Source of the DNA: Bacillota bacterium
GTDB taxonomy: Bacteria; Bacillota; Dethiobacteria; Dethiobacterales; Dethiobacteraceae
Length of the DNA: 53,199 nucleotides
NCBI GenBank assembly: GCA_012522335.1
Contig: JAAYKP010000012.1
Location: forward strand, 1 to 53,199
Direction of reading: 5' to 3'
Shown here: positions 1 through 53,199 of the stretch, piece by piece
Position numbering within the stretch: the first letter of the stretch is position 1
Layout of the letters: each line of letters begins with the position of its first letter
Translations under genes and position numbers: made by a program
Notes under the pieces: model-generated
The model's input: the letters and a program-made list of their open reading frames with translations, nothing else
Database searches by the model: none
Told to the model about the DNA's origin: nothing

Positions 1-152
1 AGCATTAAACTAAAAGTATATACGTACACTCTTTCACTGCAATTACCGAAAGTATAAAGCAAAAACAGCAGGACATCAGTCGGCTGCTGTCAAATCTAGC
101 TTACAGTTGCAAAGCGATTGTGTGAATTAGTAATCAGAGAGGAGAAAATATT

Positions 153-722
153 ATGCTGGTAAATAAAGCAAAAATCAGCCTCGTTTTGCTCACTGCTCTG
201 CTGCTGACAGCATGTGGCCCGCCTAATCCGGAGTTAGCTGTACAAGAATATTGGCAGGAAGTTATCAGTGGTAACACGGCAGAAGCAGCCGCGTATATTA
301 AAACTAATGAAACGACTGAAAGCTGGCTGGAAAAGCTTTGGCCGGAAAATAGCGGCGAATTCATGGATGAAGCCAAATATGCATTATACCTGCAGCGGAT
401 TATTATCACACCCACCGGCCACCAAATAAACGGCGACAAAGCTACAGTTGACGTTACCGTTACCTGGCCGCAGCTGGACATTTTTTTCAGCAAATTTATG
501 ACTGAAGCGCTCAGCAGGGTCTTTTCCTTGGCTCTCACCGGTGCGGAACAAGCAGAAATTGATCAGGAACTGGCGGATATTTTCAGCAGTGTTTTAGCTG
601 CAACACCAGACACAACAACAGAACATACAATAGAACTAATTTTGGAAGATGGTCGCTGGAAATTAACATCAGCTCCGCTGCCTGATCCGGCGTTACTGTT
701 TGACCTGCAGGAACAAGATTGA
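153..722 (+). CDS. small secreted lipoprotein, NTF2/DUF4878-like
   Basis: This 189-residue protein begins with a lipoprotein signal peptide: a short basic start, a Leu-rich core and the lipobox LTAC with Cys at about residue 21, so it should be lipidated and held on the outer face of the membrane. The mature part begins with NPELAVQEYWQEVISGNTAEAAAYI, which resembles the first helices of NTF2-like DUF4878 lipoproteins, and it ends in a strand-like LEDGRWKLTSA segment typical of that fold. GAGGAGAAAATATT precedes the ATG. It stands alone and converges with the degV gene on a shared terminator. Its function is unknown; the fold assignment is inference from pattern only. Confidence 0.75.
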   Translation: MLVNKAKISLVLLTALLLTACGPPNPELAVQEYWQEVISGNTAEAAAYIKTNETTESWLEKLWPENSGEFMDEAKYALYLQRIIITPTGHQINGDKATVDVTVTWPQLDIFFSKFMTEALSRVFSLALTGAEQAEIDQELADIFSSVLAATPDTTTEHTIELILEDGRWKLTSAPLPDPALLFDLQEQD

Positions 723-760
723 AAATAACTCGCCAATGCAGTGCATTGGCGAGTTATTTT
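722..760. terminator. bidirectional terminator between lipoprotein and degV
   Basis: A perfect 19-bp inverted repeat (722-740 and 742-760) has A-run and T-run flanks on both strands. It ends both convergent genes; the degV stop codon lies at its right edge. Confidence 0.9.
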
Positions 761-1616
761 ATGGTTTGTCATTTAAAAAGAAGAGTGCTAAAGTCCCCGG
801 TCCAACGTGCGCTCCGATTACACAGCCGATTGTGTTAATAATAAAGTCAGTACAGCCATAGGTTTCCTTTATTAGTTCCTGCAGTTTAGTGGCACTCTCC
901 AGATCGTCACCATGGCTGATGGCTATGGTCTGCTTAGCCAGCTCTACACCTCTTTCACCCATGAGCTCTATCATCCGGCGTATAACTTTATTTCTACCCC
1001 GTATTTTTTCCAAGGGAACAAGCTTCCCTTCATTAACCTCAAGCAGGGGTTTAACATGTAAAATGCCGCCAACTACTGCGGCAGCCCGGCTAACCCTGCC
1101 ACCTCGGTATAAATACTCCAAATCTTCAACAGTAAAAATATGTTCCATATGACTGGCATAATACTCAACACCGGCCAAGATTTCGGGTATTGACTTACCC
1201 TCCCTGACTAGTTGAGCCGCTTTCAGGACAGCTAAGCCCTGTCCTAATGATGCACACTTTGTATCAACAGTTTCCACTGTAAAGTCAGGGTAGACTGCTT
1301 GAATTTCATTTTTGGCCAGAACTGCTGACTGATAAGTAGCGGATAATTCCGAACTAAAACCAACATAAATACAGCTATCCCCACGTTCTGCATACTGTTT
1401 AAAAAATGCCAGAAAAGTAGCCGGGTCGACCTGGGAAGTCTTAAATACTTTTCCCTGACGCATTTCATTGAACATTTGCAGCGACTGCAGGTCCTTGCCA
1501 TCAAGATATTCTTGTTCATCACCATAAATATGCAAGGGCGCTACATCAATGCCGTACTCCTCAACAATAGTTTGCGGCAAATCTGCAGCACTATCTGTCA
1601 GTATCTGAATTGCCAT
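759..1616 (-). CDS. DegV family fatty-acid-binding protein
   Basis: The 285-residue product opens with MAIQILTDSAADLP, the DegV-type start in which TDSxxDLP lies in the lipid-binding domain, and contains the family's SQVDPATF and YRGGRVSRAA segments. Members bind a long-chain fatty acid between two domains and, in Firmicutes, present it to fatty acid kinase for incorporation into phospholipid. An upstream in-frame GTG at 1625 overlaps the Shine-Dalgarno AAGGGAG, whereas the ATG at 1616 sits 8 nt after it, so the ATG was chosen. It is monocistronic. The family is clear; which lipid it binds cannot be read from sequence. Confidence 0.9.
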   Translation of the reverse strand: MAIQILTDSAADLPQTIVEEYGIDVAPLHIYGDEQEYLDGKDLQSLQMFNEMRQGKVFKTSQVDPATFLAFFKQYAERGDSCIYVGFSSELSATYQSAVLAKNEIQAVYPDFTVETVDTKCASLGQGLAVLKAAQLVREGKSIPEILAGVEYYASHMEHIFTVEDLEYLYRGGRVSRAAAVVGGILHVKPLLEVNEGKLVPLEKIRGRNKVIRRMIELMGERGVELAKQTIAISHGDDLESATKLQELIKETYGCTDFIINTIGCVIGAHVGPGTLALFFLNDKP

Positions 1617-1762
1617 TACTTTCACTCCCTTACAATGAAGACTTGTCTTAATTATATGCTACTTTCTGCTATTTTTGTACCCCTCAGCACCTTTAATATT
1701 CATTGCTCGCAGTAAAATTTACTGCCTGCAGTCTACGCTCTGCCAACGAAGCTCAAGGAAAA

Positions 1763-1790
1763 AGTAAGGCTGCTCACTTTGGGAGCAGCC
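1763..1790 (-). terminator. terminator of first URO-D paralog
   Basis: On the minus strand GGCTGCTC pairs with GAGCAGCC (1783-1790 and 1768-1775) and is followed by TTACTTTTT. It lies just downstream of the stop codon at 1806. Confidence 0.8.
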
Positions 1791-1805
1791 CTGCAGTATT
1801 TTTAT

Positions 1806-3173
1806 TTACATAAACCGGCTACGGTCTACAATATTGGTATATTTTTCATAGGCGGCTCGCATCAGCGGCTCAATACGGGGATCTACCGGTGGGTATTCTT
1901 TCTTAAACTCCTCAAAGCTGACAATGTATTTCGACTCGAATTTGGGATAGAGGTGAGAATATTTTTGTATAGAGTCTTCCCGTTTTGCAGTTGTCACCAG
2001 CTCACCCGGATTATCATACTTGCCGTTTTCGATCACATACTCTAATACTGCTACATAGTTTTCGGGATTGATATCATTTGGATTGAGAGCACTCTTATCA
2101 AAAATAAAGAAGTAGTTGCCGCCGGGCGCTAAAATATCAAGCAATTCTTTAGCTTTGTCAATACACTGCTCTTTCGTACCGGTACCCAATAAGGTTATGG
2201 GGTAAAAACCGCCCAGCACCATTTTTTTACCAAGCTTCTCTTTAAATACCTTGGGATCACCATATTCCATCCACAGGCGTGTTCCCTGCGGCAGTTCATA
2301 TAAATAATCTACGAAACGTGTCCAGTCACCTTCCAGGAAGATTTGCATGTACTGGCCACGCTCAGCAGCAATATGGCAGACTTTATTAAAAGTAGGCCAG
2401 TAAAACTTTTCAAAATCTTTAGTGCTAAGGAAAGCTGCCATATGGGTCATAATCATATTGCAGCCAAGGGGACTAACAACCGGTGTCTCAGCCATCCAAA
2501 TAGCATAGGGCATAACTGCTTCCATTGCCGCCAGCAGTTTTTCCGGCTGACGCCTGATATCCAGAGGTATCTGAGAGAAGCCTCTATACATATCTGTAAT
2601 AAAATCAAAGGGGACAATCTGCATGCCGACTGAACCGGCCGGTCTGGTAAACAAGCCGTAACGCTCTGCCATGGTTGCCTCAGCAACAGCAAATTCGCGA
2701 TTCTGATCCAGAGTTGCCAGCAATGCTTTGGCAAAGTTGAGAGCACGAAAGACTTCGCCCTTTTGATAACCCTTGTTCATTCTTTTGGCACATGTCTCAA
2801 TGACAAACTCATGTGGCCCTTTAATGAATTCATCATATTCATCCGCATACATAAATGAACGTTCAGGGTGCTGAATAAAGCCCGTCTTACTCATTTCATT
2901 GCTTAGTGACTGCTGAAACATCATGGCAATGGGATTGCGGGCAAAAGCGCCAACAGGGAGATCACCGCGGCAAATTTCTCTGCCTTTTTCATAAATTTCT
3001 ATAAGTAGGTCCGCAGTATAGCTATATTGAGTTGTCATTAAATCCTTGCCGGCATACTGAATCAGGTACTCAGTTGATAAGCCGTCATGAACAGGTACTC
3101 TGTCCGGCACTACACCGGTGTACAGATCATAAAACAACTTTGTACGATACTCCTTCAACTGCTTGACATCCAC
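1806..3173 (-). CDS. uroporphyrinogen decarboxylase-like protein, paralog 1
   Basis: This 455-residue protein belongs to the URO-D/MtaA superfamily, which includes haem-pathway decarboxylases and zinc-dependent methylcobamide:CoM methyltransferases. Superfamily features include an early RVPV segment (residues 25-28) and the C-terminal LLGTGTKEQCIDKAKELLDILAPGG block. The two zinc-ligand motifs of MtaA-type methyltransferases are replaced: the HxC position reads IFLEGDW (278-284) and the PGC position reads APGGN (349-353). It is therefore probably neither a classical HemE nor a normal zinc methyltransferase. The GTG at 3173 follows GAGGTG by 6 nt and aligns with the starts of the other two copies. 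Its substrate is unknown. Confidence 0.85.
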   Translation of the reverse strand: MDVKQLKEYRTKLFYDLYTGVVPDRVPVHDGLSTEYLIQYAGKDLMTTQYSYTADLLIEIYEKGREICRGDLPVGAFARNPIAMMFQQSLSNEMSKTGFIQHPERSFMYADEYDEFIKGPHEFVIETCAKRMNKGYQKGEVFRALNFAKALLATLDQNREFAVAEATMAERYGLFTRPAGSVGMQIVPFDFITDMYRGFSQIPLDIRRQPEKLLAAMEAVMPYAIWMAETPVVSPLGCNMIMTHMAAFLSTKDFEKFYWPTFNKVCHIAAERGQYMQIFLEGDWTRFVDYLYELPQGTRLWMEYGDPKVFKEKLGKKMVLGGFYPITLLGTGTKEQCIDKAKELLDILAPGGNYFFIFDKSALNPNDINPENYVAVLEYVIENGKYDNPGELVTTAKREDSIQKYSHLYPKFESKYIVSFEEFKKEYPPVDPRIEPLMRAAYEKYTNIVDRSRFM

Positions 3174-3210
3174 ATTCTTCACCTCGTTTTTTTAATTTTC
3201 AGTTAATTCC

Positions 3211-3238
3211 ATCATATAGCATTAGCATCTTTTGTCAA
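3211..3238 (-). promoter_or_regulatory. sigma-A-type promoter of URO-D paralog 1
   Basis: On the minus strand TTGACA (3233-3238) and TATGAT (3211-3216) are separated by 16 nt and lie about 40 nt upstream of the GTG start. Confidence 0.7.
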
Positions 3239-3256
3239 GCACGACGGAACGTAACA

Positions 3257-3274
3257 GTGACAAATCCTTGTCAC
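3257..3274. promoter_or_regulatory. palindromic operator candidate upstream of paralog 1
   Basis: GTGACAA-ATCC-TTGTCAC is a perfect 7-bp inverted repeat 18 nt upstream of the -35 box. Its TGACA-N6-TGTCA form has the spacing of Crp/Fnr-family sites. It has no T-run, so it does not look like a terminator. The cognate regulator is unknown. Confidence 0.45.
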
Positions 3275-3388
3275 GGCTCCTGCTGTCATGCTGCCCGCAG
3301 AGCGCCGGCTGCCGACATAATATCTTTATTTAGTATAGATGAAAAATATGCCACCCAGCTGCCGCCCTGCGGGCCTAAGTAAACCAAC

Positions 3389-3405
3389 CACCTGCTGCAC
3401 AGGTG
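3389..3405 (-). terminator. weak terminator candidate after paralog 2
   Basis: A 6-bp stem (CACCTG/CAGGTG) with a 5-nt loop is followed on the minus strand only by a broken T-rich stretch (GTTGGTTTAC). It may permit read-through into paralog 1. Confidence 0.3.
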
Positions 3406-3417
3406 AGACTGCCGTTA

Positions 3418-4785
3418 TTAGAAGAACAGGCCTCTGTCTACAATGGCAGAATATTTTTCATAAGCAGCACGCATCAGCGGTTCAATACGCGGATCTACCG
3501 GTGGGTACTCCTTCTTAAACTCATCGAAACTGACAATATATTTTGATTTGAATTCAGGATACAAATGAGCGTACTTCTTAATCGAATCTTCTTTTTTCTC
3601 TGTCGTTACCGGTTCTCCGGCATTTTCATACTTACCGTTCTCCAGGACATATTCTAATACCGCAACATAATTTTCCGGTTTGATATCATTAATGTTCAAG
3701 GCAAATTTATCGAAGATAAAGATAAAGTTGCCGCCGGGAGCCATAATATCCAGCAGTTCTTTGGCTTTATCAATACACTGCTCTTTAGTCCCGGTACCGA
3801 GGAGTGTGAGGGGATAAAAACCGCCTAAGACCATTTTTTTGCCCAATCTGTCTTTAAACTGCTGTGGATCACCATATTCCATCCAGAGCTGGGTGCCCTG
3901 CGGCAGGTCCTGCAGGTAATCAATAAAACGTGTCCAGTCACCTTCTAAGAAGATCTGCATCGCCTGTCCCTGCTCCGCCGCTATATGACAGACCTTATGA
4001 AAAGTCGGCCAATAAAACTTCTCAAAATCTTTTGTGTTCAGAAAAGCTGCCATATGGGTCATAATCATGTTGCAGCCCAGAGGGCTTTTCACCGGGACTT
4101 GCCCCATGAAAATGGAATAGGGCATTAAGGCCTCCATGGCTGCCAATAATTTGTCCGGATACCTGCGCATATCGCCATGAATTTTAGAAAATCCTCTGCA
4201 AAAGTCGGCAATGAAATCGAAGGGTACTAACTGCATACCGACCGAACCTTCAGGCCGGGTAAAGAGACCGTAGCGCTCATTGATAGTAGCGTCGGCAATG
4301 GCAAATTCCCTGCTTTGATCCAGGCTGGCCAGCAGCGATTTGGCAAAGTTTAAAGCGCGAAAAACTTCACCTTTTTGATAGCCCTTATTCATCCTGGGCA
4401 CACATACTTCCTGGATAAATTCATGGGGATTCTTAATAAATGCATCATACTCATCAGCTTCCATGTAAGACCGCTCTGGATGCTGGATAAAACCTGTCCT
4501 GCTCATTTCATTGCTTAGGGATTGTTGAAACATCATGGCAATGGGATTCCTGGCAAACCCGCCAACCGGTACATCACCCCGGCAGATTTCTCTGCTTTTC
4601 TCCAGTATCTCTATCCACAGCTCTGCCGTATAACTGTATTGTGTCGTCATTAAATCTTTACCGGCATACTGGATTAAATACTCCGTACCCAATCCGTCCC
4701 AAACCGGGATTCTTTCCGGTATTACCCCAGTATAGACGTCTGTAAACATTTTGATGCGAAACTCTTTTAACTGCCGTGCATCCAC
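3418..4785 (-). CDS. uroporphyrinogen decarboxylase-like protein, paralog 2
   Basis: It is the same 455-residue length as its two neighbours and aligns without gaps, but by eye is the most diverged of the three, for example VPVKSPLGCN for the TPVVSPLGCN of the others and FIFIFDKFAL near the C-terminus. It has IFLEGDW and APGGN at the positions where MtaA-type enzymes carry HxC and PGC. The upstream GTG at 4794 overlaps the Shine-Dalgarno GGGGTGA; the GTG at 4785 follows it with proper spacing and matches the paralogs. No convincing promoter lies directly upstream, so it may be transcribed from the promoter of the collapsed copy at 5076-5104. A 6-bp hairpin (4817-4832) lies in its leader. Confidence 0.85.
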   Translation of the reverse strand: MDARQLKEFRIKMFTDVYTGVIPERIPVWDGLGTEYLIQYAGKDLMTTQYSYTAELWIEILEKSREICRGDVPVGGFARNPIAMMFQQSLSNEMSRTGFIQHPERSYMEADEYDAFIKNPHEFIQEVCVPRMNKGYQKGEVFRALNFAKSLLASLDQSREFAIADATINERYGLFTRPEGSVGMQLVPFDFIADFCRGFSKIHGDMRRYPDKLLAAMEALMPYSIFMGQVPVKSPLGCNMIMTHMAAFLNTKDFEKFYWPTFHKVCHIAAEQGQAMQIFLEGDWTRFIDYLQDLPQGTQLWMEYGDPQQFKDRLGKKMVLGGFYPLTLLGTGTKEQCIDKAKELLDIMAPGGNFIFIFDKFALNINDIKPENYVAVLEYVLENGKYENAGEPVTTEKKEDSIKKYAHLYPEFKSKYIVSFDEFKKEYPPVDPRIEPLMRAAYEKYSAIVDRGLFF

Positions 4786-4918
4786 AACACTCACCCCATT
4801 ATTTTTATAATCTTGTGCAAGTTTTCACTTGCTTCTGCCTATAACTAGTAAGTCTTGTGCTCAGCTGTCCCCTTATGTTTTACTTATGTTGACCTAAGGG
4901 GATTTACGCGGCTGCTGC

Positions 4919-5012
4919 CTACAGCAGGATTGATCTTCCTGACATCATGAAGTCTCCGTCCACCAGCGCAGAAAATTTTTCTTCTTTTTTGCATCCATCA
5001 TTTTTCACCTCT
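4919..5012 (-). pseudogene. collapsed fourth URO-D paralog, ends only
   Basis: Read on the minus strand, AAAAGAGGTGAAAAATGATGG resembles the ribosome-binding region of paralog 1, and ATG GAT GCA AAA at 4998 gives MDAK, as at the start of paralog 3. Within a few codons the sequence changes, in another frame, to EEKFSALVDGDFMM, which matches the C-terminal YEKYSAIVD...FF/TM end of the intact copies. About 1.3 kb of the gene body is therefore missing and the two ends are joined out of frame. A 61-residue open frame (4919-5104) covers this stretch but is not a normal protein. An alternative is a leader peptide acting on paralog 2. Confidence 0.65.
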
Positions 5013-5075
5013 TTTAATTTTGTGAAGGTCAAATGTGGTTGTGCAAACATCTGGGATGAAAGTTCTGCTAAAAAA

Positions 5076-5104
5076 AGTATATAATGCCAATCCCTTTTGG
5101 TCAA
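5076..5104 (-). promoter_or_regulatory. promoter of the collapsed copy, possibly serving paralog 2
   Basis: TTGACC (5099-5104), 17 nt, TATACT (5076-5081) on the minus strand. The box and its flanks closely match the promoter of paralog 3 (6651-6679), showing common origin. Transcription from it would run through the remnant to paralog 2. Confidence 0.7.
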
Positions 5105-5154
5105 GGCATTATTCTAAACTTTCTAAACATTCACCCCACATCCTGACTAGGCTA

Positions 5155-5192
5155 TAAAAAGGTGCCGCCCTGTGTTAACAGAGCGGCACCTT
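5155..5192 (-). terminator. terminator of URO-D paralog 3
   Basis: AAGGTGCCGC (5159-5168) pairs with GCGGCACCTT (5183-5192), with an inner CTGT/ACAG extension. On the minus strand it is followed by TTTTTATAG. Confidence 0.9.
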
Positions 5193-5207
5193 AACCTCAC
5201 TTAGTAC

Positions 5208-6575
5208 TTACATTGTCATAGACATATCTACTATAGCTGAATATCTTTCATAAGCTGCGCGCATTAATGGTTCGATACGCTCATCTACCGGCGGATACTC
5301 TTGCTTAAATTCGTCAAAGCTGACAATGTATTTAGATTTAAACTCAGGATAGAGGTGACTATACTTTTGAATTGAATCTTCTTTTTTCGCTGTTGTCACT
5401 ATCTCACCCGGATTATCATACTTACCGTTTTCTAAAACGTACTCCATTACGGCTACGTAATTTTCCGGGTTAATATCAGTTAAGTTTAGGGCACTCTTAT
5501 CGAAGCAGAAGTAGTAATTGCCGCCCGGTGCCAGGATATCCAGCAGTTCTTTGGCTTTGTCAATGCATTGTTCTTTGGTGCCGGAGCCCAGCAGTGTCAA
5601 GGGATAGAAACCGCCCAGGACCATCTTTTTACCCAACTTGTCTTTGAATTGCTGCGGATCACCATATTCCATATACAAACGTGTCCCTTGAGGCAGCTCT
5701 ACTAAATAATCGAGGAAGCGAGTCCAGTCGCCTTCCAGAAAGATTTGCATTGCCTGTCCTCTTTCCGCTGCAATATGACAAACCTGATTGAAGGTCGGCC
5801 AGTAAAACTTCTCAAAATCTTTAGTATTGAGGAAAGCAGCCATATGCGTCATAATCATGTTGCAGCCTAAGGGACTTACCACCGGCGTTTTAGCCATCGC
5901 AATGGCCAGGGGCATTAAGGCTTCCATGGCAGCGATCAATTTATCCGGCTGTCTTCTCATATCGATAGGAATCTTGGAAAACCCACGATAGAAGTCGGCA
6001 ATAAAGTCAAAAGGTACAATCTGCATGCCGACAGAACCCGCAGGACGTGTAAACAAGCCATAACGCTCTGCCATCGTAGCTTCGGCTACTGCAAAATGAC
6101 GATTCTGATCCATGCTGGCTAACAAAGCCTTGGCAAAATTTAAAGCGCGGAATACTTCGCCCTTTTGATAGCCTTTATTCATGCGGGGAACACATACTTC
6201 AACAATAAACTCATGAGGATTCTTGATGAAATCATCGTACTCGTCCTCATGCATAAAGGAGCGCTCAGGATGTTGCATAAAACCTGTCTTACTCATTTCC
6301 ATCGTTAAAGACTGCTGGAACATGGCAGCAATGGGATTCCTGGCAAAAGCACCAACCGGCATATCCCCTCTGCAGACTTCTCTGCCCTTTTCAAATATTT
6401 CTACCAGCAAATCAGAAGTGTAGCTAAATTGTGTTGTCATTAAATCCTTACCGGCATATTGAATCAGAAATTCAATTGCCAAGCCGTCCTGCACCGGAAC
6501 TCTCTCCGGTACTACTCCTGTGTACAAATCAGTATACATTTTAGTCCGGAACTCTTTCATCTGCTTTGCATCCAC
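5208..6575 (-). CDS. uroporphyrinogen decarboxylase-like protein, paralog 3
   Basis: This is the first gene of the array in transcription order. It encodes 455 residues and by eye agrees with paralog 1 at roughly four residues in five with no gaps. It has the same IFLEGDW and APGGN substitutions at the MtaA zinc-ligand positions, and a lone Cys in YYFCFDK near residue 357. An open frame extends upstream to 6695 but crosses the promoter; the GTG at 6575 lies 8 nt after GGGGTG and aligns with the other copies, so it was chosen. A strong terminator follows. It diverges from an AbrB-type regulator, which could control it; that is inference. Confidence 0.85.
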   Translation of the reverse strand: MDAKQMKEFRTKMYTDLYTGVVPERVPVQDGLAIEFLIQYAGKDLMTTQFSYTSDLLVEIFEKGREVCRGDMPVGAFARNPIAAMFQQSLTMEMSKTGFMQHPERSFMHEDEYDDFIKNPHEFIVEVCVPRMNKGYQKGEVFRALNFAKALLASMDQNRHFAVAEATMAERYGLFTRPAGSVGMQIVPFDFIADFYRGFSKIPIDMRRQPDKLIAAMEALMPLAIAMAKTPVVSPLGCNMIMTHMAAFLNTKDFEKFYWPTFNQVCHIAAERGQAMQIFLEGDWTRFLDYLVELPQGTRLYMEYGDPQQFKDKLGKKMVLGGFYPLTLLGSGTKEQCIDKAKELLDILAPGGNYYFCFDKSALNLTDINPENYVAVMEYVLENGKYDNPGEIVTTAKKEDSIQKYSHLYPEFKSKYIVSFDEFKQEYPPVDERIEPLMRAAYERYSAIVDMSMTM

Positions 6576-6650
6576 TACATCTTCACCCCATTTTCGTTTT
6601 TCTAAAGCTGATGGTACTGATTCTAGAGCAGCAAACCAACGCTTAAGAAA

Positions 6651-6679
6651 AGTATATAATACTAGCAAATTTTGGTCAA
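6651..6679 (-). promoter_or_regulatory. sigma-A promoter of URO-D paralog 3
   Basis: TTGACC (6674-6679), 17 nt, TATACT (6651-6656) on the minus strand, giving an untranslated leader of about 70 nt. Confidence 0.75.
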
Positions 6680-6865
6680 GCCGTATTCTGAACATTTGAA
6701 ATAGTTGACACTGTCACATAACACATTCTTATAACAACATTTAGTTAAAAATCTATCTCTGCAATAAAAATAGGGTAGATAAAATATGTTAGTAAATAGA
6801 AGCAGGACTCTTCTTAATACTTATTAACAGGAAATGAATTTTTTAACATAAAAACCACATAAGTC

Positions 6866-6894
6866 TTGTTATTTACAGTTATTAGTGTTATGTT
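6866..6894 (+). promoter_or_regulatory. possible promoter of the AbrB-type regulator
   Basis: TTGTTA (6866-6871), 17 nt, TATGTT (6889-6894). Each box matches the sigma-A consensus at four of six positions. Confidence 0.4.
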
Positions 6895-6924
6895 GACAGT
6901 AGAAAGCAAGGAGGTGAAAAAAAG

Positions 6925-7182
6925 ATGAAGGCAACAGGAATTGTCCGTAAAGTCGATGAACTAGGCCGCGTCGTCATACCAATTGAACTTCGGCGCTCCC
7001 TCGGCATCGACATTAAAGATGGGTTAGAAATATTTGTTGACGGTGAAAAAATCATCCTCAGAAAATATGAACCGGCCTGCATTTTCTGTCAGAGCGCAGA
7101 AGACATCATTAATTATGAGGGCAAAATGATCTGTGCTTCCTGTGCGCAAGCCATTGTAAGCAAATCTAATAAATCTGCATAA
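6925..7182 (+). CDS. AbrB-type transition-state regulator with C-terminal zinc-ribbon-like tail
   Basis: The first 50 or so residues (GIVRKVDELGRVVIPIELRR...DGLEIFVDGEKIILRKY) are an almost canonical AbrB/Abh swapped-hairpin DNA-binding domain. The C-terminal half differs from Bacillus AbrB: it carries two CxxC pairs, CIFC and CASC, about 20 residues apart, which could bind one zinc ion and serve as the oligomerisation module. At 85 residues it is slightly shorter than Bacillus AbrB. The site AAGGAGGTG lies 8 nt upstream of the ATG. AbrB proteins repress post-exponential genes. It diverges from the URO-D array. The DNA-binding family is certain; its targets are not. Confidence 0.92.
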   Translation: MKATGIVRKVDELGRVVIPIELRRSLGIDIKDGLEIFVDGEKIILRKYEPACIFCQSAEDIINYEGKMICASCAQAIVSKSNKSA

Positions 7183-7308
7183 ATATTTCAGCATTATACC
7201 GGAATCATAGCATATAAAAAGGTTTGTGCTCCATGGTACACAGCTAAGCTATAAAACTTACATCTACATCTCAACTTAAGCAAAGTAATACTTCACCAAG
7301 ACAGTCAA

Positions 7309-7340
7309 AAGCGCTTGATCAGTTCAAGCGCTTCTTTTTA
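7309..7340 (+). terminator. terminator of the AbrB-type gene
   Basis: AAGCGCTTGA (7309-7318) and TCAAGCGCTT (7324-7333) form a perfect 10-bp stem followed by CTTTTTAT. Confidence 0.9.
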
Positions 7341-7413
7341 TCGGTGGGAAAATTACATTAACTTTGCATTGCTTTCTTTTCTCTCTGAAGAGAGTTGTTA
7401 AGGGGGACTTCCC

Positions 7414-8844
7414 CTAATCCTGCGGACTGGTCAGGGACCACAGATCCACCGCAGGGGTGACAGCCCCTAAAGCAGAAGGAAGACGCATGGTACTAAATAC
7501 ATAAGTTTTTCCTTCTATTTCCAGGGGGGTCAGAGATAAGACTACCCTTTTTTCACTGCCATCTTTGCAGGTAATTTCAGTCTCCATATACTCCAGCCTG
7601 CCGGCCACAGCCTGACGCGCCTTATTTACAGCCAGGCGACGCATTTCCTCATCAGGAAACAACAAGTAAAACCAGTTGTATTGGTTAATATCTTCACAAG
7701 TATAACCTGTAATGCACCGCATAGCCTCGTTATAAATAATCGCTTTACCATCCAATGTACTCAGTAAAAAACCATCCTGCGCTTTTTGCACAATTGTATT
7801 CAGGATTAATTCAGCCTTACGGCGCTCTTGTTCTGCCTGAAAACGGACTAAAGCGGCTGCTATACTTTGCCCGACAATTGTTAAAAAGGCAATCTCCACT
7901 TCGGAAAAATGATTTTCCTCATAAGCATTAAGCTGCAGTAAACCGACCGTCTCCTGGTTTGAACGCAGCGGTATCAGCGCTACAGACTGATAGCCTGACT
8001 GGCCGCAGTAATTGCGAATTGTAAACGACTGCTCCTGACCTGCTGTCGCCACAGCGACAAATTTGTTAATATTGCCGGTAATCAGCACTCCTTCAGCAGT
8101 AAGCACATAATCATAATCACCGCGGATTACACGCCCACACAAACAATCCAAAACTGCCAGACCATCAGCATCCCTCTTGATTGTACAGCCTTCAAAACTA
8201 CACAATGTTGACTCCTGCCGCAGAAATTCTTCACTAAAACCAATCGCCTGCGTATAGGGGTAATCATCTCCCTTACGTAAACGCAGAGCAACGGCGTCAC
8301 AGTCAAAATAAGTCTTGATCGTCTGCAGCACCTGCTGCAGCACTGCTGCCTGAGTCCCGGTTCCGGCCAAGGTCTCCAGAATCTCCAGCACAACAAGCCG
8401 CCTGTTCTCAAACTCCCGCAGGTCCGTGATATCAAGTCCGGTGCAGATAATACAGCTAATCTGCCCTTCGTCATTCTTAACATTACTGCTGGACCACAGC
8501 AGCAATCGTTTTTTCCCTTCCCTGGACAGCCAGTGATATTCAAAACGCTGTTCAAAATTACCGGCCATCAGCAGCTCAAGCTTATTTTTTACCTCAGCCA
8601 ATTCTTCGGCCGGGATTAAGAGATCATATTTTTTCCCGATCATTTCTTCCCGGGTATAGCCTGAAAGCCGCTCACAGGCCGGATTAAATTCTCTAATCCG
8701 CCCCTCTGTATCTAAAACAACGACCAGAGACTCAACTGTTTCCAACAAGCGCGAAATAAAACCCGGTATTTGTTCGAACTCGGCCATATCTTTAGGGCGA
8801 GAAAAAAGGTGCAGATACTGGTTGAGAGATTTTAAGTCAGGCAT
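7414..8844 (-). CDS. PAS-GAF-PAS sensory protein without output domain
   Basis: The 476-residue soluble protein has a PAS domain at about 30-145 (VVVLDTEGRIREFNPACERLSGY), a GAF domain at about 165-320 ending in VALIPLRSNQETVGLLQL, and a second PAS at about 335-450 (GFLLSTLDGKAIIYNEAMRCITGY). After that the protein stops, with no histidine kinase, GGDEF, HD or sigma-54-interaction domain. It may pass a signal by protein contact. An upstream ATG exists at 8880, but AAGGAGG sits 5 nt before the ATG at 8844, which was chosen. The GAF domain holds a Cys-rich stretch (CSFEGCT...CLCG) that could hold a cofactor. Ligand and partner are unknown. Confidence 0.85.
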   Translation of the reverse strand: MPDLKSLNQYLHLFSRPKDMAEFEQIPGFISRLLETVESLVVVLDTEGRIREFNPACERLSGYTREEMIGKKYDLLIPAEELAEVKNKLELLMAGNFEQRFEYHWLSREGKKRLLLWSSSNVKNDEGQISCIICTGLDITDLREFENRRLVVLEILETLAGTGTQAAVLQQVLQTIKTYFDCDAVALRLRKGDDYPYTQAIGFSEEFLRQESTLCSFEGCTIKRDADGLAVLDCLCGRVIRGDYDYVLTAEGVLITGNINKFVAVATAGQEQSFTIRNYCGQSGYQSVALIPLRSNQETVGLLQLNAYEENHFSEVEIAFLTIVGQSIAAALVRFQAEQERRKAELILNTIVQKAQDGFLLSTLDGKAIIYNEAMRCITGYTCEDINQYNWFYLLFPDEEMRRLAVNKARQAVAGRLEYMETEITCKDGSEKRVVLSLTPLEIEGKTYVFSTMRLPSALGAVTPAVDLWSLTSPQD

Positions 8845-9008
8845 GACAACCTCCTTGGCGCATTCAACTGGTACATACAATTTACAAATTTTGATTCTCT
8901 GTTACCAAGAACCAATCCTGCTCTAAAACAGGCCTGAACAAACTTTAATAAATTATTAATAATCTTGGTTTGCTCAGCGGCAGGACATTTAGCTGCTGCC
9001 AGTCTCTA

Positions 9009-9017
9009 TGGTATAAT
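9009..9017 (+). promoter_or_regulatory. extended -10 promoter of the phosphoesterase gene
   Basis: TGGTATAAT is a perfect extended -10 element. No good -35 box precedes it, as is usual for this class. Confidence 0.6.
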
Positions 9018-9058
9018 ACTGACTGTAGCAGTTCATTTTCCGGGAGGTGTAATACACT

Positions 9059-9550
9059 ATGCGTATTGGTGTTCTTAGCGATACCCATATACCTACAAGG
9101 GCACGTCAGCTGCCGCCTGTCCTGTTTGAAATATTTTCCGATGTTGATTTACTTCTGCATGCCGGTGATTTAGTGACGGAAAATGTCTTACTGGATCTTC
9201 AGACGCTGGCTCCCCTCGAAGCAGTGGCAGGCAATATGGACCCACCCCACCTCAAACAACGGTTAGGCAGTAAAAAAATTTTAGAGGTGGCCGGCTTCCG
9301 CCTTGGCTTAACTCATGGTCATCAGGGAGAAGACCGCAGCAAAACTCCGCAGCGGGCTTTAGCGGAATTTGCTGCTGATCAGGTTGATTGTGTTATCTTT
9401 GGCCATAGCCACCAGCCTTATTTAGAAACAATAAACGGTGTGCTGCTCTTTAATCCCGGGTCACCAACTGACCACCGCCGTGAACCCCGCCCTTCCTGCG
9501 GCCTGCTGACGCTGGATGATAGGGTCACAGCAGAAATTATCTACCTATAA
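9059..9550 (+). CDS. YfcE/MJ0936-type metallophosphoesterase
   Basis: This 163-residue calcineurin-like phosphoesterase shows the full dinuclear metal site: DTH near residue 8, GD in LLLHAGD, GN in VAGNMD, H in THGHQ and GHSH in FGHSHQP. Its length and compact single domain match the YfcE/MJ0936 family, which hydrolyses phosphodiesters in vitro; the true substrate in cells is not settled. GGGAGGTG precedes the ATG by 9 nt. It is a single transcription unit with its own extended -10 promoter and a strong terminator, running opposite to its neighbours. Confidence 0.92.
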   Translation: MRIGVLSDTHIPTRARQLPPVLFEIFSDVDLLLHAGDLVTENVLLDLQTLAPLEAVAGNMDPPHLKQRLGSKKILEVAGFRLGLTHGHQGEDRSKTPQRALAEFAADQVDCVIFGHSHQPYLETINGVLLFNPGSPTDHRREPRPSCGLLTLDDRVTAEIIYL

Positions 9551-9567
9551 CAGAGCTCCTCTACAGC

Positions 9568-9602
9568 AGCGGGACCGTCCTGTGGGACGGTCCCGCTTTT
9601 TA
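9568..9602 (+). terminator. terminator of the phosphoesterase gene
   Basis: A perfect 13-bp GC-rich stem (9568-9580 and 9585-9597, loop TGTG) is followed by TTTTT on the plus strand. Confidence 0.92.
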
Positions 9603-9603
9603 C

Positions 9604-10185
9604 TTACGCTGTTTCATAATAAAGGGCAGAGACGGTTTTGATGGGACGCATAGTCCCTTGTTCCGTTAAATACACACCTATCGGTGCAGTATCTCCGATC
9701 AGCGCGAAGAGCTTATCCTGATCGGTAATGGGCCAATCCAAAGTGCCCGGCAAAATATAGGTAATGGCTGCAGCACCATGATGCTGTGCCACATACTGCG
9801 CCAAATACTCTTGTGCCGCAGTCATCGCCGCTTCACAGATAACTTCCGCAAAGAAACGAACCATCATGTCTTCGTATGCAGCAGCCCAATTACCTAATTC
9901 ATGTCCACAAGTAGCAATGGTGGGGAAAACACGTGGTAAATCAGCCACTGTTTGACGTAAATCACGGCTCCGGAAAGATACTCCGTCCAGCACAATCAGG
10001 TCTTCACCCTTTTTTTCTATCGGCAGCTCTTTGAACATTACCTTTGGACGGGCAATACCCTTAGCCTCTTCCAGCAGCGCAGCCAACTGTTTGACCAGCG
10101 CCGGCCTTTTCTGCAGCCTCATCCTTTCCGTAAACATCTCCAATTCGGCTGTAAAGGGAATATTGTCAAGAATAATGGCGTCCAT
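9604..10185 (-). CDS. stand-alone MetH-activation-domain-like protein
   Basis: The C-terminal half (about 125-193) carries the pattern ILPGTLDWPITDQDKLFALI...IGVYLTEQGTMRPIKTVSALYY, which matches the reactivation domain of cobalamin-dependent methionine synthase, including the PG...DWP and SVSALY signatures. That domain binds SAM and helps methylate inactive cob(II)alamin. Here it is a 193-residue protein with no catalytic domain, as seen in anaerobes that have a split MetH or other corrinoid methyltransferases. AGGAGG lies 7 nt upstream. Its partner is not in this window unless it is one of the URO-D-like proteins; that link is speculative. Confidence 0.75.
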   Translation of the reverse strand: MDAIILDNIPFTAELEMFTERMRLQKRPALVKQLAALLEEAKGIARPKVMFKELPIEKKGEDLIVLDGVSFRSRDLRQTVADLPRVFPTIATCGHELGNWAAAYEDMMVRFFAEVICEAAMTAAQEYLAQYVAQHHGAAAITYILPGTLDWPITDQDKLFALIGDTAPIGVYLTEQGTMRPIKTVSALYYETA

Positions 10186-10277
10186 CTTTTACCTCCTGAA
10201 GAAAAGTTTTGCCTTCCCTTTGCTTTACATTCGTCCTGAAAAATAAATGTCCTGCTTCATTCCGGCGACATGGCAGC

Positions 10278-10303
10278 AAAAGAAGGGACTGCGCAGCAGC
10301 CCC
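10278..10303 (-). terminator. probable terminator of ppa
   Basis: On the minus strand GGGGCTG pairs with CAGTCCC with one mismatch and is followed by TTCTTTT, just after the ppa stop codon. Confidence 0.6.
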
Positions 10304-10307
10304 TTTG

Positions 10308-10799
10308 TTAAATTTCACGGCGGTTAGCATAACGTTCACGTGCGGCACGGATTATTTCCCAAGCTTCCTCCTTACCGGCCCATTCGCCGATGCGGGTAGG
10401 TTTGTCTTCCAGATCTTTATAGATCTGAAAAAAGTGGGCGATTTCGCGCAGCAAATTACTTGGCAGATGATCATACTCCGTAATCCAGCCCCACACGGGA
10501 TCACGCAGCGAAACACAAATAATCTTTTCGTCTTTACCTTTTTCATCCCACATTTCCAGCACCGCCACAGGCACGGCACGGATTTCACAACCGGGGAAAG
10601 TGGGATCACCGGCCAGCACGAGGGCATCCAGCTCATCACCGTCTTCTGCCAGCGTTTCCGGGATAAAACCATAATCGGCCGGGTAATGAACAGAGGAAAA
10701 CAGCATTCTGTCCAGGAGGAAACGTCCGGTTATTTTGTTAAACTCATATTTGTTGCGGGATCCCTTTGGCACTTCCACAAAAACTCTCACATAGTCCAT
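10308..10799 (-). CDS. ppa: inorganic pyrophosphatase, family I
   Basis: The 163-residue protein has the family I active-site layout: EVPKGSRNKYE near the start, HYPADYGFIP, and the metal-binding DGDELDALVL, a variant of the usual DGDPLD. It hydrolyses pyrophosphate to two phosphates, pulling biosynthetic reactions forward in the cytoplasm. Its length is normal for a short bacterial family I enzyme. AGGAG precedes the ATG by 8 nt. It follows the radical SAM gene by 27 nt and may share its transcript. The identification is firm. Confidence 0.95.
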   Translation of the reverse strand: MDYVRVFVEVPKGSRNKYEFNKITGRFLLDRMLFSSVHYPADYGFIPETLAEDGDELDALVLAGDPTFPGCEIRAVPVAVLEMWDEKGKDEKIICVSLRDPVWGWITEYDHLPSNLLREIAHFFQIYKDLEDKPTRIGEWAGKEEAWEIIRAARERYANRREI

Positions 10800-10826
10800 T
10801 TTGCATGCTCCTATCTGAATTTAATT

Positions 10827-12158
10827 TTATACCGCTTGTACCGGTAAAGATAAAGCATTTTCCAGCTCATGTACAGCTTGTCCGGTTAGATCTAATAACT
10901 GACTGTCAAAGGCTTCGCGCGGCACCAACAACAGGTCGTACTGTGCTGATGTCAAAGCCTCTTGAGCCGCCGCGAGCATATCTGCTACAACCAGTAAGCC
11001 GGCCGCTTTAATTGAACCGCCAAAAAAGTGATTCACTACCGGTCTGATAACTATTGAGGGAAGGGCAAATTTAGCGGCTGCCTGCTGTAGTATATCATAG
11101 GCAAATTCAGAAGCCAACAGCAGTGTCTTGGCGGCACGGAAACGCTTGACTGCCCTGTCTATCTCTGCCGCGCGCCGCGGCGCAAAATCATATAACATGA
11201 CAAAACCGGGTGCTTGGTGAGCGGCTTTATGCAGCTTGATTGTAGTGATTTGCTCACCCCGCTTTATAGTTAGCAGCGGGTTTTGTAATGCTTCTACCGT
11301 CTGGAAAGCCTCCACCCGCGTACGCATCGACCGCCGATTAACGGCTAAAATCACATCTTCAGGCAGCAGACCGGCTGACTGCGCCGGTGTGTTCTGCATC
11401 ACTCCCCAAATACTGGGCATTAAGTCCTCAGGCAGATAAGGCTCCGGGATTACCGGTACATTATACTGTCGTGTCCACTCTTGAGCCCGGGTAATTACTT
11501 CTGACCACAAATTGAGGGGAAACTGCAGAGCAGGCGGTGCATATTTGGTATACCCGGGTAAAAATACGCGAATCGTCAGTGCACCATGCTCTGCTAAACA
11601 GCGAACAGTCGCTGCTGTATCAGACCAACCCACCTGATGGGGCATTGCCACCAAACTGCCGTGAAAGGGAAGTTTAGCACGCTTAATTAAGTGCAGAGCT
11701 GTCCAAACCCGCTCCGGAGCCCGGTCCCCCATTAATTGATAGCGTCCGCGGGCAGTGGCGCTATTTAAGGATATTGTTAATTCCAGCGGCTGCAGCTCAA
11801 CCAATGTCTGCACCATGGGTGGAGTCAGTAAGGTGCCGTTCGTAGTTACAGCTAATGTTGTCTGCGGCAGCAGCCGGCGTAAATTTTGTAAAATAACCAT
11901 AATTTCAGGATGTGTGAAGGGTTCTCCTTCATCAAGACGCGTCGCTGACTCGCCAATAATGACTTTGCGTCGGGGATCAAGAAAGGCGGCCAACTCTAAA
12001 ACACTGGTTAAAGGCAAAACCGGTAAGCGGTGCGTAATCACAGTGGGGGGATTCTGGCGATTGCTGCAGAAGATGCAGCTGACATTACAACGTGATGTTA
12101 AGGGCAGCACATTTTCCTGTACTGCCGCCAGCAGATATCTGTAGCAGTCGTTATTCAT
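10827..12158 (-). CDS. radical SAM protein with internal PDZ-like domain
   Basis: The 443-residue protein starts with a radical SAM domain whose CNVSCIFC motif gives C24, C28 and C31, the CxxxCxxC ligands of a [4Fe-4S] cluster. A PDZ-like segment follows at about residues 235-300 (NTPAQSAGLLPEDVILAVNRRSM). The C-terminal part (about 320-443) is of uncertain family and recalls the tail of PDZ/radical SAM/DUF512 proteins, but in that family the PDZ comes first. The chosen ATG overlaps the murC stop (ATGAATAA), pointing to translational coupling; an in-frame TTG at 12197 is weaker. The substrate is unknown; the murC coupling hints at an envelope or peptide role, which is inference. Confidence 0.8.
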   Translation of the reverse strand: MNNDCYRYLLAAVQENVLPLTSRCNVSCIFCSNRQNPPTVITHRLPVLPLTSVLELAAFLDPRRKVIIGESATRLDEGEPFTHPEIMVILQNLRRLLPQTTLAVTTNGTLLTPPMVQTLVELQPLELTISLNSATARGRYQLMGDRAPERVWTALHLIKRAKLPFHGSLVAMPHQVGWSDTAATVRCLAEHGALTIRVFLPGYTKYAPPALQFPLNLWSEVITRAQEWTRQYNVPVIPEPYLPEDLMPSIWGVMQNTPAQSAGLLPEDVILAVNRRSMRTRVEAFQTVEALQNPLLTIKRGEQITTIKLHKAAHQAPGFVMLYDFAPRRAAEIDRAVKRFRAAKTLLLASEFAYDILQQAAAKFALPSIVIRPVVNHFFGGSIKAAGLLVVADMLAAAQEALTSAQYDLLLVPREAFDSQLLDLTGQAVHELENALSLPVQAV

Positions 12159-13530
12159 TTTTCCATTTACATAAACAATCCGCGATTTTATGGCCAAGCT
12201 CGGTCACATCACCGGCACCCATAGTAATGATTAAATCGCCAGGTTCAGCCATGCCTAACACCTGTTTTATAATGTCCTCACCACGGTCAAGCTGTGTCAC
12301 ATCTATCCCCCGCGCTCGCATCGCTGCCGCTAATTTGGCTGAGGAAATCCCTTCCAGGGGCTTTTCACTGGCGGCATAGATCTGCTGCAGAAATACTTTG
12401 TCAGCACCGGCGAAGGCCTCCACAAACTCGTTAAAAAACCATTTGGTGCGGCTGAAACGGTGCGGCTGAAAAACAACCACCAGGCGCTTACAATTACCGG
12501 CCCGGGCAGCTTGGATGGTTGCCCTGATCTCTGTGGGATGATGGGCATAATCATCTACTACCGTAATATCATTTACCTGACATAAAAGTTGAAAGCGTCT
12601 GTCAGCCCCGCGAAAAGATTCCAAACCTTCCTTGATTGCAGTAAAATCTACTTCCAGTTCCCGGGCGACAGCTACTGCAGCCAGCGCATTCAGCACATTA
12701 TGAGTACCCGGCACAGACAGTGCAATTTCTCCCAGCGTCTCTCCCCCGCCGTTTACAGTAAAACGTGTCCCCCAGCCTTCCGCCTGCAGATTTTCAGCAC
12801 GCCAATCTCCTTCCCGCAGCCCATAAGTAACAACTTTCCGCACATGGGCAGGCTGCATGGTACGGAGGTGGGGATCATCTGCACAAAGTACCGCCGTACC
12901 GTCAGCGGTAATATTATTTAAAAACTGACGATAAGCCGCAAGTAACAGTTGAAAGTCTCCTTGATAATGCTCCAAATGATCCGCATCTATATTGGTAACA
13001 ACAGCCATTCGTGGCCGATAACGTAAAAAAGTGTTATCGCTTTCATCTGCTTCAGCTACTACTATTTCCGACCTGCCAATACGCGAGTTGCCGTTAAATT
13101 CTGCAAAAATACCTCCAATAAAAGCAGTCGGATCAAGCTGCCCCCGGGTAAGCACTGCTGCCACCATGGAGGTAGTAGTCGTTTTACCATGAGCGCCGGC
13201 TACAGCAATACCAAAGCGGCCGTTGATGAATTGTGCCAGTAGTTCGGAACGATGCCACACCGGAATCTTGGCTTCTCTGGCAGCAGTAAGTTCCACATTA
13301 TCCGGGGCTATAGCTGTGGAGTAAATGACAAGTTCTGCCCCGTCGACATGTTTAGCCTGGTGTCCCTGATAAACCAGTGCCCCTTCTTCCTGCAGTTGTG
13401 CCGTAATGGCGGTTTGCCTTTGGTCAGAACCACTTACTTTATAACCACTGTCCAGTAAGACACGTGCCAAGGCACTCATGCCATAACCGCCGATTCCTAT
13501 AAAATGAATATGTTTGATGTCCTTTAGCAA
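12151..13530 (-). CDS. murC: UDP-N-acetylmuramate--L-alanine ligase
   Basis: This Mur ligase has the N-terminal UDP-binding Rossmann motif HFIGIGGYGMSALA, the ATP-binding GAHGKTTTTSM, the central DADHLEHYQG and the C-terminal DDYAHHPTEI and FQPHRFSRT motifs. It adds L-alanine to UDP-MurNAc, the first amino acid of the peptidoglycan stem peptide. At 459 residues it is of normal length. The start is TTG at 13530, seven nt after GAGGGG; no in-frame ATG gives the conserved N-terminus. It overlaps the downstream radical SAM gene by 8 nt. The upstream gap carries a cluster of DnaA boxes, so DnaA might affect its expression. Confidence 0.97.
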   Translation of the reverse strand: MLKDIKHIHFIGIGGYGMSALARVLLDSGYKVSGSDQRQTAITAQLQEEGALVYQGHQAKHVDGAELVIYSTAIAPDNVELTAAREAKIPVWHRSELLAQFINGRFGIAVAGAHGKTTTTSMVAAVLTRGQLDPTAFIGGIFAEFNGNSRIGRSEIVVAEADESDNTFLRYRPRMAVVTNIDADHLEHYQGDFQLLLAAYRQFLNNITADGTAVLCADDPHLRTMQPAHVRKVVTYGLREGDWRAENLQAEGWGTRFTVNGGGETLGEIALSVPGTHNVLNALAAVAVARELEVDFTAIKEGLESFRGADRRFQLLCQVNDITVVDDYAHHPTEIRATIQAARAGNCKRLVVVFQPHRFSRTKWFFNEFVEAFAGADKVFLQQIYAASEKPLEGISSAKLAAAMRARGIDVTQLDRGEDIIKQVLGMAEPGDLIITMGAGDVTELGHKIADCLCKWKNE

Positions 13531-13915
13531 AGGGCGACCCCTCTTTCCCGCTTTTTATGCATGTAAAAATTCTGCCGTGAGCAGCCGGCAGTATTTCCGC
13601 TCATCTGCAGAGCTTTTGCCGGCTGCCGGCTGCAAGCTTGCTCTCTGTCGAATGAATACAGTATAGCGCAAACCGTGTTGTCGAAATAATACAGTTGATA
13701 TTATGCAATGTTATTATGTTAACAACCGTTTTTTCTGAAGGCGCTGTTTATGCAAGATTTTGTTAAGAAATACTGCCCTCAATTAACATAATAATCCACA
13801 GTATCCACAGAGTTATCCACAGAATTAACCCCATTCTTAACGTATTTTATGAAAATATCCACAGTATCCACAGCTTGTTACCATAATAAGAGCAGCGTAA
13901 AGAAAATTAACCCCT
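13531..13915. other. 385-bp intergenic region with replication-like signals
   Basis: This gap between tsaD and murC has no gene. Its murC-proximal third is G/C-rich with GCCGGC repeats. The rest is AT-rich and contains a 12-bp inverted repeat, TTATTATGTTAA (13711-13722) and TTAACATAATAA (13783-13794), followed directly by the DnaA-box cluster. The murC promoter must lie here unless murC is read from the tsa operon; it could not be pinned down. Confidence 0.6.
13792..13872 (+). repeat. cluster of five DnaA-box-like repeats
   Basis: Five same-orientation 9-mers end in ATCCACA: 13792-13800 (TAATCCACA), 13801-13809 (GTATCCACA), 13813-13821 (TTATCCACA, perfect consensus), 13855-13863 (ATATCCACA) and 13864-13872 (GTATCCACA). 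Two tandem pairs flank the perfect box. Such clusters bind DnaA at oriC or at DnaA-titrating sites. No dnaA or dnaN lies in the window. Confidence 0.7.
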
Positions 13916-14941
13916 TTACTTAACCTGCCACAAATTGTCTAATACTGGAACAGCATTTAAGTCGAGTCCTGCAAATTTTTGCTGCAGATAAAGATCCCAG
14001 CCGGCTGCAGCCACCATGGCTGCATTGTCAGTACACAGCTCAAGTGGTGGGTAAAGTAAGGTGCGGCCGGCAGCAGCCAAAGCCTGCTCCAGCTGCTGCC
14101 TTAAAGCACCGTTAGCTGCAACACCACCTGCCAAAAGTACAGTTTTCACCTGTTTGGCTTCGGCAGCCAAACAGGTTTTTTCGACTAAAATATCTACAAC
14201 TGCCTGCTGGAAACTGGCAGCCACGTCTGCAGTCCGGTAGGTCTGACCTTTTTGCTTTAAATTATGCAGTGTATTAATCACGGCAGATTTCAAGCCGGAG
14301 AAGGAAAATTCATAATTATCATCCTGTCCGGCAAAAGCACGGGGAAAGGTGAAGGCGCCGGCATCTCCCGCTTCAGCTGCTTTTTCGATGGCCGGACCTC
14401 CTGGATAACCTAAACCAAGTACACGTGCTACTTTATCAAAAGCTTCGCCGGCAGCATCATCCCGGGTGGCTCCCAATAAAGCAGCCTCGGAGCGGGAAGT
14501 CAAATAAAACAAGCTGGTATGACCTCCGGAAACAACCAGACAGACAGCAGGAAACCTTACTTCGTGCACGAGAAAATTTGCCGCTATATGAGAGAAAATA
14601 TGATTTACTGCCAGAATTGGTTTCTTTAAAGCATATGCTAATGTTTTGGCAGTATTTACACCAACAAGCAAAGCGCCGACAAGTCCCGGACCATGCGTTA
14701 CCGCAATGGCAGATAAATCAGCAAAGCTGCAATTTGCCTGCAGCAAAGCTTCTGCAATAACTTCGTTAACCATTTCTAAATGGTGACGTGAAGCAATCTC
14801 CGGCACCACGCCGCCATACTTTTCATGAATCGGTATCTGTGAGGCAATAATGCTGCTTAAAACAGTTTTTCCCGCCGCTACCACAGCTGCGGCTGTCTCA
14901 TCACAAGATGTTTCGATACCTAAAATCAAATTTTTTTTCAT
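13916..14941 (-). CDS. tsaD: tRNA N6-adenosine threonylcarbamoyltransferase
   Basis: The 341-residue protein begins LGIETSCDETAAAVV, has the metal-binding HIFSH motif, VSGGHTS and the C-terminal CTDNAAMVAAAG block, all diagnostic of TsaD/Kae1. With TsaB and TsaE it transfers threonylcarbamoyl to A37 of ANN-decoding tRNAs. An upstream frame extends to 15025, but the ATG at 14941 overlaps the rimI stop as ATGA and matches the family N-terminus, so it was chosen. It is the last gene of the thiL-tsaE-tsaB-rimI-tsaD run. The identification is firm. Confidence 0.97.
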   Translation of the reverse strand: MKKNLILGIETSCDETAAAVVAAGKTVLSSIIASQIPIHEKYGGVVPEIASRHHLEMVNEVIAEALLQANCSFADLSAIAVTHGPGLVGALLVGVNTAKTLAYALKKPILAVNHIFSHIAANFLVHEVRFPAVCLVVSGGHTSLFYLTSRSEAALLGATRDDAAGEAFDKVARVLGLGYPGGPAIEKAAEAGDAGAFTFPRAFAGQDDNYEFSFSGLKSAVINTLHNLKQKGQTYRTADVAASFQQAVVDILVEKTCLAAEAKQVKTVLLAGGVAANGALRQQLEQALAAAGRTLLYPPLELCTDNAAMVAAAGWDLYLQQKFAGLDLNAVPVLDNLWQVK

Positions 14942-15447
14942 TGTTTCTGCTCTCCAACCTTTTCTCCCGCCGCCGCTTTCGCACCGTTTCTTACCGGACT
15001 GCTGCCGGGTAAACGCTCCAACCACATAACTAAAGCGTCCTCATCAGGATAATAATTGGGACGCACACCACACTCCACAAAGCCATATTTTCTATATAAG
15101 CTTTGGGCCCTGGTATTGGAAACCCGCACTTCCAGCGTCATACGTTTGGCACCTTTCAAAGCTGCCTCTGTAATTAGATGCTCTAATAATTGGCGGCCCA
15201 GTCCTTGACCCTGCCAGCTCGGGCTGACGGCTAAAGTGGTAATATGTGCTTCATCCAGAATAACCCAGATCCCGGCATATCCAACTACCTCATCTGCAGA
15301 CAGAGCCACATAGTAGAAAGCAAAACCATTGTCCAGTATTTCATTAATAAAAGCATGTCTAGACCAGGGAGAAGTGTAAACTTCTTTTTCAATAGCCCAA
15401 ACGCTTTCAACATGACAAAACTTCATCGGCTCAATCGAGACCTGCAC
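14938..15447 (-). CDS. rimI: ribosomal protein S18-alanine N-acetyltransferase-like GNAT
   Basis: This 169-residue GNAT acetyltransferase has the acetyl-CoA-binding motif WQGQGLGRQLLEHLI and the RimI-typical ending LEVRVSNTRAQSLYRKYGFVECGVRPNYYPDEDALVM. RimI acetylates the N-terminus of ribosomal protein S18. The last 20 residues are a charged tail beyond the domain. The GTG start lies 8 nt after AAAGGAGG and overlaps the tsaB 3' end by 17 bp; its own stop overlaps tsaD. Placement among the tsa genes is the usual Firmicute arrangement. Confidence 0.93.
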   Translation of the reverse strand: MQVSIEPMKFCHVESVWAIEKEVYTSPWSRHAFINEILDNGFAFYYVALSADEVVGYAGIWVILDEAHITTLAVSPSWQGQGLGRQLLEHLITEAALKGAKRMTLEVRVSNTRAQSLYRKYGFVECGVRPNYYPDEDALVMWLERLPGSSPVRNGAKAAAGEKVGEQKQ

Positions 15448-16159
15448 AGGAACCGCCTCCTTTACTCTGAGCCTGCTGATAGTTTACCTCTGCCTCAGAA
15501 CGACGGATATATGAGGGCCGTAAGTCACGCCAGCTTTGTCCCTCTCCTGCCCTAAACTGAGCCAAGCCCAGTCTGGCTACGCTGGCAGCACGACAAATGG
15601 CCGATTCAGGCGGCATGAAACAAGCTCGTTCTGCCAAAACTTCACTTAATAACGGCCGGTAAACAGGAACAGCATCACCGACAAACAGAACAGGTTTTGT
15701 CTGTTTTTTCAATTCCGCCACCAGCTCAGCCACAGGCAAAGCCCGGTCTGCAGTCAGCCTGGTCATTGGTGTTCCGGCGGCAAAAAGTGCGTTATATACC
15801 TGTTCTCGTCGTGCATCAAGTATAGGACAAATCACACCTGGAAACAAAGGATGCTGGGCTGCCAAAGCAGCCAAAGTAGAAACACTGCAGAGCGGTATTG
15901 CTAAAGCCTGACCCAGCGCTTTGGCAGTAACCATGCCGATGCGCAGTCCGGTAAAGGAACCGGGACCGCCTGCTACAGCGATGCCGGATAAGTCCTGCGG
16001 CTGCAGACCGATATCACGCAGCAGTGTATCAATCAAGGGCAGTAAACGTTCCGAATGCGTTTTCTTAACCTGCTGCGTATACTCGGCCAGTGTTTTTTCT
16101 GCTGAAACGACAGCTACACTGCAGACCAAAGTAGCCGTATCAATACCCATTATCTTCAT
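15431..16159 (-). CDS. tsaB: tRNA threonylcarbamoyladenosine biosynthesis protein TsaB
   Basis: The 242-residue product starts MKIMGIDTAT, as TsaB proteins do, and has the family block GGPGSFTGLRIGMVTAKALG followed by CPILDARREQVYNALF. TsaB is a catalytically inactive ASKHA-fold partner that dimerises with TsaD in t6A synthesis. Three ATGs lie near the start; the one at 16159 sits about 9 nt after GGGGGG and fits the family N-terminus better than the ATG at 16168, which abuts the purine run. It overlaps tsaE by 20 bp and rimI by 17 bp, which shows tight coupling. Confidence 0.95.
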   Translation of the reverse strand: MKIMGIDTATLVCSVAVVSAEKTLAEYTQQVKKTHSERLLPLIDTLLRDIGLQPQDLSGIAVAGGPGSFTGLRIGMVTAKALGQALAIPLCSVSTLAALAAQHPLFPGVICPILDARREQVYNALFAAGTPMTRLTADRALPVAELVAELKKQTKPVLFVGDAVPVYRPLLSEVLAERACFMPPESAICRAASVARLGLAQFRAGEGQSWRDLRPSYIRRSEAEVNYQQAQSKGGGSCAGLD

Positions 16160-16631
16160 CGTTGTCATCCCCCCGCTCCAAGGCCGCCAAAATTTGCCGG
16201 TAGGATTTGCTCTCAGCCTGCAGCACTAACTGACGTTCTGCCTGACCCTGTTTAGTTATCGTTACCGTCAGTGCAGGCCAGTCGGCTAAATAGGCAGCAA
16301 ATTTACCCGCCCATTCCACCAGACTAACGCCGTCACCGTCGAGACATTCATCTAAACCGATGGCAAAAAGTTCACTTTCGTCTTCCAGGCGGTATAAATC
16401 AAAATGATAAAAGGGCAGCCGTCCCTGGTGAACATTTAACAAAGTAAAAGTTGGACTGACAATTGGTGTAGAAACACCAAGCCCCAGGCCGACACCACGG
16501 GCAAAAACTGTTTTACCCGTTCCTAAATCACCATTTAAATAAATAACAGCACCGGGGAACAGCAGTTTACCCACCATTTTCCCCAGAGCCTCCGTCTCCT
16601 CTGCCAAAGCAGAATTGAAAATATACTGCAA
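16140..16631 (-). CDS. tsaE: tRNA threonylcarbamoyladenosine biosynthesis ATPase TsaE
   Basis: This 163-residue P-loop ATPase has the Walker A sequence GDLGTGKTVFARG and the TsaE signatures SPTFTLLNVHQG, FYHFDLYRLEDESEL and LVEWAGKF. TsaE binds the TsaB-TsaD complex and drives its catalytic cycle. The start is TTG at 16631, 8 nt after AGGGTGG. The acidic C-terminal tail (DDNDEDNGY) arises from the overlap with tsaB. It follows thiL by 26 nt. Confidence 0.95.
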   Translation of the reverse strand: MQYIFNSALAEETEALGKMVGKLLFPGAVIYLNGDLGTGKTVFARGVGLGLGVSTPIVSPTFTLLNVHQGRLPFYHFDLYRLEDESELFAIGLDECLDGDGVSLVEWAGKFAAYLADWPALTVTITKQGQAERQLVLQAESKSYRQILAALERGDDNDEDNGY

Positions 16632-16657
16632 AGTCTAAACCACCCTGCTCAAGTAAT

Positions 16658-17659
16658 TTAAAAATGCTGATAACCTGTAAACTCTAGTTTTTCCCAATTT
16701 CCCTCTTTTGTAATCATCTGCACTTTTCTTTCCTGCGTCATCTCGCCCAGCATATAAATTGGCGTCTGAAAACGTTCCTGATAAGCTTGTGCTAAAGCAG
16801 AAAAAGCATGGCGCGGCACCGTAAACAGCAGTTCATAATCTTCACCGCCGTTTAAAGCCAAAGTAAGCGGTGCCTGATTGTACAGCGGAGCAAGAGCCTC
16901 GGCCACAGGATGCGTCGGAATCTTCTCTTCACGCAGTAAAACACCACAGCGGCTGGCTTCGCAAATCTCCTGCACATCCTTCAGCAGGCCGTCGGAAATA
17001 TCTATGGCTGCCGTCACCACACCCTGCCGGGCCAGCCACAGGCCTTCTTCCACCCGCGGCCACGGTCGGTAATGCGCCTGCAGTGCTGACCGGCGCAGCG
17101 CTGTCGGACAATCAATATCTGCCTGCAGCAATAATAATCCGGCTGCTGAAGCTCCCAGCGGACCTGTAGTACAGAGAACGTCCCCCGGTTGGGCACCGCT
17201 GCGCAAAAGCACCTCTTCGCGTCTGACTTCACCCTGTGCAGTAATACTTACCACCAGGGGACCAGGCGAAGCCACGGTATCACCACCGCATACCGCCACC
17301 TTAAAATGTTCAGCCAGTGCTGTCAGCCCCTCATAAAAGGCCAAAACAAATTCACTGTCCAAATGAGCAGGCAGCGCCAATGCCACATAAACCTGACGCG
17401 GGATACTGCCCATGGCTGCTAAATCACTTAAGTTTACTGCCAGAGATTTATGCCCTAGATCCTGGGCTGAGATTTCGGGCAGCAGGAAATGGATTCCCTC
17501 CACCAGCAGATCCTTGCTGGTTACCAACCAAGAGCCTTGACTCAGCCGTGTTACGGCAGCATCATCGCCTATCCCCACCATATCCGGGCTTACGGTTTTG
17601 GCAGCCAGCTGCGCTATTTTTTTTATTAATGTCCTTTCGCCTAAATCGCTTATTTTCAT
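16658..17659 (-). CDS. thiL: thiamine-monophosphate kinase
   Basis: The 333-residue protein has the ThiL opening ISDLGERTLIKKI, the metal-binding GIGDDAAV, the LAVNLSDLAAMG helix, VCGGDT and DISDGLLKDV, and GGEDYELLFTV near the end. It phosphorylates thiamine monophosphate to thiamine diphosphate, the last step of the pathway. The site AGGTGG lies 6 nt before the ATG. It heads the tsa operon and, unlike thiM 1.4 kb away, shows no TPP riboswitch. Confidence 0.97.
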   Translation of the reverse strand: MKISDLGERTLIKKIAQLAAKTVSPDMVGIGDDAAVTRLSQGSWLVTSKDLLVEGIHFLLPEISAQDLGHKSLAVNLSDLAAMGSIPRQVYVALALPAHLDSEFVLAFYEGLTALAEHFKVAVCGGDTVASPGPLVVSITAQGEVRREEVLLRSGAQPGDVLCTTGPLGASAAGLLLLQADIDCPTALRRSALQAHYRPWPRVEEGLWLARQGVVTAAIDISDGLLKDVQEICEASRCGVLLREEKIPTHPVAEALAPLYNQAPLTLALNGGEDYELLFTVPRHAFSALAQAYQERFQTPIYMLGEMTQERKVQMITKEGNWEKLEFTGYQHF

Positions 17660-17804
17660 TAATTACCACCTATTCCCTGATTATAGCCTTATCTCCTGCA
17701 AAAAACAAGCAATCTTGCTGCCAGGCTTAATCAATATTAAGCTAACTTCCTTTTCCTGCCCGACCTCCCACTGTGTTTTAGCAGCCGTCACACTAATAAA
17801 TCTG

Positions 17805-17834
17805 TTTACTAGCGCGTACAGATTAGGGTATACT
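17805..17834 (+). promoter_or_regulatory. promoter of the PRC-barrel gene
   Basis: TTTACT (17805-17810), 18 nt, TATACT (17829-17834), about 35 nt upstream of the ATG. Confidence 0.55.
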
Positions 17835-17869
17835 GAAAATAAGCCGCTTATCTGAATAGGGGTGATTAC

Positions 17870-19006
17870 ATGAAAAAATCCCGCGACATTATTGGCTTAC
17901 CGGTTGTGGATGTGTGTGCCGGGATTTCCCTTGGGCGCGCAGCCAGTTTAATAATCAATCCACAGCAGCGCCGTGTTGAAGCACTGGAAGTGGAAGAGCG
18001 TACGCTTTTAAAAGCAAACAGCCAGTTAATACCCTTTAATCAAATACGCAGTATTGGCAGTGACGCCATCACCGTCCTCAACAGAGAGGTTAGTCAACTG
18101 TGGGATGAAACGGCAGCACATAATAATTTAAGGCAAAGTAAGCTGCCGGGAACTAAAGTTATCACGGCAGATGGTAACCTTGTCGGTACAGTGGAGGATT
18201 TTTCTTTTTACCCGACTGACGGGGCACTGACTGAATTCTTTATTATGCAGGAAAAACAGCGTTCCCTGCTTGTCTGTCCTGTAACGGTAATCGAAACTAT
18301 TGGCAGTGATTTTATTGTCGTCTCTGAAAATTATCTGACTGAGGCACAGCCGGCTAATATTAGTCCGCACAATTTAGTGCAGACCTTGGAAAGCAAAGCA
18401 GTAGATTTCGCCCTTGGTCGGCAGGTCAGGCAGGAAGTGCTGGACGAAGCAGGCAGCCCGATTGTACGCAAAGGTGATACGGTTACGCCGGAAGCAGTAG
18501 CTTTAGCCCGGGAAAAAAATCGTCTGCCGCAGCTCCTGTTTGCGGCCGGCGTCGGTGAACTGTTAGACGGCCTTGATTTTACCAGAGAAAAACTAGATGC
18601 GGGCAGCAAAAAAATAATGGAAGCGTGGCAGAATCTGCGCGGCCGCTCACAAGTCTGGCTGTCCCGCAAACTGGATGATGATCTGGGCAGCACAACTACA
18701 GAACTGCGTGATCTTTGGCAGCAGGTGCAAAGCAGACTTAGTCAAGGCGGCCGTGATTTAGAAAACGCTACCCGCGAACAAGTGCATTCTTATGTGCTGG
18801 GTAAAAAATTAGCCCAACCTGTTTTTGACCAGGAGGGCACTTTGTTGGGCGGACGGGGCGATCCGGTCACGGAAGAAATGTACACTAAGGCAGAAACAGC
18901 CGGACGCCTACCGCAGCTGTTTCTGGCGGCCGCAGCCGGTGATGTTCAAAGTGTCCTCACACCGATTGTCAAACAAATACGTAATATCCTGGGTGAGAAA
19001 AAGTAA
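17870..19006 (+). CDS. PRC-barrel repeat protein
   Basis: The 378-residue protein opens with a PRC-barrel (DIIGLPVVDVCAGISLGRAASLIINPQQRRVEALEV), has a second one at about 90-145 (GTKVITADGNLVGTVEDF), and then two copies of a different module: VDFALGRQVRQEVLDEAGSPIVRKGDTVT...NRLPQLLFAAGVG at about 175-230 and VLGKKLAQPVFDQEGTLLGGRGDPVT...GRLPQLFLAAAAG at about 310-365. A charged helical stretch of about 75 residues separates these. PRC-barrels bind proteins or RNA. There is no signal peptide or membrane segment. It has its own promoter and terminator. The function is unknown; an adaptor role is inference. Confidence 0.8.
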   Translation: MKKSRDIIGLPVVDVCAGISLGRAASLIINPQQRRVEALEVEERTLLKANSQLIPFNQIRSIGSDAITVLNREVSQLWDETAAHNNLRQSKLPGTKVITADGNLVGTVEDFSFYPTDGALTEFFIMQEKQRSLLVCPVTVIETIGSDFIVVSENYLTEAQPANISPHNLVQTLESKAVDFALGRQVRQEVLDEAGSPIVRKGDTVTPEAVALAREKNRLPQLLFAAGVGELLDGLDFTREKLDAGSKKIMEAWQNLRGRSQVWLSRKLDDDLGSTTTELRDLWQQVQSRLSQGGRDLENATREQVHSYVLGKKLAQPVFDQEGTLLGGRGDPVTEEMYTKAETAGRLPQLFLAAAAGDVQSVLTPIVKQIRNILGEKK

Positions 19007-19009
19007 GTA

Positions 19010-19040
19010 AAGTCCAAAGCAAACAGCTTTGGACTTTTTT
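19010..19040 (+). terminator. terminator of the PRC-barrel gene
   Basis: An 11-bp stem AAGTCCAAAGC/GCTTTGGACTT with loop AAACA is followed by a T-run to 19040. Confidence 0.92.
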
Positions 19041-19106
19041 GCCGGCTGCTGCTTTCAGCACTGCTGCAGCGGCTGACTTATCCTTCTGCTCACAGTTTCT
19101 GTTCCC

Positions 19107-19907
19107 TTAAGGCAGCTGCCCCTCTGTAATCTTTTGTCGCGCAGTTAAAGCTGCAGGTGAGAGGGCAGACAGCTGATCAAATAACTTTACCTTAAACAGT
19201 GCCGGTCCATCCGCCTCTTCTGCAGCAAGTTCGGCGGCAGTATTAATTGCTGCCAAACCTGCAGCGGCGGCCGCCAGGTAATTTGCTTCCACGGCGGCAA
19301 AACAAGCTATGACTGAGGCCGTCATACAGCCGGTACCGACTACTCTGCTCATGAAATGATGTCCGTTATGTACTTCCAGTAACTGCTGACCATCTGTTAC
19401 CAAATCCACCTCACCGGTTACAGCAACAACTGCCCCTGTTTCTCTGGCCAGGGCCGCTGCTAAGGGCACGACATCAGCCGAGACGGCGATGGCTTCCACG
19501 CCTTTAATTTCCGCCACGCCACCGGCTAAAATGGCAACCTCGGCCGCATTACCTTTAATGATACTGAACTGTAGCTCTGCCAGCAGCTTCTTAACACTGG
19601 CAGAACGCAAAGACGTTGTCCCCACCCCCACCGGGTCAAGGATCAGCGGACGCTGCAGTTTATTGGCACTCCGGCCCGCCTGCAGCATAGCTTCGATTTG
19701 CGCCGGAGTCAAAGTGCCGATATTAAGTACCACTGCATCAGCACCGGCTGCCATCTCTGCCGCTTCTTCCACTGCATGCGCCATAATGGGCAGACCACCG
19801 GCGGCTAAAGTAATATTGGCACACTCACTAATGGTAACTTGATTAGTGATATGGTGAATTAGCGGCCGGCGCTGCCGTAAAGCTGTTAATATTTTTCCTG
19901 TATCCAT
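19107..19907 (-). CDS. thiM: hydroxyethylthiazole kinase
   Basis: The 266-residue ribokinase-fold protein has the ThiM hallmarks: PLIHHITNQVTISECANITLA near the start, LDPVGVGTT, IIKGNAAE and the C-terminal VVGTGCMTASVIACF, which holds the anion hole and catalytic Cys. It phosphorylates hydroxyethylthiazole in thiamine salvage. GAGGAGG lies 6 nt before the ATG. A TPP riboswitch immediately upstream controls it. thiD and thiE, its usual partners, are absent from this window, so the pyrimidine branch must be elsewhere. Confidence 0.97.
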   Translation of the reverse strand: MDTGKILTALRQRRPLIHHITNQVTISECANITLAAGGLPIMAHAVEEAAEMAAGADAVVLNIGTLTPAQIEAMLQAGRSANKLQRPLILDPVGVGTTSLRSASVKKLLAELQFSIIKGNAAEVAILAGGVAEIKGVEAIAVSADVVPLAAALARETGAVVAVTGEVDLVTDGQQLLEVHNGHHFMSRVVGTGCMTASVIACFAAVEANYLAAAAAGLAAINTAAELAAEEADGPALFKVKLFDQLSALSPAALTARQKITEGQLP

Positions 19908-19929
19908 CTGTTACCTCCTCAGTAAATAA

Positions 19930-19954
19930 GCCACGGACCGTCAATGTCCGTGGC
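19930..19954 (-). terminator. expression-platform hairpin of the TPP riboswitch
   Basis: A perfect 9-bp stem (GCCACGGAC/GTCCGTGGC, 7-nt loop) lies between the aptamer and the thiM ribosome-binding site. On the minus strand it is followed by CTTATTTACT, an imperfect T-run, so control may be by premature termination or by effects near translation start. Confidence 0.6.
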
Positions 19955-19975
19955 CTTGTTCAGCCCCATCGCAGT

Positions 19976-20070
19976 CCTTCCCTACGCTGGTATTACCCAT
20001 CTCAGGTTCAAAGGGTTAATTGGCTTAAACGTGCCAATTTCTCAGCCCGTACTAACGGGCACCCCTAGGT
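19976..20070 (-). ncRNA. TPP riboswitch aptamer
   Basis: Read on the minus strand, the region has the conserved Thi-box elements in order: GGGGTGC, GGCTGAGA, ACCCTTTGAACCTGA, TGGGTAATACCAGCG and TAGGGAA. These form the pyrimidine- and pyrophosphate-sensing helices that bind thiamine diphosphate and lower expression of the downstream gene, here thiM. Confidence 0.97.
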
Positions 20071-20094
20071 TACTATGCAGTTGTTTTTTTTATT

Positions 20095-21204
20095 TTAACC
20101 AAGTACCCCTTCCTCTGTCAAGACGGCCTCTAAAGTGCTGATTAAGCGTTTATTCTGTGCCGGTGTGCCAATGGTGATGCGCAGCACATCAGGTGCGCCG
20201 AAAATATCACCTGTCCGCACAATAACACCGCGGCGCAGCATTTTGTTAAAGACTTTTTGACAATCTGTTTTAATCTGTACCCAGACAAAATTAGCTTCCG
20301 TAGGCACAAAAGGCAGTCCCAAACGCTGAAATTCCTGGTAAAGGTAGTTTTTCCCTTCTTCATTTACCTGCTGGCTGCGCTCCAGGTGTGCCGTATCGTC
20401 CAGTGCTGCCAGGGCCGCCGCCTGGGAGAGCAGATTAACATTAAAGGGCTCTTTAACCCGATGCAGCATACTGATGAGTTCCGGTGTAGAGATGCCGTAA
20501 CCGATGCGCAGTCCTGCTAAACCATATATTTTAGAAAAAGTACGCAGTACAATAACTTGGCGTCCTGCCTGTACATATTCTATCGTTTGCGGATACTCTG
20601 CCGCCGTCACATACTCATAATAAGCCTCATCGATAACTGTAATCACATGCTCCGGCACCCGTGCCAGAAAAGCATCTACTTCCTTTTTACTGACGATGGT
20701 ACCGGTAGGGTTATTAGGGTTGCAGATAAAAATCAGTTTTGTTTTGTCGGTAATGGCATCTGCCATGGCCGGCAAATCATGTGTGTAATCCTTGGTTGGC
20801 ACCACAACAGTCTGTCCACCCATCACCTTTGTGGCAAAATCATATTCAGAAAATGTGGGATCAGCCACAATGGTCTCTTCCCCTTCATGCAAAAAAGCTT
20901 CTGCTATCAGTTTAATAATTTCATCGGATCCATTACCGACAATCAGGTTAGCCGGCTCTACACCCAGCTTGGCGGCCAAAGTCTCCTTAAGATAATAGCA
21001 ATTACCGTCGGGGTAAAGGGAAACCTTTCCCATTGTTTCCTGCAGAGCACGGACAGCTGCCGGTGACGGCCCCAGCGGATTTTCATTAGACGCTAATTTA
21101 ATCACATCGCTGATTCCCAGCTCACGTTCCACTTCTTCAACCGGTTTACCCGGCACATAAGGTTTAATTTCCAAAATAGTGTTTCTGTGCAGTTGTTTAC
21201 TCAT
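20095..21204 (-). CDS. hisC: histidinol-phosphate / aromatic aminotransferase, HisC family
   Basis: The 369-residue class I/II PLP aminotransferase has the HisC opening KPYVPGKPVEEVERELG and KLASNENPLGPSP, the CNPNNPTG motif, DEAYYEY, and the PLP lysine in TFSKIYGLAGLRIGYG. HisC transfers the amino group to imidazole acetol phosphate, and many homologs act on phenylalanine, tyrosine or tryptophan. AGGAGGAGG lies 3-6 nt before the ATG at 21204; an in-frame ATG at 21234 lies inside paaK and was rejected. No other his gene is nearby, and it follows paaK by 10 bp, which favours an aromatic amino acid role; that is inference. Confidence 0.9.
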   Translation of the reverse strand: MSKQLHRNTILEIKPYVPGKPVEEVERELGISDVIKLASNENPLGPSPAAVRALQETMGKVSLYPDGNCYYLKETLAAKLGVEPANLIVGNGSDEIIKLIAEAFLHEGEETIVADPTFSEYDFATKVMGGQTVVVPTKDYTHDLPAMADAITDKTKLIFICNPNNPTGTIVSKKEVDAFLARVPEHVITVIDEAYYEYVTAAEYPQTIEYVQAGRQVIVLRTFSKIYGLAGLRIGYGISTPELISMLHRVKEPFNVNLLSQAAALAALDDTAHLERSQQVNEEGKNYLYQEFQRLGLPFVPTEANFVWVQIKTDCQKVFNKMLRRGVIVRTGDIFGAPDVLRITIGTPAQNKRLISTLEAVLTEEGVLG

Positions 21205-21214
21205 GGCCCTCCTC

Positions 21215-22510
21215 CTAAAACTGTCGTTGATCAATAACCCGCTTGGCTTTACCTTCGCTGCGCGGGATTGATTTCGGTTCTACCAAACGAATTTTGGCAT
21301 TTATCCCTAACACAGATTCAATTCTGCTGTGAATTCTATGCTCCAGTTCTTCCAGTCTTTTTATTTTATCAGAAAACATACTCTCCGATACTTCTACCTG
21401 AATCTCTAAAAGATCCAAACTACCTTCACGGGTTACTATTAATTGATAGTGCGGCTCCGTTTCCCCCACTTCCAAAAGCACACTTTCGATCTGGGTGGGA
21501 AAGACATTGACACCCCGTACAATAATCATATCATCAGTACGACCGGTAATTTTACCCATTCTGACATGGGTACGTCCGCACAAGCAGGGCTCCAGGGTCA
21601 GTTTTGTTAAATCGCGCGTACGATAACGCAGCACCGGCAGTGCTTCCTTGGTAATGGTGGTCAGCACCAGCTCTCCCTCTTCGCCGTAGGGAAGCACCTC
21701 TCCGGTAGCCGGGTTGATAATCTCCGGGATAAAGTGATCTTCAAAAATATGCAGACCGCACTTCTCCTCGCATTCCATGGCTACCCCGGGACCGATAATC
21801 TCACTTAAACCGTATATATCCAGAGCAGAGATGCCCAGACGGCTTTCAATTTGCTGCCGCAGATTTTCAGACCAGGGTTCGGCACCGAAAATCCCTGCTT
21901 TTAACTGCATATCGTCTGGAGTCAGCCCCATTTCATACATAACTTCCGCCAGATACAAAGCATAGCTGGGCGTGCAGGTCAGGATACTGGTGCCAAAATC
22001 CTTCAGCATCATAATCTGCCGCTGGGTATTGCCGCCGGAGGCAGGCACAACGGCCGCCCCGATCAATTCCGCTCCGTAATGGACGCCCAGACCACCGGTA
22101 AAGAGTCCATAACCGTAGGCATTCTGAACTACAGAGCTGCGCGTAGTGCCGGCACACGTTAAAGCACGTGCCATTAATTCAGCCCAGGCGGCAATATCAT
22201 GGCGCGTGTAACCTACAACAATAGGTTTGCCTGTTGTCCCGGATGATGAATGATAGCGAACAATTTCATTTTGCGGCACTGCAAACAAGCCAAAGGGATA
22301 GGTGTCCCGAAAATCCTTTTTTTCCGTAAAAGGCAGAGCAGACAATACTGTCAGCTCTTGAATATCACCCGCTTCCAGCCCTATGGACTGAAGTATCCGG
22401 CGGTAATGCGGCACCTTTAATACCCTCTCTACTGTCTGCCTCAGACGTTTTAGCTGCAGCTGCTGCAGCCTGTCCCGTGACATGCATTCCGCTTCATAAT
22501 TCCAATACAA
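21215..22510 (-). CDS. paaK: phenylacetate-CoA ligase family protein
   Basis: The 431-residue AMP-forming ligase has the PaaK signatures: [18 protein letters not shown], the P-loop-like [34 protein letters not shown], and YRTRDLT...[20 protein letters not shown]. It activates phenylacetate or a related aryl acid to its CoA thioester. Length is normal. The start is TTG at 22510, 7 nt after the strong site AGGAGGAGG. Anaerobes often use this enzyme in aromatic amino acid breakdown or its reverse, together with indolepyruvate:ferredoxin oxidoreductase; the oxidoreductase is not seen here. Confidence 0.92.
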
Positions 22511-22646
22511 AGCGCAACCTCCTCCTAGCTCTAAGATAGCTGAGTAATGATTTTCTCCCTCCCGGGAAAAGTAATTTTCCTGCAGTCATAAGTAGCAAAA
22601 AAACGAATACCCTATAACAGAGATTGACACCGATTTTAGGTGATAA

Positions 22647-22680
22647 GATGAAACAATGCCCTTGATGAAACAATGCCCTT
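22647..22680 (+). repeat. 17-bp tandem duplication in the pdaB-like leader
   Basis: GATGAAACAATGCCCTT occurs twice head to tail (22647-22663 and 22664-22680), ending 21 nt before the start codon and followed by TATAATAAGGAGG. It may be a replication-slippage duplication or a paired regulatory site. Confidence 0.85.
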
Positions 22681-22701
22681 ATAATAAGGAGGTTAAGAGG
22701 C

Positions 22702-23505
22702 ATGTTTATAAGTTTTGTGCTATCACGAAAAAAGAAGCGCATAATTCTGTTGGTGGCAGCTGCCCTTATCCTGCTGTTTTTAGTTAAATTATACTGGGTA
22801 AACCGGATCAGTGCGGCAGTGGGGCAAAAACAACGTCTCGTGCCCATCTATTATGTTGACACTACTGAGCCCAAAATAGCGATTTCCTTTGACGCCTCCT
22901 GGGGAGCTGAATTTACACCGAAAATTTTAGAAATTTTGCGTGAAAACAAGCTGAAGACAACTTTCTTTTTAACCGGCTTGTGGATTGATAAGTATCCGGA
23001 ACTGGTGAAGCAGATTGCCGCAGAGGGTCATGAACTAGGCAACCATACTGCCACCCATCCGCATTTAAATTCTTTAGATAAAGAAGCAATTATAAAAGAA
23101 CTGACATCAGTTCATAACTCACTGAAAGAATTATCCGGCCAGGAAATAACCCTCTTTCGTCCGCCCTTTGGTGAGTACAGCAACAAGGTGATCGAAACCT
23201 GCAGCGAATTCGGTTATCAGACAATACAATGGAGCGTTGATTCCCTGGACTGGAAAGAAATCAGTAAGGATGAAATCGTCAAACGCGTTACCAGTCAATT
23301 GCATCCCGGCGCAATTGTGCTCTTTCATAATAACGGCCGCTACACTGCCGATGCCCTGCCGGAGATTATCAGCTTCGCCACAGAAAACGGTTACAAAATT
23401 GTGCCCATCTCCCAGCTTTTGTATAAAGATGATTACTATATTGATCCTAATGACGGTGCGCAGCGTAAAAATAACCCGGCAGCCAACAATTCCCCGCCGC
23501 AATAA
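22702..23505 (+). CDS. PdaB-like polysaccharide deacetylase
   Basis: The 267-residue protein has an N-terminal basic stretch and one membrane anchor (about 14-32), then a NodB-homology domain facing outside. The motifs are FDASWG, as in the PdaB group rather than FDDGP, then HxxxH in GNHTATHPH, RPPFGEY and WSVDSLDW, with IVLFHNN at the end. PdaB-type proteins deacetylate wall polymer during sporulation and are needed for spore stability. The last 25 residues are a polar tail. AAGGAGG lies 9 nt before the ATG. It converges with the next gene with only 2 nt between stops and no terminator visible. Confidence 0.88.
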   Translation: MFISFVLSRKKKRIILLVAAALILLFLVKLYWVNRISAAVGQKQRLVPIYYVDTTEPKIAISFDASWGAEFTPKILEILRENKLKTTFFLTGLWIDKYPELVKQIAAEGHELGNHTATHPHLNSLDKEAIIKELTSVHNSLKELSGQEITLFRPPFGEYSNKVIETCSEFGYQTIQWSVDSLDWKEISKDEIVKRVTSQLHPGAIVLFHNNGRYTADALPEIISFATENGYKIVPISQLLYKDDYYIDPNDGAQRKNNPAANNSPPQ

Positions 23506-23507
23506 AG

Positions 23508-24917
23508 TTAATACTTTCGCGAGCCGGTGTTACTTTTTACTGTAAAAATCCGCCGCAGCATTATTGACAGCAATAGCAGGCCGAGTACTGACAGGGGAAA
23601 ATAAGCAAAAATGCGCTTGATCTTAACGGCAGCTTTGTCAGCTGCTGTTATTTTTTCTTTTGCGTACAACGTAAAATATAAATCATCTGCGGGTAAAGCT
23701 GTAAACTCTGCACTGTACTCACGCTCTGCCGTCTGTTTTAAGGGCAGGCTGCTGTTCACAACATAAGGGGTTTCCGGGGGAGTGATAATCCTGATCTGCA
23801 GATTTTTAAAATGGCGCCAGTGCGCAGCCGGTTTCAGCAGATAGGTAAAAGAATACTGTGGACTGACAGTTTCCCTTTTATCCATAGTCCCGGAAGTAAC
23901 GTAACTAACGCTTACCTCTCTCACACTTTGCGGCGGAAATTCTACCGTATAGAGCAGCACCAGCATGCGCTCCTGCTCTGCCTGCGCCCATAGTTCTTCT
24001 GCTGCACAATATCCGAGATTGTAGGTAAACTGACGGTCAAGTGCTTCTGCGTACAGATTATATACCTGTGTTTCATCCAGCAGCGTTATTGCCGTTGTCC
24101 CAGGCTGCTGCCGGCTTAAGGTTAACAAGTATGGCTTAACCTGCTGTGCTTCAACAGTAATTTCTGCCGTATACAAGTCTGTACTATCTGTAAGCTCCCC
24201 GTCGGTATATGCCTGCACAGTAAAGTCTAATTCGCCGCCCAAGACAAAAATTGCTGCCTGCATAGGTTCTGCACACCAGCTTGTCAGACGTACTTTTTCA
24301 CCTTCACGCTCGAAACCGTTAAACCCATGACAGAGAATACTGATCTCCTCAGCATGATAGCTAAAACTTACAGCAAAATTGATGTTTTGCTCCGTGGTGG
24401 GACTAAGCATAAAGCGATACAGCCTGCCAACTTCCCCGGCCGAGAAATTGTCTGCATCATATTGCTGCCTGCTGACGGCAGACAATATATCCTGAAAAGT
24501 TAAACTATTTGAGGGAGCAGCCGCCGCGCCACTGTCCGCGAAGTCAAGGCGCGAACCCAGGTAGAGCTCAAATGGCAGCTCATGAGCATCGGCTTTGATG
24601 ACAATTTCAGCTGCATCCAGCATCTGTAGTCGTCCGCAAAAGGGGAAAGCCATCTGGACTGCCTGCTGCTCAGCGGTAGGATTGGACATCTGATAAGTGG
24701 CCGTAACTTTTCCCGCTAAATTGTAGGTAGGAGTATACTGCTGCGAAAAATCAAAAACAAGCTCTTCACTTTCTACAATCAGCGGTGTCTCTTTTTCAAT
24801 GGTCATCATTTCTGCAGCAGGGTACCCCTGCCAATAGACAGGCCCGGAATTGGCAGCAGCTGGGGTGAATAATGTGAGTATTAATAATAGCGTGATAATG
24901 GCTGCATACTTTTTCAT
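23508..24917 (-). CDS. secreted, C-terminally anchored protein of unknown function under a T-box
   Basis: The 469-residue protein has a signal peptide (MKKYAAIITLLLILTLFTPAAA, cleavage after AAA-N likely), a long extracytoplasmic beta-rich region and a single membrane segment near the C-terminus (about 438-458, FPLSVLGLLLLSIML) followed by a basic tail, so it is a type I membrane protein. The mature protein begins NSGPVYWQGYPAAEMM. No catalytic motif is recognised. A complete T-box leader with an apparent phenylalanine specifier lies directly upstream with its own promoter, and no other gene shares the transcript. Why a secreted protein should respond to uncharged tRNA is unexplained. Confidence 0.8.
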   Translation of the reverse strand: MKKYAAIITLLLILTLFTPAAANSGPVYWQGYPAAEMMTIEKETPLIVESEELVFDFSQQYTPTYNLAGKVTATYQMSNPTAEQQAVQMAFPFCGRLQMLDAAEIVIKADAHELPFELYLGSRLDFADSGAAAAPSNSLTFQDILSAVSRQQYDADNFSAGEVGRLYRFMLSPTTEQNINFAVSFSYHAEEISILCHGFNGFEREGEKVRLTSWCAEPMQAAIFVLGGELDFTVQAYTDGELTDSTDLYTAEITVEAQQVKPYLLTLSRQQPGTTAITLLDETQVYNLYAEALDRQFTYNLGYCAAEELWAQAEQERMLVLLYTVEFPPQSVREVSVSYVTSGTMDKRETVSPQYSFTYLLKPAAHWRHFKNLQIRIITPPETPYVVNSSLPLKQTAEREYSAEFTALPADDLYFTLYAKEKITAADKAAVKIKRIFAYFPLSVLGLLLLSIMLRRIFTVKSNTGSRKY

Positions 24918-24972
24918 CGTCTCACTTCCTTCCTTTCCCCCTTATCCGGGGGAAGGCTGCTTTCTTTTTTGT

Positions 24973-25254
24973 GAAAACAAAACGCCCCTGTTAGCTAACA
25001 GGGGCGAATAAATTATTCGCGGTACCACCTTGTTTTCGTTGTTAAAACAACCTCAGCGGGCAACCATCATTGCCCCTCCACGTTAACGGGTAGAACCCGA
25101 CACAGCCTACCGGGCCTCAGCCTTTCAGTGTGCGGCTCCTAGGATGAATTCACAGCTGAGATCTGCTTTCTCCCACCATCCGAAAGCTCTCTGTAAAGAT
25201 CAAATGAGCTGTTACGATTCCTCGTCATCGCCTTTATACCGATGAAATAATATT
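24973..25254 (-). ncRNA. T-box leader, phenylalanine-type specifier
   Basis: Read on the minus strand, Stem I contains paired ACAGCT/AGCTGT and GATGA/TCATC helices enclosing the specifier loop, with an AGAGAGC bulge and a GGATGGTGGGAG apical segment. In the 3' half of the loop the common pattern GAA-NNN-A reads GAA TTC A, placing the specifier UUC (Phe) at 25148-25146. The T-box AAGGTGGTACCGCG (25031-25018) can pair with an uncharged tRNA acceptor end. A 12-bp terminator stem (24983-25006) follows with TTTTGTTTT. The class is certain; the specifier call is by pattern. Confidence 0.92.
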
Positions 25255-25260
25255 ACACAC

Positions 25261-25289
25261 ATCTTATGCTAATGTTTGCTCTTTGTCAA
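25261..25289 (-). promoter_or_regulatory. promoter of the T-box leader
   Basis: TTGACA (25284-25289), 17 nt, TAAGAT (25261-25266) on the minus strand. Confidence 0.8.
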
Positions 25290-25309
25290 CAGCTTTTTTA
25301 TACTCGAGC

Positions 25310-26818
25310 TTACTTTTCGTTTAATTTGTCACGCTTTAATAATCGAGCGATCTTTTCTTTGCTGACCGGCACAAAATCTGCAATTTTCTGCTGCCACCGG
25401 ACAGTATATTGATCACCATGACGAATTAAATACATTATCGCATCACCGAGGGAGACGGCGGCATTTCTGATTTTTTCCTGGACAGAAGCCAGCCAGATAT
25501 CACCTTTTTCCGTATAAGGCAGCACCTGCTCAAACCATGGCGCTAATTGTTCACGAATGGCAGCCAAAGGTGTATTAAGAAAATAAAAGCCCAGCGCAAT
25601 CACCGCCGTGACAGCAAACATCCATAAGGCATTTCTGGCCGCAGTCCGATTTACATTACCGGCTCCGCCGCCGCCTTGTGCTGCAGGGCCTTCTTTAGGC
25701 ACAGGCGCTGCCTGCCGGTTTTCCTTAGTGTTTTCATCTTCCGGTCCGTAGAAATAATACGAAACTACATCTGCAAAAAGGGCAGCACCCTCCTCTGCTT
25801 GTTCACGCAGATTGAGATGAGTTCCCACCTCAATCAGCAAACTGGTCGGAGTTAAATCCTGGTTGTAATTGCCGCGCGCCATGAAAATCCCTTTAACCAG
25901 ATTGGGATGTATCTTATCAGCAGTATTTTTTAAGTCCAGGGCAAATTGACGGATAGTCTGCATATGGGGATTCTGTCTGCCCACCACAAATTGTACCTGT
26001 GTAACGGCTTCTCCGTCAACGGTGGCTGCATAAGCATTAGCAGGGCCGGCATCGCGGTGCACATCAAAAACCACATCCGGTCCCTTTTTTAATATTGCTT
26101 CGGCTGTAACCCGGGAGCGGCGGTAAGCACCACGGTCATGCGGTAAATGTAGTGTGTTGCTGCGTATTACTTTAATTTCCTTTTCCTTCAGGGCTGCAGC
26201 AAAAGCATCCCCTACCTTGTGAATACCGCCTTTACCATCGATGCTGTCTGTGCCGTCAGTAGGTACGTATGATTCAGCATTATGAGTATGATAGATACCA
26301 ATCAGACGTTTCGGGGCAGCCTGCGGCCGTAAATCTTCCTCCTCCTGCTCTTTTTTTGTTTTGTCAGCTTCTTTGTTTTTTGCCGCTTTTTTTTCCTTCT
26401 TTTCCTGCTTATTATCTTTTGGCTGCTGTACAGGGCGGACTTCACCGAAAAACCGCTGCTGCAGCATTACCAGCAGGCTTTCAGGTTCTGCCTCAAAATC
26501 AGCGCCAACATCTCGGACATAGCGCGCTTCAGCCACACGGTCACGTACGCGATGAACGCGATATAGTTGGTTCTGCGCAGTAAGATATTCATCACCGACA
26601 TGAATTTTCCGCCCTGTAACCATAATTTCTTTGCCGTCTTCGTCAACCATCCGGTAATATTTTTCCGCCCGCAAATCTTCTCTTGAGATTTCTCCCGTAT
26701 CAAAATTATCAAAGAAATCCCACCGTGAGCGGGAACCTGCCGGCAGGTCAGCCCGATTAAGCAAAAAAACGGAACACAAGGTCACCATCAACAAAAGAAG
26801 TAAGGTTTTTCTGTTCAT
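25310..26818 (-). CDS. spoIIP: stage II sporulation protein P-like amidase
   Basis: The 502-residue protein has an N-terminal membrane anchor (5-20), a region of about 110 residues, a very Lys/Glu-rich linker (about 135-165), and the SpoIIP amidase/endopeptidase domain with IGIYHTHNAESYVPTDG and, later, SLLIEVGTHLN, the metal-ligand motifs. SpoIIP cuts peptidoglycan with SpoIID during engulfment. It is longer than usual: after the catalytic domain comes a second hydrophobic segment (about 395-415) and a tail of about 85 residues. The start overlaps the upstream DUF1614 stop as ATGA. The family is firm; the role of the C-terminal extension is unknown. Confidence 0.9.
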   Translation of the reverse strand: MNRKTLLLLLMVTLCSVFLLNRADLPAGSRSRWDFFDNFDTGEISREDLRAEKYYRMVDEDGKEIMVTGRKIHVGDEYLTAQNQLYRVHRVRDRVAEARYVRDVGADFEAEPESLLVMLQQRFFGEVRPVQQPKDNKQEKKEKKAAKNKEADKTKKEQEEEDLRPQAAPKRLIGIYHTHNAESYVPTDGTDSIDGKGGIHKVGDAFAAALKEKEIKVIRSNTLHLPHDRGAYRRSRVTAEAILKKGPDVVFDVHRDAGPANAYAATVDGEAVTQVQFVVGRQNPHMQTIRQFALDLKNTADKIHPNLVKGIFMARGNYNQDLTPTSLLIEVGTHLNLREQAEEGAALFADVVSYYFYGPEDENTKENRQAAPVPKEGPAAQGGGGAGNVNRTAARNALWMFAVTAVIALGFYFLNTPLAAIREQLAPWFEQVLPYTEKGDIWLASVQEKIRNAAVSLGDAIMYLIRHGDQYTVRWQQKIADFVPVSKEKIARLLKRDKLNEK

Positions 26819-27444
26819 GCCCGGTGTCCCCCCTGCAGTCTTTCTACAATTTCGCCCATTAACTCTGCCAACAGTACAGCACCCATACCGGCAATTACTG
26901 CGGCACCATATACACCTGTTGAACCCAAAACAATAGGTACATGGAGCCGGTAGCGGTATAAGTTTTCCAACCAGGCAAATAAATCAGTAAGAATGACACC
27001 AAAGATACCGCCAATAAAGGCGCTGCGCCGGGAGCGCCCCAAAATATAAGCCGTGATGGCTGCCAGAATGGCAGGCATAAATAAGGGGTCAACTAAAAAG
27101 GCAGCAGAAGTAGGCTCCATCGGCAGCAGTTTTTCCGTCAGATAAACTAACACCGCCACCACGCCTGCAGTAATGAGGGCTCTTCTCTTTTCTTCCACCT
27201 CGTCTGCCGTCACAATTAAATATACTGCCACACCCACGGGAATCAATGCCCCGCCAATATTTAGGGACAATCCTGCATAGATGGGGATATTGGGTAAAAA
27301 GCCGGCCGCCAGCATGACCAGTAGAATAAGCAAAGCTTGTGTTTTCGTCAGGCGCATGCGATCCAGAACACGATGCAGGAAACCTAAATATATTAATGCC
27401 GTAAGCACGATTAAGCTTAACGTACTAAGATTTGTCGTAAACAC
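26815..27444 (-). CDS. DUF1614-like integral membrane protein
   Basis: The 209-residue protein is almost entirely hydrophobic with about seven membrane segments, starting FTTNLSTLSLIVLTALIYLGFL. The sequences GFLPNIPI...LSLNIGGALIPV and ITAYILGRSRRSAFIGGIFGVILTD fit DUF1614, a family of unknown function in spore-formers and archaea. An open frame extends to 27582, but GTG at 27444 follows AAGGGTG with 7 nt spacing and gives a sensible membrane start. It overlaps spoIIP by 4 bp, so the two are translated together and may share a sporulation role. Confidence 0.75.
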   Translation of the reverse strand: MFTTNLSTLSLIVLTALIYLGFLHRVLDRMRLTKTQALLILLVMLAAGFLPNIPIYAGLSLNIGGALIPVGVAVYLIVTADEVEEKRRALITAGVVAVLVYLTEKLLPMEPTSAAFLVDPLFMPAILAAITAYILGRSRRSAFIGGIFGVILTDLFAWLENLYRYRLHVPIVLGSTGVYGAAVIAGMGAVLLAELMGEIVERLQGGHRA

Positions 27445-27484
27445 TGTTACACACCCTTCTCTTTTTCTTACCTGAAGCCGTTTT

Positions 27485-27512
27485 AGTTTTCCCCTAAATT
27501 TGCAAGTAATGC
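27485..27512 (-). promoter_or_regulatory. possible forespore sigma-F/G promoter for DUF1614-spoIIP
   Basis: On the minus strand GCATT (27508-27512) and GGGAAAACT (27485-27493) resemble sigma-F/G -35 and -10 boxes. The spacer is 14 nt, slightly short. Confidence 0.3.
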
Positions 27513-27572
27513 ACCGTCTTCGCTGCGCCCTGCAAAGTTCTTCCCTGTCGCTCTGTCTCTGTGAAAAAAGGT

Positions 27573-27600
27573 AAAAAAACACACCCCGAAGGATGTGTTT
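27573..27600 (-). terminator. UUCG-tetraloop terminator on the minus strand
   Basis: On the minus strand AAACACATCC and GGGTGTGTTT form a 10-bp stem (one G-U) closed by UUCG and followed by a run of seven T. The nearest minus-strand gene upstream ends at 28117, beyond an opposing gene, so it may end that antisense read-through or act as an attenuator before DUF1614-spoIIP. Confidence 0.75.
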
Positions 27601-27676
27601 ACATAGGATAATACATTAATAGCTGTTAGACAGGTCGGCTTAGCCAAGAAAACTTTAGCTGAGGAGAGATGATCAG

Positions 27677-28105
27677 ATGCTGCGCAGTGTTGTACAAAAA
27701 ATGAAAAATGCGGCCCGGTTTCTTAACTACCCCATTTTGCAGTACATTCCCATTGCCATGCATAATTTAGTGCAAAATGACAACTGGCACAATCCCTTTA
27801 GCCAGGCAAGCCCACAGCTGCTGCATTTTCAAAACCAAGCGGCCTTTGAAAATGCTCTGCAGCATTATCAGGTAAGGCTTTCAGCACCACCGCCGCCCAA
27901 TGAGCTCTATTTAATCTGCCTTAACTTCAAAGCCGGTTTAGTTCTCTTTCGTTATTTAAGCTGTAAAATCATTGGCACACCGCAGCTTGGGAGCATCCAT
28001 GTCTTTTCTGTCACGAAAAAGTATTTTCCCCGTCGTATGATTAACTTTACGCTGTACACAGAGGAAGGTAAAAGAATACGCAGCATATCACAGGAAGTTA
28101 AGTAA
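27677..28105 (+). CDS. conserved-looking hypothetical protein
   Basis: This 142-residue protein has a good ribosome-binding site, GAGGAGA 8 nt before the ATG, which argues that it is real. It is Phe-, Leu- and Asn/Gln-rich, contains a PPPP stretch (about 73-76) followed by NELYLICLNFKAGLVLFRYLSC, and ends in a basic strand-like region. It shows no signal peptide, no clear membrane segment and no known motif. It lies alone on the plus strand, opposite to all neighbours, converging with the C26 peptidase gene 11 bp away. The function is unknown. Confidence 0.6.
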   Translation: MLRSVVQKMKNAARFLNYPILQYIPIAMHNLVQNDNWHNPFSQASPQLLHFQNQAAFENALQHYQVRLSAPPPPNELYLICLNFKAGLVLFRYLSCKIIGTPQLGSIHVFSVTKKYFPRRMINFTLYTEEGKRIRSISQEVK

Positions 28106-28116
28106 AGTTTAGCCTG

Positions 28117-28830
28117 TCAGCGGCGTTTGCGGCGGCGGTAGCATTCTGCAGCCTGAGAGAATGCTGCAAAGATGGCTGCTGCATGCCTGCAATCCTGCGC
28201 GAGCCATTCCGGATGCCACTGCACTCCCAGCGCAAAGCCAGGGCCCGGCAGCTCTACCGCTTCAATCACCCCATCAGCAGCCACGGCAGATACTATCATC
28301 CCGTCGCCGGGCATACGGATTGCCTGATGATGAAAACTGTTGACGCGAAAACTACGCGCACCGGTAATGCGGTAAAGCAGTGATGCTCTGCTGACACTGA
28401 CACTATGAATGGGGTAGTTGCGCGGCGCCTGCTGCTGATGCTGTACCTTTGCCCTACCTGTCAGGTCTTGATACAAGCTGCCGCCGGCAGCTACCGCTAA
28501 AACTTGGGCGCCACGGCAGATGCCGAGCAGCGGCATTTTGCTTTGTAAGGCTGCGCGGACCAAAGCAAGTTCCATACTGTCCCGGTCCGGCTGTACCACA
28601 CCTTGTGTCGGTGCCGCTTCTTCACCAAAATGGTAAGCATCAAGATCACCACCGCCGCTGAGCAGCAAAGCATCAACTGCCTTTAACATCTGCCGGTACA
28701 GCCCCTTTTGTCGGCAAACAGGCAGCAGCAGCGGTGCAGCACCGGCCGCAGCAACAGCCCTCACGTACGCTAATGAAAGTCTGTTCTCATATCCGACACG
28801 ATTGCAGGTAATACCGATGCGGACTGTCAT
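28117..28830 (-). CDS. class I glutamine amidotransferase-like peptidase C26
   Basis: The 237-residue protein has the catalytic triad of the PuuD/gamma-glutamyl-GABA hydrolase group: the nucleophile Cys in LLGICRGAQVLAVAAGG, and His and Glu in GVQWHPEWL. The start MTVRIGITCNRVGYENRLSLAYVRAV and LSGGGDLDAYHFGEE fit that group. Members hydrolyse gamma-glutamyl amide bonds, for example gamma-glutamyl-GABA in putrescine breakdown. No other puu gene is nearby. GGGAGG lies 6 nt before the ATG. A perfect palindrome (28856-28877) upstream may be its operator. Confidence 0.88.
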   Translation of the reverse strand: MTVRIGITCNRVGYENRLSLAYVRAVAAAGAAPLLLPVCRQKGLYRQMLKAVDALLLSGGGDLDAYHFGEEAAPTQGVVQPDRDSMELALVRAALQSKMPLLGICRGAQVLAVAAGGSLYQDLTGRAKVQHQQQAPRNYPIHSVSVSRASLLYRITGARSFRVNSFHHQAIRMPGDGMIVSAVAADGVIEAVELPGPGFALGVQWHPEWLAQDCRHAAAIFAAFSQAAECYRRRKRR

Positions 28831-28855
28831 GGGACAACCTCCCTATAAAAGCGAA

Positions 28856-28877
28856 ATACGTAACCGTAGTTACGTAT
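28856..28877. promoter_or_regulatory. perfect 9-bp palindrome between mazF and the C26 peptidase
   Basis: ATACGTAAC-CGTA-GTTACGTAT lies 26 nt upstream of the peptidase start. On the minus strand TTCGCTTTTATAG follows, so it may be a weak mazF terminator or an operator. Confidence 0.5.
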
Positions 28878-28892
28878 AGTCAGGTTGGATAA

Positions 28893-29252
28893 TTAAAAAT
28901 CTATCAATCCCAGGGAGATTTTGATGGCCTGATTTACTTTTTGCATTAATCGTTCATCCAGTTCGGTTACTTTATCCTGCAGACGCTGCTTATCGATGGT
29001 ACGGATTTGCTCCAGTAAAATGACTGAGTCTTTTTCCAATCCGTACTCGTCAGCTGCTATTTCTACATGTGTGGGCAGCTTTGCTTTATCAATTTGTGAA
29101 GTAATGGCGGCAATAATGACAGTAGGACTATACTTATTTCCCACGTCATTTTGTATTACCAGCACCGGGCGTACCCCGCCCTGTTCAGAACCGATCACAG
29201 GGCTTAAGTCCGCAAAGAAGATATACCCCCGCTTTACTTCAACTCTATTCAC
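28893..29252 (-). CDS. mazF: MazF/EndoA-type endoribonuclease toxin
   Basis: The 119-residue protein matches the Firmicute EndoA/PemK fold: [46 protein letters not shown], then [15 protein letters not shown]. These enzymes cut mRNA at short single-stranded sites such as UACAU; the exact site cannot be read here. The start is GTG overlapping the antitoxin stop as GTGA, after GGTGGG. Linkage to alr and a ribbon-helix-helix antitoxin is the conserved Firmicute arrangement and suggests a chromosomal stress module rather than a mobile one. Confidence 0.95.
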
Positions 29253-29521
29253 TTTTTTCCCACCAACAATTCTGCGATTAAATTGGCTTCGTTTTCCACC
29301 TCAAACGCCTCATTGGCTAAGCGCAAGTTTAATTTTGCCATCTCCGCGTACCCTTTACGCATTTTCTCCCGAATCTGCTGTTTTTCCCGCTCCGCAAGAT
29401 ATAAGCGCATCGCTTCACGAATAAAATCAGAGCGTGTTCTTTTTTCGGAAGCAACGATGTCATCTACCTCTTCCAACAAGTTGTGCGGTAAGCTTATCAT
29501 AATCCTTTTTGTTTCAGCCAA
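29249..29521 (-). CDS. mazE: MazE/EndoAI-type ribbon-helix-helix antitoxin
   Basis: The 90-residue protein begins [41 protein letters not shown], a ribbon-helix-helix DNA-binding domain, and ends with an acidic toxin-binding tail ([18 protein letters not shown]) like Bacillus EndoAI. It neutralises MazF and probably represses its own operon. TTG at 29521 lies about 8 nt after GGGGGG and matches the family N-terminus; an ATG at 29545 inside the alr end is possible but would place the purine run within the gene. Overlap with mazF ensures coupled synthesis. Confidence 0.92.
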
Positions 29522-29534
29522 GTAGAGCACCCCC

Positions 29535-30677
29535 CTAATTTTCATCTTCCCCCAAATAAACCCTTGGTACTCGACGACTTATCGCTGTAATTACTTCATA
29601 GTTAATGGTGTCTAACCATGAAGCAACCTCATCTACAGATAGCAGAGCACCATCCTGCTGCCCAAATAAGACAACCTCATCACCTGCCTGCACGCCAGGC
29701 ACATCCTGCACATTAATCATTGTCTGATCCATGCAGATACGCCCCACGACAGGTACACGCTGACCATGCACCAAGACCTGCCCGCGATTAGACAGCTGGC
29801 GTCTGTAACCATCGCCGTAACCAATATTCAGTGTAGCAATGCGTGCCGGCTGCGTTGTTACATAAGTGCTGCCGTAGGAAACACCGACACCGGCCGGCAC
29901 ATCTTTCAGATAAACTATTTTTGCTTTCAGTGTCATGGCAGGCTGCAGCTGAATCTGTGACCGGTTCACTTCAGCAGAAGGATACAAACCATAGAGGCCG
30001 ATACCTAAGCGTACCATATCAAGCTGGGCTTCCGGCATACTCATGGCCGCGGCACTGTTAGCCACATGTTTAAGGGGAATCTTAATCCCCTGAGCCTCCA
30101 AACGTTCTACCAAAGCGAGATAACGAGCCAGCTGGAGACGGGCAAAGGTCAAATCCTGCTGGTCTGCAGAAGCAAAATGTGTATACAGTCCTGTTATCTG
30201 CAGCCCCGGCAAAGCAGCAAGCTGCCGGATGAAGCTGTCTGCCTCCTGTGCTTGGCAGCCGACACGGGTCATTCCCGTATCAACTTTTACGTGCACCTCA
30301 AGTTTAGTTTTTGCCTGCACAGCCGCCTGCGAAAAGGCCTGCGCTTCCGGCAGGGTAAAAACAGATGGCGTTAGTCTGTATTGTACCAGGTAAGGTGCAT
30401 ACTCTTTCGGTGTATACCCTAAAATTAGAATCGGTGCAGTCAATCCATTTTCACGCAGCTCAATAGCTTCCTCCACCATGCCGACACTTAAAAACGAAAC
30501 ACCGGCGGCCACAGCCGTGCGGGCTACCTGAACAGCTCCGTGTCCATACGCATTGGCTTTCACAATGGCCATGAGCCGGGTCCGGGGTGAAATATGAGAG
30601 CGAAACTGCTGTATGTTATGTGTGATCGCGGCAAGGTCGATTTCGGCCCAGGTCGGTCTTAATGGGAGCTCGCGCAA
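29535..30677 (-). CDS. alr: alanine racemase
   Basis: This fold-type III PLP enzyme has the cofactor lysine in MAIVKANAYGHGAVQ (K40), the family PTWAEIDLAAI start and the catalytic Tyr in GVSYGSTY. It makes D-alanine for peptidoglycan. The open frame extends to 30848, overlapping lysC, but TTG at 30677 lies 9 nt after AGGTGG and gives a normal 381-residue length, so it was chosen. It follows lysC by 85 nt and precedes mazEF by 13 nt. Confidence 0.96.
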   Translation of the reverse strand: MRELPLRPTWAEIDLAAITHNIQQFRSHISPRTRLMAIVKANAYGHGAVQVARTAVAAGVSFLSVGMVEEAIELRENGLTAPILILGYTPKEYAPYLVQYRLTPSVFTLPEAQAFSQAAVQAKTKLEVHVKVDTGMTRVGCQAQEADSFIRQLAALPGLQITGLYTHFASADQQDLTFARLQLARYLALVERLEAQGIKIPLKHVANSAAAMSMPEAQLDMVRLGIGLYGLYPSAEVNRSQIQLQPAMTLKAKIVYLKDVPAGVGVSYGSTYVTTQPARIATLNIGYGDGYRRQLSNRGQVLVHGQRVPVVGRICMDQTMINVQDVPGVQAGDEVVLFGQQDGALLSVDEVASWLDTINYEVITAISRRVPRVYLGEDEN

Positions 30678-30762
30678 AACAGGGCACCACCTATCTTTAC
30701 AGTTAATATTGTATTCCACAGCAGACTTGATTATTCCTGCCGGTAATGATTGGCTGCTTGTT

Positions 30763-31998
30763 TCATTCTTGTGGACAAGCACAGCTTTCCTGCAGGTTAA
30801 AATAACTATGGATGGCCTGTGCTGCTTCCTGCAAATGCTCGGCAGCAATCAGACAAGAAATTTTAATCTCTGAAGTAGAAATAATTTCGATATTAATGCC
30901 GGCATCCGCCAAAGCCTGAAACATACCGGCAGCTACACCGGTGTGATGAATCATGCCGGCGCCAACAACAGAAATTTTGGCAACATTATGCTGATAACGC
31001 AGGGTACTGGCGCCAATTTCCTCTATCAGCGGCTGCAGCACGCTGCGTGCTTTCTCAAAATCATCTTCTGCCACAGTAAAAAGGATGTCATTTTCTCCTG
31101 CCCTGGAAATACTCTGAACAATTAAATCAACATTTATCCCGGCCTGCGCTACCGCACTAAAAATCTTGGCGGCAACTCCCGGACGATCCGGTACACCCAG
31201 GACAGCAAACTTAACTTGATTCTCATCGCATGCAATACCATTGATCACTGTTCCCTTTTCCAAGCCTACGTCCTCCTTCACCAGTGTACCCTCTTCATCG
31301 TGAAAACTAGAGCGAACATGAATTACCACACCATGCTCTTTACCGCATTCTACCGCCCGGGGATGCAGTACCTTTGCCCCTAAACTTGCCAATTCCAACA
31401 TCTCGTCATAAGTGATGGCGGTAAGTTTACGGGCTGCAGGAACCAAGCGGGGATCAATAGTATAAATGCCATCAACATCAGTATAAATTTCGCAGCTGTC
31501 AGCACCAAGGGCAGCAGCCAAAGCTACTGCCGTGGTGTCTGAACCTCCGCGTCCTAAAGTATTTATCTCACCACACCGGTCAACACCCTGGAAACCTGCG
31601 ACCACGGCAACTTTACCTGCTTCCAGAGCCTGCCGGACAGCATCCGCTTTAAAGTCACAAATACGGGCATTTAATGGAACACCATCGGTTAAAACCCCAG
31701 CCTCCGCGCCCGTAAAAGAAACTGCTGCCTGCCCCAGAGCATGTAAGGCCATGGTCAGCAGCGCACTGCTGACCTGTTCACCGGTAGCCAACAGCCTGGC
31801 CAACTCACGTTCGTCAGGCTGTGGCATAATTTGCTTAGCCAATGCTGTTAAGGCGTCAGTTGTATCTCCCATGGCCGAAACAACTACAGCTACACTATGT
31901 CCTTTGCTTACCGTCCGAACTATTCTGCGCGCCACATTAATTATTTTTTCGGCGCTGCCGACAGAAGTTCCTCCATATTTTTGCACTATCCACGCCAT
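30763..31998 (-). CDS. lysC: aspartokinase
   Basis: The 411-residue protein starts IVQKYGGTSVGSAEKI, the aspartokinase substrate and nucleotide loop, has GRGGSDTTAVALAAALGAD and YTDVDGIYTIDPR, and carries two C-terminal ACT domains (about 265-400) that normally give feedback inhibition by lysine or threonine. It phosphorylates aspartate at the head of the Lys/Met/Thr pathway. GGAGG lies 7 nt before the ATG. It follows hom by 23 nt. No lysine riboswitch was seen. The length fits the alpha-type Firmicute enzyme. Confidence 0.96.
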   Translation of the reverse strand: MAWIVQKYGGTSVGSAEKIINVARRIVRTVSKGHSVAVVVSAMGDTTDALTALAKQIMPQPDERELARLLATGEQVSSALLTMALHALGQAAVSFTGAEAGVLTDGVPLNARICDFKADAVRQALEAGKVAVVAGFQGVDRCGEINTLGRGGSDTTAVALAAALGADSCEIYTDVDGIYTIDPRLVPAARKLTAITYDEMLELASLGAKVLHPRAVECGKEHGVVIHVRSSFHDEEGTLVKEDVGLEKGTVINGIACDENQVKFAVLGVPDRPGVAAKIFSAVAQAGINVDLIVQSISRAGENDILFTVAEDDFEKARSVLQPLIEEIGASTLRYQHNVAKISVVGAGMIHHTGVAAGMFQALADAGINIEIISTSEIKISCLIAAEHLQEAAQAIHSYFNLQESCACPQE

Positions 31999-32021
31999 AA
32001 ACGAGCCTCCGTTATTTCCGC

Positions 32022-33311
32022 TTATTCTACAACGCGCAAAACACTGTTAATACTGCGAATAGCCGGCATTTCCCGTAAAACATTCAGCGCTTCTCTAAAG
32101 CGGCCTTCTTTTACATCGTGGGTAACCAGCACTATTTCCGCCGTTCCTTCCACACTGCGCTTCTGAATAATTCGATCTAAACTAACAGCAGCATCGCCGA
32201 AAACAGTTGCCAGCTTACCAAATACTCCCGGCTCATCTACTGCTTTTAAGCGCAGATAAAAACGGGAATGCTGCTCCTCCATCGGGATCACAGGTTTTTC
32301 TGTGAAGGTTGCTTCCAGCACACCGTTTTCAATCTCATTTTTAAGCACCCGTGCTGCGTCCATCACATCTGCGCAAACGGCGCTGCCGGTGGGCAGTGAG
32401 CCGGCACCACGACCGTAAAACATTACTTCACCAACTGCATCCCCTTCTATAAAAAGGGCATTAAATTCATTTTGCACGGCGGCCAGAGGATGCTCCAACG
32501 GAATTAAGGTTGGGTGAACATGCAGTTTCAATCCTTCTGCCGCTTCCTCACCGATGGCCAGTAACTTAACTGCGTAGCCCAACTCTTGCGCGTAATGAAT
32601 ATCTCGCAGTTTTACATCGGTAATGCCTTCAACATAAACATCATCAATCTTAATCTGGCTGGCAAAGGATAGAGAAGCTAAAATGCTCAGCTTATAAGCG
32701 GCATCACGGCCCTCAATGTCTGAAGAGGGATCAGCTTCGGCAAAACCCTGTGCCTGTGCTTCTGCCAGTGCCTCAGCAAATTCTTTACCCGCCGCAGACA
32801 TTTGCGTCAAAATATAGTTAGTCGTCCCGTTAATAATGCCCATAAACTTTTTGATGCGATTCGCAGCCAAACAATATTTCAAAGGCCGAATTAAGGGGAT
32901 ACCACCACCAACGCTTGCTTCATAAAATATACTTCTCCCCTGTGTTTTAGCAATCGATAATAATTCCACACCATGATGAGCCATTAAGTCCTTGTTGGCT
33001 GTCACCACAAACTTACCATTTTCTAAAGCACGGGTTATTGCTTGACGAGCAGTTTCGATGCCGCCCATGGTTTCCACCACAATATCAATCTCGGGATCAA
33101 GCAAAACATGATCAGGATTATCTGTTAACAAAGCAGGATCCACTTCCACTGCACGCGGCTTCTCCAGATCGCGTACGGCAATTCTTTTAATCTCCAGACC
33201 AACGCCTAGCTTGTGGCCAATATTTTCACTATTGCCCGTTAAAATTTTTACCACACCGCTGCCTACCGTACCCATTCCTAGTAACCCGATTTTAATTGTG
33301 TCTTTCTTCAT
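32022..33311 (-). CDS. hom: homoserine dehydrogenase
   Basis: The 429-residue protein has the NAD(P)-binding GLLGMGTVGSGVV, the catalytic segment YEASVGGGIPLIRPLK, the GIINGTTNYILTQM motif and a C-terminal ACT domain. It reduces aspartate semialdehyde to homoserine for threonine and methionine. The GTG at 33320 abuts the ribosome-binding site; the ATG at 33311 lies 8 nt after GGAG and was chosen. It is flanked by the ACT-domain gene and lysC in one operon. Confidence 0.96.
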   Translation of the reverse strand: MKKDTIKIGLLGMGTVGSGVVKILTGNSENIGHKLGVGLEIKRIAVRDLEKPRAVEVDPALLTDNPDHVLLDPEIDIVVETMGGIETARQAITRALENGKFVVTANKDLMAHHGVELLSIAKTQGRSIFYEASVGGGIPLIRPLKYCLAANRIKKFMGIINGTTNYILTQMSAAGKEFAEALAEAQAQGFAEADPSSDIEGRDAAYKLSILASLSFASQIKIDDVYVEGITDVKLRDIHYAQELGYAVKLLAIGEEAAEGLKLHVHPTLIPLEHPLAAVQNEFNALFIEGDAVGEVMFYGRGAGSLPTGSAVCADVMDAARVLKNEIENGVLEATFTEKPVIPMEEQHSRFYLRLKAVDEPGVFGKLATVFGDAAVSLDRIIQKRSVEGTAEIVLVTHDVKEGRFREALNVLREMPAIRSINSVLRVVE

Positions 33312-33331
33312 CTTCTCCACTCCACTCTTTT

Positions 33332-33778
33332 TTAACTTTGTCCAACCAGTTCTATTTTTTGCACTCCGGAAACTGACGTCAGGCGGCTTAATAAAAGGTT
33401 AACATCTTCACGTAAGCCATCTGTTTCAAAGGAAATTGAAGCATTTGCCACTCCCTGCAGAGGAATACCTTGATTAATAGTTAATACATTACCACCTGCA
33501 GTGGCGATAGCTTTAAGAACATCCGATAATACACCCGTCTTATGTTCTAATATCAGGGAAATGGTAAGAATTTTACCCCTGCTGGCTTCCCTGAAAGGGA
33601 AAATATTATTACGGTATTTATAAAAAGCGCCGCGGCTGATCCCTACAAGCTGGACAGCTTCATTAACCGTTTTTGCTGTACCATTCTTTAAAAGCTCTTT
33701 AGCTTCAGCCGTCTTGCGTAATACCTGCGGCAGGACATGTTTATGCACCAGATAAAGCTTATCTTCCGTTTTTTTCAC
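33332..33778 (-). CDS. UPF0735/PheB-like ACT domain protein
   Basis: The 148-residue protein has an N-terminal helix-turn-helix-like region (LYLVHKHVLPQVLRKTAEAKELLKNG...VQLVGISRGAFYKYRNNIFPF) and a C-terminal ACT domain (about 70-145, LEHKTGVLSDVLKAIATAGGNVLTINQGIPLQG). It matches the PheB family, often placed before hom or pheA and thought to sense an amino acid. GTG at 33778 lies about 6 nt after GGGGGTG and aligns with the family start; a frame to 33811 exists. It heads the hom-lysC-alr-mazEF operon and may regulate it, which is inference. Confidence 0.9.
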   Translation of the reverse strand: MKKTEDKLYLVHKHVLPQVLRKTAEAKELLKNGTAKTVNEAVQLVGISRGAFYKYRNNIFPFREASRGKILTISLILEHKTGVLSDVLKAIATAGGNVLTINQGIPLQGVANASISFETDGLREDVNLLLSRLTSVSGVQKIELVGQS

Positions 33779-33811
33779 CTTCGTCACCCCCTGTCCATCC
33801 CATATGAACAT

Positions 33812-33820
33812 TTATCCACA
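33812..33820 (+). promoter_or_regulatory. isolated perfect DnaA box in the hom operon leader
   Basis: TTATCCACA lies just downstream of the operon -10 box, around the expected transcription start region. A single box could be chance. Confidence 0.4.
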
Positions 33821-33830
33821 CATGATATAC

Positions 33831-33859
33831 ATTATAACACCGCCTTTTTCCTTCTGCAA
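33831..33859 (-). promoter_or_regulatory. promoter of the ACT-hom-lysC operon
   Basis: TTGCAG (33854-33859), 17 nt, perfect TATAAT (33831-33836) on the minus strand. Confidence 0.8.
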
Positions 33860-33907
33860 TACTGTTTTTTAAAAAAATACTCCGGTCCCGAAAAACTTAC
33901 TCGACCG

Positions 33908-33936
33908 CAAAAAAGAAAACCCGCCGCGCGGCGGGT
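33908..33936 (-). terminator. terminator of the LysM gene
   Basis: The perfect palindrome ACCCGCCGC-GCGGCGGGT (33919-33936) is followed on the minus strand by TTTTCTTTTTTG. Confidence 0.9.
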
Positions 33937-33938
33937 AC

Positions 33939-34160
33939 CTAGGGAATAGGTAGACAAATGAAAGTACCAACTTTGAGATTATGAGGATTTATCCCCGGGT
34001 TAAGTGCCAGAATACCTTCAACGGTAACTCCCTGTTCTTTGGCGATTTGATAAAGGGTATCACCTGGGGCAATCTCTAAAAATAACCCGGTAGGACAAAC
34101 CGGCAGCTGTTCAGGACTAGGGGCAGGGCCGGGTGCTCCTGGGAATTCATCCACGCCCAT
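33939..34160 (-). CDS. small LysM-domain protein
   Basis: This 73-residue protein consists of a Pro-rich start (GAPGPAPSPEQLPVCPTG) and one LysM domain (about 28-73, IAPGDTLYQIAKEQGVTVEGILALNPGINPHNLKVGTFICLP). LysM binds the glycan of peptidoglycan or chitin. No signal peptide is present, so it may be a spore-coat or mother-cell protein; many spore-formers have such short LysM proteins. GGGGAGGTG lies 6 nt before the ATG, and a strong terminator follows the stop at once. Confidence 0.88.
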   Translation of the reverse strand: MGVDEFPGAPGPAPSPEQLPVCPTGLFLEIAPGDTLYQIAKEQGVTVEGILALNPGINPHNLKVGTFICLPIP

Positions 34161-34207
34161 CCTTTCACCTCCCCTAATATCCTATTCAGCTGCTGTTTAG
34201 ATGTGCT

Positions 34208-35248
34208 TTAAACTCCTTCAGGTTTAAGTGAGGCGGCGATTTTAATCATTTCTGAACATGGCAGTGTCCCGGTTAAAACAAAGTCATTCTGTTCATTGGA
34301 CCACCATAAGGTCCCCAGGCTGTGATCACTATTTTGCTGATAAAGGCCGGTACGTTGGCCAATCTGCACCTGACTGGTTGAAGCACTACGGTAAACAGAC
34401 TCGTTTGTTTTAGGCTGCTGTACCAAGGTAAAATTCCAGGTTCCCTGATAGACAAGGATTAAATGTTCACGATTTTCTTCCACTGTACGGCTGACGGCAA
34501 AAAGAGAACTTCCTGCCGGCAAATAAGTTGGGATAAAGATTGAACCTGGCCAACCTTCCCGGGCTTCAGCCAGGGTTAACTGCTCCTGCCGGCACTGAGC
34601 AGTCACCTCACTCTCAGGCGTTCCCGAAAACTCAAAAAGTTCAGGCTGCAGCTGTGGATTCAGCTCCAGTCTTTTGACAGTAATACGGTTTAAAAGCTGT
34701 TCATGCAGATATGTCTCGACAAACATGGGGAAAAAAGCTTTTCTGTCTAACCATAGGTGTAATGTTTCTCCGGAGCGTTGACCGGAACTAATTATTTTGT
34801 ACATTTTTTCACCCCGCAGCTCTTCCGTTCCGGCAAAGGTGAAAGCATCAGCCTGCTGCAGCTGCTGTAAATAGCCGGTGAGCATAAAGGGGGGAGCTAA
34901 TTCCAGCGAGCCTCGCTCGGCATCAATGCGGTAATAATCGTCTATGCCTAGCTGATAAACCCAGATCTGCTGTCCGTCACAAATAAAATGCTGCGCTTCT
35001 GCCGCTGCCGTTACCTCTACCCGCCAGCGATTATCTGCAGCTTGCCACTGTTTTATGTGATAGGACTGCTCACCGGCCGGACTGAAAACAAGCACCTCTA
35101 ATTCAGCATAAAAGCTCTGCAGCTTTGCTGTTTTCTTTTCTATCTGCGTCAGCACCTTATCACCCTTTACGGCACAACTGCTTAAGAATAAGGTCAGCAT
35201 CAGTAAGCCCGCTAAAAGCTTTTTGAACAATTCCCTCGCCCCTGTCAT
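34208..35248 (-). CDS. LolA-like/DUF4367 lipoprotein
   Basis: The 346-residue protein has a lipoprotein signal peptide with lipobox LSSC (Cys about 25). The mature N-terminal part (about 30-215) resembles the LolA/LppX/RsgI-type beta fold: LQSFYAELEVLVFSP...WRVEV...QQIWVYQLGIDDYYRI...FPMFVETYL. The C-terminal part (about 235-346) looks like DUF4367, with IPTYLPAGSSLFAV and IKIAASLKP. In many Firmicutes such a gene lies between nnr and alr. Its ATG overlaps the nnrDE stop by 4 bp. Its client lipid or protein is unknown. Confidence 0.82.
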   Translation of the reverse strand: MTGARELFKKLLAGLLMLTLFLSSCAVKGDKVLTQIEKKTAKLQSFYAELEVLVFSPAGEQSYHIKQWQAADNRWRVEVTAAAEAQHFICDGQQIWVYQLGIDDYYRIDAERGSLELAPPFMLTGYLQQLQQADAFTFAGTEELRGEKMYKIISSGQRSGETLHLWLDRKAFFPMFVETYLHEQLLNRITVKRLELNPQLQPELFEFSGTPESEVTAQCRQEQLTLAEAREGWPGSIFIPTYLPAGSSLFAVSRTVEENREHLILVYQGTWNFTLVQQPKTNESVYRSASTSQVQIGQRTGLYQQNSDHSLGTLWWSNEQNDFVLTGTLPCSEMIKIAASLKPEGV

Positions 35249-36825
35249 AATTTCCTTTGCTGCTCAGTACTGCACTCCTCTTTAATATGTATTTTGTGAA
35301 TCTCCAGATATGCCTGCGGAAGAAAGTCAATTAGGTCATGAGCTACAAGGGATGGGCAGCCCAGTGCCGCCGCGGCCAGGTCTCCTGCCAGGCCATGCCA
35401 GTAGACAGCCAGGCGAGCCGCCTCTCCTGCCGCCAGACCCTGCGCCAGTAAAGAGGCCGTGAGACCGGTCAGCACATCGCCGCTGCCGGCAGTAGCCATG
35501 CCATTGTTGCCGCTGCTGTTGATGGCCAGCGTGCCCGCCGGATCTGCCACAATGGTATGCGCACCCTTTAACACAACAGTACTCTGAAAACGTTTGGCTA
35601 ATTCCTGTGCTGCCGCCAAACGATCTGCCTGTACCTCCTTTGCGGTCACCTTTAACAGACGGGCCGCTTCTCCGGGGTGAGGGGTAAGGATGGTTGGCGC
35701 CCGGCGGCTGCCCGGCAAAAGTTCAGGCGCTAAAGCTAATAAGTTAAGAGCATCAGCATCCAGTACCAGGGGTAAATTGCATTCCTGCAGCAGTCCTGCT
35801 AACAGCGGCAGCAGATGTTCACTCTGTGTCAAACCGGGACCGATGGCTGCAGCCTGGCACTGCCGCCACTTTTCCCGCAGTACGGTTAGTGCCGCTGCCT
35901 CCAGTTGACCGCTCTCATCAACGGGCAGCGGTATGGTAATCACTTCTGCTGCCTGTGCAGCCACCACCGCCTGAATAGAGCGGGGAACTGCCAACTGCAG
36001 CAGACCGCAGCCCCCGCGCAGGGCCGCTGCTGCAGCAAGCACCGCTGCGCCGGGCATGCCTTGTGAACCTGCCACCAGGAGCACCGTGCCGAAAGTACCT
36101 TTGTGGCTGTTACTTTCTCTGTCCGGCAGCAGGGGGCGTATGGAATCAGCCGTTAATACAGTGCGGCTGTGAGCAGTCAGCAAAGCAGGCGGAATGCCGA
36201 TATCGACCACCTGTAAACGTCCCCTGTGCGCCGCCCCCGGGAATAAAAAGTGACCCAGTTTAGGTAAAGCAAAGGTCACTGTTAGATCAGCCTGAACGGC
36301 AGCGCCTAAACTCCGACCGGTGTCGGCATTAATACCTGAAGGCAGATCAACTGCCAGGACTGCGGCCGGAGATAAATTTAGCTGCCGGATTAACTGCTGG
36401 TAAAAATCATCGAGGGGACGAGCCAATCCTGTCCCAAAAATGGCATCAACTATTAAATCTGCACTCTGCAGGGTTTGGATAAAATCACGCCAAACTGTTT
36501 CGTCACGTAAACACCGCACCGTAATCCCTAATTTAGTTAATATTTTCAAATTAATTAGCGCGTCGCCGCTGTAATCTGCGGGAGATGCAGTTATCCAGAC
36601 AGAAACTTTTTTTTCCTGATACAGGTGGCGTGCCACGACAAAACCGTCACCACCGTTATTGCCGCTGCCGGCAACGATCATAATCCGTTCACCGAAATTG
36701 CCCTGACGGATTGTCTCCACTATCCGCAGGCCGGCATTCTCCATGAGCACAATACCCGGAATACCGTATTCCTTGATTGCTGTTTGATCTAATGTCCGCA
36801 TTTCGGCAGCTGTCACCACATCCAT
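35245..36825 (-). CDS. nnr: bifunctional NAD(P)HX epimerase/dehydratase
   Basis: This 526-residue fusion has an N-terminal YjeF epimerase domain (about 1-215, with VAGSGNNGGDGFVVARHL and AVDLPSGINADTG) and a C-terminal ADP-dependent dehydratase domain (about 225-515, with LTPHPGEAARLL and NNGMATAGSGDVLTG). It repairs hydrated NADH and NADPH. AGAGGTGAGATAA precedes the ATG. In many Firmicutes acpS stands just upstream; here acpS lies 2.8 kb away, split off by the isc genes. It is coupled to the downstream lipoprotein gene. Confidence 0.96.
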   Translation of the reverse strand: MDVVTAAEMRTLDQTAIKEYGIPGIVLMENAGLRIVETIRQGNFGERIMIVAGSGNNGGDGFVVARHLYQEKKVSVWITASPADYSGDALINLKILTKLGITVRCLRDETVWRDFIQTLQSADLIVDAIFGTGLARPLDDFYQQLIRQLNLSPAAVLAVDLPSGINADTGRSLGAAVQADLTVTFALPKLGHFLFPGAAHRGRLQVVDIGIPPALLTAHSRTVLTADSIRPLLPDRESNSHKGTFGTVLLVAGSQGMPGAAVLAAAAALRGGCGLLQLAVPRSIQAVVAAQAAEVITIPLPVDESGQLEAAALTVLREKWRQCQAAAIGPGLTQSEHLLPLLAGLLQECNLPLVLDADALNLLALAPELLPGSRRAPTILTPHPGEAARLLKVTAKEVQADRLAAAQELAKRFQSTVVLKGAHTIVADPAGTLAINSSGNNGMATAGSGDVLTGLTASLLAQGLAAGEAARLAVYWHGLAGDLAAAALGCPSLVAHDLIDFLPQAYLEIHKIHIKEECSTEQQRKL

Positions 36826-37030
36826 TTATCTCACCTCTCAGAATCAAATCTTAACTGCAAAGAACTGTTTTGTTATACTACTATTTTATACCGGTATGAA
36901 GATCTCCTTTAGTTCGCCCATAATAGCCCTAAATCATGAGCTGATGTGCCATGGCGCAGCCATGCCGCACTGTTTGTCTGTTTGTCAATATTTTAAAGTG
37001 CCCGGACCTGCCGGTTGGTGGGCGAAAAGC

Positions 37031-37055
37031 GTGACAAGGAACCGTCCCCTGACAC
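37031..37055 (-). repeat. dispersed-repeat-like element
   Basis: The minus strand reads GTGTCAGGGGACGGTTCC followed by TTGTCAC, with GTGTCA and TTGTCAC ends. The GGGGACGGTTCC core resembles short repeats scattered in several clostridial genomes. Only one copy was seen in this window, and recognition is from memory. Confidence 0.4.
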
Positions 37056-37056
37056 G

Positions 37057-37087
37057 ATAAAAAGACGCAGCCTGTGCGTCTTTTTAT
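37057..37087. terminator. terminator after the ylbF-like gene
   Basis: ATAAAAAGACGCA and TGCGTCTTTTTAT form a 13-bp stem with loop GCCTG. T-runs on both strands make it bidirectional; it ends the isc operon. Confidence 0.9.
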
Positions 37088-37111
37088 CTCATCTTCTGCA
37101 TCTACACCTAC

Positions 37112-37480
37112 TTAACAACCACTGCAGTCTCCGCAGCCGCCGCTCCGCCCCGTCTGCATGCCTGTCACACGGGCAATGGTTTCATTGACTGCTGCCAACA
37201 GACTGTCCACTCTCTGCCGGGCGGTTAAATATGTTTTAATCTCCTGATTATTTAACATCTGACGCTGCAGTGTCTGCAGTTCCTGGATCAGTTCGGGTGT
37301 TATCTTTTCACCCCGGCTTTGCTTAGCGCTCAACATTTGCTGCTGCGCTTGAAAATCCTCGATCAGCTTCAGTGCGGTGTCACTTTGCTCCATTACCTGC
37401 TGAGCCTGCGCAAAATTCCGGTACTCTTCGGAAGCTAAAATAGATTCCCCCAGCTGTTCCGCCAATTCTAATGGATGCAT
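37112..37480 (-). CDS. YlbF/YmcA family protein with Cys-rich tail
   Basis: The 122-residue helical protein fits the YlbF/YmcA family (LAEQLGESILASEEYRNFAQAQQVM...LIEDFQAQQQML). In Bacillus, YlbF, YmcA and YaaT form a complex that carries Fe-S clusters and affects RNase Y activity, biofilm and sporulation. Here the protein ends in GGCGDCSGC, three cysteines in seven residues, absent from the helical core, and it lies in the isc operon 22 nt after iscU. An Fe-S or metal-binding role for the tail is likely but inferred. Confidence 0.82.
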   Translation of the reverse strand: MHPLELAEQLGESILASEEYRNFAQAQQVMEQSDTALKLIEDFQAQQQMLSAKQSRGEKITPELIQELQTLQRQMLNNQEIKTYLTARQRVDSLLAAVNETIARVTGMQTGRSGGCGDCSGC

Positions 37481-37502
37481 CTCATTTCTCCTTTAACCTT
37501 AT

Positions 37503-37874
37503 TTATTTTTTTTTGCTCTGATAATCTTTTATGGCTTCTTTCAGGGCATCGGCAGCCAGGTTAGAACAGTGCATTTTTGGCTGCGGCAGTCCCCCTAACT
37601 CCTCGGCAACCTGCTTATTAGTAATTACCAGTGCTTCACTAATAGTTTTGCCTTTGACCAGTTCCGTAATTTTACTGCTGGTTGCAATGGCCGCTGCGCA
37701 GCCAAAGGTCCTGAATTTTATATCTTCAATTACATCCTGATCATTTACCTTTAGATAAATGCGCATGATATCGCCGCAGCGCATATTCCCTACTTCGCCC
37801 ACACCGCTGGCGTCTTCTATTTCCCCTACATTTCGTGGATTTGTGAAGTGATCCATTACTTGTTCTGTATACAT
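37503..37874 (-). CDS. iscU: NifU/IscU-type Fe-S cluster scaffold
   Basis: The 123-residue protein has the three scaffold cysteines in MRCGD, FGCAAAIATSS and MHCSNLA, with the Asp in CGD that tunes cluster release. It receives sulfur from IscS and assembles [2Fe-2S] or [4Fe-4S] clusters. The frame extends to 37907, but GGGGGT precedes the ATG at 37874, which gives the family start MYTEQVMDHF. It directly follows iscS. The identification is firm. Confidence 0.95.
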   Translation of the reverse strand: MYTEQVMDHFTNPRNVGEIEDASGVGEVGNMRCGDIMRIYLKVNDQDVIEDIKFRTFGCAAAIATSSKITELVKGKTISEALVITNKQVAEELGGLPQPKMHCSNLAADALKEAIKDYQSKKK

Positions 37875-37890
37875 GTTTTTACCCCCGAGT

Positions 37891-39054
37891 TTACTTATTA
37901 CCTTCATACACAGGTGACATGGAACGTAATCGTGCCACTATTTCCGGCAGTACTTCCAGCACATAATCTATCTCTTCCTCTGTATTATCGTCACCTAACG
38001 TAAAACGCAGCGAACCATGTGCGGTTTGATGATCTAAACCCATGGCTAATAATACATGTGAAGGATCAAGTGAACCTGAAGTACAGGCTGAACCGCTGGA
38101 AACAGCAATTCCTTTCAGATCCAGACTTAAAATAAGAGACTCTCCCTCTACATAGAGAATAGAAACATTAAGATTACCTGGCAGGCGCCGTTCAGGATGT
38201 CCATTCAGCCTGGTATGGGGAATGGCTAAAACACCGTCTTTTAATTTGTCGCGCAAAGCCTTGATGCGCTTATTTTTTTCTTCCATCTGACTTGTCGCCA
38301 GTTCAATTGCTTTCCCCAGACCGACAATACCGGGTACATTTTCAGTGCCGGGTCTGATTTTTCGCTCTTGTGCCCCACCAAAATGATAGCTGCTCAAACG
38401 TGTACCTTTGCGCACATACAGTGCGCCAATACCTTTAGGACCATAAAACTTGTGGGCTGAAAGCGACAAAAGATCAACATGCAGCTCATTAACGTCCACC
38501 GGCAGCTTACCGATGGCCTGCACAGCATCAGTATGGAATACTATGCCGCGCTCCTGACAAAGTCTGCCGATTTCTGCGGTAGGCATAACGGTACCTACTT
38601 CGTTATTGGCCATCATAATTGTCACCAGAATAGTTTGCTCCCGGAGTGCAGTCTCCAGATCTTTGACGCTGACCAGACCATACTCATCCACCGGCAAAAC
38701 CGTAACTTCAAAACCTTCTTTTTGTAAAGCTAAACAAGTGTCCAGCACAGCGTGATGTTCCACAGCGCAGGTAATAATATGCTTACCTTTATGCTGCAGC
38801 GCCCGCGCAGTGCCGCGAATCGCCAAATTATTAGATTCTGTAGCGCCGGAAGTAAAAATAATTTCCTGAGGCTCGGCACCCAATGCAGCCGCAACTTTTT
38901 CCCGGGCTTCATCTACTGCTTTTCGTGCTTCACGACCGATCGCATATACGCTGGAGGGATTACCGTAATGTTCGGTAAAATAAGGTTTCATCGCTGCAAA
39001 AACTTCTGTATGCAGAGGAGTTGTTGCAGCATGGTCCAAATATACTTTTCGCAT
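37891..39054 (-). CDS. iscS: cysteine desulfurase, NifS/IscS type
   Basis: The 387-residue fold-type I PLP enzyme starts VYLDHAATTPLHTEV, has the PLP lysine in SLSAHKFYGPKGIGALY and the active-site cysteine in SSGSACTSGSLDPSHVL. It releases sulfur from cysteine for Fe-S cluster and thio-cofactor synthesis. AGGAGG lies 6 nt upstream. The order iscR-iscS-iscU-ylbF on one strand with short gaps indicates an operon controlled by the upstream Rrf2 regulator. Confidence 0.96.
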   Translation of the reverse strand: MRKVYLDHAATTPLHTEVFAAMKPYFTEHYGNPSSVYAIGREARKAVDEAREKVAAALGAEPQEIIFTSGATESNNLAIRGTARALQHKGKHIITCAVEHHAVLDTCLALQKEGFEVTVLPVDEYGLVSVKDLETALREQTILVTIMMANNEVGTVMPTAEIGRLCQERGIVFHTDAVQAIGKLPVDVNELHVDLLSLSAHKFYGPKGIGALYVRKGTRLSSYHFGGAQERKIRPGTENVPGIVGLGKAIELATSQMEEKNKRIKALRDKLKDGVLAIPHTRLNGHPERRLPGNLNVSILYVEGESLILSLDLKGIAVSSGSACTSGSLDPSHVLLAMGLDHQTAHGSLRFTLGDDNTEEEIDYVLEVLPEIVARLRSMSPVYEGNK

Positions 39055-39069
39055 CTGTTGCCTCCTGTG

Positions 39070-39486
39070 CTAGTCTGCCGACATGTTGATAACGTCAGCA
39101 AGAGTTATGTCATTTAAAACTTCAGACATAGAATCGCGTAAACGTTCCCAGATTCCTCGTGTCAGGCAAGCATCGCTACGGTCACACACTTTGCCGCTGC
39201 CTTTGCCGACACATTCAACCGGTGCAATCGGGCCTTCCAGCACCCGCAGGATATCACCTACACGAATTTGGTCAGGTGACTTTGCCAGCAAATATCCCCC
39301 TTTGGCCCCACGTACTGACTCAATCAAGCCGGCACGGCGCAAAGGTAAAAATATTTGCTCCAAAAACTGTAAGGAAATATTTTCCCGCTCTGCAATTACA
39401 CGCAGAGGCAAGGGACCTTCGTGGAATTCTAATGCTAAAATAGCCATAGCGCGTACTCCATATTCACCTTTCGCTGAAACTTTCAT
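39070..39486 (-). CDS. iscR: Rrf2/IscR-type transcriptional regulator
   Basis: The 138-residue winged-helix protein begins MKVSAKGEYGVRAMAILA and has ISLQFLEQIFLPLRRAGLIESVRGAKGGYLLA, the Rrf2 DNA-binding core. Three cysteines follow in PVECVGKGSGKVCDRSDAC (spacing 8 and 5), the arrangement that holds a [2Fe-2S] cluster in IscR, though the first gap is longer than in E. coli. The ATG at 39486 lies 6 nt after AGGTGGGA; the longer frame to 39555 was rejected. It heads the isc operon and probably represses it. Confidence 0.92.
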   Translation of the reverse strand: MKVSAKGEYGVRAMAILALEFHEGPLPLRVIAERENISLQFLEQIFLPLRRAGLIESVRGAKGGYLLAKSPDQIRVGDILRVLEGPIAPVECVGKGSGKVCDRSDACLTRGIWERLRDSMSEVLNDITLADVINMSAD

Positions 39487-39536
39487 TAAATCCCACCTAT
39501 TAATCCTGATCATTTTACTCGGCTTTATCTGTAATA

Positions 39537-39565
39537 AGAGTAGCAGAATCGCCAATGCTAGTCAA
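39537..39565 (-). promoter_or_regulatory. promoter of the isc operon
   Basis: TTGACT (39560-39565), 17 nt, TACTCT (39537-39542) on the minus strand, about 50 nt before iscR. Confidence 0.7.
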
Positions 39566-39595
39566 GTAGCTGCAGCAATTTTTTCGCGAAAATAT

Positions 39596-39994
39596 TTATT
39601 TATTTCTCACTAAAGCCACCGCCTGCGCCACAGCATAGCTGCGGCTGTGGCTGACGGAGAGGGCAATGGAATGCAGGGACAGCTTTGCTGCCTGCTGCTT
39701 TGCCCGTCCATGCAGATAAACCAGCGGCTGCCCTGAAGGTAAAGAGATAATTTCTACTTCCGTCCAGGCCAGACTGCCTATGCCGCAGCCTAACAGTTTA
39801 AAAACAGCCTCTTTGGCTGCAAAACGAGCGGCCAAATGCCTGGCCTTATAGGCACGTGCAGCCAGCTGTTCTTGTTCCCGCACCGTAAAAATGCGCCGCA
39901 AAAAAAGTTGCGGGCGGCGCCGATAGGCGCGTGCAACCCGCTCCACTTCAATAATGTCCACACCGGTACGTACCGCTAATAATTCTTTACCCAT
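39596..39994 (-). CDS. acpS: holo-[acyl-carrier-protein] synthase
   Basis: The 132-residue phosphopantetheinyl transferase has the two AcpS motifs, GVDIIEVERV with the Mg-binding Asp and RFAAKEAVFKLLG with the catalytic Glu and Lys, and ends SIALSVSHSRSYAVAQAV. It attaches 4'-phosphopantetheine from CoA to apo-ACP for fatty acid synthesis. It follows the response regulator by 17 nt, so it may be read from the two-component operon. The identification is firm. Confidence 0.96.
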   Translation of the reverse strand: MGKELLAVRTGVDIIEVERVARAYRRRPQLFLRRIFTVREQEQLAARAYKARHLAARFAAKEAVFKLLGCGIGSLAWTEVEIISLPSGQPLVYLHGRAKQQAAKLSLHSIALSVSHSRSYAVAQAVALVRNK

Positions 39995-40011
39995 CTTTCC
40001 AAACCCTTTTG

Positions 40012-40719
40012 TTATAAAACTGTTTCAAATTTATACCCAATACCCCACACTGTACGCAAATAAGTAGGGTTTGCCGGATCCTTTTCTATTTTTTCCCGAA
40101 TGCGCCTAATTAACACAGTAACCGTGCCGGTATCACCAAAATATTCATTGCCCCATACCAAATCCAGCAGTTGATCACGGCTATAAACTACGCCGGGATT
40201 ATTAGCCAGGACCCACAGCAGGTCAAACTCTTTGGCTGTCAGGTAGACAGGCGTACCATTAAGTTTCACCTCACGTGTCTTGCTGTTGATATAAAGACGC
40301 CCGTCATCAAAGGTTCCTTCCCTTAGCCGCGGTGCCAGTTCTTCACCCGTAACACGGCGTAATACGGCTTTGACGCGCAGGGCCAGCTCGGAGGGGCTGA
40401 AAGGTTTAGTTACGTAATCATCCACACCCAGGTTAAAGCCTTGGGCTTTATCTTCCAGCTCGTCTTTAGCGGAAAGAATAATGACCGGAGTATTGTCACC
40501 GCGACTGCGCAGGGCTTTACACATCTCAAAGCCATCCATTTCCGGCATCATTAAATCCAGAATAATTAAATCAGGCTGCTCTTCTTCCACCTTCTGTAAA
40601 CCTTCCCGACCATCGGCGGCATGTATCACCCGATATGCCTCTTTACGCAGACTCTGCTGCACAATGCGTCTAATCTTAGGCTCATCATCCACAACAAGAA
40701 TCTTTGTTACTTTACTCAA
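40012..40719 (-). CDS. OmpR/PhoB-family response regulator
   Basis: The 235-residue protein has a receiver domain with the acidic pair DD at 11-12, the phosphoacceptor D55 in LIILDLMMPEMDGFE, and K in VTKPFSPSELALR, followed by a winged-helix DNA-binding domain (about 130-235, LTAKEFDLLWVLANNPGVVYSRDQLLDLVWG). The start is TTG at 40719, 8 nt after AAGGGGG and overlapping the kinase stop. Its targets are unknown. Confidence 0.95.
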   Translation of the reverse strand: MSKVTKILVVDDEPKIRRIVQQSLRKEAYRVIHAADGREGLQKVEEEQPDLIILDLMMPEMDGFEMCKALRSRGDNTPVIILSAKDELEDKAQGFNLGVDDYVTKPFSPSELALRVKAVLRRVTGEELAPRLREGTFDDGRLYINSKTREVKLNGTPVYLTAKEFDLLWVLANNPGVVYSRDQLLDLVWGNEYFGDTGTVTVLIRRIREKIEKDPANPTYLRTVWGIGYKFETVL

Positions 40720-42325
40720 AATTATCGCCCCCTTGCACAGTTCTGGAAAATGGCAAATAAATTGTGAATCTGGTTCCTTTGCCTACCTCGCTTTGTACAG
40801 AAACACTCCCCTGCTGCAGCTCTGCTAAAGTCTTTACCAACGCTAAACCTAGTCCTGTACCGCTGCGGCGTCTTTTCAAAGAACCATCACCCTGCCGAAA
40901 CTTCTCAAAAATATGGGGTAAGAGCTCTGGTGCAATACCTTCCCCGGTATCCTCCACATGTATGGCCGCTTTGCCGTCTTCTGTTGTGGCAAAAACAGTA
41001 ACCTTGCCGCCCTCTTTGGTAAACTTCAGGGCATTAGATATTATATTAATAATCATTTGCCGGATGCGTTCCGGATCAGCGTAGATTAATGGCAGCTCTG
41101 CGTTTTGTATGTCCAGGGTTATGCCCTGCTGAACCGCCACAGGCACCATGGTACGTCGGATAATCTGCAGAACATCGTTTAAATCAACGTTCTCCGGCTC
41201 TAAACTTAAATGGCCCGCTTCATACTTAGCCATATCTAAAATATCATTAATTAAATTCATCAGCTGCTGAGCGCCAATCTGAATATCGAGTAAATTCTCC
41301 CGCTGCTCTTCGTTGATGGGACCTGCTGTTTCATCGAGCAGCAGCTCACAAAAAGCGACTATGGAAGTTAGCGGTGTCCTCAGCTCATGCGTAATCGTTG
41401 CCATAAACTCACTTTTGAGCCTATTTGTTTCACTCAATCTTTGATTAAGCTGTGTTAATATTTTTTGACCCTCACGCAGTCGTAAATTAGCTGCCTCCAG
41501 TTCGCGCGTCCGTGTTGCCACCTTACGTTCCATATTTTGATAAAGATCTTTAATCGTTTCATAGGGTCCAAGCAGTTTCTTTCTGATTATCACAACATAA
41601 ATAAAATAACATGAAAGCAGCTTCCAGAGATGACCAATAAGATTGGCGAGATCATAGACTGAACTATATAAAGTGAAGGAGATTTCCGCAAATATCGTAG
41701 TCAGACATGCCAGCAGTAAATATTGGTACAAATCACGATCCAAACGCCGGCCGTTTTTGAAAAGAAAAAAAATGGCTGCTGTCAAAATGAGGATTATCAG
41801 ATATTCGCTTACAATCTTAAATGTAGTCAGGCCAACACCGGGAATAAAACAATCGGGGAAATAACCTGTAAAAACTATAACAAACAAACTGACGGCAATT
41901 ACGGCAATGGAGATTAATACTTTAGGTGTTGTTAGTGATTTTGACAAAAGGGCAGCAGACATAAGCAAAGCGGCAGCCTCAAAAAAACGGGGAATAATCC
42001 ACAGCTGTGTAGCCAGATTGGCAGTATCGCCCGGGAAGACACCCATGCCCTGATAAGCCAAGGTATGAGCAAAATCAAAAATTGCAACGAAGAAATACAC
42101 ATAGCCTAAGAAATTTAGCAAATGATCATTTTTATAAGCAATCCTGCTGGTATGCATAGCAATGGCTGCAATCCCCAGACTAATCAGAATGCTGAAAAAC
42201 TCTACTATGGTATGAAACAGGAGATAGTTGTGCAGTCCAAGGCAGACCAGAACAGCAGCAACTACAACAGCACCTGCAATTGTAAAATATGGTGCCTTAA
42301 TCCCATTTTTCGTCAAACTGCCCAC
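40712..42325 (-). CDS. MASE3-like membrane sensor histidine kinase
   Basis: The 537-residue kinase starts with seven or eight membrane segments (about 12-250) that resemble the MASE3 sensor domain, including HLLNFLGYVYFFVAIFDFAHTLAYQGM. A coiled-coil follows (255-300), then HisKA with phospho-His H313 in TITHELRTPLTS, and a HATPase domain with NIISNALKFT, DTGEGIAPELLPHIFEKF and GTGLGLALVKTL. The GTG start at 42325 follows GAGAGGGAG. It overlaps its response regulator by 8 bp. The stimulus is unknown. Confidence 0.93.
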   Translation of the reverse strand: MGSLTKNGIKAPYFTIAGAVVVAAVLVCLGLHNYLLFHTIVEFFSILISLGIAAIAMHTSRIAYKNDHLLNFLGYVYFFVAIFDFAHTLAYQGMGVFPGDTANLATQLWIIPRFFEAAALLMSAALLSKSLTTPKVLISIAVIAVSLFVIVFTGYFPDCFIPGVGLTTFKIVSEYLIILILTAAIFFLFKNGRRLDRDLYQYLLLACLTTIFAEISFTLYSSVYDLANLIGHLWKLLSCYFIYVVIIRKKLLGPYETIKDLYQNMERKVATRTRELEAANLRLREGQKILTQLNQRLSETNRLKSEFMATITHELRTPLTSIVAFCELLLDETAGPINEEQRENLLDIQIGAQQLMNLINDILDMAKYEAGHLSLEPENVDLNDVLQIIRRTMVPVAVQQGITLDIQNAELPLIYADPERIRQMIINIISNALKFTKEGGKVTVFATTEDGKAAIHVEDTGEGIAPELLPHIFEKFRQGDGSLKRRRSGTGLGLALVKTLAELQQGSVSVQSEVGKGTRFTIYLPFSRTVQGGDNFE

Positions 42326-42430
42326 TGCTCCCTCTCAATATAGTAAGTACTTTGTTGAATTCGACATGCAGTTATTAATTCCTTTTTTCCCCTCTGTAAG
42401 AAAGCCCCTGCCTGCTGCAGCACAGACAGC

Positions 42431-42460
42431 AAAAAAGATACTAGCCCATCAGCTAGTATC
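42431..42460 (-). terminator. terminator of the 318-residue lipoprotein gene
   Basis: GATACTAGC and GCTAGTATC (42437-42445 and 42452-42460) form a stem followed on the minus strand by TTTTTT. Confidence 0.9.
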
Positions 42461-42479
42461 CCTCCGGCATTTACTCTAT

Positions 42480-43436
42480 TTATGGTATATATATCCTTTC
42501 TGCCAGTCGATTTTTCTCCGCACTGCCATCGTATTTTAACGTTACGTTGGCATAAGCCAAAGCCGGGTTAGCCGGCGTAACGCCAAACAGGTCAAGCTGC
42601 GAAACTAAAGCATTCCGCATTTCTATGGTAAAGGTGCCGGCTTGCCTGGCCTCAGGCAGCCAAGTCTCACTGCCCTGCTGAGTGTGATCCTCAAAGGAGA
42701 CGGCAAAATTAAGCTCCAGGGGATTGCCTAACTCATCGATTTGATACAACAAATCAATTTTAGCTGTCGAACACAAATCTGCCGGCTCCGTTAACGGATC
42801 AGAAAAGGTCCGCAGCTGCAGATGATAAGAGAAAGCACGCGGCAGTGCCTCCAACTCACGTTCTATTTGCAGATTGGCCGCAGGTTTTAGATAATCGGCC
42901 TCTACCGCTTCAATTAAGGCCACCATCTCTTCCGGCTGTTCATCAATAACAAAGACCTCATTCAGACGGGAGACAGCACCCATTTTTTTTAAACCTTCCA
43001 GTGATATCAGATGTGCTTCTTCTATGTGGTAATCATAGCCCGCTTCTTCCCATTGGGCTTGTACACTGTCACTTAAAAATGTCTGGGGAAAAACAACCAG
43101 TTTTTCCGGCTCATGTTCCTGCAGCCACACTTTCGCCTCGTTCACATCCTGACAGCGCTCTGGCAGGACTGCCTCCTGCTGCGCTTCAGCAATAGTATCA
43201 TTAATGCCGTCGTAGCGTACATAGCGACGAATAAATTTTGTTCGCTCCGCACTCATTTTTTCTTCTAAAAGAATATGATAGGTAAAATCAGGCACAATGG
43301 TAAAATCAACGTCAGCCAGACTGATAATTTGGTCAGATGACTCATACTTATCTGCAGTAGATTCAAACCCTCTTACAGCTCCGCATCCTGGAAGTAACAA
43401 GATGAGCAGGAACAGCAAGATAGTGCGTATTCTCAT
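42480..43436 (-). CDS. lipoprotein of unknown function
   Basis: The 318-residue protein has a Leu-rich signal peptide and the lipobox LPGC (Cys about 18), so it should be anchored outside. The mature part is acidic and rich in Glu, with no recognised catalytic motif; it alternates helix- and strand-like stretches, for example LISLEGLKKMGAVSRLNEVFVIDEQPEEMVALIEAVEADYLKPAANLQIE. AAAGGAG precedes the ATG, and a TGGTATGAT extended -10 lies about 40 nt upstream. It stands as a single unit between the two-component genes and the flavin reductase gene. Confidence 0.72.
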   Translation of the reverse strand: MRIRTILLFLLILLLPGCGAVRGFESTADKYESSDQIISLADVDFTIVPDFTYHILLEEKMSAERTKFIRRYVRYDGINDTIAEAQQEAVLPERCQDVNEAKVWLQEHEPEKLVVFPQTFLSDSVQAQWEEAGYDYHIEEAHLISLEGLKKMGAVSRLNEVFVIDEQPEEMVALIEAVEADYLKPAANLQIERELEALPRAFSYHLQLRTFSDPLTEPADLCSTAKIDLLYQIDELGNPLELNFAVSFEDHTQQGSETWLPEARQAGTFTIEMRNALVSQLDLFGVTPANPALAYANVTLKYDGSAEKNRLAERIYIP

Positions 43437-43555
43437 AATTAAGCTCCTTTAGGTATGTTTCACTTAATCATACCAAAAAAAAGCCTGGCTCATGTTACTG
43501 TTTCTTTACATAATTCAGCATGAAAGTTAAGATTTTTTAAAATTATTGCTAAAAA

Positions 43556-44635
43556 TCACGTTTCTTGTCCTATTACCTTGACTGCGGCAAGGCCCGAAGC
43601 CATGACGGCTTTCCGCAGCCAAGGCTGATACATAAACGGCAGTTTCAAATTCTTTAAGCAAATATTAAGCCTTAATGCAGCCGTTTCCTTTTGATAGCGT
43701 GGCACAAAACCGTCCAGTCCCTGTTCTAAAGCTTTGGCGGCCGCCAGTGCGCTGCGAAAAGCATAACTAAAACCTTCGGCAGAACTGGGACTAATCCACC
43801 CGGCAGCTTCGCCAATCAGCGCGATTCCCGGGGGCAGCGCGGTTAAACGGGGTGCATGCCGGGGGCGTACAATCAGAGCGCCTTCTTTTTTCTGTGCCCT
43901 CTGCAGGGGGTACCCATAGGCAGCAAGCTTGCTTTTCAGCTCTTTATATCTCTCCAAGGTCTGTTGGCGGGGAATTAAGGCCGCTCCGACCAGCAGCGAA
44001 TCCTCCTTCGGAATGGACCAGCCATAAAAATCCGTCAGCCGGCTGTCAAAAAAGACGGAAAAATAAGGGGATGCTTCCGGCACGCTGAACCATTCCTGGA
44101 CAGCACTATACACAACAAGTTTTTTATCCACCGGGAAAAATTGCTTTCTGACCATCGAGCCGGCGCCATCCGCGCCAATCACTACACGCGCCCGCTCCCG
44201 AAAATGTTTTCCCTGCTGTAAGATATCTAAAACAAAGTGGCTGTCCACCTGCTGAATACTTTTACAGAATGCTGCTAAGCGGACATCAACGGCAGGGGGG
44301 ATTAAAGAAAACAACCAGCCATCAAATTTCGCCCGGTCAAGATTAATATAGAAACGCTGATAGTAGCGTTCACAGTCTTGCTGTAAATCAATGGTACGTA
44401 CAACAAAAATCTGCGGACCGACTATAACTTCCTGCGGCAGTGCTAAACTCATCATGCCCAGGACTTTCTGTGCATCCGGGGCTAATAAACCGCCGCAGCA
44501 TTTGCTACCGGCAGCAGTCTGTTCTGCAGCAAGTAAGTTTCTCTTTTCTACCAGCAGCACCCGATATTTTGCGGCCAGTAAACGGGCCAGCGTTGAACCG
44601 GCCGGTCCCGCTCCGATGATGGCAATATCATACAT
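43556..44635 (-). CDS. FAD-dependent oxidoreductase, geranylgeranyl-reductase-like
   Basis: The 359-residue protein has an N-terminal FAD-binding Rossmann motif, IAIIGAGPAGSTLARLLA, followed by KCCGGLLAPDAQKVL, RVVIGADGAGSMVRKQF (the DG fingerprint) and GIALIGEAAGWISPSSAEGFSYAFRSALAAAKAL, the GD-type fingerprint with Glu for Asp. This arrangement matches flavoproteins of the geranylgeranyl reductase group. The double Cys early on is typical of a Clostridia subfamily of unknown substrate. GGAGGAG precedes the ATG. It follows the HAD gene by 74 nt and may be co-transcribed. Confidence 0.85.
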   Translation of the reverse strand: MYDIAIIGAGPAGSTLARLLAAKYRVLLVEKRNLLAAEQTAAGSKCCGGLLAPDAQKVLGMMSLALPQEVIVGPQIFVVRTIDLQQDCERYYQRFYINLDRAKFDGWLFSLIPPAVDVRLAAFCKSIQQVDSHFVLDILQQGKHFRERARVVIGADGAGSMVRKQFFPVDKKLVVYSAVQEWFSVPEASPYFSVFFDSRLTDFYGWSIPKEDSLLVGAALIPRQQTLERYKELKSKLAAYGYPLQRAQKKEGALIVRPRHAPRLTALPPGIALIGEAAGWISPSSAEGFSYAFRSALAAAKALEQGLDGFVPRYQKETAALRLNICLKNLKLPFMYQPWLRKAVMASGLAAVKVIGQET

Positions 44636-44709
44636 TAATAACCCTCTCCTCCAAAGCTCAAAAGAGATCAGATATTATCCCGGCCGCTTGCGGCTGAATA
44701 ACCAATTAA

Positions 44710-45366
44710 TCAGCTTACATCAACCCCCAGCAGAGCTGCCAGTTCAGCAACAGAGTGGACGATGTAAGTAGGATTTTCTGCGCGCAGTTCATCCTCTGTG
44801 CCGTAACCGTAAGTGACGGCGATGGTATCGAGACCATGGGCTTTGGCCCCAATCAAATCAAACATACGATCTCCGACCATCACTGCTGACCGCCGTTCCT
44901 CGGCAGGTATTGTCTGCAGTATGGCGGCAATAATTTCTTTTTTGGCAGTACGCGTACCGTCAGGGTTACCACCGATAATTAGTGTAAAGTACTTGTCCAG
45001 CTCAAAATGTTTAAGAATCTGTTCTGCAAAGGCTGTCATTTTGGTGGTGGCAATATATAATTTTTTACCCGCAGCCTGAAGTGCTTCCAGCATCTCTCTG
45101 ACACCGGGGAAAACTTTATTTTCATAGAGGCCGCTGACGCTGTGGTGCTCCCGGTAAAGACGAATTGCTTCTTCTACCTGCTCTTCATTAAAGGTGAACA
45201 TAGTGCGGAAGGAATCCTTTAAAGGCGGACCAATAAAAAGGCGGTATTTTTCTTCATCTTCTTCATCTACGCCCATTTTTTGTAAAGCATGACGCAAAGA
45301 ACTAATAATTCCTGCTGCCGGATCGGTTAATGTGCCGTCTAAATCAAATAAAACATATTGATACAT
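44710..45366 (-). CDS. HAD phosphatase, PGP/PpaX-like
   Basis: The 218-residue haloacid dehalogenase-like enzyme has motif I in VLFDLDGTLTDPAAGI, a C1-type cap with GVREMLEALQAAGKKLYIATTK (motif II Thr), motif III Lys in TAKKEIIAA, and motif IV in MVGDRMFDLIGAKAHGLDTIAVTYGYG. The pattern fits phosphoglycolate phosphatase or the pyrophosphatase PpaX; the substrate cannot be decided from sequence. AGGAG lies about 10 nt before the ATG. It follows the RNA methyltransferase gene by 18 nt, so they probably form an operon. Confidence 0.9.
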   Translation of the reverse strand: MYQYVLFDLDGTLTDPAAGIISSLRHALQKMGVDEEDEEKYRLFIGPPLKDSFRTMFTFNEEQVEEAIRLYREHHSVSGLYENKVFPGVREMLEALQAAGKKLYIATTKMTAFAEQILKHFELDKYFTLIIGGNPDGTRTAKKEIIAAILQTIPAEERRSAVMVGDRMFDLIGAKAHGLDTIAVTYGYGTEDELRAENPTYIVHSVAELAALLGVDVS

Positions 45367-45384
45367 CTTTGTGGCTTCTCCTAA

Positions 45385-46533
45385 CTATATGTATTCCTGC
45401 TGCTTGGCAGGTTGAGGTCCGTAGTATTGATAATAATGGCATTCAATTCTGCCATTATAAAGCTTACGCCTTTTCTCAGCAGGACGACCGAAAAATTTTT
45501 CAAATCCTTTATGCGCTGTCAGGACAAAAAAAGACCAAGTAGGCAGTTTGGCAAAAACCTGCCCCATCTCACGGTATAGTGCTTCTGCCTCCCGTACCTC
45601 GCCCAATCTTTCACCGTAAGGCGGATTGCAGATGACAAAGCCATAATCAAAGCGGGAACGAAAATCAGCCAGGGCTGCCCTCTGAAAATGAATCTGCTTT
45701 TCCACACCGGCTTTACGCGCATGGTGACGTGCCAAACGCAGTACTTTTTCATCATAATCCGTACCTACGATCCGTAAAGTACGCTCTCTGACCATGAGGT
45801 CCTGAGCCTCGCTGCGGGCGCTCTGCCACAGCCGACGGGGAGTCTGTGGCCATTGTTCTGCACTAAAACGGCGTTTCAGGCCTGGCGCTATATTTAACCC
45901 CAACAGCGCTGCTTCGATGGGGATTGTACCTGAACCACAAAAAGGATCAGCTAAGACCCGGTCAGCCGGCCATTTGCTGAGGCGCACCAAAGCAGCGGCC
46001 AAAGTTTCCCTTAAAGGTGCCGGCGCCGTTAACTCACGATAGCCTCTTTTATGTAAGCCGGCCCCGCTGGTATCAATGGTCAAAGTGGCACGATCCTTTA
46101 AAAGGGCAACTTCTATTTTGTACTTTGGCCCTGTTTCCTCAAACCATGTTTGATGATATGTTTGTTTTAGCTTTTCGACGATTGCCTTTTTCACAATGGC
46201 TTGGCAGTCAGAAACACTATACAGTTTTGATTTCACGGATTTGCCGTTAACAGGGAATTCCGCATCCCGCGGCAGCCATTCCTGCCACGGCAGTGCTTTT
46301 GTCTGTTCAAATAATTGCTCAAAGGTAGTGGCCGTAAACTCCCCTACTTTAACCAGCACCCGGTCAGCTGAACGCAGCCATAAATTTGTGCGGCAGATTG
46401 CCTCTTCATCCCCGAAAAAAGTTATCCGGCCGTTTTCTACCATTTGATCCTTATAACCTAATTCTTTTAACTCTTTGGCCACAACAGCCTCTAAACCAAA
46501 AGCTGCCGTTGCAATTAACTCTATTTTCGCCAT
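45385..46533 (-). CDS. THUMP-domain 23S rRNA methyltransferase, YpsC/RlmL-type
   Basis: The 382-residue protein has an N-terminal ferredoxin-like/THUMP region (about 1-160) and a C-terminal Rossmann methyltransferase domain with LADPFCGSGTIPIEAALLG (SAM binding), RIVGTDYDEKVL and the catalytic FVICNPPYGERLG, the NPPY motif of N2-guanine methyltransferases. YpsC/RlmL homologs methylate G2445 of 23S rRNA. GGGGG lies 5-9 nt before the ATG at 46533; an in-frame ATG at 46545 abuts it and was rejected. Confidence 0.92.
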   Translation of the reverse strand: MAKIELIATAAFGLEAVVAKELKELGYKDQMVENGRITFFGDEEAICRTNLWLRSADRVLVKVGEFTATTFEQLFEQTKALPWQEWLPRDAEFPVNGKSVKSKLYSVSDCQAIVKKAIVEKLKQTYHQTWFEETGPKYKIEVALLKDRATLTIDTSGAGLHKRGYRELTAPAPLRETLAAALVRLSKWPADRVLADPFCGSGTIPIEAALLGLNIAPGLKRRFSAEQWPQTPRRLWQSARSEAQDLMVRERTLRIVGTDYDEKVLRLARHHARKAGVEKQIHFQRAALADFRSRFDYGFVICNPPYGERLGEVREAEALYREMGQVFAKLPTWSFFVLTAHKGFEKFFGRPAEKRRKLYNGRIECHYYQYYGPQPAKQQEYI

Positions 46534-46601
46534 TTGTGCCCCCATACTTTAATTTGCCAACCACCTCAGCTACTGCAGACTGGGCAGGCTATTTCCTCAC
46601 T

Positions 46602-46630
46602 AGTATAACAAAAACACTTTACTTTTCCAA
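46602..46630 (-). promoter_or_regulatory. promoter of the RNA methyltransferase gene
   Basis: TTGGAA (46625-46630), 17 nt, TATACT (46602-46607) on the minus strand, about 70 nt before the start codon. Confidence 0.6.
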
Positions 46631-46707
46631 CTGCAGCACAAAGGCACCCACAGGCGCGCCGCTAATAGCATTTGACATAAACTGTCGGGTTGTAGTTTGT
46701 TCAACGT

Positions 46708-47088
46708 CTATTTTGTGCCCAGTGCCTTTTCTACAGCTTTCAGGATTGCTAAACTGCTGTAAGTAGCACCGGATATGGTCTCCACCTGCAGTGATTGCCT
46801 GGTAATAATATCATCTACAATCCTTTCTGCTGCCTCACCTTTACCATGCCGGTGCTTAACAAGCTGGATAGCTGTTATTTTTGCTTCCTGCACCGTTACG
46901 TCAACTATCACTTGAATGGGACCGGCCTTGACCTCAGCCTGGTAAACACCATCTACTAATTGAGCCGGATTTACCTCAGCAATAACAAAATTTTTAATCT
47001 GCCGTGTACCCCGCCACAAAGCAAACAAGACTCCCCCGCCAAACAGCAGCAAAACAATAAACATTACTGCCAGTATTTTTCTCAGCAT
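46708..47088 (-). CDS. membrane-anchored FMN-binding domain protein
   Basis: The 126-residue protein has one N-terminal membrane anchor (about 4-25, ILAVMFIVLLLFGGGVLFALW) and an FMN_bind domain outside: DGVYQAEVKAGPIQVIVDVTVQEAKITAIQLVKHRHGKG...ETISGATYSSLAILKAVEKAL. The SGAT-type motif is where RnfG/NqrC relatives attach FMN covalently to a Thr. It may pass electrons at the membrane surface. The ATG at 47088 was chosen because it opens the anchor; the frame extends to 47184 over the flavodoxin gene. It follows the flavodoxin by 49 nt. Confidence 0.85.
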   Translation of the reverse strand: MLRKILAVMFIVLLLFGGGVLFALWRGTRQIKNFVIAEVNPAQLVDGVYQAEVKAGPIQVIVDVTVQEAKITAIQLVKHRHGKGEAAERIVDDIITRQSLQVETISGATYSSLAILKAVEKALGTK

Positions 47089-47137
47089 TCGTCCACACCG
47101 CCTTTTTTCGTTAGCTTTACCCGTACCTACAGAGCAA

Positions 47138-47611
47138 TTATGCAAAAAGCGCGTCCACAAACTGCTGTATGTTCTCTTGCTCAATCACCTCTGTAGTTTT
47201 ATCTGTGCCGGTAAGCTTACGAATTACTGTCCTCTCAATAAAGTTCATTTTGTCAAAATAAAAAGCATATCCCAAGTGCTTTACAGTCGCTGCATGCTGT
47301 ATGAGTTCCTCAGGAAATGCTTCCTTTAAATGTTTTTCATATTGCTTCAGATTAGCGCAGCAGAGAAAAAGACCAAGCTTTTTTGCTAAGAGCTGCTGTT
47401 TGTTTCTCTCACAAAACACAGCAATCTCTTTTTGAATACGGCCTGCATGGATTGAACCACCTATAATTACTGTGTCAAAATCAGCAATTTGTACATTTTT
47501 TTCTCCGGTCAGATTGCATAGCTGCACTGCACCGGCAATTTTAGCCGTCAATAACTGTGCACATTTTTCCACACAACCATGTTTACTGGCATAAACAATA
47601 ATTGTTTTCAT
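47138..47611 (-). CDS. flavodoxin-domain protein
   Basis: The 157-residue protein begins KTIIVYASKHGCVEKCAQLL, the FMN phosphate loop of the HemG-like flavodoxin group, and has VIIGGSIHAGRIQKEIAVFCERN and KKLGLFLCCANL, as in protoporphyrinogen oxidase HemG and related menaquinone-linked flavodoxins. Here no haem gene is nearby; the adjacent FMN_bind gene suggests an electron-transfer pair. The ATG at 47611 lies 8 nt after GGGGAG; the GTG at 47620 overlaps that site. Confidence 0.85.
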   Translation of the reverse strand: MKTIIVYASKHGCVEKCAQLLTAKIAGAVQLCNLTGEKNVQIADFDTVIIGGSIHAGRIQKEIAVFCERNKQQLLAKKLGLFLCCANLKQYEKHLKEAFPEELIQHAATVKHLGYAFYFDKMNFIERTVIRKLTGTDKTTEVIEQENIQQFVDALFA

Positions 47612-47653
47612 GCCAATCACTCCCCACTATTATTTTTGCTCTTCTACTATAGC

Positions 47654-47685
47654 AAAAAATTCCCTTACATAAAAGGGAATTTTTT
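47654..47685. terminator. terminator after the GerMN gene
   Basis: A 13-bp inverted repeat, AAAAAATTCCCTT/AAGGGAATTTTTT, with a 6-nt loop; T-runs on both strands. Confidence 0.88.
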
Positions 47686-47708
47686 CTGCACAGGGCAGTT
47701 TTCCTTGC

Positions 47709-48641
47709 TTATGCGCCGGGCTGCTCAACAATCTCATCATTGCGTTCCACCGGAGCATCCAAAATCACATGCTCTATATTTAACGGCTTGCCTGCCACAG
47801 TGATAGCCACTAAATCTACACCTGCAAATTCTGTCAAAGTATTTACGATGGAAGTAATGGTCATTGTCTCACCGGCGGCACCGCCGCTGTGCTTTGTATG
47901 CATCTCCGGCGAAAAATCAACTACAGCAATACTATCCTGCAGACTTACCGATAGCACCTTCACTTCCGGGGGGATAGTGGCAGCCAGGTTGTCAGTTTGG
48001 GGGCCACGAATCAGTTCCTCCAGGACAGTCCGTAAACGGGTCTCTAAATCAGCATCCAGAGGAAAAGTAAGACTGCGTTTTTCCGGCACCAGCGCTGTAG
48101 CCTGGGGGTTTGCAAAATAGAGTGTTACTTCCTCCTGCTCAGCAGGTGGACCGGCCTCAGTGTTAAAACGTGTCATGAAACCGCGGGCCATACCACTGGG
48201 ACCAATAAGCTCGCTGCCTGCCACCAGAATCTTAACTTTTTCTATTTCTGCAAATTCAGTTAAAGTATTAACAATGGAAGCAATGGCCACTGTTTCAGCC
48301 ACACTGCCGCCGAAGGAATTAAAGTCTTCCGTTAGATTAACCAGCAGTGCATTCTCCTGACGCATGGTCCCATAAACCTTTGTCCCCGCCGGTATATTGT
48401 TGGTCAAGCCTGCTGTTTGCGGGCCGGCTATGAGCGCGGCTAAAACAGCCTGATAGCGATCTTCCCCTTCGCGAAAAGTAATTTCTCTTTCTTCACTAAC
48501 CAACTTTTCATTCTGCGCATCACCATAATACAGTGTTACCGTCTCGGTAATTTCCCCGGGCTCTGCCGTCTTTTTTCCCTCATTTTGTGCACAGGCAGCC
48601 AGCAGCAGTAAAAGAATAAGCAGCCAAATTAATTTACGCAT
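47709..48641 (-). CDS. GerMN-domain spore/germination lipoprotein
   Basis: The 310-residue protein has a lipoprotein signal (lipobox LAAC, Cys about 17) and two tandem GerMN domains, about 35-150 and 172-290. Each has the order VTLYYGDAQNEKLVSEEREI / VTLYFANPQATALVPEKRSL, then LIAGPQT or LIRGPQT, IPAGTKV or IPPEVKV, and a TIxSIVNTLTEFA stretch. The GerM protein of Bacillus has the same double-domain design and works in sporulation and germination. AAGAAGGG precedes the ATG. The ending VERNDEIVEQPGA is a free polar tail. Confidence 0.93.
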   Translation of the reverse strand: MRKLIWLLILLLLLAACAQNEGKKTAEPGEITETVTLYYGDAQNEKLVSEEREITFREGEDRYQAVLAALIAGPQTAGLTNNIPAGTKVYGTMRQENALLVNLTEDFNSFGGSVAETVAIASIVNTLTEFAEIEKVKILVAGSELIGPSGMARGFMTRFNTEAGPPAEQEEVTLYFANPQATALVPEKRSLTFPLDADLETRLRTVLEELIRGPQTDNLAATIPPEVKVLSVSLQDSIAVVDFSPEMHTKHSGGAAGETMTITSIVNTLTEFAGVDLVAITVAGKPLNIEHVILDAPVERNDEIVEQPGA

Positions 48642-48738
48642 GATCTCAACCCTTCTTAAAGTAATAGGTTTCTGTTGTTATATTTTGGGTTAATCCATTA
48701 TATTTATGCTTCTTGTTAAGGCTGCAGTTTTTTTCAAC

Positions 48739-48773
48739 AAAAAAAGATGTGACTTAATGCCACATCTTTTTTT
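48739..48773. terminator. terminator of the nitroreductase gene
   Basis: AAAAAAAGATGTG and CACATCTTTTTTTT flank a short loop; A- and T-runs on both strands make it a bidirectional terminator directly after the stop at 48776. Confidence 0.88.
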
Positions 48774-48775
48774 TA

Positions 48776-49276
48776 TTACCAGCGCTCATAATGAACACAT
48801 TGCGGATCAAAACGATCCTCTACACTTTTCTCTTCTGCCGGGTAACCCAAAGCTACCACAGCAAGGGGGATAATATGTTCCGGCGCTCCGAAGTAGTCAC
48901 GCAATTTATTCACTTTCTCCTCATTGGGGTAAACACTAAGCCACACGGCACCTAACCCACTGGCATGGGCTGCAAGCAGCAGGTTTTGTGTCGCTGCTGC
49001 ACAATCCAGAACCCATAATCCGGGCACCAACTCTTTTTCTAAATCACCACACACTACCACCGCAGCAGGAGCGCCTGCCAAGAGGGCAGTATTAGGAGCG
49101 CATTCCCGCATACCGTCAAGCAGCTCCCGCTCCCGCACGACAATAAACTGCCAGGGGCGCGCATTACGACCCGACGGTGCCGACATGGCTGCCCGCAGCA
49201 GTTCCTCCAACAGTTCATCGGCAATTGGTTGCTCTGTAAATTTACGAATACTCCGGCGTGTAAGAATGGTCTTCAC
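48776..49276 (-). CDS. nitroreductase family protein
   Basis: The 166-residue FMN-dependent protein has the nitroreductase signatures: TRRSIRKFTEQPI at the start with the FMN phosphate-binding Arg residues, AMSAPSGRNARPWQFIVV, the DCAAATQNLLLAAHASGLGAVWLSV segment and VALGYPAEEK near the end. It should reduce nitro or quinone-type substrates with NAD(P)H. TTG at 49282 is only 3 nt after GGGAG; GTG at 49276 has a 9-nt spacing and was chosen. It follows the YbjQ-like gene by 21 nt. Confidence 0.93.
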   Translation of the reverse strand: MKTILTRRSIRKFTEQPIADELLEELLRAAMSAPSGRNARPWQFIVVRERELLDGMRECAPNTALLAGAPAAVVVCGDLEKELVPGLWVLDCAAATQNLLLAAHASGLGAVWLSVYPNEEKVNKLRDYFGAPEHIIPLAVVALGYPAEEKSVEDRFDPQCVHYERW

Positions 49277-49297
49277 AGACAACAGCTCCCTTCGCTC

Positions 49298-49618
49298 TTA
49301 TTCTATGACAACAGCAGTACCTGATGCCGTTACCATTAACATGTTGCCGCCCTGACCCAACACCTCATAATCAATATCTACTCCTACCACCGCATTGGCA
49401 CCGGCGGCTGCCGCTCTTTTTTTCATTTCCGCAATTGCCATCTCCCTGGCTTCTATTAATTCTCCTTCGTAAGCACCGGACCGGCCACCAAAAAAGTTAC
49501 GCAGCCCTGCAGACAAATCTTTGAGAAAATCAACACCTGAGATTACTTCACCAAACACAATGCCGCGATACTCTACAATTTTACGTCCCTCAATTGACGG
49601 TGTTGTTGTTACTAACAT
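49298..49618 (-). CDS. YbjQ/UPF0145 family protein
   Basis: The 106-residue protein fits the YbjQ family throughout: [32 protein letters not shown], the central [30 protein letters not shown] and ending [14 protein letters not shown]. The family forms pentameric barrels and its function is unknown, although it is often named heavy-metal-binding. GGGGAGG lies 7 nt before the ATG. It probably shares a transcript with the nitroreductase gene downstream. Confidence 0.92.
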
Positions 49619-49722
49619 TATTCATCCTCCCCGGCCGGCAAAAATATGTAATCACCAGACAGACAAAACTAAAATAACCCCGGCAGCGGCTGTTGGTCTA
49701 CTGCGCGAGGTTATTATATCTG

Positions 49723-50040
49723 CTAGCCGGCCACCCTTTCTAATTTAAAAATCACGGGATGTAAACCATCATTACAGCAGGAAATAGCGGTGCCTTCTTC
49801 CCTGGTATAAGGACTGGTACCACCTGCAGCCAAAAGCTCTACTGTTGCTGCCAGCCCTCTCCAGGCTCCGGGGCAAAAGCCTTCAGGCTTTTCACCATTT
49901 ACAGAGATATAGCTAACACCTTCCTCACCCTTGGCGCAGACTACAGGCACATTTTCCTTCGCATAAGCACTGTGAATATCTTCAACTTTCGTCTTTTTAA
50001 GGATGGTAATCCTAACATCAGCTTTCTTATCTTCCGGCAT
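49723..50040 (-). CDS. TIGR04076 family protein
   Basis: The 105-residue protein has the TIGR04076 pattern: VRITILKKTKVEDIHSAYA, then VPVVCAKGEEGVSYI, EGFCPGAWRGL, and the conserved ending GTAISCCNDGLHPVIFKLERV. The conserved cysteines suggest metal or redox chemistry, but the family has no known function. An open frame runs to 50103; GGGGGT lies 6-7 nt before the ATG at 50040, which was chosen. It stands alone between YbjQ and the ABC-transporter operon. Confidence 0.85.
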   Translation of the reverse strand: MPEDKKADVRITILKKTKVEDIHSAYAKENVPVVCAKGEEGVSYISVNGEKPEGFCPGAWRGLAATVELLAAGGTSPYTREEGTAISCCNDGLHPVIFKLERVAG

Positions 50041-50131
50041 GCTGTTACCCCCAATTGTGAATATTCTGTCTCTTATTATATCCTCTCCTGTCTTAATACA
50101 CAAGTTTTACTGGTAAGTTAATTAATTAACA

Positions 50132-50149
50132 AGGGGCCGGCAGGCCCCT
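50132..50149 (-). terminator. weak terminator candidate of the ABC operon
   Basis: AGGGGCC/GGCCCCT forms a 7-bp stem after the last gene, but only TGTTAATTAATT follows on the minus strand. Confidence 0.4.
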
Positions 50150-50152
50150 GCC

Positions 50153-50860
50153 TCAACTATCGCTGTTTATTAACGAAACAACATGAAAGCCGCGTCCTAC
50201 CTCCACCTGCAGATCTTTTGGCACACGTATGACAACAGCCTGTTCACCTAATAAAGAATGAAGTTTCCAATGGTAATCCGGGAAGCGGCGGTCAGCACTA
50301 AACTGCTGCATAGTCCAATCATCCGCGAAAATATAAGTAGTCACCACATTACTTGTACCGTTAGTTAATTCCAGGTATTTCTCTCCCCGTCTCCTGACAG
50401 TGGGAGGACTGACCAAATAGTTTCCTTTGAACTTCAAACTGCTGGTGTAGCTGGTAATCTCTATGGTCTCATCATTAATGTCCTTTCTTTCAATTACTAT
50501 AGAAGGTTCAAAATGTTCGCCTTCTGCAGTTGTAATAGATAGTTCCTGACCAGGGTAAGTAAAACTCCAGTAGCCATTTTTTTCTACCTCCGGCAGTTGA
50601 GCCACACGCCCTTCACTCAGTGCTGCATAGAACTCCCCGGCACTTGTTTCAGGATCAATTTCCGTAATTTCTTTGTTCAGCGCCGACTCTGTTTCAACCG
50701 CTGCGGCAGTAATAAAAGCAGCACCGGTACAGAGCAGCAGGAACACTAAATAGACGGTAAATACGAAACGTGTTCGTCTAAAAGAAACACGCGTTTTGCC
50801 AAGTACCAGGAAGATCAGGATTGCCGGCAGTAAGGTCAATAAAGGTAATAACGCAATCAT
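50153..50860 (-). CDS. membrane protein of the YtrA-type ABC operon
   Basis: The 235-residue protein has two N-terminal membrane segments (about 3-20 and 33-53) and then a soluble, probably extracytoplasmic domain of about 180 residues with no known motif. It begins with ATGA overlap to the permease gene, so it is translationally coupled and probably part of the same complex. It has no lipobox. It could be an accessory sensor or anchor for the transporter; that is inference. Confidence 0.75.
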   Translation of the reverse strand: MIALLPLLTLLPAILIFLVLGKTRVSFRRTRFVFTVYLVFLLLCTGAAFITAAAVETESALNKEITEIDPETSAGEFYAALSEGRVAQLPEVEKNGYWSFTYPGQELSITTAEGEHFEPSIVIERKDINDETIEITSYTSSLKFKGNYLVSPPTVRRRGEKYLELTNGTSNVVTTYIFADDWTMQQFSADRRFPDYHWKLHSLLGEQAVVIRVPKDLQVEVGRGFHVVSLINSDS

Positions 50861-51600
50861 TTTCTGACCTCCATTCTGTTGGTAAAGAGAATTATGGTAA
50901 TAAAAAGCAGGGCCACTGTCAGTACAATTTTCAAGGTAAATAAAGCAAGTGAACTTTCGCTGAAATAAAAGACCAGCACCTGTCTAAAGAGCTGCGCAGC
51001 TCTTGTGTCCTTGGCCGCCGCAAACAGAGAACCAAAAAAAAGCACCGGGATTAAGACGGTCAGAGCTTTATTACGCTGCGCCAACATGCCGTAAAAATAA
51101 CCCAAGGCACTCAGTAAACAGGCATAAAGCACAGTCACGTAACTACCCTTCATAAGCAGCGCGGGTGCCATAGACAAGCCCTTGGTAGTCAGGAGGTCCC
51201 GCCAAAAGTATAACAAAACCCTTAGTAATACGCCGCAAAATGTCGCTGTAATACCGGCCAGCAAACTTGTAAGTAGCAAAAAGCAGCCGCTGGCAAGATT
51301 ACTGGAGAGGCGGTTAGTGACAAAATGGTAATCTAAACGGTAAGCATTACCGGCTGTATTATAGCCTACAATAAATGCCCAGATGAGGGTAAACACAATA
51401 ATGATATCCCCGGAAATAATTTTTAGATTAATTATTGTTAAATTGGTACCGACACTCATGGAGGAAACACCGGCTGTCGACAACAACAGCGCCAGTAGTT
51501 GTATGATCATTAAAGAAATAAGGATACCCAGATTAGCCTGGAGTTTATATATAAATTGTTTTTTCGTTACAGAGAGCAGGTTAGTTTCGTGAAAAGACAT
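50857..51600 (-). CDS. ABC transporter permease, ABC-2-like
   Basis: The 247-residue protein has six hydrophobic segments, about 25-48, 65-85, 110-135, 155-175, 185-200 and 222-242, with the layout of a small ABC-2 type permease. It lacks a substrate-binding domain. Two ATGs (51603, 51600) follow GGGGG; 51600 has the better 8-nt spacing. The frame extends to 51711 into the ATPase gene and was trimmed. It overlaps the ATPase gene by 20 bp. The substrate is unknown; homologous operons respond to cell-wall antibiotics. Confidence 0.82.
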   Translation of the reverse strand: MSFHETNLLSVTKKQFIYKLQANLGILISLMIIQLLALLLSTAGVSSMSVGTNLTIINLKIISGDIIIVFTLIWAFIVGYNTAGNAYRLDYHFVTNRLSSNLASGCFLLLTSLLAGITATFCGVLLRVLLYFWRDLLTTKGLSMAPALLMKGSYVTVLYACLLSALGYFYGMLAQRNKALTVLIPVLFFGSLFAAAKDTRAAQLFRQVLVFYFSESSLALFTLKIVLTVALLFITIILFTNRMEVRK

Positions 51601-52483
51601 CATCAATTCCCCCTTTATGCTGGGCTGTAAGATAAATACACAAATCATCAGTTGCCACCGGAGAAATCTCAACCCCCTGTAGGCGTGCCTGCTGTAATGT
51701 TTGCTGGTCAAAGGTATTGCGTGCTACCAGGTAAATACTATCCCTGCCTAATTTTTGTTGGAATAATACTTGCTCCTGCCCTGTCATTTTCCTGATGATG
51801 CTCTCCCTGCCGGTCAGCCCAACGGCATAATTTCTTAATTCATCCAGGGGCAGATGTAAGTACTTTTCCCCGGCTTTAATCAACAGCAAATCATCAAGCA
51901 GCTCCTCAATTTCACTTAATAAATGGCTGGAAAAGATAATCGTCCGCGGGTACTGCATAAAATCTTTAAGAAGGGCACGATAAAAATCTTTACGCACCGC
52001 CGCGTCCATGCCTACAGTCGGCTCATCAAAAATGGTCAGGGGGCAGCGGGCGGCGATACCGATGATCATATTGAAGCTGCTTTTCATCCCTTTGGAAAGA
52101 TTGGCATAATACTGTCGCGGCTGCAGTGAGAAGTAATCCAGCAAAGCTCGGGCCAGCTCTGCCTGCCAGTTAGGATAAAACTGACCAACTGCTGCCAGCG
52201 TTTCCTCCAGGCTCAGGTTCTCCGGCAGGGCCAGCTGATCATCGATAAAAATCAGATTGGCGGCAACCTGCAGGTTGTTAAAAGGATTCCGGCCAAATAC
52301 ATTTATTTCGCCTGTTGTCGGCAGCAGATAGCCGGCAATTAACTTTAAGAGGGTCGTTTTACCTGCACCGTTCCTGCCCACTAAACCGGTAATTTTATTT
52401 TCTTCTATCGTAAAGCTTAAATCATGAACAGCTTTTATCTTGTCAAAGGTTTTGCTCAGGTTTTTGCTCTCAATACAATGCAC
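51581..52483 (-). CDS. ABC transporter ATP-binding protein, YtrB-like
   Basis: The 300-residue ATPase has Walker A GRNGAGKTTLLKL (37-49), the signature LSKGMKSSFN in place of LSGGQ, Walker B LTIFDEPTVGMD, and the H-loop in IIFSSHLLSEIEELLDD. The variant LSKGM signature is normal for the YtrB/export group. The C-terminal part (about 215-300) is a family-specific extension. It follows the GntR regulator by 2 nt and supplies energy for the permease. It may export or sense an antimicrobial or wall intermediate; this is inference from family. Confidence 0.93.
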   Translation of the reverse strand: MHCIESKNLSKTFDKIKAVHDLSFTIEENKITGLVGRNGAGKTTLLKLIAGYLLPTTGEINVFGRNPFNNLQVAANLIFIDDQLALPENLSLEETLAAVGQFYPNWQAELARALLDYFSLQPRQYYANLSKGMKSSFNMIIGIAARCPLTIFDEPTVGMDAAVRKDFYRALLKDFMQYPRTIIFSSHLLSEIEELLDDLLLIKAGEKYLHLPLDELRNYAVGLTGRESIIRKMTGQEQVLFQQKLGRDSIYLVARNTFDQQTLQQARLQGVEISPVATDDLCIYLTAQHKGGIDDVFSRN

Positions 52484-52485
52484 AG

Positions 52486-52869
52486 CTACTCCTCCTTTAC
52501 AGCCTGTTGTGTCGCTCTTTGAATCATATTAACTAACTCCTCAGGCGGGACCTGCAGACGTTTTGCCTCAGCGACAACTTCAAAGACAAGCTGCTGCAAA
52601 TTTTCATTAATCCGTTTTTGGCGTATTCTTTCTTTTGCCTGTGGCGCAACAAACATGCCTAAGCCCCGTTTCTTGTATAAAAAATTTTCCTCAGCTAGCA
52701 AGGACAGCCCTTTAGCGGCAGTAGCCGGATTAACATTAAACATTTCTGCCAACTGATACTGTGAATAAATTTTTTCGTCACTTTTAATGGCATCCTGCAA
52801 AATCTCCAACTCCAGCCATTCAGCAATCTGAATGTATATTGGTTTCAAACTATCCGGATTAAGTATCAC
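52486..52869 (-). CDS. GntR-family regulator, YtrA subfamily
   Basis: The 127-residue regulator has the GntR winged helix (about 9-75, PIYIQIAEWLELEIL...YSQYQLAEMFNVNPATAAKGLSLLAEENFLYKKRGLGMFVA) and only a short helical C-terminus, which defines the YtrA subfamily. Such proteins repress the adjacent ABC operon. The start is GTG, about 8 nt after GGGGGAG. A near-perfect palindrome overlapping the -10 box (52899-52922) is the expected operator. Confidence 0.95.
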   Translation of the reverse strand: MILNPDSLKPIYIQIAEWLELEILQDAIKSDEKIYSQYQLAEMFNVNPATAAKGLSLLAEENFLYKKRGLGMFVAPQAKERIRQKRINENLQQLVFEVVAEAKRLQVPPEELVNMIQRATQQAVKEE

Positions 52870-52898
52870 TCATAACACTCCCCCACCTCTACAGCAAT

Positions 52899-52922
52899 AG
52901 TGCATTACTACTGTAATGTACT
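52899..52922. promoter_or_regulatory. operator for the YtrA-type regulator
   Basis: AGTGCATTAC-TACT-GTAATGTACT is an inverted repeat with 10-bp arms and one mismatch, overlapping the -10 box edge and the transcription start, as expected for a repressor site. Confidence 0.75.
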
Positions 52923-52948
52923 ATATAATACAGATTAATAATTGTCAA
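52920..52948 (-). promoter_or_regulatory. promoter of the GntR/ABC operon
   Basis: TTGACA (52943-52948), 17 nt, TATAGT (52920-52925) on the minus strand. Confidence 0.85.
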
Positions 52949-52954
52949 GATCCT

Positions 52955-52987
52955 AAAAAAAAATGCCTCTCTGGAAACAGTAGAGGC
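52955..52987 (-). terminator. terminator of the Spo0E-like gene
   Basis: On the minus strand GCCTCT and AGAGGC, extended by CTG/CAG around a bulge with loop TTTC, are followed by ATTTTTTTTT. Confidence 0.85.
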
Positions 52988-53011
52988 GTTTTACCGCTGA
53001 AGCAGGAGCTT

Positions 53012-53173
53012 TCAAAGCTCATTAGACTTGGTCTCTTTTAAATAGTCGACAATTAATTTATCTAATTTTTCGCTTTGCTTAATTGTTTTTGTGTCATTAA
53101 TACCATACTTACTGATCATTACTGCCAAACGTTTACGTTCAGCTTCCATTCTCTTCTGCAGCCCCTTGTACAT
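53012..53173 (-). CDS. Spo0E-like aspartyl-phosphate phosphatase
   Basis: This short gene encodes 53 residues, starting MYKGLQKRMEAERKRLAVMI and containing YGINDTKTIKQSEKLDKLIVDYL. The two-helix hairpin with the SxxLDxLI motif (SEKLDKLI here for the usual SQELDxLI) is the signature of the Spo0E family, small phosphatases that remove phosphate from Spo0A~P and delay sporulation. GAGGTGA lies about 10 nt before the ATG at 53173. A terminator follows. It confirms a Spo0A phosphorelay. The promoter lies outside the window or at its very edge. Confidence 0.85.
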   Translation of the reverse strand: MYKGLQKRMEAERKRLAVMISKYGINDTKTIKQSEKLDKLIVDYLKETKSNEL

Positions 53174-53199
53174 GTAATCAGGCTCACCTCGTTATGAAG

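Follow-up and report, generated by a model that had tools for sequence, protein, structure and literature searches.

In the window, the 53,199-nt stretch of Bacillota bacterium contig JAAYKP010000012.1 that was analysed here, a phenylalanine-type T-box leader stands directly before a gene for a 469-residue exported protein (P469). The best explanation, to which we give a probability of about 0.87, is that the genes and terminator of an ABC importer for aromatic amino acids (TrpX/CD0873 type) were deleted in the window lineage, which joined the importer's leader to the next gene, P469. This account is based on the orthology of the T-box to the leader of the importer, the conserved locus in the related genome G010 and the absence of the importer from the window genome. 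We infer from these data the deletion as an event, the induction of P469 on phenylalanine starvation and the loss of P469's own promoter.

Covariance-model search with cmscan indicated that the window holds a single RF00230 T-box (24997-25237, minus strand), matched over its full length with a score of 113.7 bits (E 1.8e-24), the gathering score being 93. The leader runs from Stem I to the terminator, and its assignment is further backed by its identity to ten importer T-boxes. It is preceded by a consensus sigma-70-type promoter (TTGACA-17-TAAGAT, 25261-25289, minus strand; all leader elements lie on this strand). The distal part of Stem I with the AG bulge and apical loop, CAGAGAGCUUUCGGAUGGUGGGAGAAAGC, lies at 25165-25193; the specifier codon UUC, within GAA-UUC-A-UCC, at 25146-25148; and the antiterminator GGUGGUACCGCGAAUAAUUUAUUCGCC, with a UGGU bulge for the ACCA end of tRNA-Phe, at 25003-25029. 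An intrinsic terminator with a 10-bp stem and a U-rich tail follows at 24974-25006, its stem spanning 25006-24983 and leading into TTTTGTTTT. The CGCC at 25003-25006 is common to the antiterminator and the terminator stem (24983-25006), making the two structures mutually exclusive. Because folding of the single leader strand was of weak significance (z -1.5), the case for the structure rests on the covariance model and on covariation, with 13 predicted pairs showing double-sided changes across the leader set. In the order and spacing of its elements the leader is like other transcriptional T-boxes of the Stem I/II/IIAB/III class, and we conclude that the window RNA is an ordinary Phe T-box. 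The sequence-only reading of this DNA had proposed a complete leader of this type, with promoter, specifier, T-box sequence and terminator, and both the model score and the specifier call bear it out.

The specifier was read by eye with a position rule in which the codon is followed by one base and then by the 3' strand of the lower Stem I helix; TBDB assigns specifiers by an equivalent rule (PMC7778990). With the 15 T-boxes of the 2.0-Mb, 99.3% complete genome read side by side, the rule gave the matching amino acid for ileS (AUC), tyrS (UAC), pheS (UUC), valS (GUG), leuA (CUC) and serS (UCC), and the same rule gave UUC for the window T-box. It ruled out UCA (Ser) and AUU (Ile) as specifiers. 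The tRNA-Phe of the genome has the anticodon GAA, a discriminator A and the end A-CCA, complementary to the UGGU bulge. Elsewhere, two DAHP-synthase-like genes, named from their translated starts only (G000:C129 and C113), have separate T-boxes whose specifiers were read as UUC (Phe) and UAC (Tyr).

An amino acid gene downstream of a T-box is usual, if not obligatory, and none follows the window T-box, behind which P469 stands alone (23508-24917, minus strand; intact open reading frame). The unit is a one-gene unit, as had been proposed together with its coordinates, since the next gene, a convergent PdaB-type polysaccharide deacetylase gene (22702-23505, plus strand) that serves as the downstream anchor, ends 2 nt away. 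The SpoIIP gene (25310-26818, minus strand) provides the upstream synteny anchor. The P469 protein is mostly beta, with a signal-peptide-like N-terminus and a C-terminal transmembrane helix, and gave no confident match in Pfam or NCBIfam; an AcrIIC5 profile match (E 0.006) was judged to be due to chance. A contig search with the single P469 sequence as query returned no match. An alignment-based contig search found 21 loci in named genomes, in genera that include Sedimentibacter, Natronincola, Evansella, Litchfieldia and Proteiniclasticum; P469 is one of a widespread, unnamed Firmicutes family whose members are exported, are mostly beta and carry a C-terminal transmembrane helix. DUF4424 (PF14415) matched weakly in 6 of the 21 homologues (best E 0.0047); P469 itself had no match to it and, with the Pfam gathering score not reached, is a member by no cut-off. 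Comparison of the AlphaFold model (pLDDT 81.6) against the PDB gave no usable identification of the fold, the matches being weak and the best (TM 0.32/0.45) being 4g2a, a 'putative nutrient binding protein'. Between the leader and P469 we also observed a strong 9-bp G/C hairpin (24932-24956, minus strand; CCTTCCCCC-GGATAA-GGGGGAAAGG), right before the ribosome-binding region GGAAGGAAGUGAG and not seen in the leaders of relatives, which could influence translation or mark the junction.

Relatives point to the likely origin of the leader. In G010, a member of the same family, spoIIP is followed by a Phe T-box, genes for a substrate-binding protein (SBP, PF04392), a permease (PF02653) and an ATPase, a terminator-like hairpin, P469 and pdaB. 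This region and the window are collinear, sharing alr, a C26 peptidase gene, a DUF1614 gene and spoIIP upstream and P469, pdaB, hisC and thiM downstream, and the three importer genes between the T-box and P469 are extra in G010. G016, of the same genus as G010, likewise has the order T-box, importer, P469, pdaB. In the window, a TPP riboswitch (19962-20076, 71.2 bits) lies upstream of thiM (19107-19907) in an ordinary arrangement. When the importer was sought in 60 relatives, we found ten complete operons in nine genomes, every one with a T-box directly upstream; in G006, G008, G015, G018, G024, G032 and G047 the module of importer and T-box stands at loci with other neighbours. All ten T-boxes have UUC in a GAAUUCRUC context, and all ten are preceded at the equivalent place by a TTGACA hexamer.

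The window T-box was 77-86% identical to these ten importer T-boxes, with 86% for those of G010 and G016, and 63-76% identical to the rest of its own genome's T-boxes. In a maximum-likelihood tree it fell inside the clade of importer leaders with support of 99/97. This clade was not confined to importer leaders, since the tyrS T-box of the window genome joined it on a long branch. On this sequence comparison, the window T-box is the importer's leader, with the importer itself missing.

These data also bear on the suggestion of the sequence-only reading that a former pheST operon had been lost here and its T-box left behind. Such a loss might have been expected from the UUC specifier and from G016, where a pheST operon with a T-box lies beside spoIIP. 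A synteny check for pheST nevertheless led away from the window locus: contig C132 of the window genome carries pheS at its usual place after an rRNA methyltransferase gene (rrm), immediately preceded by a UUC T-box of its own; in G010 and G001 pheS likewise stands at this place behind its own T-box. Moreover, the window T-box was 67% identical to its own genome's pheS T-box and 69% to that of G016, versus 86% to the G010 and G016 importer leaders, and the two pheS T-boxes compared, those of G000 and G016, grouped together (100/99). We thus rejected a lost pheST at the window locus, pheS standing elsewhere with its own T-box, and put the chance of this history close to nil. The idea of a lost operon is supported, and what is missing is an ABC importer of the aromatic-amino-acid type.

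G016 offers an observation of its own, since its two Phe T-box loci (L028:6911-9134, G016:C8, and L180:5001-7958, G016:C110) have swapped upstream neighbours: rplT-rrm leads into the importer T-box and spoIIP into the pheST T-box, in contrast to the order rrm, T-box, pheS in G010 and G000. This swap reflects either a rearrangement whose two breakpoints lie just 5' of the T-boxes or a chimeric assembly. The spoIIP-pdaB interval is variable in general, with the two genes adjacent in G009 and parted by unrelated genes in several other genomes, and neither a T-box nor P469 was found in this interval in eleven other members of the family. In G013 the interval includes a cobalamin riboswitch (L175:5149-5320), indicating that the interval collects regulated inserts.

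The variability of this interval, together with the movement of the importer unit between loci, could also fit a history in which the T-box came alone, by duplication, before P469 and the importer was inserted between them later in the genus of G010 and G016. We consider this very unlikely. T-boxes of the same subfamily precede the importer in every operon for which upstream DNA could be compared, in this family and in others, and an insertion of the importer just downstream of an existing Phe T-box would need a coincidence. P469 is common to the window, G010, G016 and G001, and the identity of PdaB places the window nearest to the genus of G010 and G016 (83 and 82%, versus 78% for G001). The simplest history under the deletion account would therefore have P469 present first, the importer and its T-box inserted upstream of it, and the importer later deleted in the window lineage. 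This order of gain and loss follows from parsimony, as G001 has P469 with neither T-box nor importer.

The importer SBP and permease were missing from the 99.3% complete assembly, where the best match was a 44%/52% paralogue on contig C102 behind a Trp (UGG) T-box, and no importer remnant of the right subfamily was left in the window. In place of the importer, about 2.9 kb long in G010, the window has an interval of 65 nt (24918-24982, minus strand), which must hold the deletion junction. Comparison of the junction sequence with the leader of the importer and with P469's own leader gave no clear match (p about 0.04-0.07 for both). In G016, the 11-nt repeat TGAAAAAGTAT is present at both start codons; this is a possible deletion site, and the repeat is itself unsurprising as both genes start MKKY. 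The fusion of the T-box to P469 was seen in one genome, the single representative of its genus in the comparison. An assembly error at this locus is unlikely, since the importer is found nowhere else in the assembly.

The sequence-only reading had proposed that P469 takes part in phenylalanine supply or peptide scavenging. A legitimate T-box target involved in phenylalanine or peptide acquisition would suit an intact-looking leader, an exported and membrane-anchored protein, the adjoining importer in G010 and G016 and the weak structural resemblance to 4g2a, yet several lines of evidence run counter to it. The leader is that of the importer itself. G016 has a terminator between the ATPase gene and P469, and G010 a comparable hairpin and T run, so that P469 is no clear member of the T-box operon in either genome. 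The P469 orthologues of G001, G010 and G016 are 46-51% identical to the window protein. Beyond the genus of G010 and G016, a scan of 17 named loci and of G001, 18 loci in all, revealed no T-box near P469 that reached the gathering score (L125, a fragmentary match, was left out); in none of the other homologues examined was a T-box the nearest leader, and no such importer was found nearby. The neighbours tested elsewhere (lepA, an SLH/WG-repeat protein, LytTR, a HAD hydrolase and a ferredoxin-like protein) showed no amino-acid theme. We therefore find a role for P469 in phenylalanine or peptide acquisition improbable. Because the leader was most likely inherited from the importer operon, its UUC specifier is no evidence for a role of P469 in phenylalanine supply and is no basis for assigning this protein a function. 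We likewise see only a small chance that the hand-over was kept by selection, with P469 entering the phenylalanine-starvation regulon and assisting, once the importer was gone, in the uptake of aromatic amino acids or peptides.

How the leader would act on P469 at present can be predicted from its anatomy. Transcription would start at the promoter at 25261-25289. Charged tRNA-Phe would let the terminator form, and the RNA would end near 24974; uncharged tRNA-Phe would pair through its GAA with UUC and through its ACCA with UGGU, so that the antiterminator would form and P469 would be transcribed. P469 should thus be switched by the charging state of tRNA-Phe. The gene has probably also lost its original promoter, since at most about 65 nt of its own upstream DNA can remain.

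A reading that competes with such present-day function, and is compatible with the deletion history, is that the leader is a decaying relic and that expression of P469 is driven by a different promoter or is close to nil. The window leader differs at five positions that are invariant in ten other leaders, and one of these lies inside the AGUA motif of the specifier loop, where AGUA has become CGUA, a change that could lower the activity of the leader. The importer leaders of G006 and G024, however, show 5 and 4 such changes, and relaxed constraint on the window leader is not demonstrable from this comparison. As the promoter, specifier, bulge, antiterminator and terminator are all intact, we regard decay as rather unlikely.

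The importer to which we trace the leader belongs to a known group. Its SBP family is TrpX-like (NF041285, 329 bits, under the cut-off of 390), and solved relatives include CD0873 bound to Tyr, SP1069 bound to Trp and VC_1101 bound to Phe (PMC6816091). At the position of Glu-263 of CD0873, which contacts the tyrosine hydroxyl, all ten SBPs behind Phe T-boxes, among them that of G016 at L028:8166-9134, have Glu, and the Trp-T-box SBP paralogue of the window genome has Ala/Tyr, the pattern of VC_1101 (Phe). In these importer SBPs, the pocket signature is at odds with the specifier.

Functions are routinely assigned to unknown genes from the specifiers of the T-boxes before them, and the window locus offers a well-documented counter-example, in which a clean and intact Phe leader precedes a gene that most likely received it through deletion of the leader's true target. 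It is a natural case of an RNA switch passed to an unrelated gene through the simple loss of an operon, and the intermediate arrangement preserved in the sister genus makes the regulatory consequence directly testable.

Comparison with known systems places the locus as follows. RF00230 T-boxes usually control a synthetase, biosynthetic or transport gene, and the target of the window leader is none of these. With the Phe T-boxes of TrpX/CD0873-type importers (PF04392 SBP, PF02653 permease, ATPase) the window shares the specifier context, whole-leader identity and the G010 locus, but it is without the three importer genes and its leader abuts P469. The trpXYZ tryptophan importer with a T-box, such as that of Streptococcus suis TrpX (PMC9382623), is of the same family as the relatives' operons but has the specifier UGG in place of UUC, and the Trp-type copy of the window genome is a separate locus (C102). 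In C. difficile, natural, recurrent and independent losses have affected genes of an ABC importer for aromatic amino acids, with reduced uptake of Tyr and Phe (PMC5951980); that case is alike in being a natural deletion in an importer modelled on the same SBP family and differs in that two of three genes were lost through recombination between paralogous operons, with no mention of a T-box in its text. The statement of the sequence-only reading that known T-boxes regulate amino acid genes was too strict, since hypothetical genes behind T-boxes have been catalogued since 2008, with the specifier used to suggest their function (Wels et al., 2008; PMC2494555). The window resembles those cases in having a gene of unknown function behind a complete T-box, and differs from them in that comparison with relatives points to a leader inherited from another operon.
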